Shown piece after piece: positions 1 through 47,018 of a stretch of DNA of 47,018 bases (positions within the stretch are counted from its first letter, which is position 1; every line of letters starts with the position of its first letter). The stretch is from an uncultured Verrucomicrobiota bacterium (GTDB taxonomy: Bacteria; Verrucomicrobiota; Kiritimatiellia; Kiritimatiellales; Pontiellaceae): assembly GCA_913065005.1 (NCBI GenBank), contig CAJYAJ010000007.1, positions 1 through 47,018 of the forward strand. Direction: 5' to 3'. The notes under the pieces were generated by a model. It had not been told where the DNA came from and did not search any database. It saw only the letters and a list, made by a program, of their open reading frames with translations. The position numbers were made by a program, and so were the translations under genes.

Positions 1-1
1 G

Positions 2-1885
2 ACGGATGTGAATCTTTGGAATGACGATCACTTCACAGATACGATGGTTTCGGGTGGGGTGTTGAATTTTAATAATCAGGATTTCAATCTAATCGATGGG
101 GCGGTGATGCGTCTTACGTCTGCAGATGCAGTGGTGAATTTTAAGGGTACAAATACGGCGGTGAAGTCGGGGGCACAACTTGATTTGGGTGCGGGAAGAA
201 CAACGGCAAATGCGCTGACGGTTGAGTCGGGTGGTTCGGTTCGTTCTACGGTTTATGGGAGCAATGGGATTGTTTCGGTGGGGTCATTAGAAGCCGATCA
301 GTTGACGTTGGATGTTGGGGCTTCATGGAGGCTTTATAATGATGGTACGTTTACTGACTATGAGAGTCTTCTGAATTCAAATGCGTTTTTGTTGGGTGTT
401 TCGACGAATGCTATTACACATGGTCTGACTTCGTCAGATGTGGAGCTGATCGGCGAGGGTATGGATGCGTATTGGTTATATAGCATTAATGATTTGGTGG
501 TTACCAATGAGGGCTCACTTTATAAGTTGTACGCTCGGTATGGTATGCAAAATTTGGGAGAGGCTCTGAACGCTGAGGGCGATTTTTTGACGTTGATGAA
601 TTTAATGCAGTCGGAGGTTGATACAAATGTAGATCTGCAAAATGCATTGATTAATTACGGTTCAGCTGATGCAGCTTCGAGTGCAATTACAGACGGGTTT
701 CTTCGCACGACAGAGATGGGTAGCACCTTAGTGGGAGCTCAGTCGGTTCTTGCTGATCAAATTGGGGTGCGAACACGGGAGCATTTACGGTCATTCCGGT
801 TGGCTGGTAAGACAGGGCCTTCTGGAGCTCGAGGGCCTGCTTCGTGGTGGGATCGGTCGATGAATCGATTACATGATGCGCTGCCGAGTTTTAATTTACG
901 TGATTCGATGCGTTTTGCGCAGGATCGTACATCAGAGCCTACTGTTTCTGATGAGCGACCTTCGGTTAAAAAACCATGGATTTCGGGTGTTCAGGGGGAT
1001 GCAATACCTTCGTTTACTTCGGAGATTGTGATTCCTTCGCATTATCAGACGTGGGGCCGTGCCTATGTGGCAGATTTGGATCAGGAATCTACGGATGGGT
1101 TTGCTGGATATGATGCCTCTGTTCGGGGGGGTGTTTTGGGTGTGGATCGTCGGTTTGATCATGCGGTTGTTGGTGTGGCTGGGGGAATGAGCAAAACAAT
1201 AGTAACGGGTGGCGATGGGCATAGTGGTGAAGCTGATTCGTTACAGAGTACGGTGTATGCGAGCTATTTCACAGATCGAGTTTATTTGAATGCTCATATT
1301 AGTTTTGCAAGTAGCGATGTTGAAACGGATGGAGTTAGCATGTTCGGTTATCGTTCTGAGTATGATGCGAATAGTCTGAGCTTTTTTGTTGGGGCGGGCA
1401 TTGGATATAAAGGGTTTAATGATGGGGTGATGATTACGCCGGAAGTGTCGCTCTTGTCATCTAAATATTCTCGGGATGGATATACGAGTTCTTCATCGAT
1501 GAGCCAAACACTTGGATTCGAAGATATGGTGTTTGATTCGTATGATCAGTGGTCATATCAGTCTGAGTTAGGGGTAGCGTTTTCGTCGATAAAATTGATT
1601 GAGAATACGCGACTGCAGATGGCGTTTCAGCCGGAGTTTCGGGTGCATTGGGTGCATGAGTTTGAGCCTAATCCGGACGGGGAGCGGTATGAGTTTGTGG
1701 GAAGCACTCAGGCGTTGCATGCTCAGCTGCAGTCGCGTGAAGAAAATTTGATTCGTTTGGGTGGGGGCGTTCGTTGCTGGAATTGGAATAGCCAAACGAC
1801 GGAGTTTGGGTTGAATTTGGATCATCTGAAGGGGGATGCGTATACGGAGTGGATGTTTAGTGGGCACTTTATCCATCGCTTCTAA
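2..1885 (+). CDS. Autotransporter (type V secretion), C-terminal part with beta-barrel; 5' end outside window
   Basis: The reading frame is open to the left edge, so this is the 3' part of a larger gene; the GTG at 8 is probably not the start. The first ~200 residues are a low-complexity, Gly/Ser/Thr/Asn-rich passenger stalk of the parallel beta-helix type. A linker follows (~residues 255-340). The last ~280 residues look like an autotransporter beta-domain: alternating hydrophobic strands starting near the WGRAYVADLD segment, many Gly/Tyr/Ser, and a final strand ending HFIHRF with the terminal Phe typical of BAM substrates. Known for the family: the barrel inserts in the outer membrane and carries the passenger to the surface. 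What the passenger binds cannot be told from this fragment. A terminator lies directly downstream. Confidence 0.85.
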   Translation, partial: TDVNLWNDDHFTDTMVSGGVLNFNNQDFNLIDGAVMRLTSADAVVNFKGTNTAVKSGAQLDLGAGRTTANALTVESGGSVRSTVYGSNGIVSVGSLEADQLTLDVGASWRLYNDGTFTDYESLLNSNAFLLGVSTNAITHGLTSSDVELIGEGMDAYWLYSINDLVVTNEGSLYKLYARYGMQNLGEALNAEGDFLTLMNLMQSEVDTNVDLQNALINYGSADAASSAITDGFLRTTEMGSTLVGAQSVLADQIGVRTREHLRSFRLAGKTGPSGARGPASWWDRSMNRLHDALPSFNLRDSMRFAQDRTSEPTVSDERPSVKKPWISGVQGDAIPSFTSEIVIPSHYQTWGRAYVADLDQESTDGFAGYDASVRGGVLGVDRRFDHAVVGVAGGMSKTIVTGGDGHSGEADSLQSTVYASYFTDRVYLNAHISFASSDVETDGVSMFGYRSEYDANSLSFFVGAGIGYKGFNDGVMITPEVSLLSSKYSRDGYTSSSSMSQTLGFEDMVFDSYDQWSYQSELGVAFSSIKLIENTRLQMAFQPEFRVHWVHEFEPNPDGERYEFVGSTQALHAQLQSREENLIRLGGGVRCWNWNSQTTEFGLNLDHLKGDAYTEWMFSGHFIHRF

Positions 1886-1911
1886 TTCGTTGGCTATCGG
1901 CTCGATGTTAA

Positions 1912-1935
1912 AACCCGCTTTTGGCGGGTTTTTTT
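1912..1935. terminator. Bidirectional Rho-independent terminator between convergent genes
   Basis: Perfect 7-bp stem AACCCGC / GCGGGTT (1912-1918 and 1924-1930), loop TTTTG, followed by a T run to 1935. On the minus strand the stem is followed by a TTTT-containing stretch too. It sits between the autotransporter stop (1885) and the stop of the convergent metallo-hydrolase (1934), so it can serve both. Confidence 0.85.
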
Positions 1936-2719
1936 ATTGGGAACGCCAGATGGCGGTGGGCTCTTTGGCTCGCGATACTTCGAGGGTGAGGTGGTCGAGT
2001 TGCTCGAGTCGGAGTTGAGAGCCAACGGTGTTTAGAGCGGTTTCGGGGGTATTGCAGTCGGAGCTCAAGTGGGCGAGTATGATGTGTTTGAGTTGATCGG
2101 TGGCTGATGCGCTGATTAATTGGGCGGCTTCAACATTAGATAGGTGGCCTTGTCGGCTACGAATCCGTTGTTTGAGTGACCAGGGGCGGGGGGCTTCTCG
2201 AAGTAGGTCTACGTCGTGGTTGGCTTCGATGACGAGGCAGGAGCAGCCTTTTAGTTTTTCGATTACGAGATGTGTGGACATGCCGATATCGGTGACAATA
2301 CCTATATGGGTGTTCGCATGGGAGATACGAAATCCGACGGGTTCGCTGGCATCATGGGGTATATGGAACGGCTCTAGTGTTAGATTTCCGATAGAGAATG
2401 GGGCGCCGGTTTGGAAGATGTGAAAGTTGATTTCGGTGCCTTTGGGGCCTCGTGTGAGGGTGTTGGCGGTGGGTGGGTTGGCATAGATGGGAATTTGATG
2501 GCGCTTTTGTAATACTCGAGCGCCGTTGGTGTGATCGGAGTGTTCGTGGGAGAGGCAGATGGCGTTGAGACTGGAAGGTGTGATGCCGATGCTTTCGAGT
2601 CGGAGTTCAATCTGTTTTGCGCTGAGTCCGGCGTCGATGAGCAAGCGGGTATTGGCGGTGGCGACATAGATGGCGTTTCCGGAGCTTCCGCTGGCGAGTA
2701 CACAGAGTTCAAGTTGCAT
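1934..2719 (-). CDS. MBL-fold metallo-hydrolase, WalJ/YycJ type
   Basis: A 261-residue metallo-beta-lactamase-fold protein. The zinc motif HxHxDH is visible as SHEHSDHTNG (about residues 58-67), with further likely ligands in the PHDASEP segment (about 120) and in ILAHLSSDCN near the C-terminus. The N-terminus LCVLASGSSGNAIYV is the typical first strand of the YycJ/WalJ subgroup, which are small single-domain exonuclease-like or regulatory hydrolases. The length fits the family. There is no WalK/WalR two-component pair beside it, so the name indicates only the subfamily. The substrate cannot be inferred. It is transcribed alone, divergently from rpoN. Confidence 0.8.
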   Translation of the reverse strand: MQLELCVLASGSSGNAIYVATANTRLLIDAGLSAKQIELRLESIGITPSSLNAICLSHEHSDHTNGARVLQKRHQIPIYANPPTANTLTRGPKGTEINFHIFQTGAPFSIGNLTLEPFHIPHDASEPVGFRISHANTHIGIVTDIGMSTHLVIEKLKGCSCLVIEANHDVDLLREAPRPWSLKQRIRSRQGHLSNVEAAQLISASATDQLKHIILAHLSSDCNTPETALNTVGSQLRLEQLDHLTLEVSRAKEPTAIWRSQ

Positions 2720-2843
2720 AGGTTTAGATTCTCTTTGAAAACCGGTATCATAGTTAAGTTAGGTGCCGGGTGAAATACAATTGTTCGATTGCCTGCTTAA
2801 TTGGAGGCTTGCGCTTTAATGCGGTCTGAGTACGCTAGGGTTC

Positions 2844-4232
2844 ATGGCAGAGATGGGTTTTATACAAGAGATGAAAATGCAGCAGGCGCTTTCGCCGCAG
2901 CTCTATCAATCGATGGAGATTCTGCAGATGTCTTTGATGGATTTGCAGCAGCTGGTGAAGCAGGAGCTCAGTTCTAACCCTACGCTGGAGGTGGTGCAGC
3001 CTGAGGCAGATGCGCAAATCGAGGTGGAGACGGGTACAGCGGATACAGAAAAGTTTGATGCGGAGATGGCGGCGCTTGGAGATGACTGGCAGGAAGGGTC
3101 TTCTACGGGTTCGATTGGAGATGCGGAAGAGAAGTATCAGTTTATGATGGATACGCTTTCGGAGGGGCCATCGCTTCAAGAGCAGTTGATGGAGCAGCTG
3201 ATTATGGTGGATCTGAATTCGCAGGAGCGGGCGATTGCGGAGCTGTTAATTGGCAATATTGATGATGAGGGCTATCTCCAGTTAGATTTGGAAGAGATGA
3301 TGGATCGGCCTGATTTTCCGGTAGATCTTTTTGAGCAGGTACGGGGTGTAGTGCAGTCGTTTGAGCCCGCTGGTATTGGGGCGAGGAATTTAAAAGAGTG
3401 TCTTTTATTACAGTTGGAGCGGTCGGGTGAACGGGAGAGTGAGGCGTATCAGCTGGTAGAACACCATTTGGATCGGCTTGGACGTAATAAATTGGAGGAG
3501 ATCGCTTCGTTTATGGGTCTTGCTATTGATCGCGTGAGTGAGCTCGCCGATCGGATTGGGCAGTTGGATCCAAAGCCGGGATTGAAATTGAGTCCGGATG
3601 AGGTGGAGGTGGTAATTCCTGAGATTTTTATCGAAAAGGTAGAGGGTGCATATCGAGTTCGGAGTAATCGAAAACCTTATCCTAAATTATTTTTGAATCA
3701 GCGCTATTTGGAATTATTGAAGGCAAAAAGTACGCCAGCAGAGACGAAGGCATACATTCGTGAGAAGTTGGCGAAGTCGAGGTTGATGATTCAGAGTATT
3801 GATCAGCGGTTGAGTATGATTGAGCGTATTGCAGGTGAATTAGTTACTCTCCAGCATGATTATTTTGAGCGGGGTGTAACGGGATTGAAGCCGTTGAACA
3901 TGAAGAGGATTGCGGAGATATTAGAGGTACATGAAACAACAGTAAGCCGGGCGGTGGCAGGCAAATATATGCAAACACCAAGGGGTTTGTTGTCTATGAA
4001 GTATTTCTTTAAGCCGGGTGTGCGGACGGTTTCGGGTGAGTTGGTTTCAAATGAACATGCCAAGGCGGTGTTGGTGGAACTGATTGCCAATGAAGATAAA
4101 AAGAAGCCGTATTCGGATGCTAAATTGGTGGCGTTGTTGAGTGAACAGAATATTTCAATTTCGCGGCGGACGATTGCAAAGTATCGAGAGCAGTTAAAGA
4201 TTCTCTCTTCTCATTTGAGAAGAGAGCGATAG
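2844..4232 (+). CDS. rpoN: RNA polymerase sigma-54 factor
   Basis: 462 residues, the normal sigma-54 length. Region I is Gln/Leu-rich (MKMQQALSPQLYQSMEILQM, about residues 10-29), followed by an acidic region II (~50-90), the core-binding domain (~100-240), a helix-turn-helix with TTVSRAVAGKYMQTPRG (~355-372), and the RpoN box near the C-terminus as SRRTIAKYREQL, close to the canonical ARRTVAKYRE. It directs core polymerase to -24/-12 promoters and needs AAA+ enhancer-binding activators, none of which are encoded in this window. The start at 2844 is preceded by a weak AGGG. It stands alone between a divergent hydrolase and the convergent yidC. Confidence 0.97.
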   Translation: MAEMGFIQEMKMQQALSPQLYQSMEILQMSLMDLQQLVKQELSSNPTLEVVQPEADAQIEVETGTADTEKFDAEMAALGDDWQEGSSTGSIGDAEEKYQFMMDTLSEGPSLQEQLMEQLIMVDLNSQERAIAELLIGNIDDEGYLQLDLEEMMDRPDFPVDLFEQVRGVVQSFEPAGIGARNLKECLLLQLERSGERESEAYQLVEHHLDRLGRNKLEEIASFMGLAIDRVSELADRIGQLDPKPGLKLSPDEVEVVIPEIFIEKVEGAYRVRSNRKPYPKLFLNQRYLELLKAKSTPAETKAYIREKLAKSRLMIQSIDQRLSMIERIAGELVTLQHDYFERGVTGLKPLNMKRIAEILEVHETTVSRAVAGKYMQTPRGLLSMKYFFKPGVRTVSGELVSNEHAKAVLVELIANEDKKKPYSDAKLVALLSEQNISISRRTIAKYREQLKILSSHLRRER

Positions 4233-4242
4233 ATCGATTGGA

Positions 4243-5994
4243 TTATGCTTTTTTCTGACGTATGTTGCGCATACCGATTTGCGCAATCATAAGCAGGTTG
4301 CTCACGGTCCAGTATAAAACAAGTCCGGATGGCATGGTGTAAAAGAAGAACAGCATCATGATTGGCATCATGAACATCATAATTCTTTGCTGTTGCTGTT
4401 GTTCGGGCGTCATGGCGGTTCCGGGGGATGATAATTTTTGCTGCCAGATCATCGATAACGACATGACGATTGGAAGAATGTTCAATGCGCCAACCAGGGG
4501 AATGCTTCCGGCAAATAAGTTTTCTGCGGTGCTGAGGTCTTTGATCCATAAGAAGCTGGAGAAGCGTAGTTCAATGGCATTCCGAAGTACGGTGAATAGC
4601 GCAAAGAAAACCGGAATTTGAATAAACATGGGTAGACATCCGCCCATGGGGTTAACGCGTCTTTCTTTATACAGTTTCATGGTCTCTTGTTGCATGCGCT
4701 GTGGATCTTTTTTGTATTTTTCCTGAAGGGCTTTGAGTTCGGGTTGAACTTCTTGCATGCGCTTCATGCTTTCGGTGCTCTTGTGGGTAAGTGGCCAGAA
4801 GAGAATTCGAATCAATAACGTGAGGATAATGATGGCAATACCATATCCGCCTGGTAGGTACTGATTAAAGAGGTTCATGGAGTAAAGAAGTGCTTTCCGA
4901 GAGGGTTCCATGAGGATGTTGGTGAAGCTCCAGAATCCAATCGTTTCGAATTCCATTACTTTTTCCATGCTGTTGCCTGCTTGCTTGAGCAGGTCGTATT
5001 GTTTGGGGCCAATGTAGAAGGTGTAGGGGAGCTGAACGGTATTGTTCTGTTCGATGGCGGTGGATGTGAAGTTGAGGGTTGCGGCTACGGAGGTGGGCAG
5101 AATTCCTTTTTCTGAAAGATCTCGATCCGCGAGAACAGCCATGGTTGCGATAGGTTCGTGGGGACGGAGAATGTGTGTGAAGAATTTATTTTTTGCAGAT
5201 ACCCAGTCTGCAATTTCAAGGCGCATATCTTCGGGAACAGTATCTAATGCAGCGGGGTTACCGCTTTTCTTAAAGAGTTTGTTTAGCTTGCGGCCCCAGT
5301 AATTAACGCCGCCTGCAGGGGTATAGGAGTCAACACCCAAAATATGGAGCCCTTGCATGCTGTCGGTTCCGATGGGGTTGGAGATGTAACCTGTATGAAT
5401 GCGGCGTGCGGGGAGTAAAAGGGCTTGCTTGGATTGATTGATAAAGCGGTCGGTAAATTCAATCTTATAGTTATCTAGTAGGGTGAGTGTTCGTTGAAAA
5501 TAAATCCCGGAGGGAAGTGTTTTTGAGAGAGTGGCTTTGTTTCTGCTAACTCGATCGAGTTGGAATGTATCGGTTTTTTCAAGTCCGCTGATCCCTAGAT
5601 AGCTTAGGGCGGGTTGTTTGCGATAGGTGAATTGAACGGGTTTGCTCTCGTCACTGTTCTCATCTGCGTATTCAAACAGGGTTGCTTTTATGATACCTCC
5701 ACCATGGGAGCTTAGAACAATTTCAAGTTGCTCATTTTTTAGGGTAAGTGTTTTTTCGGGGGCCAGTGCGGTTGTTTTGGAGCTATTTTCGATGGAAAGG
5801 GGGACGGGTGCTGCGCTGATGGCGGGGGTTGTAGAGGAGGCGCCAATGGGTGCTTCGGATGCGGGGGCTATTTCTGTTGAGGGTAGCGGGGTTGGTGTGG
5901 CATAGCGTGGGGCTACAAAGGTGCGATCAATAAACATCCACGCGGGAATGAGTAGGGCTAGCAAAATAACAATAGTTAAATCTTTTTTATTCAT
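4243..5994 (-). CDS. yidC: Membrane protein insertase YidC
   Basis: 583 residues, the long Gram-negative YidC form. There is an N-terminal transmembrane anchor (about residues 7-26), a Pro/Ser/Ala-rich linker, a large periplasmic beta-sandwich domain (~70-360), and a C-terminal group of transmembrane helices beginning near [20 protein letters not shown]. The conserved insertase segment includes [19 protein letters not shown] and the [20 protein letters not shown] motif with the substrate groove helix. YidC inserts membrane proteins alone or with SecYEG. Its start overlaps the yidD stop by four bases (ATGA), so the two are translationally coupled in the rpmH-rnpA-yidD-yidC operon. Confidence 0.97.
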
Positions 5995-6233
5995 GAGTTC
6001 TCTTTATTTTTTAGTTTTTTTGGTGGAGGCACTGGATCCCAGCCGCCCAAATGAAAGGGGTGGCAGGTTCCTATGCGTTTAATTCCGTACCAAAGACCGC
6101 GTACGATACCATGTTGTTGAAGGGCTTCAATGCAATAGTTTGAGCAGCTGGGGTGGAATCGACACCGGTTTCCAAGCAGGGGGCTGAGGGTGATTTGATA
6201 GAGGCGGATAAATAGAATAAGAATCTTATGCAT
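5991..6233 (-). CDS. yidD: Membrane protein insertion efficiency factor YidD
   Basis: An 80-residue protein with the DUF37/YidD pattern: an amphipathic N-terminal helix ([16 protein letters not shown]), then [15 protein letters not shown] with three cysteines, and a C-terminal GGWDPVPP tail. YidD assists insertion of membrane proteins at the inner membrane and is normally encoded between rnpA and yidC, as here. It overlaps rnpA by eight bases on its 5' side and yidC by four on its 3' side. Confidence 0.95.
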
Positions 6234-6696
6234 TAGGTGCCTCTGGGGGAGTGATTGGTGCGGGTTTTTTTTTCGGGTGCTTTTCGAGCAGTTCAGCCTG
6301 TGTTAAGAGCGAATGCATTTCGTTTTTAATTTCGTTCCATGTGGCTTGAAGCAGCGATCGTCGTGCAACAAAGATGAGGTCGACATGGCCGTTGAGGTGC
6401 GGTCGAATTTGACGATAGGCTTCACGCAGGTGCCGTCGGGCTCGATTTCGTTTATTGGCGCGAAGGTGGACTTTCTTGCTTGAGATGAGACCGAGTCGGA
6501 GTGATGCATCGGGCGAATGACGTAGCCAGAGAATCATATACTTACCAACCCATTTTTTTCGTTGTGCAAATGTTTCGCTGAAGGCGGAGGATTGGGTGAG
6601 GCGTTGCGATCGTTTGAGGGTATGATTAAGCCCGCTGGCAGGCGGGCTTGAGTCGATTGAAACTTCCGACGACTCCCTTTGACGGGGTTTCGGCAT
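6226..6696 (-). CDS. rnpA: Ribonuclease P protein component
   Basis: The core fold is clear: [20 protein letters not shown], then the [28 protein letters not shown] block containing the RNR signature that contacts the RNA subunit. It binds RNase P RNA and supports 5' maturation of tRNAs. At 156 residues it is longer than the usual ~110-125: there are ~26 non-canonical residues before LKRSQRL and a Pro/Lys-rich tail of ~20. No ATG, GTG or TTG lies between residue 1 and the canonical start, so the extension seems real. The extension codes for a perfect hairpin (6628-6649). It begins nine bases after the rpmH stop. Confidence 0.95.
6628..6649 (-). promoter_or_regulatory. Strong hairpin inside the 5' coding part of rnpA
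   Basis: Perfect 8-bp inverted repeat AAGCCCGC / GCGGGCTT (6628-6635 and 6642-6649) around a 6-base loop, within the unusual N-terminal extension of rnpA. On the transcribed strand it is followed by AATCAT and not a T run, so it is not a classical terminator. It could slow ribosomes, stabilise the upstream rpmH message or act as a processing site and so set the L34:RnpA ratio. The function is inferred; the palindrome is directly seen. Confidence 0.5.
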
Positions 6697-6704
6697 AGAA
6701 TCAA

Positions 6705-6842
6705 TTATACAGCGGTTAAGCGCTTGCGCCCTTTTTGGCGTCTACGTTTTAAAATGGCACGTCCATCTGCTGTGGACATCCGTTTGCGGAATCCACATTT
6801 GCGAGCACGTTTTATCTTCGATGGGTTATATGTTCGTTTCAT
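6705..6842 (-). CDS. rpmH: 50S ribosomal protein L34
   Basis: A 45-residue basic protein beginning [18 protein letters not shown] and continuing [20 protein letters not shown], the universal L34 pattern. A GAGGA ribosome site lies about ten bases upstream. It is the first gene of the rpmH-rnpA-yidD-yidC operon. In many bacteria dnaA and oriC lie just upstream of rpmH; here the upstream neighbour is the divergent rph gene and no DnaA-box cluster was seen. Confidence 0.97.
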
Positions 6843-6875
6843 TGCATTAAATCCTCGTGTTCCGAAAAGCGGTGT

Positions 6876-6903
6876 AATCTAGCATGATCGGGGGGGATGT
6901 CAA
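6876..6903 (-). promoter_or_regulatory. Sigma-70 promoter of rpmH operon
   Basis: On the minus strand a perfect -35 TTGACA (6903-6898) is followed after 16 bases by a -10 TAGATT (6881-6876), about 34 bases before the rpmH start. The spacer holds a run of seven C. The match and position make it the likely main promoter of rpmH-rnpA-yidD-yidC. Confidence 0.65.
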
Positions 6904-6986
6904 TGGGTTTTAGTTCGGTTTCGTGTGGCATGTGGTGGTGAGGATTGACCGTTGCAATCAGACCATTTTTTGGTCAAGCTTTAGGG

Positions 6987-7769
6987 ATGGGCAAAAAAAA
7001 TATAAATTTAAGTGGGGGAATTGATGTGGCAGCTGCGTTGAATCAGGAAAATCAGCGAATTGATGGACGGAAGGCGGATGAGTTGAGATCGGTGAAGGTG
7101 ACGCCTGATTTTATTACTTCGGCAAAAGGGTCGGTCTTAATTGAGATGGGCCAGACGCGTGTGATTTGTACAGCGAGTGTGGATGAATCGGTGCCGGGTT
7201 GGATGCGGTATCAGAATGTGCCGGGTGGTTGGCTGACTGCGGAGTATAGCATGCTTCCGGGTGCCACTCAGGATCGGACGCAGCGGGAATCATCGAAAGG
7301 CAAAGTTGGGGGGCGTACGATGGAGATTCAGCGTTTGATTGGTCGATCGTTACGGGCGGTTGTGGATTTGCAGAAGCTTGGTCGACGGCAGATCTATCTT
7401 GATTGTGATGTAATTCAGGCGGATGGCGGAACACGGACGGCATCGATTACAGGTGCATTCATTGCGCTTAAGTTGGCCGTTGCGCGGTTGATGAAGGAAG
7501 GGCTATTGAAGGAGAGCCCCCTCAAAGAAGAGTTGGCGGCGATCAGTGTAGGAATTCATCAAGGGGTGCCTGTTTTAGATTTATGTTATTTGGAAGATGC
7601 GGCGGCAGAAGTGGATGCTAATTTTGTTATGACGTCTTCGGGGCGTATTATCGAGGTTCAGGGAACGGCTGAGGAGGAGCCGTTCACTAAAGATGAACTG
7701 ATGCAGATGCTTGCCTTAGCTGAGAAGGGAATCGGCGAACTTCTTGAGGTACAAGAAGGGGTTTGTTAA
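6987..7769 (+). CDS. rph: Ribonuclease PH
   Basis: The body is a standard RNase [16 protein letters not shown] near the N-terminus, [42 protein letters not shown], and [20 protein letters not shown]. The Arg and Asp residues of the phosphate and catalytic sites ([28 protein letters not shown]) are present. It trims tRNA 3' ends phosphorolytically. The frame is open back to a TTG at 6945; I chose the ATG at 6987 because TTG is rarer and has poor Shine-Dalgarno spacing, but ~25 residues still precede the usual family start. Start uncertain. It is divergent from rpmH. Confidence 0.93.
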
Positions 7770-7820
7770 CTTTTTCATCACGCTCTCTTTACAGATATAT
7801 GAAGGTGAAGGAGCGTTAGA

Positions 7821-8276
7821 TTGAAAATAAAAAATGTATTACGCAGTGATCCGTTTTTAAGTACGTTTATTTTGCGGATTGGCCTCGGGTTAGTTCTTTT
7901 TCCACATGGGGCGCAAAAAATGTTGGGCTGGTTTGGCGGGCAAGGCTTGCATGGCAGCATGACGTATTTCACAGAGCAGATGGGAATTCCTGTATGGATT
8001 GCGTTCTTGGTAATATTGATTGAGTATGCGGGTTCGTTATTGTTGATATTGGGTTTTGCTACTCGTCTGGTGGCGTTGGGTTTGGGTGTGGTTATAGGGG
8101 TTGCTGGGTGGATGGTGCATCGTTCTCATGGGTTCTTCATGAATTGGTTTGGGGAGCAGGCGGGCGAAGGTTATGAATATCATATTTTAGTGGTCATGAT
8201 CGCAATCGCATTAGTTATTCGTGGTGGTGGGTTATTTTCGCTAGATCGCTTGTTGAGCCGACGTTCTTTTACTTGA
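7821..8276 (+). CDS. DoxX family membrane protein
   Basis: 151 residues with four hydrophobic segments: ILRIGLGLVLFPHGAQKMLGWFGG (the DoxX signature near residues 17-40), IAFLVILIEYAGSLLLILGF, LVALGLGVVIGVAGWMVH, and ILVVMIAIALVIRGGG. DoxX-family proteins are small inner-membrane proteins linked to quinone/redox or thiol stress functions; the specific role is unknown. Translation most likely begins at the TTG at 7821, since AAGGAG lies seven bases upstream and no ATG fits. It lies 51 bases after rph on the same strand and may be cotranscribed with it. Confidence 0.85.
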   Translation: MKIKNVLRSDPFLSTFILRIGLGLVLFPHGAQKMLGWFGGQGLHGSMTYFTEQMGIPVWIAFLVILIEYAGSLLLILGFATRLVALGLGVVIGVAGWMVHRSHGFFMNWFGEQAGEGYEYHILVVMIAIALVIRGGGLFSLDRLLSRRSFT

Positions 8277-8292
8277 GAAGATGTGTGTTTGA

Positions 8293-9555
8293 TTACATAT
8301 TTTCAATTAAAGCTTCGGTGAAGGCGGAGCAGCTGAGTGGAGTTGCATCGTTCATTAACATGGCAAAGTCGGCGGTTACGGTACGGTTTTGCAGCGTGGT
8401 ATTGATGGCTTGGAGGAGTTGATCAGCGGCTTCGGTCCATCCTAAGTAGCGGAGTAGCATTTCTCCCGATAGAATGAGTGAGCAGGGGTTGACGATATCT
8501 TTTCCTGCGATGTCGGGTGCGGTTCCATGTGTGGCTTCAAAGATGGCTTTTCCGTCGCGATAGTTAATGTTGGCTCCAGGTGAAATGCCGATTCCTCCTA
8601 CACAGGCGGCGAGAGCGTCTGAGACATAATCTCCGTTGAGGTTGAGGGTTGCGATGACATCATATTCTTGGGGCTTGAGTAAAATGTTTTGGAGAAAAGC
8701 ATCGCAGATACACTCTTTGAGTTCGATTTCTCTTCCCGTATTTGGGTTGGTGAAGGTGTATTTTTTTTCGGTGCCGTGATAGACGGCGCCAAATTCACTT
8801 TCGGCGAGTTCAATGCCCCATTTGCGAAATGCGCCTTCGGTAAATTTCATGATATTGCCTTTGTGGACGAGGGTCACGGAGCGGCGATCATTGCGGATTG
8901 CATATTCTATTGCGGCACGAATGAGTCGTTGTGATCCTTTGCGTGATACGGGTTTAACGCCAATACCGCATTCGTCTGTGTAGCGGATACGGTCTACTTT
9001 CATTTCGTTTTGGAGATAATCGATGATTTTTTTTGCACCAGTAGAGTTGGCTTCCCATTCGATGCCGGCATAGATGTCTTCTGAGTTTTCTCTGAAGACG
9101 ACCATGTCGACTTTTTCGGGCGTATGAACGGGTGAGGGGACGCCTTTAAACCACGTTACGGGTCGTTGGCATACATAGAGGTCTAATTCTTGGCGGAGGG
9201 TGACGTTGAGGGATCGGCGTCCTTGCCCGATGGGTGTGGTGAGGGGTCCTTTGATGGCGATTCGGTAGTGGTTAATGGCGTCGAGAGTTTCTTGTGGAAG
9301 CCAGGTGTCTTCGCCGTAGATGCGGGTTGCTTTTTCTCCGGCATAAATTTCCATCCAGTGGATTTGACGCTCACCTTGATAAGTTTTTTGAACGACGTGA
9401 TCAAGGGTGCGTAGCATCGAGGCGGTAATTTCAGCACCGACACCATCGCCTTCAATAAAGGGAATGATGGGTTGATTCGAAATATCGAGTTTTCCGTATT
9501 CAAGGGTTTGAATAGGGGTTCCTTCGGTGGGGTGTTGAATGTGAGATGCGCTCAT
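8293..9555 (-). CDS. icd: Isocitrate dehydrogenase, E. coli-type fold, predicted NAD-dependent
   Basis: 420 residues, matching E. coli Icd (416) throughout: substrate loop [17 protein letters not shown] with Ser115 equivalent to the phosphorylated Ser113, the [14 protein letters not shown] block, the Lys of [15 protein letters not shown], and the C-terminal [16 protein letters not shown]. It converts isocitrate to 2-oxoglutarate in the TCA cycle. The cofactor site differs from the NADP enzymes: where E. coli has Lys344-Tyr345, this has Asp348-Ile349 (TAPDIAGKD), and Tyr391/Arg395 are Ala395/Met399 ([10 protein letters not shown]). Asp-Ile is the known NAD-type signature. It is monocistronic and convergent with the DoxX gene. 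Confidence 0.96.
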
Positions 9556-9633
9556 TTTTACCTTTTTTTGGGGTCACTGAAGATCGGTATCCAAAAGGTT
9601 TCTGATGGGGGTGTAAAGTAAATAGCGAAGGGG

Positions 9634-10221
9634 TTAGTTATATTTGCGCACGACGGCTTTCACAATCCCACCGATGGTGAGGGATTGGTCGGGGCGAATC
9701 CGCTTGTAGTTGCTGTTGGCGGGGTCTAGATAGACGCCTTGTCGGTCTTTTCCGAAATATTTCATAGTCCATTCTCCATCTACTTGTGCAATGACGATAT
9801 CGTTTTTTTTGGGAGCACCTCCTTTTTCGACCAATATGATATCACCGGGTTGAATTCCTGCATCAATCATGGAATCGCCACTTACGGTTAGCAGATAGGT
9901 GGCTTCGGGGTTGCGAACAAGATATTGATCTAGGTTGATGGTGTCGATGAGTTCTTCTTCGGCAGGGGAGGGAAAGCCGGCTTGGACGGTTCCGAGTAAG
10001 CGACTGCTTCCGGTGATTTTGGAGGTGAGCGTAAGACGTCCGGATCGATTTTGCTCGATATAGCCGAGTTGAATGAGTTTTTGCAGTGGGCCGTAGACGG
10101 CATTTTTTGATCGATAGTTGAATAGCTTGGCAAGTTCGGAAAAGGTGGGATTTCGTTTCTCGACGACGTAGAAGGAGCGGAGTTGTTCAATTTTTTCAGA
10201 TAGGTTAATCGTGCGTGGCAT
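9634..10221 (-). CDS. lexA: LexA repressor
   Basis: 195 residues. The N-terminal winged helix-turn-helix (1-68) includes PTFSELAKLFNYRSKNAVYGPLQ. The cleavage site is Ala81-Gly82 in GTVQAGFPSPAEEE. The S24 peptidase domain has catalytic Ser117 (VSGDSMIDAGI) and Lys154 (EWTMKYF). It represses SOS genes and cleaves itself when RecA is activated. A perfect GAAC-N4-GTTC-containing palindrome lies 28 bases upstream of the start, so autoregulation is likely. The gene follows a DEAD-box helicase by 54 bases on the same strand. Confidence 0.95.
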   Translation of the reverse strand: MPRTINLSEKIEQLRSFYVVEKRNPTFSELAKLFNYRSKNAVYGPLQKLIQLGYIEQNRSGRLTLTSKITGSSRLLGTVQAGFPSPAEEELIDTINLDQYLVRNPEATYLLTVSGDSMIDAGIQPGDIILVEKGGAPKKNDIVIAQVDGEWTMKYFGKDRQGVYLDPANSNYKRIRPDQSLTIGGIVKAVVRKYN

Positions 10222-10248
10222 GGCGGACCTCTTTTCTGTGAGAGGATT

Positions 10249-10270
10249 AAACTGAACGTTTGTTCAGTTT
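10249..10270 (-). promoter_or_regulatory. SOS box (LexA operator) upstream of lexA
   Basis: Perfect inverted repeat with 9-bp arms AAACTGAAC (10249-10257) and GTTCAGTTT (10262-10270) around GTTT. Its core GAAC-N4-GTTC matches the Bacillus/actinobacterial-type SOS box rather than the E. coli CTGT-N8-ACAG form. It fills most of the 54-base gap between the helicase stop and the lexA start. Assignment as a LexA site rests on sequence and position. Confidence 0.8.
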
Positions 10271-10275
10271 GAAAG

Positions 10276-11604
10276 CTATTTCTTTTTCGGATTTGTGCGT
10301 TTGGCGGTTTTGGGTTTTTGGGCGTGAAGTTGTTGGGTTTGTTTGGAGGAGAGTTGCCAGCGGGGAATCGTTGATTTACTGGTATTGGATTTTTTCTTGT
10401 CGGGTCGATGACCGGTTTGGGCGCTGCCTTTGAAGTGTTTGATTTGTTCGCTGTGATAGGGTTGTTCGGTGGAGATCGGAAGTTCGGTGGATAAGGATTG
10501 TTCGATATCGATGAGATATTTTTTTTCGGTGGGATCGCAGAAGTGAATCGCTTGACCAGTAGCTCCTGCTCGTGCGGTTCTGCCGATGCGATGCACGAAG
10601 GTTTCGGCTTCGGAGGGTAGGTCAAAATTAATGACGCGGCTGATGTGATCTACATGAATACCGCGTGCAGCTAAATCGGTTGAAATTAGGATGGGAACTT
10701 CCGCGTTTCGAAATTGTTCGAGTCGTTCTTCGCGGAGGTGTTGGGATTTTTCTCCGTGGAGAACGGCGACGGAAAGACCGGCTCGGTCCATTCGGTCGGT
10801 GAGTCGGTCGGCGCCGCGTCGGGTCCGGCAAAAAATCAGGGTGCGTTCTTGGGGATGTTGGTTTAGGACCCATTCGAGGAGGGCAAACTTATTGTTTTTT
10901 TCGACGTAGTAGAGTGTGTGGTGAATGGAGGTGGTAAAAGGGTCGTCGGTTTCAAGTTGGAGGGTGATGGGTTTTTGAAGAATGTCTTGAGCAAGTTTTT
11001 GTGCTTCGGGGGGCATGGTGGCGGAGAAGAAGAGGGCTTGTCGTTTGGTGGGGAGTGGTTCAAAGAGGGTTCGAATGTCAGGGGCAAAACCTAGATCGAG
11101 CATGCGGTCGGCTTCATCGACGACGATATGGTGAGTTTCATCGAGTTTAATGGCTTTTTGGTGAAGCAGATCAATGAGTCTGCCGGGTGTGGCTATGAGT
11201 AGGTCGGTTCCGGGGCGGAGGGTTCGGATTTGTTCTGCGGAGGGAACTCCGCCGTGGATGAGACAGGGGGTTAGGTCGATATGGGCGGTAAGCTGTTCTA
11301 TGGTTTGATGAAGCTGTAGTGCTAGCTCTCGAGTGGGCGATAGAATCAATGCGCGGGTTCTCAATTCACGGGGGCGTTGCCAGTCGGTGATGAGTTGATG
11401 CAGTAGAGGCAAAGAGAAGGCGGCGGTTTTACCGGTTCCGGTGGGAGCGGTAGCGATTAAATCATGGCCTTGAAGGATGGGATGGATGGCGGCGGTTTGG
11501 ATGGCGGTTGGTTTTTGATAGCCCATTTCTTGGATGGCTTGAAGGAGTGAGGGGGCCAGGGGGGATGCATCAAATGTGGTCATGTTTATCAACGTAGCGT
11601 GCAT
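10276..11604 (-). CDS. DEAD-box RNA helicase, RhlE-like
   Basis: 442 residues with all superfamily-2 motifs in order: Q motif (GYQKPTAIQTAAIHPIL), Walker A APTGTGKT (about 53-60), PTRELALQ, TPGRLIDL, DEAD (VVDEADRMLDLGF), SAT (FFSATMP), and the C-terminal lobe with TLIFCRTRRGADRL, STDLAARGIHVD and HRIGRTARAG. The tail after ~380 is Lys/Arg/Gln-rich, as in RhlE-type proteins that bind RNA nonspecifically. Likely roles are ribosome assembly or RNA turnover. A second in-frame start at 11583 (MTTFDASPL) is equally possible; neither has a clear ribosome site. It precedes lexA on the same strand. Confidence 0.92.
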   Translation of the reverse strand: MHATLINMTTFDASPLAPSLLQAIQEMGYQKPTAIQTAAIHPILQGHDLIATAPTGTGKTAAFSLPLLHQLITDWQRPRELRTRALILSPTRELALQLHQTIEQLTAHIDLTPCLIHGGVPSAEQIRTLRPGTDLLIATPGRLIDLLHQKAIKLDETHHIVVDEADRMLDLGFAPDIRTLFEPLPTKRQALFFSATMPPEAQKLAQDILQKPITLQLETDDPFTTSIHHTLYYVEKNNKFALLEWVLNQHPQERTLIFCRTRRGADRLTDRMDRAGLSVAVLHGEKSQHLREERLEQFRNAEVPILISTDLAARGIHVDHISRVINFDLPSEAETFVHRIGRTARAGATGQAIHFCDPTEKKYLIDIEQSLSTELPISTEQPYHSEQIKHFKGSAQTGHRPDKKKSNTSKSTIPRWQLSSKQTQQLHAQKPKTAKRTNPKKK

Positions 11605-11634
11605 TTAAGCTGAGGGCTAGGTAAAAACAAGGGG

Positions 11635-11665
11635 TTGACGGAGCGACTGTGAGATGACCTAATAG
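11635..11665 (+). promoter_or_regulatory. Candidate sigma-70 promoter of the yceD-rpmF-fab operon
   Basis: A -35 TTGACG at 11635-11640 is followed by a TAATAG-like -10 near 11660-11665 (spacer 19; CCTAAT at 17 is the alternative), some 20 bases before the first gene of the operon. It lies in the divergent gap with the helicase gene. Spacing is not ideal, so confidence is moderate. Confidence 0.4.
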
Positions 11666-11686
11666 TAGAAGTGTAATGAGGACAAG

Positions 11687-12151
11687 ATGGTGAAAATTTT
11701 GGTGGCACGTGTTCCTGAAGAAGGATCTATACTAGAGGGTGATGAGCCTGCATCAATTTTGGCATGGGAATCGGAACGATTTGTGAAGGTGAGCGCCGAT
11801 ATTTCGTATCGGTTTTCGGTGGAACATGTGTCGGAGGAGTTGGTGGTTCGGGGTGAGATGGCATTACCGGTGGATATACAGTGTTCAAGATGTTCTGAAT
11901 TTTTCTCGACATCGATAGGGGTTTCCGATTTTCTTCGCGCTTATCCGGCTCCGGAAGGAACGGATGAAGTGGATATTACGGAAGACTTGCGTGAAGAGTT
12001 GATTCTTCATGTTCCTGCTTTTCCTGTATGCATAGACGCGTGTGTGGGCATGTGTACACAATGCGGGGTTAATTTAAATCAAGTAGCGTGTGATTGTGTT
12101 GAAGAAGAAAAGCCCAACCCGTGGTCGGCGTTGGATGGATTAAATTTATAG
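11687..12151 (+). CDS. yceD: YceD/DUF177 family protein (L32-associated)
   Basis: 154 residues. The diagnostic parts are two Cys clusters: CSRCSEFF in the middle and CIDACVGMCTQCGVNLNQVACDC near the C-terminus, a probable zinc site, with the acidic VDITEDLREELILHVP block between them. The C-terminal NPWSALDGL motif is also typical of the family. YceD homologues are almost always encoded directly before rpmF and are linked to 23S rRNA/L32 assembly; the same order is seen here. GAGGA precedes the ATG at 11687. Confidence 0.9.
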   Translation: MVKILVARVPEEGSILEGDEPASILAWESERFVKVSADISYRFSVEHVSEELVVRGEMALPVDIQCSRCSEFFSTSIGVSDFLRAYPAPEGTDEVDITEDLREELILHVPAFPVCIDACVGMCTQCGVNLNQVACDCVEEEKPNPWSALDGLNL

Positions 12152-12168
12152 GTGTAAGGAGAATTACA

Positions 12169-12354
12169 ATGGCAGTCCCAAAGAGAAAAACATCAAAAAG
12201 TAAGACGGCAAGTCGTAAGGTTCAGAATATGAAGAAGCCCGTATATCGTGCCTCTACATCGGATTCAGGTGCCCCTGCGTTGCCTCATCGTGTTTGTCCA
12301 AGCACCGGTCAGTATAATGGCCGTCAGGTGATATCTGTCGAAGTATCGGACTAA
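12169..12354 (+). CDS. rpmF: 50S ribosomal protein L32
   Basis: 61 residues starting MAVPKRKTSKSKTASRK, the characteristic L32 N-terminus, with HRVCPSTGQYNGRQV near the end. The start at 12169 is fixed by AAGGAG at 12156-12161 and by the family; longer in-frame starts run into yceD. It sits between yceD and plsX, the conserved coupling of ribosome and lipid synthesis genes. Confidence 0.97.
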   Translation: MAVPKRKTSKSKTASRKVQNMKKPVYRASTSDSGAPALPHRVCPSTGQYNGRQVISVEVSD

Positions 12355-12360
12355 GCTCTG

Positions 12361-13389
12361 ATGCGCATTTCGGTGGATGCAATGGGGGGCGACGATGCAC
12401 CCCGTGAAATCGTGGCGGGTGCGCTTTTGGCCGCACGTCAGATTAAAGGATTAGAGCGACTTTTCTTAGTGGGAGATCGGTTAGCCATTGAGGCTGAGTT
12501 GGCGCAATCTTCAGAACCAGTTCCAGCGTGCGTTGAAATCGTGCATACAACGGAAGTGGTTGGTATGGGCGAGGCTCCTGCGACTGCGATTCGTCGAAAA
12601 AAGGATTCATCAATTGCCCGGGCGATTTCGTTGGTGAAAGAGGGCGATGCGGATGCTGTTTTTTCGGCGGGGAATACGGGCGCGGCGGTTGCGGCTTCTA
12701 CGTTAAAGTTACGCACGTTGGAAGGGGTTTCTCGTCCTGCAATTGCAACGGTGATTCCTACATCTAAAAATCCATATGTTTTATTGGATGCGGGAGCAAA
12801 CCCGGATAGTACACCAGAAATGTTGCAGCAGTTTGCGGTGATGGGCAGTATTTATTCGCGTGAGATTTTGGGGGTTTCTTCGCCTCGAGTCGGTCTTTTA
12901 AGTATTGGTGAAGAGGCGGCTAAGGGGAATGAAACGACGAAGAAGGGATTTGGATTGCTAGAACAAGCGCGTTTGCAGTTTGTGGGTAATGTGGAGAGTC
13001 GGGATCTATTTTCGGGCAAGGTGGATGTGGCGGTTTGTGATGGGTTTGTGGGTAATGTGGTGCTGAAAACAACGGAGTCGGTAGCGAGTATGATATCGAC
13101 GTGGCTAAAAGAGCTTTTCCGAGAAAGCCCGATTCGGATTTTGGGCTATCTTTTATCTCGGGGTGTTTTTCGAGAAGTTCGCCGGAAAACGGATCCGTCG
13201 TGTCATGGGGGAGCGCCTCTTTTAGGGGCAAATGGAGTGGTTATTATTGGGCATGGTTCTTCGAATCGAGAGGCGGCTTATAATGGCGTTCGGGTTGCTA
13301 GTGAAGCGGTGAGTCATGATGTGAATCATTTGATTGAAGATGCCCTCCGTGAAATCAATGGTGTGGGTAACTCTGGGGATGGTGAATAG
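12361..13389 (+). CDS. plsX: Phosphate acyltransferase PlsX
   Basis: 342 residues. The N-terminus MRISVDAMGGDDAPREIVAG is the hallmark of PlsX, followed by MGEAPATAIRRKKDSSIARAI, the GNTGAAVAAS loop, LLDAGANPD, and VAVCDGFVGNVVLKTTE. It makes acyl-phosphate from acyl-ACP for the PlsY step of phospholipid synthesis, at the membrane surface. It starts seven bases after rpmF and ends four bases before fabH. Confidence 0.97.
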   Translation: MRISVDAMGGDDAPREIVAGALLAARQIKGLERLFLVGDRLAIEAELAQSSEPVPACVEIVHTTEVVGMGEAPATAIRRKKDSSIARAISLVKEGDADAVFSAGNTGAAVAASTLKLRTLEGVSRPAIATVIPTSKNPYVLLDAGANPDSTPEMLQQFAVMGSIYSREILGVSSPRVGLLSIGEEAAKGNETTKKGFGLLEQARLQFVGNVESRDLFSGKVDVAVCDGFVGNVVLKTTESVASMISTWLKELFRESPIRILGYLLSRGVFREVRRKTDPSCHGGAPLLGANGVVIIGHGSSNREAAYNGVRVASEAVSHDVNHLIEDALREINGVGNSGDGE

Positions 13390-13392
13390 AGG

Positions 13393-14391
13393 ATGGCATT
13401 AAATCGTACAGTAACTATTCTGGGCACGGGTTCATATGTGCCTGAGAAAGTAGTCACAAATGATGATTTAGCGGTGTTGGTGGATACATCCGATGAGTGG
13501 ATTTACAGTCGAACGGGCATGAAAGAGCGGCGAATTTGTGCGGCGAATCAGGCGACTTCTGATCTGGGTGCGGAGGCGGCAAAAGCGGCGCTGAAAGATG
13601 CGGGTCTTGATGCGGCTGAGATTGATCTGTTGATTGTGGCTACGTTGTCGCCCGATATGTTTTTTCCGAGTACGGCTTGTTTTGTTCAGGACCAGATTGG
13701 TGCGAAGAACGCTTTTTGTTATGACTTAGGTGCGGCTTGTTCTGGTTTTTTATATGCATTGGAAAATGCGCGGGCTCAAATTGCGTGTGGTGCGGTTGAG
13801 ACGGCACTGGTTATTGGTGCTGAGAAGATGAGTTCTTTTTTAGATTGGGAGGACCGATCTACTTGTATTCTTTTTGGCGATGGTGCGGGTGCAGCTATTT
13901 TGCAGGCGCGTGATCGGGGTCGTGGTTTAATGCCTGCGGTGATGGGTTCGGATGGTGCGCTTGCGGATTTATTGTGGACTCCGGGAGGGGGAAGTCGAAA
14001 TCCTATTTCTCATGAGATGGTGAATCGGAAAGAGCATTTTATTCAGATGCAGGGTCGAGATGTTTTTAAGCATGCAGTTACGCGAATGGGCGATGCGGTG
14101 ATGGCGACGTTAGAAAAAAATGAGATTGCTGTCGATGAGGTGGCTTGTTTTATACCGCATCAGGCGAATATTCGAATCATTGATGCGATTGCCAAGCGCT
14201 TGGATGTGGAAGATCGAATGTTTTCGAATGTGGAGAAGTATGCAAACACGTCGTCTGCTGCGTTGGCGATTGCTTTGGATGAGGCGGCGCACGAGGGGGT
14301 TCTGAAGTCTGGTGATTTGGCGGTGCTTACGGTTTTTGGCAGTGGATTTACGTGGGGGGCGAGCGTGTTAGAGTGGGGAGAAAATCAATGA
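13393..14391 (+). CDS. fabH: 3-oxoacyl-ACP synthase III (KAS III)
   Basis: 332 residues. The thiolase-fold catalytic triad is visible: Cys in DLGAACSGFLYAL (~115), His in FIPHQANIRIIDAI (~255), Asn in VEKYANTSSAAL (~285). The N-terminal TSDEWIYSRTGMKERR is the CoA/Arg site of FabH. It condenses acetyl-CoA (or another primer) with malonyl-ACP to start fatty-acid synthesis. The stop overlaps the fabD start in ATGA. Confidence 0.97.
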   Translation: MALNRTVTILGTGSYVPEKVVTNDDLAVLVDTSDEWIYSRTGMKERRICAANQATSDLGAEAAKAALKDAGLDAAEIDLLIVATLSPDMFFPSTACFVQDQIGAKNAFCYDLGAACSGFLYALENARAQIACGAVETALVIGAEKMSSFLDWEDRSTCILFGDGAGAAILQARDRGRGLMPAVMGSDGALADLLWTPGGGSRNPISHEMVNRKEHFIQMQGRDVFKHAVTRMGDAVMATLEKNEIAVDEVACFIPHQANIRIIDAIAKRLDVEDRMFSNVEKYANTSSAALAIALDEAAHEGVLKSGDLAVLTVFGSGFTWGASVLEWGENQ

Positions 14392-15287
14392 AGGCAATGC
14401 TTTTTCCGGGACAGGGTTCGCAAATAGTGGGAATGGGTCGTGATTTGGCGGATGCGTTTCCGGTGTGTAAAACACTGTTTGAGACGGCGAATGAGGTGGT
14501 TGGATATGATTTAAGCTCTATCTGTTTTGATGGTCCACAAGAGGAGTTAAATCTTTCGCATCATGCTCAGTTAGGTATTTTTGTTTCGAGTGTGGCGGCG
14601 TACAAGGCCATGGATGAAAGCGGACAAGTTGGTTGCGTGGATTATTTGGCGGGTCATAGTTTGGGTGAGTGGACGGCGTTGCATTTAGCGGGTGTGGTTG
14701 GATTTGAGGATACGTTGCGGATATTGCAAGCCCGGGGTTCATTTATGCAAGCGGCTTGTGAAGATGCTCCGGGTGCGATGTTGGCGGTGATGAATGTGAG
14801 CGGTGACCAGCTGATCGAGATTGCGGCAGAGGCAGGATGTTTTGTTGCGAATTTTAATTCGCTATCGCAGACGGTTCTTTCGGGTCGGGTCGAGATGATT
14901 GAAAAAGCAGAAGCATTGGCCAAAGAGGCGGGTGCGAAGCGAACGGTTCGTTTGCCCGTTGCGGGTGCTTTTCACTCTCCACTGATGGCATCGGCGGCTG
15001 AAAAGATGGATTCGTTTCTTTCTTCGATTGTTTTTCAAAAGCCGCATACGCCGGTTGTTTCAAATGTTACGGGTTGTGTGCATGAGTTTGAACATGTGCA
15101 AGCTCGGATGGTGGAGCAGATTGTTTCGTCGGTTCGATGGGTCGCTTGTGTCGAGTTTTTAGTGAGTGCGGGTGTGCAGCATAGTGTGGAATGTGGACCG
15201 GGCAAGGTGCTTGCTGGTTTAATAAAGCGTATTGACAAGAATCTGGCAGTTCGTAACATCGGACAATTGGGTGATTTAGATGGATGA
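14388..15287 (+). CDS. fabD: Malonyl-CoA:ACP transacylase
   Basis: 299 residues from the ATG at 14388, which overlaps the fabH stop by four bases; a longer frame to 14352 exists but would run deep into fabH. Motifs: [12 protein letters not shown] at the N-terminus, the nucleophile elbow [10 protein letters not shown] with Ser (~92), and GAFHSPLM with the catalytic His (~200). It loads malonyl groups on ACP. It lies in the fab operon between fabH and fabG. Confidence 0.97.
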
Positions 15288-15297
15288 GAGGGCGGGG

Positions 15298-16041
15298 ATG
15301 TTTGATTTAAGTTCAAAATGTGCGGTCGTAACAGGAGCTGCTCGTGGTTTGGGGCAAGCCATTGCGGTCAAGCTGGCGGAAGCAGGTGCAGACGTTGCTT
15401 TATGTGATCTGCAGTCGGATTGGTTAGATGAGACGGCTGGAAAAGTTAGAGACATGGGTCGACGGGCTGAGGTTTACAGTGTGAATGTGGCGGATGCGGA
15501 TAGTGTGACTGCGGGTGTGAAGGCGATTGAAGCAGATTTTGGTAAAATCGATGTGTTGGTGAATAATGCGGGAATTACCAAAGATGGATTGTTGATGCGC
15601 ATGAGCGAAGCGGATTGGGATGCGGTTTTAGATGTGAATTTGAAGGGTGTATTCCTTTGCACTAAAGCGGTGATGCGGGGCATGATGAAACAGCGTTCGG
15701 GGGCTATTGTGAATATCGCGTCCGTGATCGGGTTGATGGGAAACGCAGGACAAGCAAATTATGCGGCTTCAAAGGGTGGTGTGATATCATTTAGTAAGAC
15801 GGTGGCTAAAGAGTTGGCTTCTCGTAATGTCCGTTGTAATGCGGTGGCGCCTGGCTTTATTCGAACGGCTATGACCAATGCGTTGGAAGAAGATGTTCAA
15901 GCGAAAATGAAAGAGTTAATTCCGCTCTCACGATTTGGTGAGCCGGAAGATGTTGCGAATGTAGTTCTGTTCTTGGCGAGTGATACTTCTGGTTATGTTA
16001 CTGGACAAGTGCTCTCGACATGTGGCGGGATGGTTATGTAG
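15298..16041 (+). CDS. fabG: 3-oxoacyl-ACP reductase
   Basis: 247 residues from the ATG at 15298 (GAGAGGG just upstream; this gives the normal FabG length). An alternative ATG at 15280 would add six residues and overlap fabD. The Rossmann motif [12 protein letters not shown] is at the N-terminus, NNAG follows, and the catalytic Ser (NIASVIG), Tyr and Lys (YAASKGG) are all present. It reduces 3-oxoacyl-ACP with NADPH. The C-terminus reads STCGGMVM, where most FabG have Asp or Asn in place of the Cys. Confidence 0.96.
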
Positions 16042-16076
16042 ATTTAGAGAGATTTAATTCTAAAGGAGATCGAACT

Positions 16077-16313
16077 ATGGCAGTCGAAGATAAGGTTAAA
16101 GATATCATTATTGAACAATTGGGCGTAGACGCCGAAAAAGTGAAGCCGGAGGCTTCGTTTATTGAAGATCTAGGAGCGGACTCGCTCGATACCGTTGAAT
16201 TGGTTATGGCATTCGAAGAAGAATTTGGTGCTGAAATTCCCGATGAAGATGCTGAAAAATTAACATCAGTTGGTGGCGTAGTGGCCTATCTGAAAGAGAA
16301 GGGTATGGAATAA
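16077..16313 (+). CDS. acpP: Acyl carrier protein
   Basis: 78 residues, very acidic, with the phosphopantetheine attachment motif [20 protein letters not shown] (Ser in GADSL). It carries the growing acyl chain. AAAGGAG lies about ten bases before the ATG at 16077, a strong site in keeping with high expression. A terminator-like hairpin follows, separating it from fabF. Confidence 0.98.
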
Positions 16314-16330
16314 ATCTTTCTGCTTCAGAA

Positions 16331-16375
16331 AAAAGCCGGATCGACTGCGTATGTGGGCGACCGGCTATTTTTATT
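16331..16375 (+). terminator. Rho-independent terminator after acpP (may be partial)
   Basis: Stem AGCCGG-TCG (16334-16343, one bulged A) pairs with CGACCGGCT (16358-16366), followed by ATTTTTATTT. It lies in the 89-base gap between acpP and fabF. Because no clear new promoter is seen before fabF, it may be leaky and simply raise acpP above fabF. Confidence 0.7.
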
Positions 16376-16402
16376 TGGCAATATGTTTTTTAGGAGATGA
16401 AA

Positions 16403-17647
16403 ATGCGCGGACGCGAGGTAGTCATTACAGGTATGGGCGTTGTTTCGCCTATTGCGAATGAGTTAAACCTTTTTTGGGAAGGGTTGAAGGCAGGTCAATC
16501 TGGAATTGCGCGGGTAGAGAGCATGGAGGATATTGATCAATATCCGGTTCAAATTGCTGGTGAAGTTCGTGATCTTGAAGTTGAAAAATATGTGGAAGCC
16601 AAAGAGGCGCGAAAAATGGATCCCTATACGGTATATGGGATGGCGGCGGCTTCGATGGCGGTGGAAGATGCTAAATTACACCAAGGAACGTTCGATCCGG
16701 AACGGGCTGGTGTGTTGGTAAGCTCAGGTATTGGCGGTATGCAGTTATTGCAAACTCAGCACAAGCGAGCGTTGGAAGGAGGGCCTAAACGGGTTTCTCC
16801 TCAATTGATCCCGCAAATGATCACGAATATTCTTTCGGGTTATATTTCGATTAAATATGGTTTTAAGGGACCTAATTTCTGTATTACGAGTGCCTGTGCG
16901 TCAGGAACGCATTCGATCGGTGAGGCGGCTCGCATGATTACTTATGGGGATGCAGATGTGATGCTAGCAGGAGGCTCTGAGGCTTCTATTGAATTGCTCG
17001 GGGTGGCTGGATTTGCGGCATTGCGTGCTACGAGTCGCCGTAACGATGATCCCGAAGGCGCATCGCGCCCCTTTGATAAGGATCGCGATGGATTTGTTAT
17101 GTCTGAGGGCGCAGGGGTGCTTGTTTTAGAGAGCCGCGAGCATGCAGAAGCTCGTGGGGCAACGATTTATTGTACGGTGGCGGGCTATGGTCGTACTGGG
17201 GATGCCTTTCATATAACGGCGCCTGATACTTCTGCTGAACAATCTGCTCGAGGAATGGCATTGGCGATTGAAGATGCGGGTTTGCAACCGGCGGATATTG
17301 ACTATATTAATGCGCATGGAACGTCCACTCCCTATAATGACAAGGGAGAGACGAAGGCAATTAAGCGTGTTTTTGGTGATCGAGCGTATGACTTGGCGGT
17401 TAGTTCGAGTAAATCGATGACGGGGCATATGTTGGGCGCAACGGGTGCCGTTGAGTCGATTGTATGTGCGCTTTCGATTCGAGATAGCATTGTTCCGCCG
17501 ACTATTAATTATACGACACCGGATCCAGATTGTGATTTAGATTATGTTCCGAATACGGTGCGTTCAATGGAAGTGAAGGCTGCCTTAAATAATTCACTTG
17601 GTTTTGGTGGTCATAATACCACGCTCTGTTTTACGCGGACGGTGTAA
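16403..17647 (+). CDS. fabF: 3-oxoacyl-ACP synthase II (KAS II)
   Basis: 414 residues from the ATG at 16403. An in-frame ATG at 16397 touches the AGGAG at 16392-16396, while 16403 has six bases of spacing, so the latter is preferred. Catalytic Cys is in TSACASGTHSIGEA (~164), His in NAHGTSTPYND (~304) and His in SMTGHMLGATG (~341). It elongates acyl-ACP with malonyl-ACP. It closes the conserved fab cluster. Confidence 0.97.
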   Translation: MRGREVVITGMGVVSPIANELNLFWEGLKAGQSGIARVESMEDIDQYPVQIAGEVRDLEVEKYVEAKEARKMDPYTVYGMAAASMAVEDAKLHQGTFDPERAGVLVSSGIGGMQLLQTQHKRALEGGPKRVSPQLIPQMITNILSGYISIKYGFKGPNFCITSACASGTHSIGEAARMITYGDADVMLAGGSEASIELLGVAGFAALRATSRRNDDPEGASRPFDKDRDGFVMSEGAGVLVLESREHAEARGATIYCTVAGYGRTGDAFHITAPDTSAEQSARGMALAIEDAGLQPADIDYINAHGTSTPYNDKGETKAIKRVFGDRAYDLAVSSSKSMTGHMLGATGAVESIVCALSIRDSIVPPTINYTTPDPDCDLDYVPNTVRSMEVKAALNNSLGFGGHNTTLCFTRTV

Positions 17648-17676
17648 ACGGCGATGGATTCTGCTGAGGGCAGTTT

Positions 17677-18870
17677 GTGATGCTCGGAATTGCGGAATTA
17701 TTGATCGCAGGGCTTTTAGTCGCGTATCTGTTTCGCCGGTTGCGTTTGCCTGGTTTGTTGGGAATGCTGCTGGTTGGGTTGGTAGTAAGTCCGCATGCAC
17801 TTGGATGGGTATCGCCTGCATTTCTTGATAGTTCGGATGCTTTTCGGGTTTTGGCGTTGGTGGTTATTCTTTTGCGTGCAGGATTACAGATTCGGCGGTC
17901 GGCGTTGAAACAAGTGGGCAAATCGGCTATTCTATTGGCGTTTGTTCCGGGATTATGTGAGGCGTTTGCGATCACTTTTTTAGCGCCTTTATGGATGCCT
18001 TTAACCTATCTGGAGGCGGCATTACTGGGTTTCATTCTTGCGGCGGTTTCACCGGCTGTGATTGTTCCGATGATGATTGATTATCAGTCGCGTGGATTGG
18101 GTATGAAAAAAGGCATTCCGACGATGGTTTTGGCGGCGAGCGCGATTGATGATGCCGTAGCGATTTTAATCTTCTCAATTTTATTGGGGGTCTATCTTAA
18201 CGGGCAAGATTTATTTTCAGGTGTGGTAGTTGGGCTGCCGATCTCTTTGATGGGGGGGGTGGCGATCGGGGTCGGTGTGGGTTATCTGCTGATTCAGCTT
18301 TTTGTCAATTTCCGGGTTCGGGCAACTCAGCAGATGCTTTTGCTGATGGCACTTGCGGTTATTTTGATTCAACTTGAGCATACATTTCTCCACTTCTCTC
18401 CTTTTATTGCGATTGTTTCGATGGGATTTGTAGTTCTCGAAAAGCAAGAGAGTATGGCCGATGTTTTGTCGGATAAATTGAGCCATGTATGGACATTTGC
18501 ATCGGTGCTTTTGTTTGTAACGATTGGTGCTCAAGTCAATGTGCATTTGGCATGGAGTGCAGGATGGCCTGCTTTCGTGCTGATTGTGTGTGGATTATTG
18601 GTACGCAGTGCTGTGGTTTTGTTGACGTTGGCAAACAGTGTGCTCTCTATGCGCGAGCGCTATTTCGTTGTGGTTTCTTTTTGGCCAAAAGCGACTGTTC
18701 AGGCGGCGATGGGAGCCGTTCCTTTAACCATGATGGCTGGATTGGGAATGAATACGTTGCCAGGCGAGTGGATCTTGGCGGTGTCGGTTTTGAGTATCTT
18801 GATTACAGCTCCTTTGGGAGCGATTGCGGTTGCATTTAGTGCAGACCGATGTTTGAAGTGTTATGAGTAG
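17677..18870 (+). CDS. CPA2-family cation/proton antiporter
   Basis: 397 residues, nearly all hydrophobic, with about twelve predicted transmembrane segments. The Na+/H+ exchanger fold (KefB/GerN type) is indicated by LRLPGLLGMLLVGLVVSPHALG near the N-terminus, AAVSPAVIVPMM, and the ion-site-like ASAIDDAVAILIFS (about residues 148-161) with two adjacent Asp. There is no C-terminal TrkA-N/RCK domain, unlike KefB/C. The ion cannot be predicted. Start is GTG 17677 or the adjacent ATG 17680; GAGG lies just upstream. It begins 29 bases after fabF. Confidence 0.85.
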   Translation: MMLGIAELLIAGLLVAYLFRRLRLPGLLGMLLVGLVVSPHALGWVSPAFLDSSDAFRVLALVVILLRAGLQIRRSALKQVGKSAILLAFVPGLCEAFAITFLAPLWMPLTYLEAALLGFILAAVSPAVIVPMMIDYQSRGLGMKKGIPTMVLAASAIDDAVAILIFSILLGVYLNGQDLFSGVVVGLPISLMGGVAIGVGVGYLLIQLFVNFRVRATQQMLLLMALAVILIQLEHTFLHFSPFIAIVSMGFVVLEKQESMADVLSDKLSHVWTFASVLLFVTIGAQVNVHLAWSAGWPAFVLIVCGLLVRSAVVLLTLANSVLSMRERYFVVVSFWPKATVQAAMGAVPLTMMAGLGMNTLPGEWILAVSVLSILITAPLGAIAVAFSADRCLKCYE

Positions 18871-18889
18871 CATTTTTAACGAATAAGCC

Positions 18890-18918
18890 TTGAATAAATA
18901 CGCAATGAACAAGATACT
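18890..18918 (+). promoter_or_regulatory. Candidate promoter of the TPR-ExbB-ExbD cluster
   Basis: TTGAAT (18890-18895), 17-base spacer, GATACT (18913-18918), in an AT-rich gap of ~130 bases between the antiporter stop and the TPR gene start. The spacing is ideal but both hexamers are imperfect. Confidence 0.35.
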
Positions 18919-19001
18919 TTAAACCTTAACTGCTGTGTTTCATCAAGAACTTGTAGGTTGTTCTGGGTGGGGTATATGTGGTGATAGGGAGTGTGTTTGA
19001 G

Positions 19002-21803
19002 ATGGGTATTAGAGGTGCTAAGATAGTTCTTATTTCTGGTTTAATCATGGCGCAGGGGGTCATTGTTTCTTCTGTTTACGGACAGGATGTTAAATCAGCA
19101 GGGATTTCAGAATTATTTTCTTCTGCAAATATGGCGTTACAGCAGGGGAATTATCAGGCTGCTATACCCATTCTTGAGGAAGTGGTGGAGCGGACGTCGG
19201 GGATTGATCAGGAGCAGGGACGGCAAACGTGTCAGACCTGTCGATTTCAGCTTACAAGAGCCTTTTTTCAAATTGGTGCGCCAGCAGATGCACTACCCGT
19301 TATTGAGGCGTATCTAGAAAACGAACCACGAGATCAAGAAGCACTGATGTTGCGGATGCAGGCACAGGCATATTTTGATGTGCAAGAGTGGAAAAAGGTA
19401 GAGACATCTGCACAGCAGTTGTTGAATATCCCTAAACTTTCTGAAGAGGATGAGTACAATGGAAACCTTTTATTGGGTCAGGCGTTGTTTCGTCAGGAAA
19501 AGTGGTTGGAAAGTATTGAGTCTCTTGCGTATGCGGGTCAGGAGTCGCCGGATGAGCGGACGAAGAATTTATGCAATATCATGCAGGTGCGTGCGTTGGT
19601 GGAGGCGGAAAGTTGGTCAAAACTTTTTGGTTTAATCCCTCGGTTATATCGTACCGATGCTAAATATGACATTACGTTGAACCTAACGTTAATGCGGGCA
19701 GGAAAAGCGCGGTATGAAGATGAGGACTATTTAAATTCTCTATTGCTGTATCGGATGGTTCTTCCGCGAGATGTATTATTGGGCTATACCGATTCTAAGA
19801 TTGATCGGCTTCAGAAAAAATTAAATTCAGATAAGCGGATCGGAATTATTGAAACGGAGGTCCAAAAACGCCAAGCAGAGATTGATGGTTTAGCTTCCTC
19901 AAAACAGGTATTGGTTGAATTGCCTGCCTACGAGGATGAAGTGACATTCCGGATTGGACAAATTTATGCCGAAATTAAGCGTTTTTGGGAAGGATTTGTT
20001 CTTTTTGATAAACTTTATCAGCAAGATCGAACCAGTGAAATTGGCGAAGCTGCGATGCTACAGTCGGTTCTTGTTTTGTATGATGTGAAAGAAATCAAAC
20101 GGGCTGAAGAGCGTATTTTAACGTATTTAAGCGAACAGCCGGACGGACAATATGCTCGTACACTGCTTTCTCTGATGATGCGTGATAATCTTGTGAAGCA
20201 AGAATTTGCAGATGTGGTTCGTCTGAAAGATAGCATGGATTTAATCCCTGAATCTTCCAATATTGATGAGCGGGCTTTACAGGCAGATCTCCATTATATG
20301 ATGGCATTTGGTCAATTCCAGAGTCGGAATTATGCTGGAGCAGAAGTTGAATTTGGGATGATATTGGCGGAATATCAAAACAGCATTCATTTTAATGATG
20401 CGCGTTATTATCGGGGGATGACTCGAATGCTTCAGGCACGTTATGCGGAAGCACTTGAAGACTTTGTAACCTATCGGGATCAAAATGGTTCGGGTGAGCA
20501 TGCGGCGGCGGCACTTTTTCGTTCAGGTGTGTGTCGGTTTGGTCTTGAGGAAATCGGAGAAGCGGAAGCGTTATTTTCGGAATTTATATCCACCTATACT
20601 GGAGATGTTTTAATTTCAGAAGCATATAGCATGCGCGGAGATATTGAAGCGTCGAAGGAGAGCACCCCGGAGGATCCGAATCCATTGGATCGGGCGCTTT
20701 CTGATTATCGAAATGGGATTGATACGGCGACGGCTCCTCTTCAATCCTCATATGCAGCGTTCCAGGCGGCGAAGGTATATAAACTGGAGGAGCGGTGGGA
20801 AGAAATCATTGAGTTGATGAACTATTACCTAGATCGATGGGAAGAACTTGCCAATGTCGCTGAATCTACCTTCTGGATTGGACAAGCTCAGACGGAGCTC
20901 GGGCAGTTAGATGAAGCAGTGAATGCGTATGTTGATACGATCGAACGCTTTGGAAATGATTTACTTCAAGAGGGTGTTGATAAAATCATATTGGAGTTAA
21001 AGAGAGTCGCAAATGAGTCGATGAGCGAGGAAGATCAGGCCTTTTTGGCAGACCGTATAGGCTTCTTAAGCGAAGATGTGATGGAGGGACAAGCGGTTTT
21101 ACAAGTACGTTTGCGAGCCTTGGAAGCGATGCTGAGTGGAACGGAAGACATATTTGGGCAATCGCTGATTGCAGATGAAGTTGCTTTAACAGATTTATCC
21201 CCCGTGAGTCTAGGTATTCTTGCAGATGTGCTTGTGAACGCGGCACCGGATCGCGTGGATGAAGTTGCGACTTATTTTATCGCCTCGTATGAAGATTCGG
21301 AGTTGCTTTGGAAGGCGCATCGGGCGCAGGCTGAGTTGCTTTATCAAGAGGAGCGGTTGGATGAACTGCTTGATGTCATTGAAGAAGCTCAAAGCTTATT
21401 CGGAGCAGATGAATATATGGATTGGGCTCAAATTATGAAAGCGGAAGCGCAATTTTCAATGAAGGATTATGAAGGAGCCGAAGAGTCGTATAATATGGTT
21501 CTTGGTGTGGCTGAATGGCGTGGAGCTACGTATGCAAGAGCGATGATTGGGATGGGAAATTGTCGAATGGAAAAAAATGATTTGGATGCGGCTCATTCAT
21601 TTTTCCAGCGAGTATATCTGCTCTTTAAAGGGTATGACGATGGATTATGGGCGGCGCAGGGCTATATCGCGGCGGCAGAAACGTTGGAGTCGTTAGGACG
21701 TCTGGAAGAGGCGGAAAATACGTTGCTCTCTATGATGGAAGATTCATACACACAGAATCATCCGCTTGTGGAAGAAGCTCAACAACTATTGAAGCGCTTG
21801 TAG
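19002..21803 (+). CDS. Large periplasmic tetratricopeptide-repeat protein
   Basis: About 933 residues from ATG 19002 (AGGGAG ten bases upstream); GTG 18978 in frame is the alternative. A signal peptide is clear: basic MGIRGAK, a hydrophobic stretch, and a site near SSVYGQD. The mature part is a long array of TPR-like helical pairs, for example NMALQQGNYQAAIPILEEVV, QFQSRNYAGAEVEFGMILAE, YRGMTRMLQARYAEALEDFV, AQTELGQLDEAVNAYVDTIE and QFSMKDYEGAEESYNMVLG. There is no enzymatic domain. Such superhelices are protein-protein scaffolds. Because it opens a cluster with an ExbB/TolQ and two ExbD/TolR subunits, it is probably a periplasmic partner of that motor. The exact partner is unknown. Confidence 0.8.
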   Translation: MGIRGAKIVLISGLIMAQGVIVSSVYGQDVKSAGISELFSSANMALQQGNYQAAIPILEEVVERTSGIDQEQGRQTCQTCRFQLTRAFFQIGAPADALPVIEAYLENEPRDQEALMLRMQAQAYFDVQEWKKVETSAQQLLNIPKLSEEDEYNGNLLLGQALFRQEKWLESIESLAYAGQESPDERTKNLCNIMQVRALVEAESWSKLFGLIPRLYRTDAKYDITLNLTLMRAGKARYEDEDYLNSLLLYRMVLPRDVLLGYTDSKIDRLQKKLNSDKRIGIIETEVQKRQAEIDGLASSKQVLVELPAYEDEVTFRIGQIYAEIKRFWEGFVLFDKLYQQDRTSEIGEAAMLQSVLVLYDVKEIKRAEERILTYLSEQPDGQYARTLLSLMMRDNLVKQEFADVVRLKDSMDLIPESSNIDERALQADLHYMMAFGQFQSRNYAGAEVEFGMILAEYQNSIHFNDARYYRGMTRMLQARYAEALEDFVTYRDQNGSGEHAAAALFRSGVCRFGLEEIGEAEALFSEFISTYTGDVLISEAYSMRGDIEASKESTPEDPNPLDRALSDYRNGIDTATAPLQSSYAAFQAAKVYKLEERWEEIIELMNYYLDRWEELANVAESTFWIGQAQTELGQLDEAVNAYVDTIERFGNDLLQEGVDKIILELKRVANESMSEEDQAFLADRIGFLSEDVMEGQAVLQVRLRALEAMLSGTEDIFGQSLIADEVALTDLSPVSLGILADVLVNAAPDRVDEVATYFIASYEDSELLWKAHRAQAELLYQEERLDELLDVIEEAQSLFGADEYMDWAQIMKAEAQFSMKDYEGAEESYNMVLGVAEWRGATYARAMIGMGNCRMEKNDLDAAHSFFQRVYLLFKGYDDGLWAAQGYIAAAETLESLGRLEEAENTLLSMMEDSYTQNHPLVEEAQQLLKRL

Positions 21804-21813
21804 GAGAATTTGA

Positions 21814-22677
21814 ATGAAAAAAGGGGTTTTATATTTTTTGATAGTGGCAATGGGATTGACAGGATCCATTCAGGCCGCTCCTTTGAACGTGGAGTTGATC
21901 ATGTCTGGGGGAAGAGCGTGGAAAGGGCAATTAATTAAGCGAGACGGAGATTGGGTTGAATTTTCAACGGGTGTTTCTGCACGGCCGATTCGATTGGGTG
22001 CAAGTACCATTGAGCGAATTAATTATAACGTAAAAATCAATTTGGAACAGTTACTTCAACTGAAAGAAGATCGTGAATTTAATAGACTGATTTCAAACTT
22101 AAATCAGGTGCTTGCACCTTTTAAATCGTATCAGGACATCCCTTCCAATTTAACGCGATATCGTGCTTTGTTGATGGAGCTATATTTTTTAACGGAAGAG
22201 TATGATCAAGCATTAGCCTATGCGACGCAATTGGTATCCGATGGTGGAGATGATGTGGCATTGGTTGAGAATGCGCAGACCTTTCAAGCACTGTCTCTTA
22301 TTGAGAGTGGTCGGTCTGATGAGGCAGAGGTGTTGATGGATCAATTAGGTTGGTTGGGGGAGTTGCGAGAAGACTCGAATCCCAAGCAACTCTATTTAGG
22401 CGCCAAGTTGATGAGCGTTAAAGAAAAATATAATCAAGCCATGGAGTTGATTGCGTATGTAATTGCATTTAATTCGCAGGATACAGAATGGATGCAGCCG
22501 GCGGAGTTGCTTTGCGCAGAAATTTATATGGAATTGGGAATGCTTGATTCAGCAGAAGAAGTGATTCGACAGATTTCATTGCTCTATCCCAATACAGCAG
22601 AGTACGATGCCTCTCTCATTTTAAAAGAGAAGTTGGTAGAGTTGCGTGCGATTGAGGCACTTGAAACCGATAGTTAA
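21814..22677 (+). CDS. Periplasmic TPR-like protein, second partner in ExbBD cluster
   Basis: 287 residues. A signal peptide is seen (MKKGVLYFLIVAMGLTG..IQAA), then a small beta-rich N-terminal domain (~22-70: VELIMSGGRAWKGQLIKRDGDW...IRLGASTIERINY), like a short SH3-like module, and then TPR-like helices (~85-280: EEYDQALAYATQLV, ESGRSDEAEVLMDQLG, KYNQAMELIAYVIA, LGMLDSAEEVIRQIS). It starts ten bases after the large TPR gene and precedes the ExbB gene by 25 bases, with good Shine-Dalgarno sites. I do not recognise a named family. Confidence 0.7.
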   Translation: MKKGVLYFLIVAMGLTGSIQAAPLNVELIMSGGRAWKGQLIKRDGDWVEFSTGVSARPIRLGASTIERINYNVKINLEQLLQLKEDREFNRLISNLNQVLAPFKSYQDIPSNLTRYRALLMELYFLTEEYDQALAYATQLVSDGGDDVALVENAQTFQALSLIESGRSDEAEVLMDQLGWLGELREDSNPKQLYLGAKLMSVKEKYNQAMELIAYVIAFNSQDTEWMQPAELLCAEIYMELGMLDSAEEVIRQISLLYPNTAEYDASLILKEKLVELRAIEALETDS

Positions 22678-22702
22678 TTTAACAACGACAGGAGAACAAA
22701 AA

Positions 22703-23455
22703 ATGAAAAATAGGAAAAAACAAATGGGCCTGATCCTTTTGATGCTAGTGGTTACCACATCGGCTTTTGCGCAAGCAGAGGGAGGTATTACAGAGGAAAA
22801 AACAACTTTATGGCAAATGATTTTGCAAGGTGGCTGGGCGATGATTCCATTGGGATTAATGTCAACGGCTATGGTGTATTTTATCGTTCAAAACGCATTG
22901 GCGCTTCGTGAAAAGGTACTTTTACGTCCGGATTTATTGCCTGAATTTATTGCGTTAATGAAGAATAAGAAAATTATCGAGGCCCATTCGAAGTGTAAAG
23001 AGAATGAAACGTTATTTACCTATGTGTTTCAGGCGGGACTCGAACGGTGTTCTACAACGCGTGAAATTAACTTTGGTAAAGTGAAAGAAGCGATCGATGA
23101 AGCGAGCACGGAAGAGATAACGAGCTATATGAAGCCGATCGATTATCTGTCGATTATTGGTGCTACAGCGCCGATGTTAGGACTGTTGGGAACCGTTTCA
23201 GGTATGATTAAAGCGTTTCAAACGATTGGTTCTCAGGGCATGGGTAAACCAGAAGTATTAGCCGGTAATATTGGTGAGGCATTGGTTACTACCGCGACTG
23301 GGTTGATTATTGCCATTCCTGCGATGCTCTTCTATTACTACTTCCGGAATAGCTTTATTAAAACGACCGCTTCTTTAGGCCGTAACATTGGGGGCCTTTT
23401 GGATACGTTGGAAACAGGTGAATTGCCGCTTGGGTTTGCGGAACATTCTGAGTAA
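22703..23455 (+). CDS. MotA/TolQ/ExbB proton-channel protein
   Basis: 250 residues from ATG 22703 (AGGAG at 22690-22694); the longer frame would overlap the TPR gene. An N-terminal signal-like helix ends at TSAFAQAEG, then three transmembrane segments: MIPLGLMSTAMVYFIVQNAL, and the TolQ core GATAPMLGLLGTVSGMIKAF (~160-180) and GEALVTTATGLIIAIPAMLFYYY (~205-227). The conserved Thr residues of the ion path (GLLGTV, TTATG) are present. With the following ExbD proteins it would convert proton-motive force to motion in the periplasm. A cleavable N-terminal signal on ExbB is found in several non-proteobacterial phyla. Confidence 0.92.
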   Translation: MKNRKKQMGLILLMLVVTTSAFAQAEGGITEEKTTLWQMILQGGWAMIPLGLMSTAMVYFIVQNALALREKVLLRPDLLPEFIALMKNKKIIEAHSKCKENETLFTYVFQAGLERCSTTREINFGKVKEAIDEASTEEITSYMKPIDYLSIIGATAPMLGLLGTVSGMIKAFQTIGSQGMGKPEVLAGNIGEALVTTATGLIIAIPAMLFYYYFRNSFIKTTASLGRNIGGLLDTLETGELPLGFAEHSE

Positions 23456-23487
23456 CTGAAGCAGTATGCTCCTGAGAGAGGTATAGC

Positions 23488-23892
23488 ATGAAACTGAAAT
23501 TACCAGCTCGCGAAGATGCTGCGGTAGATATGGCTCCGATGATTGACCTTGTTTTCCTGTTGTTGATCTTCTTTATGGTTGCATCGGTGGTTACAGAGCT
23601 GGAAAAAGTGGAAGTGGAAATCCCCGAATCAAATTATGCAAAAGTACCGGAAGATACGAAGGGTCGTATGATGCTTTCGGTTGATGCAAATAATGTGATT
23701 TATGTAGGAACACTAGCTGTTACCATTCAGGAATTGAAGACTTTGGTGGAGTCTGAGTTGGATGTGAATCCGGATTTGCGAGTCTTAATTCGTGCGGATC
23801 AAGTAGTGGAATATAAAACTTGTAAAGAGATTATGATTGCTTGTGGTGAAGTGGGTGCAACCGACCTTATCTATGCAACATTTGAGGAATAA
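23488..23892 (+). CDS. ExbD/TolR-type biopolymer transport protein (first copy)
   Basis: 134 residues with a short cytosolic N-terminus, one transmembrane helix with the essential Asp in MAPMIDLVFLLLIFFMVAS (about residues 16-34), and a periplasmic ExbD/TolR domain (VEIPESNYAKVPEDTKGRMML...ADQVVEYKTCKEIMIACGEVG). It would form the rod of the TolQ/TolR-type motor. It ends two bases before the second copy. Confidence 0.93.
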   Translation: MKLKLPAREDAAVDMAPMIDLVFLLLIFFMVASVVTELEKVEVEIPESNYAKVPEDTKGRMMLSVDANNVIYVGTLAVTIQELKTLVESELDVNPDLRVLIRADQVVEYKTCKEIMIACGEVGATDLIYATFEE

Positions 23893-23894
23893 AG

Positions 23895-24329
23895 ATGAAG
23901 CTAATCGATGAAATGATTAACAAAAAAGCGGAGTTACAAATTGCTCCTTTGATCGATGTCGTTTTCCTGCTTTTGATTTATTTCATGGTCACGGCTTCTT
24001 TGATTAAGAAGGAAGCGGATTTAGGTTTTATGTTGCCTGCGAAGGTGGATGTTCCAGAATCTTTAGATATACCGATTGAGGTCTTAATCGAAGTCTCAGA
24101 ATTAGGTGATATTTTAATTGAAGGAATGGTGTTTGGAAAAGACGAGAGCAATTTAGACGATTTAATTGGGCAGTTGTTATCGTTGAAAGAGGCAGCAGAT
24201 TCTTCGGGCAGTGAGTTGATTGTGAATATTCTTCCGGCGGATAAAGCACTCCATGGGCGCATTATTAATGTGATGGATGCGTGTGCAGCTGCGAATGTGA
24301 AAAATATGTCTTTCAGTATGACGATGTAG
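23895..24329 (+). CDS. ExbD/TolR-type biopolymer transport protein (second copy)
   Basis: 144 residues. The transmembrane helix APLIDVVFLLLIYFMVTASL carries the same essential Asp, and the periplasmic domain differs strongly from the first copy (PESLDIPIEVLIEVSELGDILIEG...DKALHGRIINVMDACAAANV). The two are therefore distinct subunits, not a recent duplication, and may form a heterodimer. It is the last gene of the cluster and faces the convergent M16C peptidase gene across 57 bases without a clear terminator. Confidence 0.93.
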   Translation: MKLIDEMINKKAELQIAPLIDVVFLLLIYFMVTASLIKKEADLGFMLPAKVDVPESLDIPIEVLIEVSELGDILIEGMVFGKDESNLDDLIGQLLSLKEAADSSGSELIVNILPADKALHGRIINVMDACAAANVKNMSFSMTM

Positions 24330-24386
24330 TCAAAGCGCACGTTGCTTTTCTCACAGATCATCGGTCTATATTGATATTTATTTTTC

Positions 24387-27275
24387 TTACAATACGATTG
24401 TTTGTGTTTTTAATCCTGCACGTGCGGCTGATTCTTGATCACATAGAACTGCCACGCGCGGATTACGAAATGCAGCATCTAAGATTTCTCCGAACTGATT
24501 AAAATGCTGTTGTGTGGTTGAAAGGACTTCGTCGCGTAATTGTTGACGTTTAGTGTCCGTGTAACCAACTAGTCTACGCTTAGCATTAGTGAATGATTTT
24601 GAATCAGGCAGCATGTAGGCATCTAACTGACCAATGGCTCCGATTAATGATCGGGTAAGTTCGGCTTCATCTAATTTTAGATCTTTTAGGAACTGCCCGG
24701 TCTGTTGATATATTTTGATTGAGTCTTCTAAGTTAGGATCGCGATAGGATGCAAATGTAAATGTTCCTACTCGTTGATCAAATGCACACATACCGCCATA
24801 AGCACCCCCTTGAACTCTGATTTTTTCCCAAAGCCATGCTGTTTGTAAATAGCGACTTATTACGAGTGCGGATCCATGCATTTGATAGTTTTGCTCATAT
24901 AAATTAGCGGCTGCTCCAACAAAATTAATTCGACTTGGAACAATGAGGGCTTCGGAAACTGGATAGGTCTGTTTACTGAGTTGGATGGGGTGATTTGAGC
25001 ATATTGGAAGCGTGGATACAAATTGCTCAACCTGAGGCGTTACCTTTTTTAACGCGGAGCTTTCAGCAGTGAGATTAACTAAGATGCCGTTTTGTGATAT
25101 AATTTTCTGATGAATGGTTTGAATTTTCTGACGAATGGTTAACCAGTCGGTATCAATACGTTCAAGAAGATCTCGTGCAAAGAAGAGGGCATCAATACCC
25201 CCTATTTTTTCATTCAGGGTATATGCTGCATGATCGGTTGCTTTGAGTCGCGTTATCACGGCCGAGTGTCCTCTCGGAATGATGGAGCTTTCGATATCAG
25301 ATTTGTGTTCGAGGACTATTTGTTTAAATCGGTCGGGGTCATCAAATGTAGGGTAAAGAAAGATCTCTTTAAAAAGGTGAAGGAGGTCATCAACTCGAGG
25401 AAGCATACATTTTCCACGAAAGAAAAAGTGATGAACGCTATGGGAATCTTCTTCATGTGGGGAGATGAAAGGTGTGCCATAGATGCCGCCGGTTGTAATC
25501 GCAATGCGTTGTGATAAATCAGTGTAGGTTTTATTTTTGGTTCCCATTTCAAGGTAGAGGTTGCCGAGTAGAGATACATATGGGATTTCATCTTCTTCTA
25601 GTGTATTTAGGTTAAGTCCTAGATCCATATATAGAATGCCATTGGTGAATAGAGGGTGTTGGAGAATGGTGGCTTCTTGATGGGGTTGTTCTTGGCAATC
25701 AATGGGTTTGATTTGGGGTTCGAGATCTTTTCGATTGAGTAGAGGCAACGATGCAATTGCTTCGGTTGAATCTGGGGTTTCTTGAAGCTGCATGAGGGAT
25801 ACAGTTTGCTGTTGAATTTTTTTGAGTTCGGTTAAACTCATTCTTTCTTTAATGGTGGCAAGACGCTTTTTTTCAGCGGTTTCTATTTCGGCAGCGAGAC
25901 CGGGATCTGGGTGAAGGGTTACGGTCGAACGATGAGTGTTTTTGATAAAATATGTTTGGAGCATGGCTTCAAAAAATCTGGGTTGTTGAGCCTGTTGTTT
26001 CAGTTGTTGTAAGGGTTTTTCGAAAGCAATGAGTTCGAGAGGATCGGCGCCATAGACCCATCCATTAAGTGATTTTAACCAGAGGGCAAGTCCGCGTGGA
26101 AATCCGCCTGAGTTGTTTTCACGTAGTTCAAATTCGAAACTATTCAAGGCGGCATGAATGTCTTGCTCAGAGATACCATTGGTTGCGAGCGTTTGAAGCG
26201 TATCAAAAATGAGGGCTTCTGCTTTTTCTAGTTGTTTTTTCTCAACACCTTTTAAACCAACACAAAAGCACATTTGCTTTAGATGAGTTTCAAGACCCCC
26301 GCCTGTTAAATCTTCCCCTAATCCCGATTCAATAAGGGCTTTTCTTAGTGGAGAGGCAGGAGTGCCTAGAAGAATATGATCAAGCAAGGTAAAGCTAAAG
26401 ACTGTTTCTGCTGTGGTAGGAGTGGGAAGAACCCAGTTGATCGTGAACATGGGTGTTGGGTTGGGCTCACTTTCAGAAACGGCATAGGGACGGCTAATTC
26501 GAGTGGGTTCGGAAAATGGTTTTTGTAGGTCTACAGCCGAATTGGGTTTTATCTTTGAATAGCTATCCAAGTATTCCGCTAAAAGACGAAAGCGGTCTTC
26601 TTCAGGATCGTCTCCGTAAAATACAATGCATGCATTGCTTGGATGATAGAAATTAGAATGAAATTCTTTAAATGCTTCATAGGTGAGTTGAGGAATGATT
26701 TCCGGTTTGCCTCCTGAATCTAATCCGTAGGTCGTATTTGGAAAAAGTGATTGTTGCGAGGTTTCCATGAGAACTGACTCTGAAGAGGAGTAAACTCCTT
26801 TCATTTCATTATAGACCACACCTTTATATTCTAAAGGCTGATCGATCTCTTCTAGATGATAGTGCCATCCTTCTTGCATAAAGAAATCACGGGTAATGCG
26901 AGGTTTAAAGACGGCATCCAAGTAGACTCCTACGAGGTTGTGGAAATCCTGGAGGTTTTGACTGGCAACGGGATAGCAAGTTTTATCGGGATAGGTGAAT
27001 GCGTTCAGGAAGGTTTGTAGGGATCCTTTCAGAAGTTGGACAAAGGGGTCTTTGACGGGATATTTCTCAGATCCACACAGAACGGTGTGTTCTAAGATAT
27101 GTGCCACTCCAGTGGAATCTTGCGGAGGGGTTCGAAAGGCAATACCAAAACATTTATTTTCGTCTTGATTGGAGAGGAATAAAATCTCAGCTCCCGTGTC
27201 CTCGTGTATATATATTTTGGCTTCGGTATCGAGCTCTTGAATATGCGTTTGTTGAATGAGTGAAAATGAGTTCAT
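24387..27275 (-). CDS. M16C zinc metallopeptidase, presequence protease (PreP)-like
   Basis: 962 residues, the normal size for single-chain M16C/PreP enzymes. The inverted zinc motif HILEH is at residues 59-63, with the third ligand expected in the VVYNEMKGVYSS segment about 90 residues later. The M16C domains follow, including the helical hinge region (~470-540) and a C-terminal half with GGAYGGMCAFDQRVGTFTFASYRDPN, the Arg/Tyr-bearing block that completes the active site. It degrades short peptides such as cleaved signal peptides. There is no signal peptide, so it is cytosolic. It is followed by no other gene on this strand. Confidence 0.93.
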   Translation of the reverse strand: MNSFSLIQQTHIQELDTEAKIYIHEDTGAEILFLSNQDENKCFGIAFRTPPQDSTGVAHILEHTVLCGSEKYPVKDPFVQLLKGSLQTFLNAFTYPDKTCYPVASQNLQDFHNLVGVYLDAVFKPRITRDFFMQEGWHYHLEEIDQPLEYKGVVYNEMKGVYSSSESVLMETSQQSLFPNTTYGLDSGGKPEIIPQLTYEAFKEFHSNFYHPSNACIVFYGDDPEEDRFRLLAEYLDSYSKIKPNSAVDLQKPFSEPTRISRPYAVSESEPNPTPMFTINWVLPTPTTAETVFSFTLLDHILLGTPASPLRKALIESGLGEDLTGGGLETHLKQMCFCVGLKGVEKKQLEKAEALIFDTLQTLATNGISEQDIHAALNSFEFELRENNSGGFPRGLALWLKSLNGWVYGADPLELIAFEKPLQQLKQQAQQPRFFEAMLQTYFIKNTHRSTVTLHPDPGLAAEIETAEKKRLATIKERMSLTELKKIQQQTVSLMQLQETPDSTEAIASLPLLNRKDLEPQIKPIDCQEQPHQEATILQHPLFTNGILYMDLGLNLNTLEEDEIPYVSLLGNLYLEMGTKNKTYTDLSQRIAITTGGIYGTPFISPHEEDSHSVHHFFFRGKCMLPRVDDLLHLFKEIFLYPTFDDPDRFKQIVLEHKSDIESSIIPRGHSAVITRLKATDHAAYTLNEKIGGIDALFFARDLLERIDTDWLTIRQKIQTIHQKIISQNGILVNLTAESSALKKVTPQVEQFVSTLPICSNHPIQLSKQTYPVSEALIVPSRINFVGAAANLYEQNYQMHGSALVISRYLQTAWLWEKIRVQGGAYGGMCAFDQRVGTFTFASYRDPNLEDSIKIYQQTGQFLKDLKLDEAELTRSLIGAIGQLDAYMLPDSKSFTNAKRRLVGYTDTKRQQLRDEVLSTTQQHFNQFGEILDAAFRNPRVAVLCDQESAARAGLKTQTIVL

Positions 27276-27325
27276 AGGTTGCTTTCGATTTTATTTAAAT
27301 TGTTCGTTACTGGATCCGATGGGTT

Positions 27326-27985
27326 TCAAAGAGATGATGATAAATCTAAATCGGTCCAAATTTCAACTTGTGGATGATTGAATAGAACGTTTCCGGCAAT
27401 CAGGCTTTTGGGGTTCTTTTTGAGTGTCGTGAGGATATCTCGTTTACTTTCTCCGGTGGCTAAAAGAATGATGCGGTGGCAACAGTGAATGAAAGAGGCG
27501 CTTACGCTCACGCCATCCATGCCATCAGGCCGTTTGGTGTAGAGCGTAGTTTCGGCTGATCTTGCTTTTGCATCCGATTGATTAAAAATGCCCGCAGTGT
27601 GTCCATCGGCTCCTATGCCAAGCAGGCCGAGGTCGGGTTGAGAAAGTTTGTCTAGTTCTCTAGAAAATTTTAGGGATGCTTCTGCAGGTGTACAGGCGGT
27701 ATCGACAGCAATAAATTGAGCTGTGCCGTTGAGCGCGTGTAGCATGGGTTTGAGGTTGTATGCATTATTTTTATCGGAGTCAGCGGGAACACATCGTTCG
27801 TCACTGAGAAAGAGTCGACAATCGGGATGGATATCGAAAGCTTGTTGAGCTAATTGGTTGTAGATTTGGTAGGGCGTGGAGCCACCACTCAGCATGAGAG
27901 TTCCAGCTTTGCTTAGGTGGTTGCGTAAAACATCACTCATCTGGCTGCCTATTTCTTCGGATGATTGAAAGAATCTAAATTGCAT
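27326..27985 (-). CDS. pgl: 6-phosphogluconolactonase
   Basis: 219 residues from the ATG at 27985 (MQFRFFQSSEEIG), preferred over the longer frame to 28054 because the family begins here and GGAG lies upstream. Motifs: LMLSGGSTPYQIYNQL (~30-45), LFLSDERCVP (~59-68), and LLGIGADGHTAGIF (~125-138), all typical of the DevB/SOL class. It hydrolyses 6-phosphogluconolactone in the oxidative pentose phosphate pathway. No zwf or gnd is adjacent; pgi lies ~9 kb away. Confidence 0.92.
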   Translation of the reverse strand: MQFRFFQSSEEIGSQMSDVLRNHLSKAGTLMLSGGSTPYQIYNQLAQQAFDIHPDCRLFLSDERCVPADSDKNNAYNLKPMLHALNGTAQFIAVDTACTPAEASLKFSRELDKLSQPDLGLLGIGADGHTAGIFNQSDAKARSAETTLYTKRPDGMDGVSVSASFIHCCHRIILLATGESKRDILTTLKKNPKSLIAGNVLFNHPQVEIWTDLDLSSSL

Positions 27986-28079
27986 TATATTTGAGCTCCA
28001 GATGATTAAATAATTGAGTCCTCTATACATAGGGGGTTCAATTCTTAATTGCAATCATGGAGCGTTAAAGAGCGCGGTT

Positions 28080-28256
28080 TCAATCTTCAGACAAATTTAA
28101 TTTTTCTTGGGAATTAATCCATTCTTGTAAAACTCGTTGACAGTAATTACTGACGGAGAGATACATCGAATTGGATCTTTCATTTAACTCATCTACGATT
28201 TTTGCATCCATCTTTACGCAAATAATCTTGTTCGTACTATCTAAGTGATCACTCAT
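28080..28256 (-). CDS. Small ribbon-helix-helix (CopG/Arc-like) protein
   Basis: 58 residues. A short N-terminal beta strand (NKIICVKMD, residues 9-17) is followed by two amphipathic helices, AKIVDELNERSN and LSVSNYCQRVLQEWINSQ, the pattern of a ribbon-helix-helix DNA-binding dimer. An AAGGTG ribosome site lies four bases before the ATG. It would act as a transcription regulator or as an antitoxin; no toxin gene is adjacent. A 6-bp palindrome (28276-28290) lies 20 bases upstream and may be its own operator. It sits in a locally AT-rich gap between pgl and tRNA-Leu. The family call is from pattern only. Confidence 0.65.
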   Translation of the reverse strand: MSDHLDSTNKIICVKMDAKIVDELNERSNSMYLSVSNYCQRVLQEWINSQEKLNLSED

Positions 28257-28275
28257 GCTGCACCTTCATGGTTAA

Positions 28276-28290
28276 TAACTAAAATAGTTA
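28276..28290. promoter_or_regulatory. Palindrome TAACTA-AAA-TAGTTA, possible operator
   Basis: Perfect 6-bp arms around AAA, 20 bases upstream of the small ribbon-helix-helix gene, where RNA polymerase would bind. Ribbon-helix-helix proteins often repress themselves through such short dyads. In AT-rich DNA this can arise by chance. Confidence 0.35.
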
Positions 28291-28378
28291 AAGATATTTT
28301 AAATTTACTCAATAAATATGTTAAGAAATTTATTTCAATGAAATGGATTCATAGATGGTTTCTTTTCGCATTAAGCCG

Positions 28379-28407
28379 TTGACTCTGTAATGGGTTGAGG
28401 CTAATAA
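28379..28407 (+). promoter_or_regulatory. Sigma-70 promoter of tRNA-Leu
   Basis: TTGACT (28379-28384), exactly 17 bases, TAATAA (28402-28407), with the mature tRNA starting 11 bases further on. Both hexamers match five of six consensus bases, and the position is as expected for a stable-RNA gene. Confidence 0.75.
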
Positions 28408-28417
28408 ACACGGTTCT

Positions 28418-28504
28418 GCACCCGTGGTGAAATTGGTAGACACGCAAGATTCAGGTTCTTGTGCCAGCAATGGCGTGATGGTTCGACTCCATTCGGGTGC
28501 ACCA
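28418..28504 (+). tRNA. tRNA-Leu (anticodon CAG), CCA encoded
   Basis: 87 bases. Acceptor stem GCACCCG/CGGGTGC pairs perfectly; anticodon stem CAAGA/TCTTG encloses loop TTCAGGT with anticodon CAG at 28452-28454 (reads CTG). A long variable arm (TGCCAGCAATGGCGT) marks a class II tRNA, as for leucine. The T arm GATGG-TTCGACT-CCATT is normal apart from a wobble pair, and CCA is encoded at 28502-28504. Confidence 0.97.
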
Positions 28505-28608
28505 CTTTACGGTTTCGTTGGGATCTTGCTTATTTTCTCTCTGTGAAAACCGTTTCGACCGGCTTAAAAAAAGAGTACATTCGCGCGCTTCAATATAGGG
28601 AGGTATGT

Positions 28609-30717
28609 ATGGATGTCGCTGAGATTAATGAGAGTTGGTTTGATGAACAGGCCCAAGCAGAGTCGTTAGATCGGGATCTATGCCATACGGTTTTATCTGC
28701 CTTAGCGGATGCGGGTCGCGTGAGTGATGCATTGAGTGGCGGGCAACAACTCTTGGAACAATATACAGAGCAGAGTCGATTGGATGATGCGATTTGTGTG
28801 TTGAGTTGGTTGGCGGAGCATTCGGGTTCACAAGAGGATGTTATTGATCGTCTTAAAAAAATATTTGGTCGTGATAAAAATGCGATGAAGCTGATTGAAC
28901 CAGCAGGATTTGGTTCATCTAAACCATTGGCAAGTTGTTTTGAGCGATTGGTTTATCTGCGGAGTCTAAAAGAAGGAGCTCTTTGTTATCATACTACATG
29001 GGGCTTTGGCGTCGTTGAAGAGATTGATTATTTTTATGCTGAACTGGAAATTAATTTTGAGCAAAAGGGAGATCATACCTTAGCATTTTCTTATGCAGCG
29101 GAATCGCTAGAGTTATTGGATGAGCATCATATTCTTGTACTTCGGCATCGGGATCCTGATGGATTGCAGGAGCAGATTAAAAAACAACCCGGTGAGGTCA
29201 TCCGGTTGGCACTACAAAGTTATGGGAATATGAGTGTGGCACTTTTAATGGAGCGATTGGTGCCATCGATTGTTCCGGAAAGTGGTTGGAAACGATTTTG
29301 GGATGGAGCACGTAAAGCGTTAAAAGAGGATGCTTCTATTGAGATTCCGCGGAAACGTAGTGAGTTGATCGAATTGCGTGATGGTATGGCGTATGACGAT
29401 ACTTGGTTTGTGAAATTAGCTGAGGAGCGAGATATCACAAAGCTGTTTGAGCGCTTTAAAGAGGTGATTGAGCGAGGATTGGATACGACCACTGAAACAG
29501 CCCAGCAGGTATTGAGCGAGCGGTTGGCGTTTGTGATAGGGGGAGCACCGAATGCGAAACCGGAGTGGAAAGCAGAAGGGTTCATCTATGCTCGTTTGCT
29601 TGATGTTGAACCGGTGGGGCTGGATGTGGATGCCATTTTGCATGCACTCATTGAATCTGATTTGGGCGGTATGTTAGATCAGTTGCCGAGTCGTCAGCTT
29701 GAAACTTTGTTGGCGATTTTATTTGAGAACGATAAAGAGGCTTTGGTGTTGCGGTTGAAGCGAGTGGTTCCGAAGGTGAGTCATCCAGTATTTAATGAGA
29801 TTATGGCTGCTTTCTGTCGTCATGGGGTAGAAGAGGTTGCAAAAGAGATTATGGCCGCCGCGTTGGGTCGGCGAAAGGCAAGTGCCCCGATGTTATTGTG
29901 GTGTCAGCGTTCAGAAAAAAAGGTTCGGGAGTGGAATTTAATCTCGAAAAGCGATTTAGCTTTCCGGATTCAAGAAGTTTTGGAAAAAGAGTTATCGGGA
30001 GCGCTATTGCGAGCTCAGAATCAGTTGCGTGAAAAATTCCAACAGCAAGAGTGGTTGCATGATGTGATGGATGAGATGAGCGAGCAGCAACGCCGTGATT
30101 TTATGCGTCGGATTAATGAAGGGCAGGGTTGGGAAGTCTTGGACCGTAAATCGGTATTGGCAAAAGTATTGCGAAAATATCCCGAACTGCAAGATATTGT
30201 GACGCCTGCAGGTTCGGCTGCGCCGAAGAGGGAAGTGCCTTTAACATCATCGCGTTCGTATCGGGAACGTCAGGCTCAGCTGGAAAAATTGATGAAAGTG
30301 GATATTCCTGAAAACTCAAAAGAAATTGAAGTGGCTCGGAGCTATGGAGATTTACGCGAAAATGCTGAATTTAAATATGCGAAAGAGCGTCAGGGATTGT
30401 TGATGGCTCAAGGGTCTCAGTTGGCTGAAGATTTAGAAAAGGTGAAGCCGAGTGATTTCGAAGATATTCCATCAGCTGTTGTGGCCATCGGAACCGGTGT
30501 TACATTGCAAAAAGAGGATGGAGAGGAGATCACCTATTTCATTTTGGGTGCCTGGGATCAGGATGATGATCTTCATATTTTATCTTCTGAAACGCGTTTG
30601 GCAAAAGCTCTGTTGGGGGCTAAGAGTGGAGCCTCGATTGAGGTACCAGAAGGGCAGGTGCTTTTGAAAGAGGTTCTGCCACTTTCCGCTGATATAAAAG
30701 CCTGGATTCGTGCTTAA
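28609..30717 (+). CDS. Transcription elongation factor GreA-like domain fused to a long N-terminal extension
   Basis: 702 residues from ATG 28609, fixed by AGGGAGG at 28597-28603; a longer frame would start inside the tRNA gene. The last ~155 residues are GreA: the coiled coil RQAQLEKLMKVDIPENSKEIEVA, the tip GDLRENAEFKYAKERQG with the catalytic Asp and Glu, and the FKBP-like domain (GTGVTLQKEDGEEITYFILG...GASIEVPEG). The preceding ~540 residues are mostly helical, with a TPR-like start (~20-80) and a small domain at ~120-180 (GALCYHTTWGFGVVEEIDYF). GreA rescues backtracked RNA polymerase by transcript cleavage. Chlamydial GreA has a comparable ~700-residue form, so this architecture is a PVC trait. 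It follows tRNA-Leu by ~100 bases. Confidence 0.85.
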   Translation: MDVAEINESWFDEQAQAESLDRDLCHTVLSALADAGRVSDALSGGQQLLEQYTEQSRLDDAICVLSWLAEHSGSQEDVIDRLKKIFGRDKNAMKLIEPAGFGSSKPLASCFERLVYLRSLKEGALCYHTTWGFGVVEEIDYFYAELEINFEQKGDHTLAFSYAAESLELLDEHHILVLRHRDPDGLQEQIKKQPGEVIRLALQSYGNMSVALLMERLVPSIVPESGWKRFWDGARKALKEDASIEIPRKRSELIELRDGMAYDDTWFVKLAEERDITKLFERFKEVIERGLDTTTETAQQVLSERLAFVIGGAPNAKPEWKAEGFIYARLLDVEPVGLDVDAILHALIESDLGGMLDQLPSRQLETLLAILFENDKEALVLRLKRVVPKVSHPVFNEIMAAFCRHGVEEVAKEIMAAALGRRKASAPMLLWCQRSEKKVREWNLISKSDLAFRIQEVLEKELSGALLRAQNQLREKFQQQEWLHDVMDEMSEQQRRDFMRRINEGQGWEVLDRKSVLAKVLRKYPELQDIVTPAGSAAPKREVPLTSSRSYRERQAQLEKLMKVDIPENSKEIEVARSYGDLRENAEFKYAKERQGLLMAQGSQLAEDLEKVKPSDFEDIPSAVVAIGTGVTLQKEDGEEITYFILGAWDQDDDLHILSSETRLAKALLGAKSGASIEVPEGQVLLKEVLPLSADIKAWIRA

Positions 30718-30777
30718 GAAGAGCGGTATGATTTATTTTATGCCAGGTTGAGGTGGATGAACTGGTCGGAGTAAAAA

Positions 30778-32334
30778 ATGCCAAAGGTAGAAGAACAAGG
30801 GCGGGTACGGGCGCATCGCTGGCGCGATAGTATCTTTGTTCAGCTGGTTATAAGATATCCGCGATCGGCTCGATTGCTCCTGTTGGTTCTTGTGTTGAGT
30901 ATCTCGTATCGAATTTGGGGAATTGGATCGTATCTGCTTGCTCAACGGGCTCGAGTGCAGGTGATCGAATCGATACGAGCGGATGAGCCGAATCGATTTG
31001 AGGAAGCGCAGCAGATACGAAAAAAACTCGATCAAATCATTCAAAACACGCAAGCCTTTCCATGTGCCGAAGAGGTGGCTTTGGAGGCTTCATTGGCGAA
31101 GCGGTGTAGCGAGTGGCAGCGGGATGCTGAGCAGGCCTTATCATTGTTTACTGAGATGGCAAAGCGAGATGTACTTGATCCGGAGCGGGTGGCGGATTTT
31201 AGTTGGATTTGCGCTCGCTCAGCGGCATGGAGTTTATTGGTAGAGAAGTATGAGCATGCGCTGGATTGGTTGGTTCGGGGTGAGACGTGGCGCTTGACGA
31301 TGGATCTAGCAATGCCGGAGGAGGCCATGCGTGCGTGGGAGGCATTGCGAAAAGAGATCATGGGGTTGGCTTCCATGCAAATCTATGTGCCGGCGGTGGT
31401 ACGTGAAGTGATTGTCTGGCCGCTAATGGATGATGGAGCGCGTCGGGTGCAGAGCGATCCCATTTTACGTACAGATCAATATCCTATTAAGTGTGAGGGG
31501 GTAAGATCGGGGAGTTACTTGATTTGGGCGGCATTACCGGATGCGGGTTATCAGGCGTATCCAGTCCAGATAGATCGGCATTCATCCGTCGAGGTGGAAC
31601 TCACTTTGCCGGGGGTTGTATTGAATGAGTGGAAGTATGTGCCAGCGGGGAACTTTTTGAGCGGGGGAAGTGCATCGGGTTCCGTGCGATTGCATTCGGT
31701 GTCGTTGCCTGCTTTTTACATTTCACAAGATGAAGTAACTATTGGTTCTTATTTGGAGTTTTGGTCCTCCATCGAAGATATGGAATTAAAGGAGGAATGG
31801 GCTGCCTATTATTCTGATTCGACTCAAGAGCGTGTCATGCTTTGGGATAATGAGGGGGGGTTGCAATTACCTGCGTTATCGTTAGCACACCCGATTATTG
31901 GGATTACGGGCGAAGCTGCTGAAGCATACTGTCGTTGGAAGAGTCGCAAGATGGGACGAGTGATACGTCTTCCATATGATGTGGAGTGGGAAAAGGCGGC
32001 TCGGGGAGTAGATGGACGCGAGTATTGCTGGGGTAATGGATTGGAAGATGTAGCATCGTTTTTTAATGTAGGTGGTTTTTCAGGGCAAGGGATTGATTTT
32101 ATGGAACCTGTGGGCTCTCGGTTGAGAGATGCTTCTATTTACACGGTGCGGGATATGGTGGGTAATGTTCGTGAGATCACTTTATCTTCTTCTGTCGGTG
32201 AGGGTCGATCCTTTGGTGTGAAGGGTTCTAGTGGTATTAATTCGTTGGAAGTATCGGCTTGTGCGAGAGTGGAAGCGTTTGAAAAACGGTCGAAAGATGT
32301 TGGGTTTCGAATCGTTATGGAGAATATCAACTGA
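30778..32334 (+). CDS. Membrane-anchored SUMF1/formylglycine-generating-enzyme-like protein
   Basis: 518 residues. A transmembrane helix at ~34-56 (LLLLVLVLSISYRIWG) anchors the protein after a basic N-terminus. Residues ~60-200 are helical, ~200-280 look like a small beta domain, and ~285-515 form the FGE-sulfatase domain: WKYVPAGNFLSGG, FYISQDEVTIGSYLEF, PIIGITGEAAEAYCRWKSRKMGRVIRLPYDVEWEKAARG, YTVRDMVGNVREI, and VGFRIVME. In the active-site region only one Cys remains (SACARVEAF), so the two-Cys site of true formylglycine enzymes is incomplete; it is probably a binding or scaffolding domain. GGAG precedes the start. Its stop shares one base with the next gene's start. Confidence 0.8.
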   Translation: MPKVEEQGRVRAHRWRDSIFVQLVIRYPRSARLLLLVLVLSISYRIWGIGSYLLAQRARVQVIESIRADEPNRFEEAQQIRKKLDQIIQNTQAFPCAEEVALEASLAKRCSEWQRDAEQALSLFTEMAKRDVLDPERVADFSWICARSAAWSLLVEKYEHALDWLVRGETWRLTMDLAMPEEAMRAWEALRKEIMGLASMQIYVPAVVREVIVWPLMDDGARRVQSDPILRTDQYPIKCEGVRSGSYLIWAALPDAGYQAYPVQIDRHSSVEVELTLPGVVLNEWKYVPAGNFLSGGSASGSVRLHSVSLPAFYISQDEVTIGSYLEFWSSIEDMELKEEWAAYYSDSTQERVMLWDNEGGLQLPALSLAHPIIGITGEAAEAYCRWKSRKMGRVIRLPYDVEWEKAARGVDGREYCWGNGLEDVASFFNVGGFSGQGIDFMEPVGSRLRDASIYTVRDMVGNVREITLSSSVGEGRSFGVKGSSGINSLEVSACARVEAFEKRSKDVGFRIVMENIN

Positions 32335-33362
32335 TGGCATTAATCTATTCAACATTACCAGAGGCGGTTCGCACAGCAGAGATATTACGTGGGCTTCAAA
32401 AGCGTTATGTGGCGGGGCTTGCGGCCTTCGTTGGGGAGATGCCGATCGCAAAACAATGGCTTCGTAATAAAGGTGAATGTGGCGGAGGTGAACGGCTTTC
32501 GTTTTTGGAGAATACGGCCTTGGCAGGGGCGTCCATTAATTTCTCGCAGGTTCATTATCGAGGTGATTCAGGCGTTCGATTGGCTGCGGCAACGGCACTT
32601 TCTGCAATTGTTCATCCGGCGCATCCTCGCTTACCTTCGGCGCATTTGCATCTGAGTTATACGCAGATGCAAGATGGGGATGCGTATTGGCGTTTGATGG
32701 CGGATTTAAATCCGGCAATTGAGAATGAACAGCAGCGTATGAAGTTTGATCGGATGCTGGCAGCGGTTGCGGATCAGCATCTCTTAGAGGGCGTTGAAAA
32801 TGGTGAGCAGTATTTTTATATTCCAGCTCTCGACCGCCATCGGGGTGTTTCTCATTTTTATTTAGAACGATTTACATTAGGTGATTTTGATGACGATCTT
32901 AGCTATGTTGAACAATTTGGCATGGCGGTGCTAACTACCTATGTTAGCATTTTGATGGATGGAATGGGAGAAGAGAAGGAACCGTCTGAAGAAGAACAGG
33001 CTTCTCAGCTTGCGTATCATACCTTATATCTTTTCCAGGTGCTGTTGATGGATCGCGGAACAACGGCGGGTTTATTGATTCATGATCAAAATGATCAAGG
33101 CATTTTGGGTTCATTACCTCCTCGGGTAGATAAAAATTTATTGAGCTCATGGGAGTCTCGATTAACGGGACCACAGGATATTTTATTGGAACGATTATTA
33201 CGCGTCATGCCACAGATGGGTGTGGTTCCAGTTACAGATTCATTGAAAAAGCAATTTGCGGAAACGATCCGAAGATTTTATCATGATTTTCCAGAGGCAG
33301 TGGCTTTGCAAGCAAAGAGCCCGCTGGATCATCAAGATCGAGGATTGCATGGATCAACGTGA
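32334..33362 (+). CDS. Divergent oxygen-dependent coproporphyrinogen III oxidase (HemF-like)
   Basis: 342 residues that align over most of HemF: INFSQVH (68-74, as in NFSHVHG), AIVHPAHPRLPSAHLHLSY (~91-109, as in VVHPHNPYVPTSHAN), ADLNP (123-127, as in FDLTP, Asp124), YFYIPALDRHRGVSH (160-174, Arg170 as in NEQRGIGG), LLMDRGTTAGLL (~237-248) and ILGSLPPRV (~258-266). HemF decarboxylates coproporphyrinogen III to protoporphyrinogen IX with oxygen. Several family-conserved residues are changed, including the Gly-rich segment before DLTP and a His before NEQRG, so activity is uncertain. It overlaps the SUMF1-like gene by one base. Confidence 0.72.
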   Translation: MALIYSTLPEAVRTAEILRGLQKRYVAGLAAFVGEMPIAKQWLRNKGECGGGERLSFLENTALAGASINFSQVHYRGDSGVRLAAATALSAIVHPAHPRLPSAHLHLSYTQMQDGDAYWRLMADLNPAIENEQQRMKFDRMLAAVADQHLLEGVENGEQYFYIPALDRHRGVSHFYLERFTLGDFDDDLSYVEQFGMAVLTTYVSILMDGMGEEKEPSEEEQASQLAYHTLYLFQVLLMDRGTTAGLLIHDQNDQGILGSLPPRVDKNLLSSWESRLTGPQDILLERLLRVMPQMGVVPVTDSLKKQFAETIRRFYHDFPEAVALQAKSPLDHQDRGLHGST

Positions 33363-33392
33363 ATGTTTGAACGCGAGGTAGAGGAGAAGTAG

Positions 33393-34460
33393 ATGAATCA
33401 ATCAGACCTGTTTTTTGGGATTCCTATAAGCCATATGTTTTTGTTGTTGGGATGGGTGCTTGGTGCGCTGATCGCTGGGAAACTATTGCAGGTGGTTATC
33501 CGGCGCGCATCGCGCGCGAAACATTTTTCGGATCGGGAAACGTTGCAGGTCTTTTTTGTTGCGTTGGCTCGTCCGATTCCATTTCTTTTCTTGGTGATTG
33601 GTTTGCGTTTGGGATTGAGTCCTATGCCGGTGAGTGCAGGGGTTCAGGCTTTTATCTCAGATGTAACAGCGGTGTTGCTTACCATATCGATCGCTTTCTT
33701 TATCTATTCATTCATTGATGTGATAAATCATCTTTTAACGGCTGTGGCGAGCAAGACGGCTACGAAGCTCGACGATATGATGGCGCCGATGGTGCAAAAA
33801 AGTCTGCGAGTGGTTGTTATTATTTTGTCGCTCGTTCAGATTGCTCAGATTTTAAGCGATAAACCGATTACATCGATTTTAGCTGGTTTAGGTGTGGGTG
33901 GTTTAGCCGTTGCGCTGGCTGCTCAAGAGACGATTAAGAATTTCTTCGGCTCGTTGGTCATTTTTGCGGACAAGCCTTTTGAACTTGATGAACGAATTCG
34001 GGTGGGTGATTTTGATGGTTTTGTTGAAGAGGTGGGTTTTCGTTCAACTCGGCTTCGAACTTTAGATGGGCATTTGATCACGATTCCAAATGGTGAGCTT
34101 GCAAATTTAATGATTGAGAACGTCAGTAAGCGTCCTCATATCAAACGGACGCTTGAATTGGGTATTACGTATGATACATCCCCGGAAAAGGTGAGTGAAG
34201 CGCAGCAGATTCTTCGGGATATATTGATCGATCATGAAGGGCAACATCCGGCATATCCTCCTCGGATCTATTTCAAGACTTTTAATAGTTCATCATTAGA
34301 TTTGGTGGCTACGTACTGGTATCATCCCGGCGATTATTGGGCCTATATGGCGCATGCTGGTTCCGTTAATCAGCAGATTCTGGAACGGTTTAATACGGCG
34401 GGTATTGAGTTTGCGTTCCCTACACGGACGCTCTATTTAAACGAAGCGGGCTCTGATTAA
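33393..34460 (+). CDS. Small-conductance mechanosensitive channel (MscS family)
   Basis: 355 residues. Several hydrophobic segments lead to the pore helix block LAGLGVGGLAVALAAQETIKNFFGS (~168-192), then the beta domain DKPFELDERIRVGDF and TIPNGELANLMIENVS, and a C-terminal alpha/beta domain. These are hallmark MscS features: the Gly/Ala-rich pore helix and the beta-domain vestibule. It opens under membrane tension to release solutes. There are four transmembrane stretches in place of the three in E. coli MscS. The start at 33393 has GAGGAGAAGTAG just upstream. The stop interlocks with that of convergent prc. Confidence 0.92.
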   Translation: MNQSDLFFGIPISHMFLLLGWVLGALIAGKLLQVVIRRASRAKHFSDRETLQVFFVALARPIPFLFLVIGLRLGLSPMPVSAGVQAFISDVTAVLLTISIAFFIYSFIDVINHLLTAVASKTATKLDDMMAPMVQKSLRVVVIILSLVQIAQILSDKPITSILAGLGVGGLAVALAAQETIKNFFGSLVIFADKPFELDERIRVGDFDGFVEEVGFRSTRLRTLDGHLITIPNGELANLMIENVSKRPHIKRTLELGITYDTSPEKVSEAQQILRDILIDHEGQHPAYPPRIYFKTFNSSSLDLVATYWYHPGDYWAYMAHAGSVNQQILERFNTAGIEFAFPTRTLYLNEAGSD

Positions 34461-36580
34461 GAGGCGGGAGCGAGCAGGGCAGGTTGGGCGCTCTCTTCAA
34501 GATCAATCCAATCAGTTAAAATGTGGAGCGTTTCGTTGAGGGTTAGATCGTTTGTAGAGTCGCTCTCTTCATCTTGAAAACTGCTTTCTTGAAGTTTGTC
34601 TAGTTCCAGTTCGGCCTCTGCTTCGGCTAATCGATTTGAGAGCAGTAAAGAGACGGTTTTTGATTCATAGCGTTCGCCTAAACGATCCCGACGATTTAGA
34701 AAGTTTTGAAACTCGGGATTGGCTTTTCTTCGTTCGATTGATTGATTTGTTAATTTAGGCAACCATGATTCGAAGGCAGTTGATTTGCGGTATAGTGCGG
34801 GACGAATGGTATCCCATGGTAGCGCATGATCGAGTTCTTTTTCTCCGACTCCCATGACATCGAGTAGCGAAGGTATGACGATATCGGGTTCTACGCCTCG
34901 CAATTGGGTCGATCCACCATTGATTCGATAGAACCCAGCTGTGGTGAGTTTGAGGGATCCTTTTTTATCGCCGAGCGACATGAGTGTTTGAACAGTTCCT
35001 TTTCCATGTGTGTGCTCATCACCGACGATAATAGCTCGACCATAATCTTGAAGGGCAGCGGCTAAAATCTCGGATGCAGATGCACTCAGACGGTTCACGA
35101 GCACAATTAACGGATCTTTGTAGGTAATTTCAGGATCTGCATCTGGTAGGACTTGAAGACCTCTTCGTTCTTTCACTTGAACAACGGGGCCAGATGTAAT
35201 GAATAAGCCGGCAATTTCTATCGCTTCCACCAAGGAGCCTCCGCCGTTGTTTCTTAGATCGATAACGAGCCCTTCAATATGTTCTTTTTTGAGTTCTTCG
35301 ATGAGTCGACGTACGTCTGATGAAGCACGACGAGCATCTTTCTTGTTCGCATTGGTCGCTTTAAAGTCGGCGTAGAAATCGGGCAGTGTGATGACACCAA
35401 GGCGACGAGTGAGTCCGTTGGGGGTTGTTATTTCGCGAAGTTCACTTTTGGCGGCTTGCTCTTCGAGTTTCACTTCATCGCGGATGAGGTCGATTTTTCG
35501 GGTTCGGGTTCCGTTTCGATCCGAGGCGGGAATCACGGTGATAACAACCTTGGAATCTTTCTCTCCGCGAATGAGGCGGACCGCTTTGTATAGGGGCCAG
35601 TGGAGGATGCTGACGGGTTCTTCGTCTTCTTGGGCGACGGCGATGATTTTGTCGCCAGCTTTGAGGCGGCCGTCGGTTTCGGCGGGACCGCCGGGAATGA
35701 GACGGACGATTTTTGCGGCGCCGTCGTCGGGGCGCAACATGGCGCCGATGCCGACGAGGGAGAGTTTCATGTTGATGTCAAAGTCTTCTACGCCGCTGGG
35801 AGAGAGGTAGTCGCTGTGTGGATCGTATACTTGAGAAAAGGCCGAGAGATATCGTTGGAGCAACATCTCTTGGTCAAAGGATTCCATGGTGAGATGAAGT
35901 TGTTGATATTTTTCGAGGATAAATTCTTCAGGGGTAAGTAGGCTCTCTTCATAGGATTCGTCATATTCAGCTTTTTCATCGGATGCCAAGATTGGTTGAC
36001 TTTCTGATTCCTCAGGCGAAACTGGTGCGATCACCTTTTCTGAAGCGGCTTCTTTTTCATCTAATTCTTTGGAAATGATGCGACCAATATATTCATTTTT
36101 GATCCGTTTACGCCAGGTTTCATCCCATTCCGCTTGATTTTGTGGCCATTTGATTTCACTGCGATCCCATGTGAAGGTTTCATCGATGCCGGTATCAAAT
36201 CCTTTTTCGAGCAGTGCTTCGGTGAAGGCGAGCCGATTTTCCATTCGTTCCATTAAGATCGTGTAGGTGTTGGTTGCAAAGTGGATGTCTCCTTTGCGGA
36301 TTTGTTTGTGGAGTTGAAAGGCTTGTTTGTTGAATTCATCGATATCGCTTTGCAGGAAATAACTTTTACCGGGGTCGAGGGTTTCTAAATACTGTTTAAA
36401 TGCGTTGGTTGAAATATACGTATCTAAGGGAAGTTGGTTTAGATGAAAAACGGGCAGGGTGTAGGCAACGGTTCGACTGATGCGGTTTATATCAAGATCG
36501 GATGAAGCATCAGCCCTTACCGAACCCACACCCATTAGGGTGATCATCATGATGGTGCGTAGACATCTGTATTTTTTCAT
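34457..36580 (-). CDS. prc: Tail-specific periplasmic protease Prc/Tsp (S41A)
   Basis: 707 residues from the ATG at 36580, which gives a proper signal peptide (MKKYRCLRTIMMITLMG...RADA); the longer frame to 36700 adds an implausible N-terminus. Order: N-terminal helical domain (~25-220), PDZ domain (~240-330, LVGIGAMLRPDDGAAKIVRLIPGGPAE), S41 catalytic domain (~380-560) with the nucleophile Ser in RLSASASEIL and Lys in HTHGKGTVQTL, and a C-terminal helical domain, as in E. coli Prc (682). It trims or degrades periplasmic proteins from nonpolar C-termini. An acidic insertion (~190-220, EKVIAPVSPEESESQ..EYDESYEES) is unusual. Divergent from pgi. Confidence 0.94.
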   Translation of the reverse strand: MKKYRCLRTIMMITLMGVGSVRADASSDLDINRISRTVAYTLPVFHLNQLPLDTYISTNAFKQYLETLDPGKSYFLQSDIDEFNKQAFQLHKQIRKGDIHFATNTYTILMERMENRLAFTEALLEKGFDTGIDETFTWDRSEIKWPQNQAEWDETWRKRIKNEYIGRIISKELDEKEAASEKVIAPVSPEESESQPILASDEKAEYDESYEESLLTPEEFILEKYQQLHLTMESFDQEMLLQRYLSAFSQVYDPHSDYLSPSGVEDFDINMKLSLVGIGAMLRPDDGAAKIVRLIPGGPAETDGRLKAGDKIIAVAQEDEEPVSILHWPLYKAVRLIRGEKDSKVVITVIPASDRNGTRTRKIDLIRDEVKLEEQAAKSELREITTPNGLTRRLGVITLPDFYADFKATNANKKDARRASSDVRRLIEELKKEHIEGLVIDLRNNGGGSLVEAIEIAGLFITSGPVVQVKERRGLQVLPDADPEITYKDPLIVLVNRLSASASEILAAALQDYGRAIIVGDEHTHGKGTVQTLMSLGDKKGSLKLTTAGFYRINGGSTQLRGVEPDIVIPSLLDVMGVGEKELDHALPWDTIRPALYRKSTAFESWLPKLTNQSIERRKANPEFQNFLNRRDRLGERYESKTVSLLLSNRLAEAEAELELDKLQESSFQDEESDSTNDLTLNETLHILTDWIDLEESAQPALLAPAS

Positions 36581-36706
36581 AGGCTTCTTTCTCGTTCTGC
36601 AAAGATAATGGTTATTCTCGTAAAGACAATCTTCATTGCAATTGAGTTCATTACTTTTGTTTTGGAATCTGATGGGTTTGAGGGTAGGTTGACGCCTCAT
36701 TTTTAG

Positions 36707-38334
<1,628 letters not shown>

Positions 38335-38335
<1 letters not shown>

Positions 38336-39372
38336 TGGCAGATCCGATGTTTATTTATAGCCTCTGTCGCGATGAGTTAGAGACGTGGTTGAAGAATCAT
38401 AAGCAGCCGGCTTTTCGTGCAAAACAGATATGGCAGTGGCTCTATAAGCATCAAGTTCAATCATGGGATGAAATGAATAATCTTCCCGGATCCTTGCGGC
38501 TGGCTTTGGAAGAAGCGTTCTCATTGAAGCCTCTGGAAGAGGTGGAGGTGAGTTCATCCTCAACTGGAACACGAAAAATTCTGAGTCGCTTGCATGATAA
38601 TGAGCTGATTGAAGAGGTATTAATTCCAGCGGAGGAACGACGAACTGTCTGCGTGTCGAGTCAGGTGGGGTGTATGTTTGGCTGTGTTTTCTGCGCAAGT
38701 GGTCAAAATGGGGTGAAGCGCAATTTGAGTGCGGGTGAGATTGTGGGAGAGTTTCTTGCGGCACAGCGTGCTTATGGAGAACGTGTGACGAATGTGGTGT
38801 TTATGGGCATTGGTGAGCCTTTTGATAACTATGATGAAGTGATGAAGGCGATTCGAATTCTAAACGACCCTGAAGGCATTGGACTAGGCGCTAGACGAAT
38901 TACGATAAGCACTTGCGGTGTAATTCCTGGGATTGAACGGTTGGCACAAGAAGGGTTGCAGGTGGAACTGTCGGTCTCGTTGCATGCGCCTTCTGATCCG
39001 ATTCGTGATGAGTTGATGCCCGTGAATGCAACGTGGGCAATTGATGAGCTTTTAGCGTGTTGTGAGCGCTATACAAAAGAGACGAAGCGAATTATTACGT
39101 TTGAATATACCATGATTCGTGACGTGAATGATACGGAGCGAGATTGCCGAGAATTGGTGCTTCGGTTAGGTCGTTTTCCTTGTCGGGTGAATCTGATTCC
39201 ACTGAGTGAAATTGAAGAGTATGAAGGTAAGACGTCGACGCGAGAGAAGTTAGAGCATTTTGTGGGTGAACTTGAAAAAGCAGGAATTAATACAACGGTT
39301 CGCTGGTCGAAGGGGATCGATGTGAATGCCGCTTGTGGTCAATTACGCAGTCAGCATGAGCGTGCTGACTAA
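38335..39372 (+). CDS. rlmN: 23S rRNA/tRNA m2A methyltransferase RlmN
   Basis: 345 residues. The radical-SAM motif CxxxCxxC reads CMFGCVFCASGQNG (~119-132). An N-terminal helical RNA-binding domain (FRAKQIWQWLYKHQVQSWDEM) precedes it, and GIGEPFDNYDEVMKAI, SLHAPSDPIRDELMPVN and the C-terminal Cys in DVNAACGQL (which carries the methyl group) follow. It methylates A2503 of 23S rRNA and A37 of some tRNAs. It starts on the last base of the pgi stop. Confidence 0.96.
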
Positions 39373-39476
39373 AAATCCATAAAAAAAGTAAGGATTTACC
39401 TAATTTAAAAATTGATTTCTTATGAAGTCTCACTTATGTCTGTTTGGTATACGAATAGAAAGCGAGTATCAGCGAT

Positions 39477-39914
39477 ATGAAATTATCGACAAAAGGGCGG
39501 TATGCTTCACGAATCATGTTATGCATTGCTAGGCATGAGCAGGATGGACCGGTGCCGAAAAAGCGAATTGCTGAACAAGAGGGTATTTCCACCGATTACA
39601 TCGAACAGATCATTGTTCCGCTAAAAAATGCAGGGTTAGTGGTCAGTACGCGTGGATTACGTGGAGGCTTTCAGTTAGCTAAGTCGGCAGCGGATATAAC
39701 GCTCTATGATATTTTAGCCGCTACAGAGGGAGATTTTAGTCGTGTTGAGCGTTTGATGGAAGGTGAAAGCAGATCAGATGAACGCGTGATGCAAGCCGTA
39801 TGGCAAGGTGCATTCCATGAGTTATTGAAGTATTTTTCTGGAATCACATTGCAAACAATGATCGATGAGTATGCAAGGCTTTCGGATGTAGAGCCGATTA
39901 TGTTTAATATATAA
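39477..39914 (+). CDS. Rrf2-family transcription regulator (CymR-like, no Fe-S cysteines)
   Basis: 145 residues. An N-terminal winged helix-turn-helix reads [21 protein letters not shown]...[44 protein letters not shown], the classical Rrf2 pattern. IscR-type members have three Cys in the following loop; here residues 80-120 contain none, so it is unlikely to bind an Fe-S cluster in the IscR way. It precedes cysK by ten bases with a good ribosome site between. In Bacillus the Rrf2 protein CymR works with CysK to control cysteine synthesis; the arrangement suggests a similar role. Confidence 0.87.
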
Positions 39915-39924
39915 GGAGATAAGG

Positions 39925-40851
39925 ATGCCTGTTTACACAGATATTACAAAGACCGTTGGTAACACACCCATGGTGATGTTGAATCGAATTACAGAAGGAA
40001 TGCCAGGTAATGTGGCGGTGAAGTTAGAATCACGGAATCCATTATACAGCGTGAAAGACCGGATTGGCGTGGCGATGATTGAGGCGGCAGAGGCGAAAGG
40101 TTTAATTAAGCCGGACACCAAATTAGTGGAGCCCACCAGTGGAAATACGGGAATTGCCTTGGCATTTACCGCTGCGGCAAAGGGACTTGATCTGGTGTTA
40201 ACCATGCCAGAGAGTATGAGTTTGGAGCGTCGTCGCTTATTAAAAGTACTGGGTGCAGAATTGGTTTTAACACCGGCGGAGAAGGGGATGCCAGGAGCGA
40301 TTGCGGCTGCCGAGCAACTTGTGGCTGAAACGCCAAATGCAGTCATGTTGCAGCAGTTTGAGAATCCAGCCAATCCGGCTATTCACAAATCAACGACAGC
40401 AGAGGAAATTTGGGAAGATACCGATGGGGCGGTTGATATTTTTGTGGCAGGCGTTGGAACGGGTGGAACCATTACGGGTGTGGCATCGGCACTCAAACCT
40501 CGAAAAGAAAGTTTGAAGGCAGTAGCGGTTGAGCCGATCACCTCGCCGGTGATCTCGGGTGGAAAGCCGGGACCCCATAAAATACAAGGGATCGGAGCTG
40601 GCTTTATTCCAGGAAATCTAGATATCGAGTTGGTTGATGAGGTAATGCAAATTGATCACGAGTCAGCGGGTGATATGGCGCGTCAACTGGCGAAAGAGGA
40701 AGGCATCCTCTGCGGTATCTCAGCCGGAGGAAATGTATATGCGGCGGTTGAGCAGGCGAAACGTCCGGAGAACGAAGGCAAGCTGATTGTGACCATCGTG
40801 TGTGACACTGGCGAGCGATATCTCTCAACATGGTTGTTTGAGGAGAACTAG
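39925..40851 (+). CDS. cysK: Cysteine synthase (O-acetylserine sulfhydrylase)
   Basis: 308 residues. The PLP lysine is in [11 protein letters not shown] (~44), the substrate loop reads [13 protein letters not shown], the phosphate loop [15 protein letters not shown], and the C-terminus has [11 protein letters not shown] and [14 protein letters not shown]. It makes cysteine from O-acetylserine and sulfide. It follows an Rrf2 regulator in the same operon, and its stop codon interlocks with that of the convergent PiT-like gene. AAGGAG stands eight bases before the start. Confidence 0.96.
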
Positions 40852-41918
40852 AACAGCGTGGCTATGTAGGGGAGCAAGAGTGCTATTCCTACGGCCACTA
40901 GAGAGCCAAATGTGGCTTTTCCAGCGTCGCTCAACACCAGTTGGGCGACTCTTTTTTTGCCCCGGTGGCGGAGCTTGAGGGCGATGCCGATTTCACGACC
41001 TGCCAAAAGTCCAAGGAAAATCCAGGTGGTGCTCATGGGTAGATTGGTGGGCCAGGGAGCGCTCATGCCGTTGGCTTCCAGTAGATTGGGAATATAGTCT
41101 ACTTTGAAAAAGAGCAGGATGAGGCCGTAAATAAAGTCAATGAACGTGGCGGAACGTACGTCTAGTGTGTTGGTTTTGCTGGTTACGACACGTTGAATTT
41201 TTCCACCCTTGTTACGGATGATATAGCCTTGTACCGCGACCATGCCGAGTACGGAGGTGAGCATGGCGATGAAGCTGAGCTGTCTGGGTAGGTAGACAAA
41301 GATATTAGCCAAATCCTGAATCAGCCACATGGACCAGAGGAAGCCGGTGGATAGCCACTGGAAAACCGTCCATAAAGGGTGAAGTTTTTTCTCACTTTCG
41401 TTCTCCTGTTGAACTTTATTTTCCACGATGTGGAGCACGAGCATGAAGACGAGTAAACCGACGAGAAAAGCAATGCCATAGCCAACGAGTGACTTTTTCA
41501 TCATGGATTCAAAAATTTGGACGGCTTCGGTCGTACTTTTTCCCTGCTGCTGGGCAACAATGCCTTTGAAGGAGGTAAGCAGGAGCAGCGTGGTGCTCAC
41601 GGGAATACCGCTGCGAGTGAGGAGAACGAGTACGATGGGTGGAATGACGTAGAGCCAACTGAAGATCAGTCCTAGATCGTTGGGGTGCGGTATATTTTTT
41701 CCGGAAGCGGAGAGACGTCCGAATGCGGGGTCGCCACTGTTGATCATCCAGCCGACAATGAGCGTGACGAGCATGATGCCGGAGATCCATATCCAGAGTA
41801 GCCACCAGGGTCGTTTGGCATTTGAAGCAAGAAATGTGCCGAGGGTTTGGATGGAGTCGTTAGCAACGGCTGAGTAGGCTGCTAACGCAAAACCGATTAT
41901 CATAAAGGCTTCAAACAT
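40848..41918 (-). CDS. PiT-like inorganic phosphate transporter
   Basis: 356 residues with about nine to ten hydrophobic segments. The PiT repeats are recognisable but divergent: [20 protein letters not shown] (~14-33, cf. GANDVANSVGT) and [16 protein letters not shown] (~120-135, cf. PISTTHS). Known members move phosphate with H+ or Na+ as co-ion. It is the last gene of a phoB-phoR-transporter unit on this strand, which supports phosphate as the substrate. The second half is less typical, so another anion cannot be excluded. Confidence 0.75.
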
Positions 41919-41970
41919 ATCATCTCCACAAAAAAATAGAAAATACCATAAATTTTCTCAATTGGTATCA

Positions 41971-43782
41971 TTAAACAGATGAATCTTGTTGGTTGACTGG
42001 TTCTTCCCGATGAGCAGGCAATATGATCTGGAAGGTGCTTCCAACGCCTTCTTGACTCTCAACTTTAATAATCCCTTGATGGGTTTGGACAATGTGCTTC
42101 ACGATGGAGAGTCCGAGTCCGGTACCGCCCTGTTTGCTGCTTCGGCCTGAGTCAATGCGGTAGAACCGTTCAAATAGACGGTTGAGATTTTTTTGATCTA
42201 TGCCATAGCCTTTGTCGGTGATGCGGATGGAGAGTTGGTCCTGCTCTTCGATAACTTGAATCACAATCTTCTTTTCGGGGTCAGAATATTTCACGGCATT
42301 GGAGAGGAGGTTTACCATGGCTTGTTCGATGAGGGGCGCGTTGATGGTCCATTCGATTTTTTTGGGGATATCGGTTTCGACTTTGATCTTTTTGTCGCTC
42401 GCTTGCAGTTCGACGATCTTGATGGCGTTTTCAACTACTTTTAGGATTCGATTGGGTTTTCGGATGATATTGGTGTCGGCCTGTTCGAGACGAGAGAGGG
42501 TCAAGAGGTCATCGACGATGTTGTTGAGGCGTCCGGATTGTTGCCGGATAATCTCGAGAAATCGTCGAGCCGATTTGGTATGTTTCCATTCGTCACTGAG
42601 GAGTGTTTCAACAAATCCTTGAATGGCGGTAATGGGGGTTTTGAGTTCATGGGAGACGTTGGCGACAAAGTCGGTTTTAACTTTTTCAAGATGGCGAAGG
42701 TGCGTGACATCGCGCATGACAATCAGGGCACCGATCGAATCATCCGTGCTGTTCCATAGCGCTCTACCGCTTGCTTGAATGATTTTGATTCGTTCTTCCT
42801 GTTGAAATTCCAGTTCGCGGTTACAGCGTTGCTGATCTTTGGTCACTTGGGTCATAAAATTGATCATTTCAGCATCTTTGACGATCTCATTGATAGAGGT
42901 TTTTTTAATTTCACGATGGTTGATGCCTAAGATTTCGCCCGCAACTCGATTGGCATGAATAATACGGTTGTTTGTATCGATTGCTAGCACACCTTCGTCC
43001 ATGCTTTTAAGAACGGCGTTCTGTTCGTTGCGTTGTTTAATGATGGTGGAGAGCGTATCGCTAAGCTGGCTGGACATGCGGTTCAGTGATTCGGAAAGGT
43101 GTTGGAGTTCATCCACATCTTGTTGAGGAACGCGATGGTTCAGCTCGCCTTCGGCAAACTTCAGTGCCGCTTGACTCATGGTTTGAAGGGGGCGGGTGAT
43201 GCGACGAACCACAACGATACAGACAAACATGGCAATGAACCCGGTAATAATGGTGGCCATAATCACGCGGGTGGTCATGGGGCGTAACTGCTCGCGGATA
43301 GCGGTGATGGGTAACGAAGCGCGAACGGCACAGCGAATAGCTCCATTTGTATCAAAAAGTGGCACGGCAACATAGAGTAGTTCGTTTTCTAAGGTTTGAC
43401 TGGTTCGGAGAGATTTCCCTAGTTCGCCGGCGAGTGCTTGCTGAACTTCAAACCGATTGCTGTGGTTTTCCATTTCACTAGGCAGCGCATTGCTATCTCC
43501 GATTACGCGGCCATTGGGAAGCACAATGGTGAAACGGGTAGAGGTTTTTTTACCTTGTTGTTGGCAGAGTTGATTAATTTGCTCTTCGGCGTTTTGGTCT
43601 AATAGCGGTGAGATGCGGTCAGCGAGCATAAGGGCGCGGGTTTTGATGTCGGTTTCTAGGGTCTGTTCGTTGAGATTGGCCATCGATTGGAACACATAAA
43701 TGGCGATAGCGACGATGGCAACAGCGGTTAAAATCCAGTAGGAGGGAAGCAGGAACCAAAAAAGTTTTTTCTTCTTTTTCAT
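41971..43782 (-). CDS. phoR: PhoR-like sensor histidine kinase
   Basis: 603 residues. Two transmembrane helices (~8-30 and ~172-193) enclose a ~140-residue periplasmic sensor domain; HAMP (~193-245), PAS (~255-335, SMDEGVLAIDTNNRIIHANRVAGEILG), HisKA with the phospho-accepting His in FVANVSHELKTPITAIQGF (~378), and HATPase with N, G1 and G2 boxes (LLSNAVKYSD, DKGYGIDQ, GGTGLGLSIVKHIV) follow. The domain order matches PhoR of the B. subtilis/Thermotoga form, larger than the E. coli one. It is downstream of phoB by 58 bases. Confidence 0.92.
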   Translation of the reverse strand: MKKKKKLFWFLLPSYWILTAVAIVAIAIYVFQSMANLNEQTLETDIKTRALMLADRISPLLDQNAEEQINQLCQQQGKKTSTRFTIVLPNGRVIGDSNALPSEMENHSNRFEVQQALAGELGKSLRTSQTLENELLYVAVPLFDTNGAIRCAVRASLPITAIREQLRPMTTRVIMATIITGFIAMFVCIVVVRRITRPLQTMSQAALKFAEGELNHRVPQQDVDELQHLSESLNRMSSQLSDTLSTIIKQRNEQNAVLKSMDEGVLAIDTNNRIIHANRVAGEILGINHREIKKTSINEIVKDAEMINFMTQVTKDQQRCNRELEFQQEERIKIIQASGRALWNSTDDSIGALIVMRDVTHLRHLEKVKTDFVANVSHELKTPITAIQGFVETLLSDEWKHTKSARRFLEIIRQQSGRLNNIVDDLLTLSRLEQADTNIIRKPNRILKVVENAIKIVELQASDKKIKVETDIPKKIEWTINAPLIEQAMVNLLSNAVKYSDPEKKIVIQVIEEQDQLSIRITDKGYGIDQKNLNRLFERFYRIDSGRSSKQGGTGLGLSIVKHIVQTHQGIIKVESQEGVGSTFQIILPAHREEPVNQQDSSV

Positions 43783-43840
43783 GTGGTGATTAGATTTACT
43801 TAATTTTTTTAGATTGAATACCAGTAACTGGTGCGTCTAA

Positions 43841-44542
43841 TTATATTACATCCTCTTCTTTGAAACGGTATCCAATACCTCTGATCGTTTCAATATAGTT
43901 ACCAGCTTCCCCCATTTTTTTGCGGAGTCCTACAATCTGCACATCCACCGAGCGATCGGTTACGGGATAATCTTCTCCGTGTACGGCATCGACAATCTGG
44001 TAGCGGGTAAAAACGCGTCCGGGTTGTGTGGTCATCAGTTTGAGTACTTTAAATTCGGTATGCGTCAGGATGATTTCGTTTCCGTCGATGGTGACCCGGT
44101 GACGAGTGAGATCAATAATAATGTTGTGGATGGTAATTAACTCTTCGGAATTTTCGCTGGTGGCAGCATTTGGCCGCCGCAGTGCGGCTTTGACACGAGC
44201 TAGTAATACGCGTGGACTGAAAGGTTTCGTTACGTAGTCATCGGCACCCAGTTCAAGACCAGCGACAATGTCGGCCTCTTCACAGAGGGCAGTGAGCATG
44301 ATGATCGGAATATTTTTGGTTTTTGAGGATGCTTTGAGGGTTTTGCAAACTTCGAGTCCATCGGTTCCGGGGAGCATGATATCGAGCAGAATAAGATCAG
44401 GGTTGGATTTGGATGCCTGTTTTATAGCTTCTTCGCCGGAGTCGGTGACTTTTACTTTATAATTCACTCTTTCGAGATTGAACTGCAGTAATTCCTGAAT
44501 CGTAGCTTCGTCTTCTACCACTAGAACTTTAAATTTTTTCAT
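43841..44542 (-). CDS. phoB: PhoB-like response regulator
   Basis: 233 residues. Receiver domain with DE at 11-12, phosphorylated Asp in DLILLDIMLPGTDG (~54), Thr in ITML and Lys in DYVTKPFSPR (~105); then an OmpR-type winged helix (~140-230, ILTHTEFKVLKLMTTQPGRVFTRYQIVDAVHG...VDVQIVGLRKKMGEAGNYIETIRGIGYRFKE). It would activate phosphate-starvation genes including the linked transporter. A 7-base direct repeat lies ~50 bases upstream (44591-44609). Upstream is the divergent HMG-CoA reductase gene. Confidence 0.92.
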   Translation of the reverse strand: MKKFKVLVVEDEATIQELLQFNLERVNYKVKVTDSGEEAIKQASKSNPDLILLDIMLPGTDGLEVCKTLKASSKTKNIPIIMLTALCEEADIVAGLELGADDYVTKPFSPRVLLARVKAALRRPNAATSENSEELITIHNIIIDLTRHRVTIDGNEIILTHTEFKVLKLMTTQPGRVFTRYQIVDAVHGEDYPVTDRSVDVQIVGLRKKMGEAGNYIETIRGIGYRFKEEDVI

Positions 44543-44590
44543 GCCTCTAGTGCATACTTCTTCTGTCGAATGGGTACAATTACAAAACTA

Positions 44591-44609
44591 TTAAGATTTG
44601 GTTTAAGAT
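44591..44609. promoter_or_regulatory. Direct repeat TTAAGAT-N5-TTAAGAT, possible PhoB site
   Basis: Two identical heptamers at 44591-44597 and 44603-44609, period 12, in the gap between phoB and the divergent HMG-CoA reductase gene. PhoB-family boxes are direct repeats with an 11-base period, so this is close but not canonical. Assignment is tentative. Confidence 0.25.
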
Positions 44610-44682
44610 GAATGATGAGAAAAAGCGAAAGCAACTTCGCTCTTCATTTGACAACGCCTTCAATTCGGGTTTCGATGGGTAG
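44608..44682 (+). other. Short leader frame ending in TAG directly before the HMG-CoA reductase start
   Basis: ATG at 44608 opens a 24-codon frame (MNDEKKRKQLRSSFDNAFNS..) that ends in TAG at 44680-44682, in the same frame and immediately before the ATG at 44683. There is no good ribosome site for it. It may be a leader peptide, a former N-terminus cut by a stop, or chance. See findings. Confidence 0.25.
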
Positions 44683-45714
44683 ATGAGCGATGCAGCACAG
44701 ATACCGATGCAGTTTGTAGGGCCGATGCGTGTTTCCGGCGGGTTGATTGAGGGTGAGATTGATGTGCCGCTGGCAACGTATGAGACGCCGCTATGGCCCT
44801 CGGTGAATCGGGGTGCGCGCGTTTCCATGTATACGGAAAAGGGAATTGCCATCACTCTGGTGGATGACCGGATGAGCCGTTCGATCCTGCTGGAGGCGCC
44901 GGACGCGGGGGAAGCTGTGCGCGTATTGCAGCAGATTGAAGCGGATGATACGGGGTTGAAAGAGGCGGCTGCATCAACGGGGCGTTTTGTGCAACTGATT
45001 GAACTACATTCGCAAATTGCAGGTAATCTTCTTTTTTTGAGACTGGCGTTCAAAACGGGGGATGCCGCCGGACATAACATGTGCACACAGGCAGCGGAAG
45101 CGGTGATGAATCACCTGTTGGAGCGTTTTCCTTCACTTTCGTATGAATCTATTTCGGGTAACTTTTGCTCTGACAAGAAAGCAACGGTGGTAAACGGCAT
45201 TTTGGGTCGCGGAAAATATGTGGTGGCGGAATTAACAGTGTCGGAAAAATTGTGTCGGCGTTTTTTGAAGACCTCGCCGGAGCGGTTGGTGCAGTTGAAT
45301 GTGCGTAAAAACCTGATTGGCACGTTGCTGGCAGGTGGCATACGCAGCGCAAATGCGCATGTGGCGAACATGCTCTTGGGGTTTTATCTGGCCACCGGAC
45401 AGGATGCCGCCAATATCGTGGAGGGATCGCAAGCGATCACCTTTGCCGAAGTGCGTGAAGGAGCGCTCTATTTCTCGGTGACACTTCCCAATTTGATCAT
45501 GGGAACGGTGGGTAATGGTAAAGGGCTACCGTTTGTGCAAGAGAATCTCAAGCGCATGGGGTTGACCGGAGAAGAGAAGCCGGGACTGAATGCCCAAAAA
45601 TTGGCAGGGCAGTGTGCGGCAGCGGTGCTTTGCGGTGAACTTTCGCTGCTGGCAGCGCAGACCAATCCCGGGGAATTGATGCAGGCGCATCGCCGAATTG
45701 AGCGCGGGGCGTAG
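44683..45714 (+). CDS. Hydroxymethylglutaryl-CoA reductase, class I type
   Basis: 343 residues covering the catalytic domain. The four catalytic residues of class I enzymes are all identifiable: Glu34 (VPLATYETPLWPSVNRG), Lys165 (GNFCSDKKATVVNGILGRGK), Asp241 (ATGQDAANIVEG) and His336 (LMQAHRRIERG). Cofactor motif GDAAGHNMCTQAAE (126-139) and TVGNGKGLP are also present. It reduces HMG-CoA to mevalonate for isoprenoids, with NADPH presumed as in most class I enzymes. It lacks the usual N-terminal helices before the IPxxxxGP segment, so it is shorter than typical bacterial class I enzymes. No other mevalonate gene is in the window. It is divergent from phoB. Confidence 0.9.
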   Translation: MSDAAQIPMQFVGPMRVSGGLIEGEIDVPLATYETPLWPSVNRGARVSMYTEKGIAITLVDDRMSRSILLEAPDAGEAVRVLQQIEADDTGLKEAAASTGRFVQLIELHSQIAGNLLFLRLAFKTGDAAGHNMCTQAAEAVMNHLLERFPSLSYESISGNFCSDKKATVVNGILGRGKYVVAELTVSEKLCRRFLKTSPERLVQLNVRKNLIGTLLAGGIRSANAHVANMLLGFYLATGQDAANIVEGSQAITFAEVREGALYFSVTLPNLIMGTVGNGKGLPFVQENLKRMGLTGEEKPGLNAQKLAGQCAAAVLCGELSLLAAQTNPGELMQAHRRIERGA

Positions 45715-45896
45715 GTTTTTTCCGCATCTCATCGAAACGAAATCGATCTTTCATAGAGCGGAAATAGCAATCTAATCGCATCTCAATCTCACGCTCACAT
45801 ATTACTAACACAATCGCGGTTTTATATTCAGCGTTACAAAAATTTGAAAGACGCGGGCGACCGTATTTTAACTAATCATAAAAGGAGAATACATTA

Positions 45897-47018
45897 ATGA
45901 AGAAGCAATTGATTGTTGTAGCTGCAGCTGCAATGGCATTGGGTGCTCAAGCGGCAACTAATTATCATTCAGGTGATATAAGTAGTTCAGTAACGTGGAA
46001 AGCATCAGATTATCACAACATGACAAACCGTGTTAACGTTCTTCCGGGTGCAACCCTGACGATCGAACCGGGAACAGTTATTACAAGTGACGGTGGTTCA
46101 TTGGCGATTGCAGCCGGTGCACAGATCTTCGCTAAAGGTACAAAAGACGCTCCAATCATCTTTACTTCAGTTAACGACAACCGTACGTCTTGGCGTGCTG
46201 TTTGTCAGGAGTGGGGTTCTCTGGCGATCATGGGTGAAGGAATCATCTCTTCTCACGTGTACAAGGGTGTTGCTAAGAACGGTACTAATGTAAATTCAGC
46301 AGCTGCTGTAGGTACACACACACGTACAATGGAAGGTCTTATTGCAGGAGTTGATGGTCGCGAAGTATATGGTGGCAACAACGATGACTACGATGCAGGA
46401 ACTCTTTCTTATGTGTCTTTCCGTTATGGTGGACAGGTTCTGGAAGAAAATTCTGAGTTGAATGGTCTTTCATTAGGTGGTATTGGCCGCGAAACACAGG
46501 TTGACCACATCGAGATCATGAACAATGTTGACGATGGTATTGAAATCTGGGGTGGTACAGTTTGCTTGAAGTACATCTCAATCTGGAACATCGGTGACGA
46601 CAGCTTGGACTGCGACCAGGGATGGCGTGGTAAGGTTCAGCATGGTTTGATCGTTCAGGGTTACTCTGCTTTGGCTAAACAAGGTTCTGGTTGGGGTGAC
46701 AACTGTATCGAAATGGACGGATCAGAAGACTCTGACTGTGAGCCGCATACAACATCTACCCTTTACAACTTCACGGTTATCGGTAACCACACAAAGGGTG
46801 ACCATGGTATGGCTCTTCGTGACAATGTTCGTTTGCAAGTTCGTAACTCAATCTTCATGGACGTTCCTGATGTTTTGATTGACGAAGAAGCTGACGGTGA
46901 CGGCGGATCAGGCTGGAATTTTGCAGCGGGTGATACGGTAGACGGTGATGGTGATTACACGTCTCGTACAGCTCTGAAATCTGTTCCTGATCTCGAAGAT
47001 ACGTATGGCATCGCATTT
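45897..47018 (+). CDS. Secreted beta-helix surface protein, 5' part (runs off window)
   Basis: 374 codons remain open at the right edge. AAAGGAG lies about ten bases before ATG 45897. A signal peptide is clear (MKKQLIVVAAAAMALGAQAA). The mature part shows a right-handed parallel beta-helix: VLPGATLTIEPGTVITSDGG, GSLAIMGEG, YVSFRYGGQVLEENSELNGL, VDHIEIMNNVDDGIEIWGGT, LKYISIWNIGDDSLDCDQGW, LYNFTVIGNHTKGDHGMALRD. Family relatives are outer-surface or extracellular proteins without known enzymatic activity. Codons ending in C (AAC, GAC, TTC) and CGT are far commoner than in neighbouring genes, suggesting high expression. The end of the gene and any sorting domain lie outside the window. Confidence 0.85.
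   Translation, partial: MKKQLIVVAAAAMALGAQAATNYHSGDISSSVTWKASDYHNMTNRVNVLPGATLTIEPGTVITSDGGSLAIAAGAQIFAKGTKDAPIIFTSVNDNRTSWRAVCQEWGSLAIMGEGIISSHVYKGVAKNGTNVNSAAAVGTHTRTMEGLIAGVDGREVYGGNNDDYDAGTLSYVSFRYGGQVLEENSELNGLSLGGIGRETQVDHIEIMNNVDDGIEIWGGTVCLKYISIWNIGDDSLDCDQGWRGKVQHGLIVQGYSALAKQGSGWGDNCIEMDGSEDSDCEPHTTSTLYNFTVIGNHTKGDHGMALRDNVRLQVRNSIFMDVPDVLIDEEADGDGGSGWNFAAGDTVDGDGDYTSRTALKSVPDLEDTYGIAF

Follow-up and report, generated by a model that had tools for sequence, protein, structure and literature searches.

What machine is encoded by five same-strand genes that place two secreted TPR proteins, one long and one short, before one TolQ/ExbB-type and two differing TolR/ExbD-type proteins, and what would it do for the cell? 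The genes lie in a window (the whole stretch of 47,018 nucleotides that was analysed) from a marine Kiritimatiellales MAG of 1.2 Mb and 79% completeness. On the forward strand, tprL (19002..21803), tprS (21814..22677), the ExbB gene (22703..23455), the ExbD1 gene (23488..23892) and the ExbD2 gene (23895..24329) follow one another with gaps of 10, 25, 32 and 2 bases. The frame of tprL opens with a GTG at 18978, which would give 941 aa, but the ATG at 19002 is the likelier start, giving a protein of 933 aa in which an N-terminal signal-like sequence was read directly. The genes, their strand and order, and a membrane Asp in both ExbDs were all found as a preliminary description of this DNA had placed them.

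The motor and its conservation

The channel subunit (250 aa from its ATG) matches Pfam MotA_ExbB (PF01618; E 1.8e-29), ExbB and TolQ are its closest relatives of known structure, and it keeps the threonines of the GTV and TTATG motifs. ExbD1 (134 aa, membrane Asp20) and ExbD2 (144 aa, membrane Asp21) match PF02472 with E-values of 3.7e-25 and 5.5e-17, respectively, and each carries a P-x-I-D motif. The two share only 22% identity with each other, whereas identity to the corresponding subunit of the genome's two paralogous operons is 36-53% for each. In the tree, they fall into separate and unmixed clades, of 96 sequences for ExbD1 (support 0.91) and 101 for ExbD2 (support 0.97), and so the two copies stay distinct across the phylum, a point that the preliminary description had proposed to check. 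The pair of unlike ExbDs is ancient. Frames of 250-300 aa in some genomes raised the suspicion of an ExbD1-ExbD2 gene fusion, which was rejected as an artefact, as the additional N-terminal part is ExbD1 gene sequence read in the wrong frame.

The five-gene arrangement is not a chance one, because 68/68 testable loci of Kiritimatiellales show the same order. In all of these tprL lies upstream of the motor genes, so that the loss of conservation between TPR and motor genes, named earlier as a refutation, was not seen. Outside the order, ExbD1 lies just upstream of ExbD2 in 40/40 ExbD2 loci of the phylum, and the order TPR-ExbB-ExbD1-ExbD2 is kept in 27 of the 40, with a vWA or PA14-type transducer downstream in 23 of those 27. 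We are therefore highly confident that the cluster encodes the motor of a proton-driven trans-envelope machine together with its periplasmic partners, and that this machine occurs across Verrucomicrobiota/Kiritimatiellota. The results support a 5:2-type motor with two distinct ExbDs and two dedicated TPR partners, standing apart from the Tol-Pal and Ton genes of the same genome. Five ExbB subunits would surround one ExbD1:ExbD2 heterodimer, and proton flow past the ExbD Asp residues would drive rotation.

The machine itself is not new, because a motor/TPR/vWA arrangement was reported in PVC bacteria in June 2025, with its function left unassigned (Mol Biol Evol 2025, msaf138, PMC12204202). The word "uncharacterised" in the preliminary description therefore fits the function and not the gene set. 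The published motor, with the Kiritimatiellota member Tichowtungia aerotolerans as its exemplar, consists of TPR, tolQ-like and two different tolR-like genes with a TonB-like vWA transducer, which AF3 models dock on the motor and whose gene is "often" adjacent to the motor genes. Our cluster shares the TPR gene upstream of the tolQ-like gene, the different tolR-like pair and, in relatives, the vWA protein downstream. It differs in that a second conserved TPR protein, tprS, is part of the set.

Could the cluster be a second Tol-Pal-like machine for envelope maintenance, in which the motor would pull peptidoglycan or outer-membrane partners via CpoB-like TPR proteins and serve envelope integrity or cell-wall coordination? 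Such a housekeeping role would suit the presence of the operon type in 40 of the 43 genomes of the order. ExbD2 scores best against TolR, and among NCBIfam models the TPR proteins come closest to YbgF/CpoB and BamD, in each case below cut-off, although YbgF matches are expected of any TPR array. Against this reading, a full TolQ-TolR-TolA-like-TolB-Pal operon lies separately on contig C35 of the same genome, and the two to three diverged operon copies per genome (three in this one) suggest substrate specialisation. We consider a Tol-Pal-like role unlikely.

A TonB-like transducer in relatives

The cluster had been described as having no TonB, TolA, TolB or Pal. This is true of the cluster and the genes around it, but not of the genome, which has, besides the Tol-Pal operon, one TonB_C match (contig C23). 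Nor is the notion of a system working without a TonB-like partner supported by comparison with relatives, in which a gene for a TonB-like protein normally comes directly after ExbD2. This protein begins with a TonB/TolA-like N-terminal helix (S/T-xxx-H), followed by a K/P-rich stretch. A TonB or TolA gene regularly linked in relatives had been named as a finding that would refute the reading as an uncharacterised envelope motor, and in part it was obtained. The linked protein is TonB-like in its helix, but its head is vWA or PA14/SHD1-like, and no TonB_C head was found in the linked transducers of relatives. The machine has the ExbB/TolQ and ExbD/TolR families and the S-xxx-H transducer helix in common with Tol-Pal and TonB-ExbBD. 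Unlike them, the cluster is without TolB, Pal or a TolA/TonB C-terminal head, the true sets being elsewhere in the genome.

These heads also bear on whether the operon could serve as an additional power source for TonB-dependent receptors of the ordinary kind. ExbD1 scores best against the ExbD of TonB systems, and the genome does have a TonB-dependent receptor plug to accompany its TonB_C match. It is, however, the only one, to be set against three motor copies, and the linked transducers carry other heads than TonB_C. An ordinary TonB energiser is accordingly a very doubtful explanation.

The head was assigned as vWA because of a MIDAS-bearing relative (L172), whose VWA match (E 1e-4) is below cut-off, together with the 2025 paper (PMC12204202). 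Searched against the PDB, the vWA transducer profile gave weak matches only, mostly to vWA proteins (E 0.06-0.9). Window-type clusters of 13 relatives have a linked vWA transducer, whereas none lies next to the operon in the window, nor in G010, a departure from the published PVC motor. In the close relative G005, a gene for a 440-aa TonB-like vWA transducer occupies the site where the window has only a short intergenic stretch (24330..24389) between ExbD2 and a converging M16 protease gene. Sequences were compared at this site, among them L050 with the window and with L126, and show that the operon in the window has lost its linked transducer gene.

The genome nevertheless has unlinked vWA transducer paralogues, a close one among them, on contigs C6 and C10. 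The C6 protein clades (0.999) with a transducer from another genus (L105), whose gene immediately precedes a window-type operon, and we think it rather probable that this protein is the partner borrowed in trans by the operon in the window. A sister operon of the same genome has instead a PA14/SHD1-like transducer, a type absent from PMC12204202; an AlphaFold model of this type, from four sequences, was too poor for use (mean pLDDT 50.7). The action of the machine is in all likelihood driven through a transducer, which would dock on the motor via its S/T-xxx-H helix and pull or push a partner, in the periplasm or the outer membrane, for which the TPR proteins would provide the scaffold.

tprS, Mul1B and the possible task

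Pfam finds TPR in both tprL and tprS. The AlphaFold2 model of tprS (287 aa; mean pLDDT 87.6) has an N-terminal five-strand beta domain (strands 24-71) followed by TPR helices (77-286), and its comparison with the PDB gave generic TPR matches only. When family profiles were compared by hhalign, the Mul1B family aligned with the tprS family over 264 columns (prob 98.1, E 8.5e-14), with the N-terminal domain outside the TPRs also covered, whereas a control of Mul1B against long TPR proteins gave a prob of 0.6. As judged from these profiles, tprS and Mul1B are remote homologues over their full length, a relationship newly found here. Consistently, the sub-cut-off Mul1B matches in at least nine genomes are tprS genes that lie some 2 kb away from ExbD2. 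The tprS of the window itself had no match to the Mul1B family model NF052542, and no protein over its cut-off was found in the same genome, the over-cut-off family being confined to one family.

MUL1 was reportedly defined in a primary paper of 2023 by Davey, and presumably has the gene content assumed here. The Akkermansia-type locus (L306, L308; the genus is inferred) reads ExbB-ExbD1-ExbD2-TPR-Mul1B, and its ExbDs belong to the D1 and D2 clades described above (D1 grouping 0.87, D2 grouping 0.79). MUL1 resembles our cluster in having the same ExbD lineages beside a long TPR protein, as well as a remote homologue of tprS. It differs in its gene order, in which the motor comes first and the TPR genes after, and in the lack of an adjacent transducer. 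MUL1 has been described as mucin-specific and absent from aquatic Akkermansiaceae (PMC13174399), and PMC12418764 is cited on the side of a glycan role.

The preliminary description had likened the cluster to the Myxococcus AglRQS motor, and a motility motor moving adhesion complexes along the envelope would indeed combine one TolQ-like with two different TolR-like proteins, as do AglR, AglQ and AglS (PMC3169522). In both systems TPR proteins and a TonB-like protein serve the motor, GltG likewise having a TonB-like motif, and a gliding role has been proposed for the PVC vWA transducers (PMC12204202). The likeness to AglRQS has the stoichiometry as its only basis. The TPR genes here, unlike those of AglRQS, share an operon with the motor, and no Glt model was among the NCBIfam matches of the TPR proteins. 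Cultured relatives are not known to be motile. Because tprS appears homologous to Mul1B, a lead away from motility, and the MUL1 locus carries the same ExbD1/ExbD2 pair, we favour glycan uptake over a gliding motor, which seems highly improbable.

The machine would then power the import of large glycans into the periplasm, in the way that Akkermansia takes up mucin with its related MUL1 locus. We regard this as the most likely task, tentatively and with slightly less than even confidence; no outer-membrane channel was found linked to the operon. The explanation as a whole, joining motor, TPR partners, transducer and glycan uptake, is the best one available, and we consider it evenly balanced. 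The link of tprS to Mul1B and the ExbD pair that both loci have suggest a testable function, selfish large-glycan uptake, for a widespread Verrucomicrobiota motor, with Akkermansia as a genetic model in which it can be examined. More speculatively, the cluster could belong to a kind of large-glycan importer that is spread through the whole phylum, driven by protons and independent of TonB. It would have an obligate ExbD1:ExbD2 heterodimer and TonB-like transducers that can be exchanged, with vWA or PA14/SHD1 heads; some members, the present one among them, would do without a linked transducer and run on an unlinked one, and MUL1 would be a rearranged, gut-adapted member. The link to Mul1B would also make MUL1 one version of an old machine common to marine degraders of sulfated polysaccharides and not a gut invention.

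In favour of a glycan role, the genome has 21 sulfatase matches, and the vWA transducer gene on contig C6 lies two genes downstream of a sulfatase; against it, such enzymes are widespread in this group, and a link to the motor is not necessary.

The five-gene operon and its conservation

The preliminary description placed the five genes correctly on one strand (window positions 19002–24329, forward strand); the gaps between them are 10, 25, 32 and 2 bases. By Pfam, two of the products are TPR proteins (long tprL and short tprS), one is of the MotA/TolQ/ExbB type and two are of the ExbD/TolR type (ExbD1 and ExbD2). The conserved GTV and TTATG threonines are present in the window ExbB, the membrane Asp is found in both ExbD1 and ExbD2, and direct reading reveals a signal-like N-terminal sequence on both TPR proteins. 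The window's short TPR protein gave a good model (mean pLDDT 87.6), with strands at 24–71 followed by helices at 77–286, and its fold matches are generic TPR proteins. The cluster is flanked by fabF and a Na+/H+ antiporter gene on the 5' side and by a converging M16/PreP-type protease gene on the 3' side.

All five genes occur together on one strand in 68/68 loci of the order with enough upstream sequence. Because these loci were picked via the short TPR protein, carried by 40 of 43 genomes from the order, mostly in 2 or 3 copies each, the motor genes beside it are an independent finding. The TPR genes are conserved with the motor genes at every one of these loci. On the motor and its partners, the preliminary description was right. 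Outside the order, we picked 40 loci via ExbD2: ExbD1 lies immediately upstream in all 40, ExbB and a long TPR gene are also present in 27, and a transducer gene follows downstream in 23 of those 27. A bare ExbD1-ExbD2 pair with neither ExbB nor a TPR gene nearby was found at about 10 loci of other verrucomicrobial lineages (L266, L268, L276, L282, L285, L288, L289, L291, L293 and L298). A distant relative carries two different tandem long-TPR/ExbB/ExbD clusters on one contig (L172:7224-18385).

The two ExbD copies, described earlier as clearly different, belong to clades that do not mix when 214 ExbD proteins are placed in one tree: ExbD1 with 96 sequences (support 0.91) and ExbD2 with 101 (support 0.97). 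The split predates the radiation of the phylum, with the pair kept together since; such an old split and joint retention would fit an ExbD1:ExbD2 heterodimer. The named contigs with the closest ExbD2 are from UBA8747 ('Verrucomicrobia bacterium', 99%), Pontiellaceae and other Kiritimatiellales. In the type-B operons L054, L076 and L082, a second, diverged ExbD2 follows the first, and L076 has a second ExbD1-ExbD2 pair; with these extra copies, some motors may have several ExbD subunits to choose from.

Other motor clusters

The genome (1.2 Mb, 44 contigs, 79% complete) holds three complete copies of the operon, on contigs C7 (the window), C1 and C10, the last of which additionally carries a TPR-ExbB-ExbD cluster. 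A TolQ-TolR-TolA-like-TolB-Pal operon on contig C35, a single TonB_C match and a single TonB-dependent receptor plug domain were found apart from the window cluster, which is therefore neither the Tol-Pal nor the TonB system of the cell. At L017:9999-14271 lies a fourth, different cluster, in which the gene for an 830-aa TPR protein is joined by ExbB, ExbD and a gene whose 230-aa product has no Pfam match and is TonB-C-like by eye at its end.

The linked transducer

The preliminary description was mistaken in holding that the system has no TonB-like part. In at least 13 relatives, the window-type operon continues directly after ExbD2 with a gene of 400–445 aa, whose product has a single N-terminal helix with the S-xxx-H motif common to TonB and TolA, a K/P-rich stretch and a globular domain. 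In deeper relatives, this protein retains a vWA MIDAS-like motif and weakly matches VWA models. At this place the sister operon on C1 encodes a protein of 616 aa, which shares this type of helix but carries a PA14-like domain (assigned by eye) and a weak SHD1 domain. At L095, L108, L110, L121, L123 and L170 the PA14/SHD1-type transducer occurs as two genes, one encoding a TonB-like, PA14-like protein, the other an SHD1-like protein that is secreted separately.

No such gene follows ExbD2 in the window or in the near relative G010. In the window, the interval between ExbD2 and the protease gene is 60 bases, and a 440-aa gene occupies that place in the relative G005; the window copy has lost its linked transducer. 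Unlinked vWA transducers remain on C6 and C10. The C6 transducer, in whose helix T replaces the S of S-xxx-H, forms one group (support 0.999) with the L105 transducer of another genus, encoded just upstream of a window-type operon; from this grouping we infer that the window motor would work with the C6 transducer in trans. On C6 (L150:7348-11088), the transducer gene forms a same-strand group with a sulfatase gene and a gene whose 294-aa product has no Pfam match. This group adjoins tuf, nusG and rplA, in the same arrangement as in G010 (L152).

The cluster belongs to the kind of PVC motor described with a TonB-like vWA transducer (PMC12204202), whose exemplar Tichowtungia is likewise a member of Kiritimatiellota; it is a real, conserved motor of a known kind, in a copy whose linked transducer has been lost.

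Relation to Mul1B and a proposed role in glycan uptake

Neither 'Akkermansia' nor 'mucin' occurs in the text of PMC12204202. Genus g103 of the same phylum has the order ExbB-ExbD1-ExbD2-long TPR-347-aa protein (L306, L308), and its ExbD1 and ExbD2 fall inside the respective clades of the window proteins. The 347-aa protein is Mul1B (NCBIfam NF052542; E 5.1e-87, 292 bits vs a cut-off of 75), from which g103 is most likely Akkermansia. In profile comparison, Mul1B aligned colinearly with the short TPR family over 264 columns (probability 98.1, E 8.5e-14), including the N-terminal beta domain, a non-TPR part; the probability was 0.6 vs the long TPR proteins. The window tprS does not reach the Mul1B model. 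In a search of the phylum with that model, at least nine sub-cut-off matches are short-TPR genes, lying some 2 kb away from ExbD2.

This homology, the shared ExbD clades, the 21 sulfatase hits in the genome and the sulfatase two genes upstream of the C6 transducer lead us to favour energised uptake of large glycans as the likeliest function of the motor (for this argument, see also PMC12418764). The AglRQS-like gliding analogy drawn earlier is the weaker functional reading.

Elsewhere in the window, a 752-aa protein (28459–30717) has GreA/GreB domains only at the C-terminus, after a long N-terminal extension, and an FGE-sulfatase domain protein of the sulfatase-modifying factor type (30778–32331) fits the sulfatase content of the genome.
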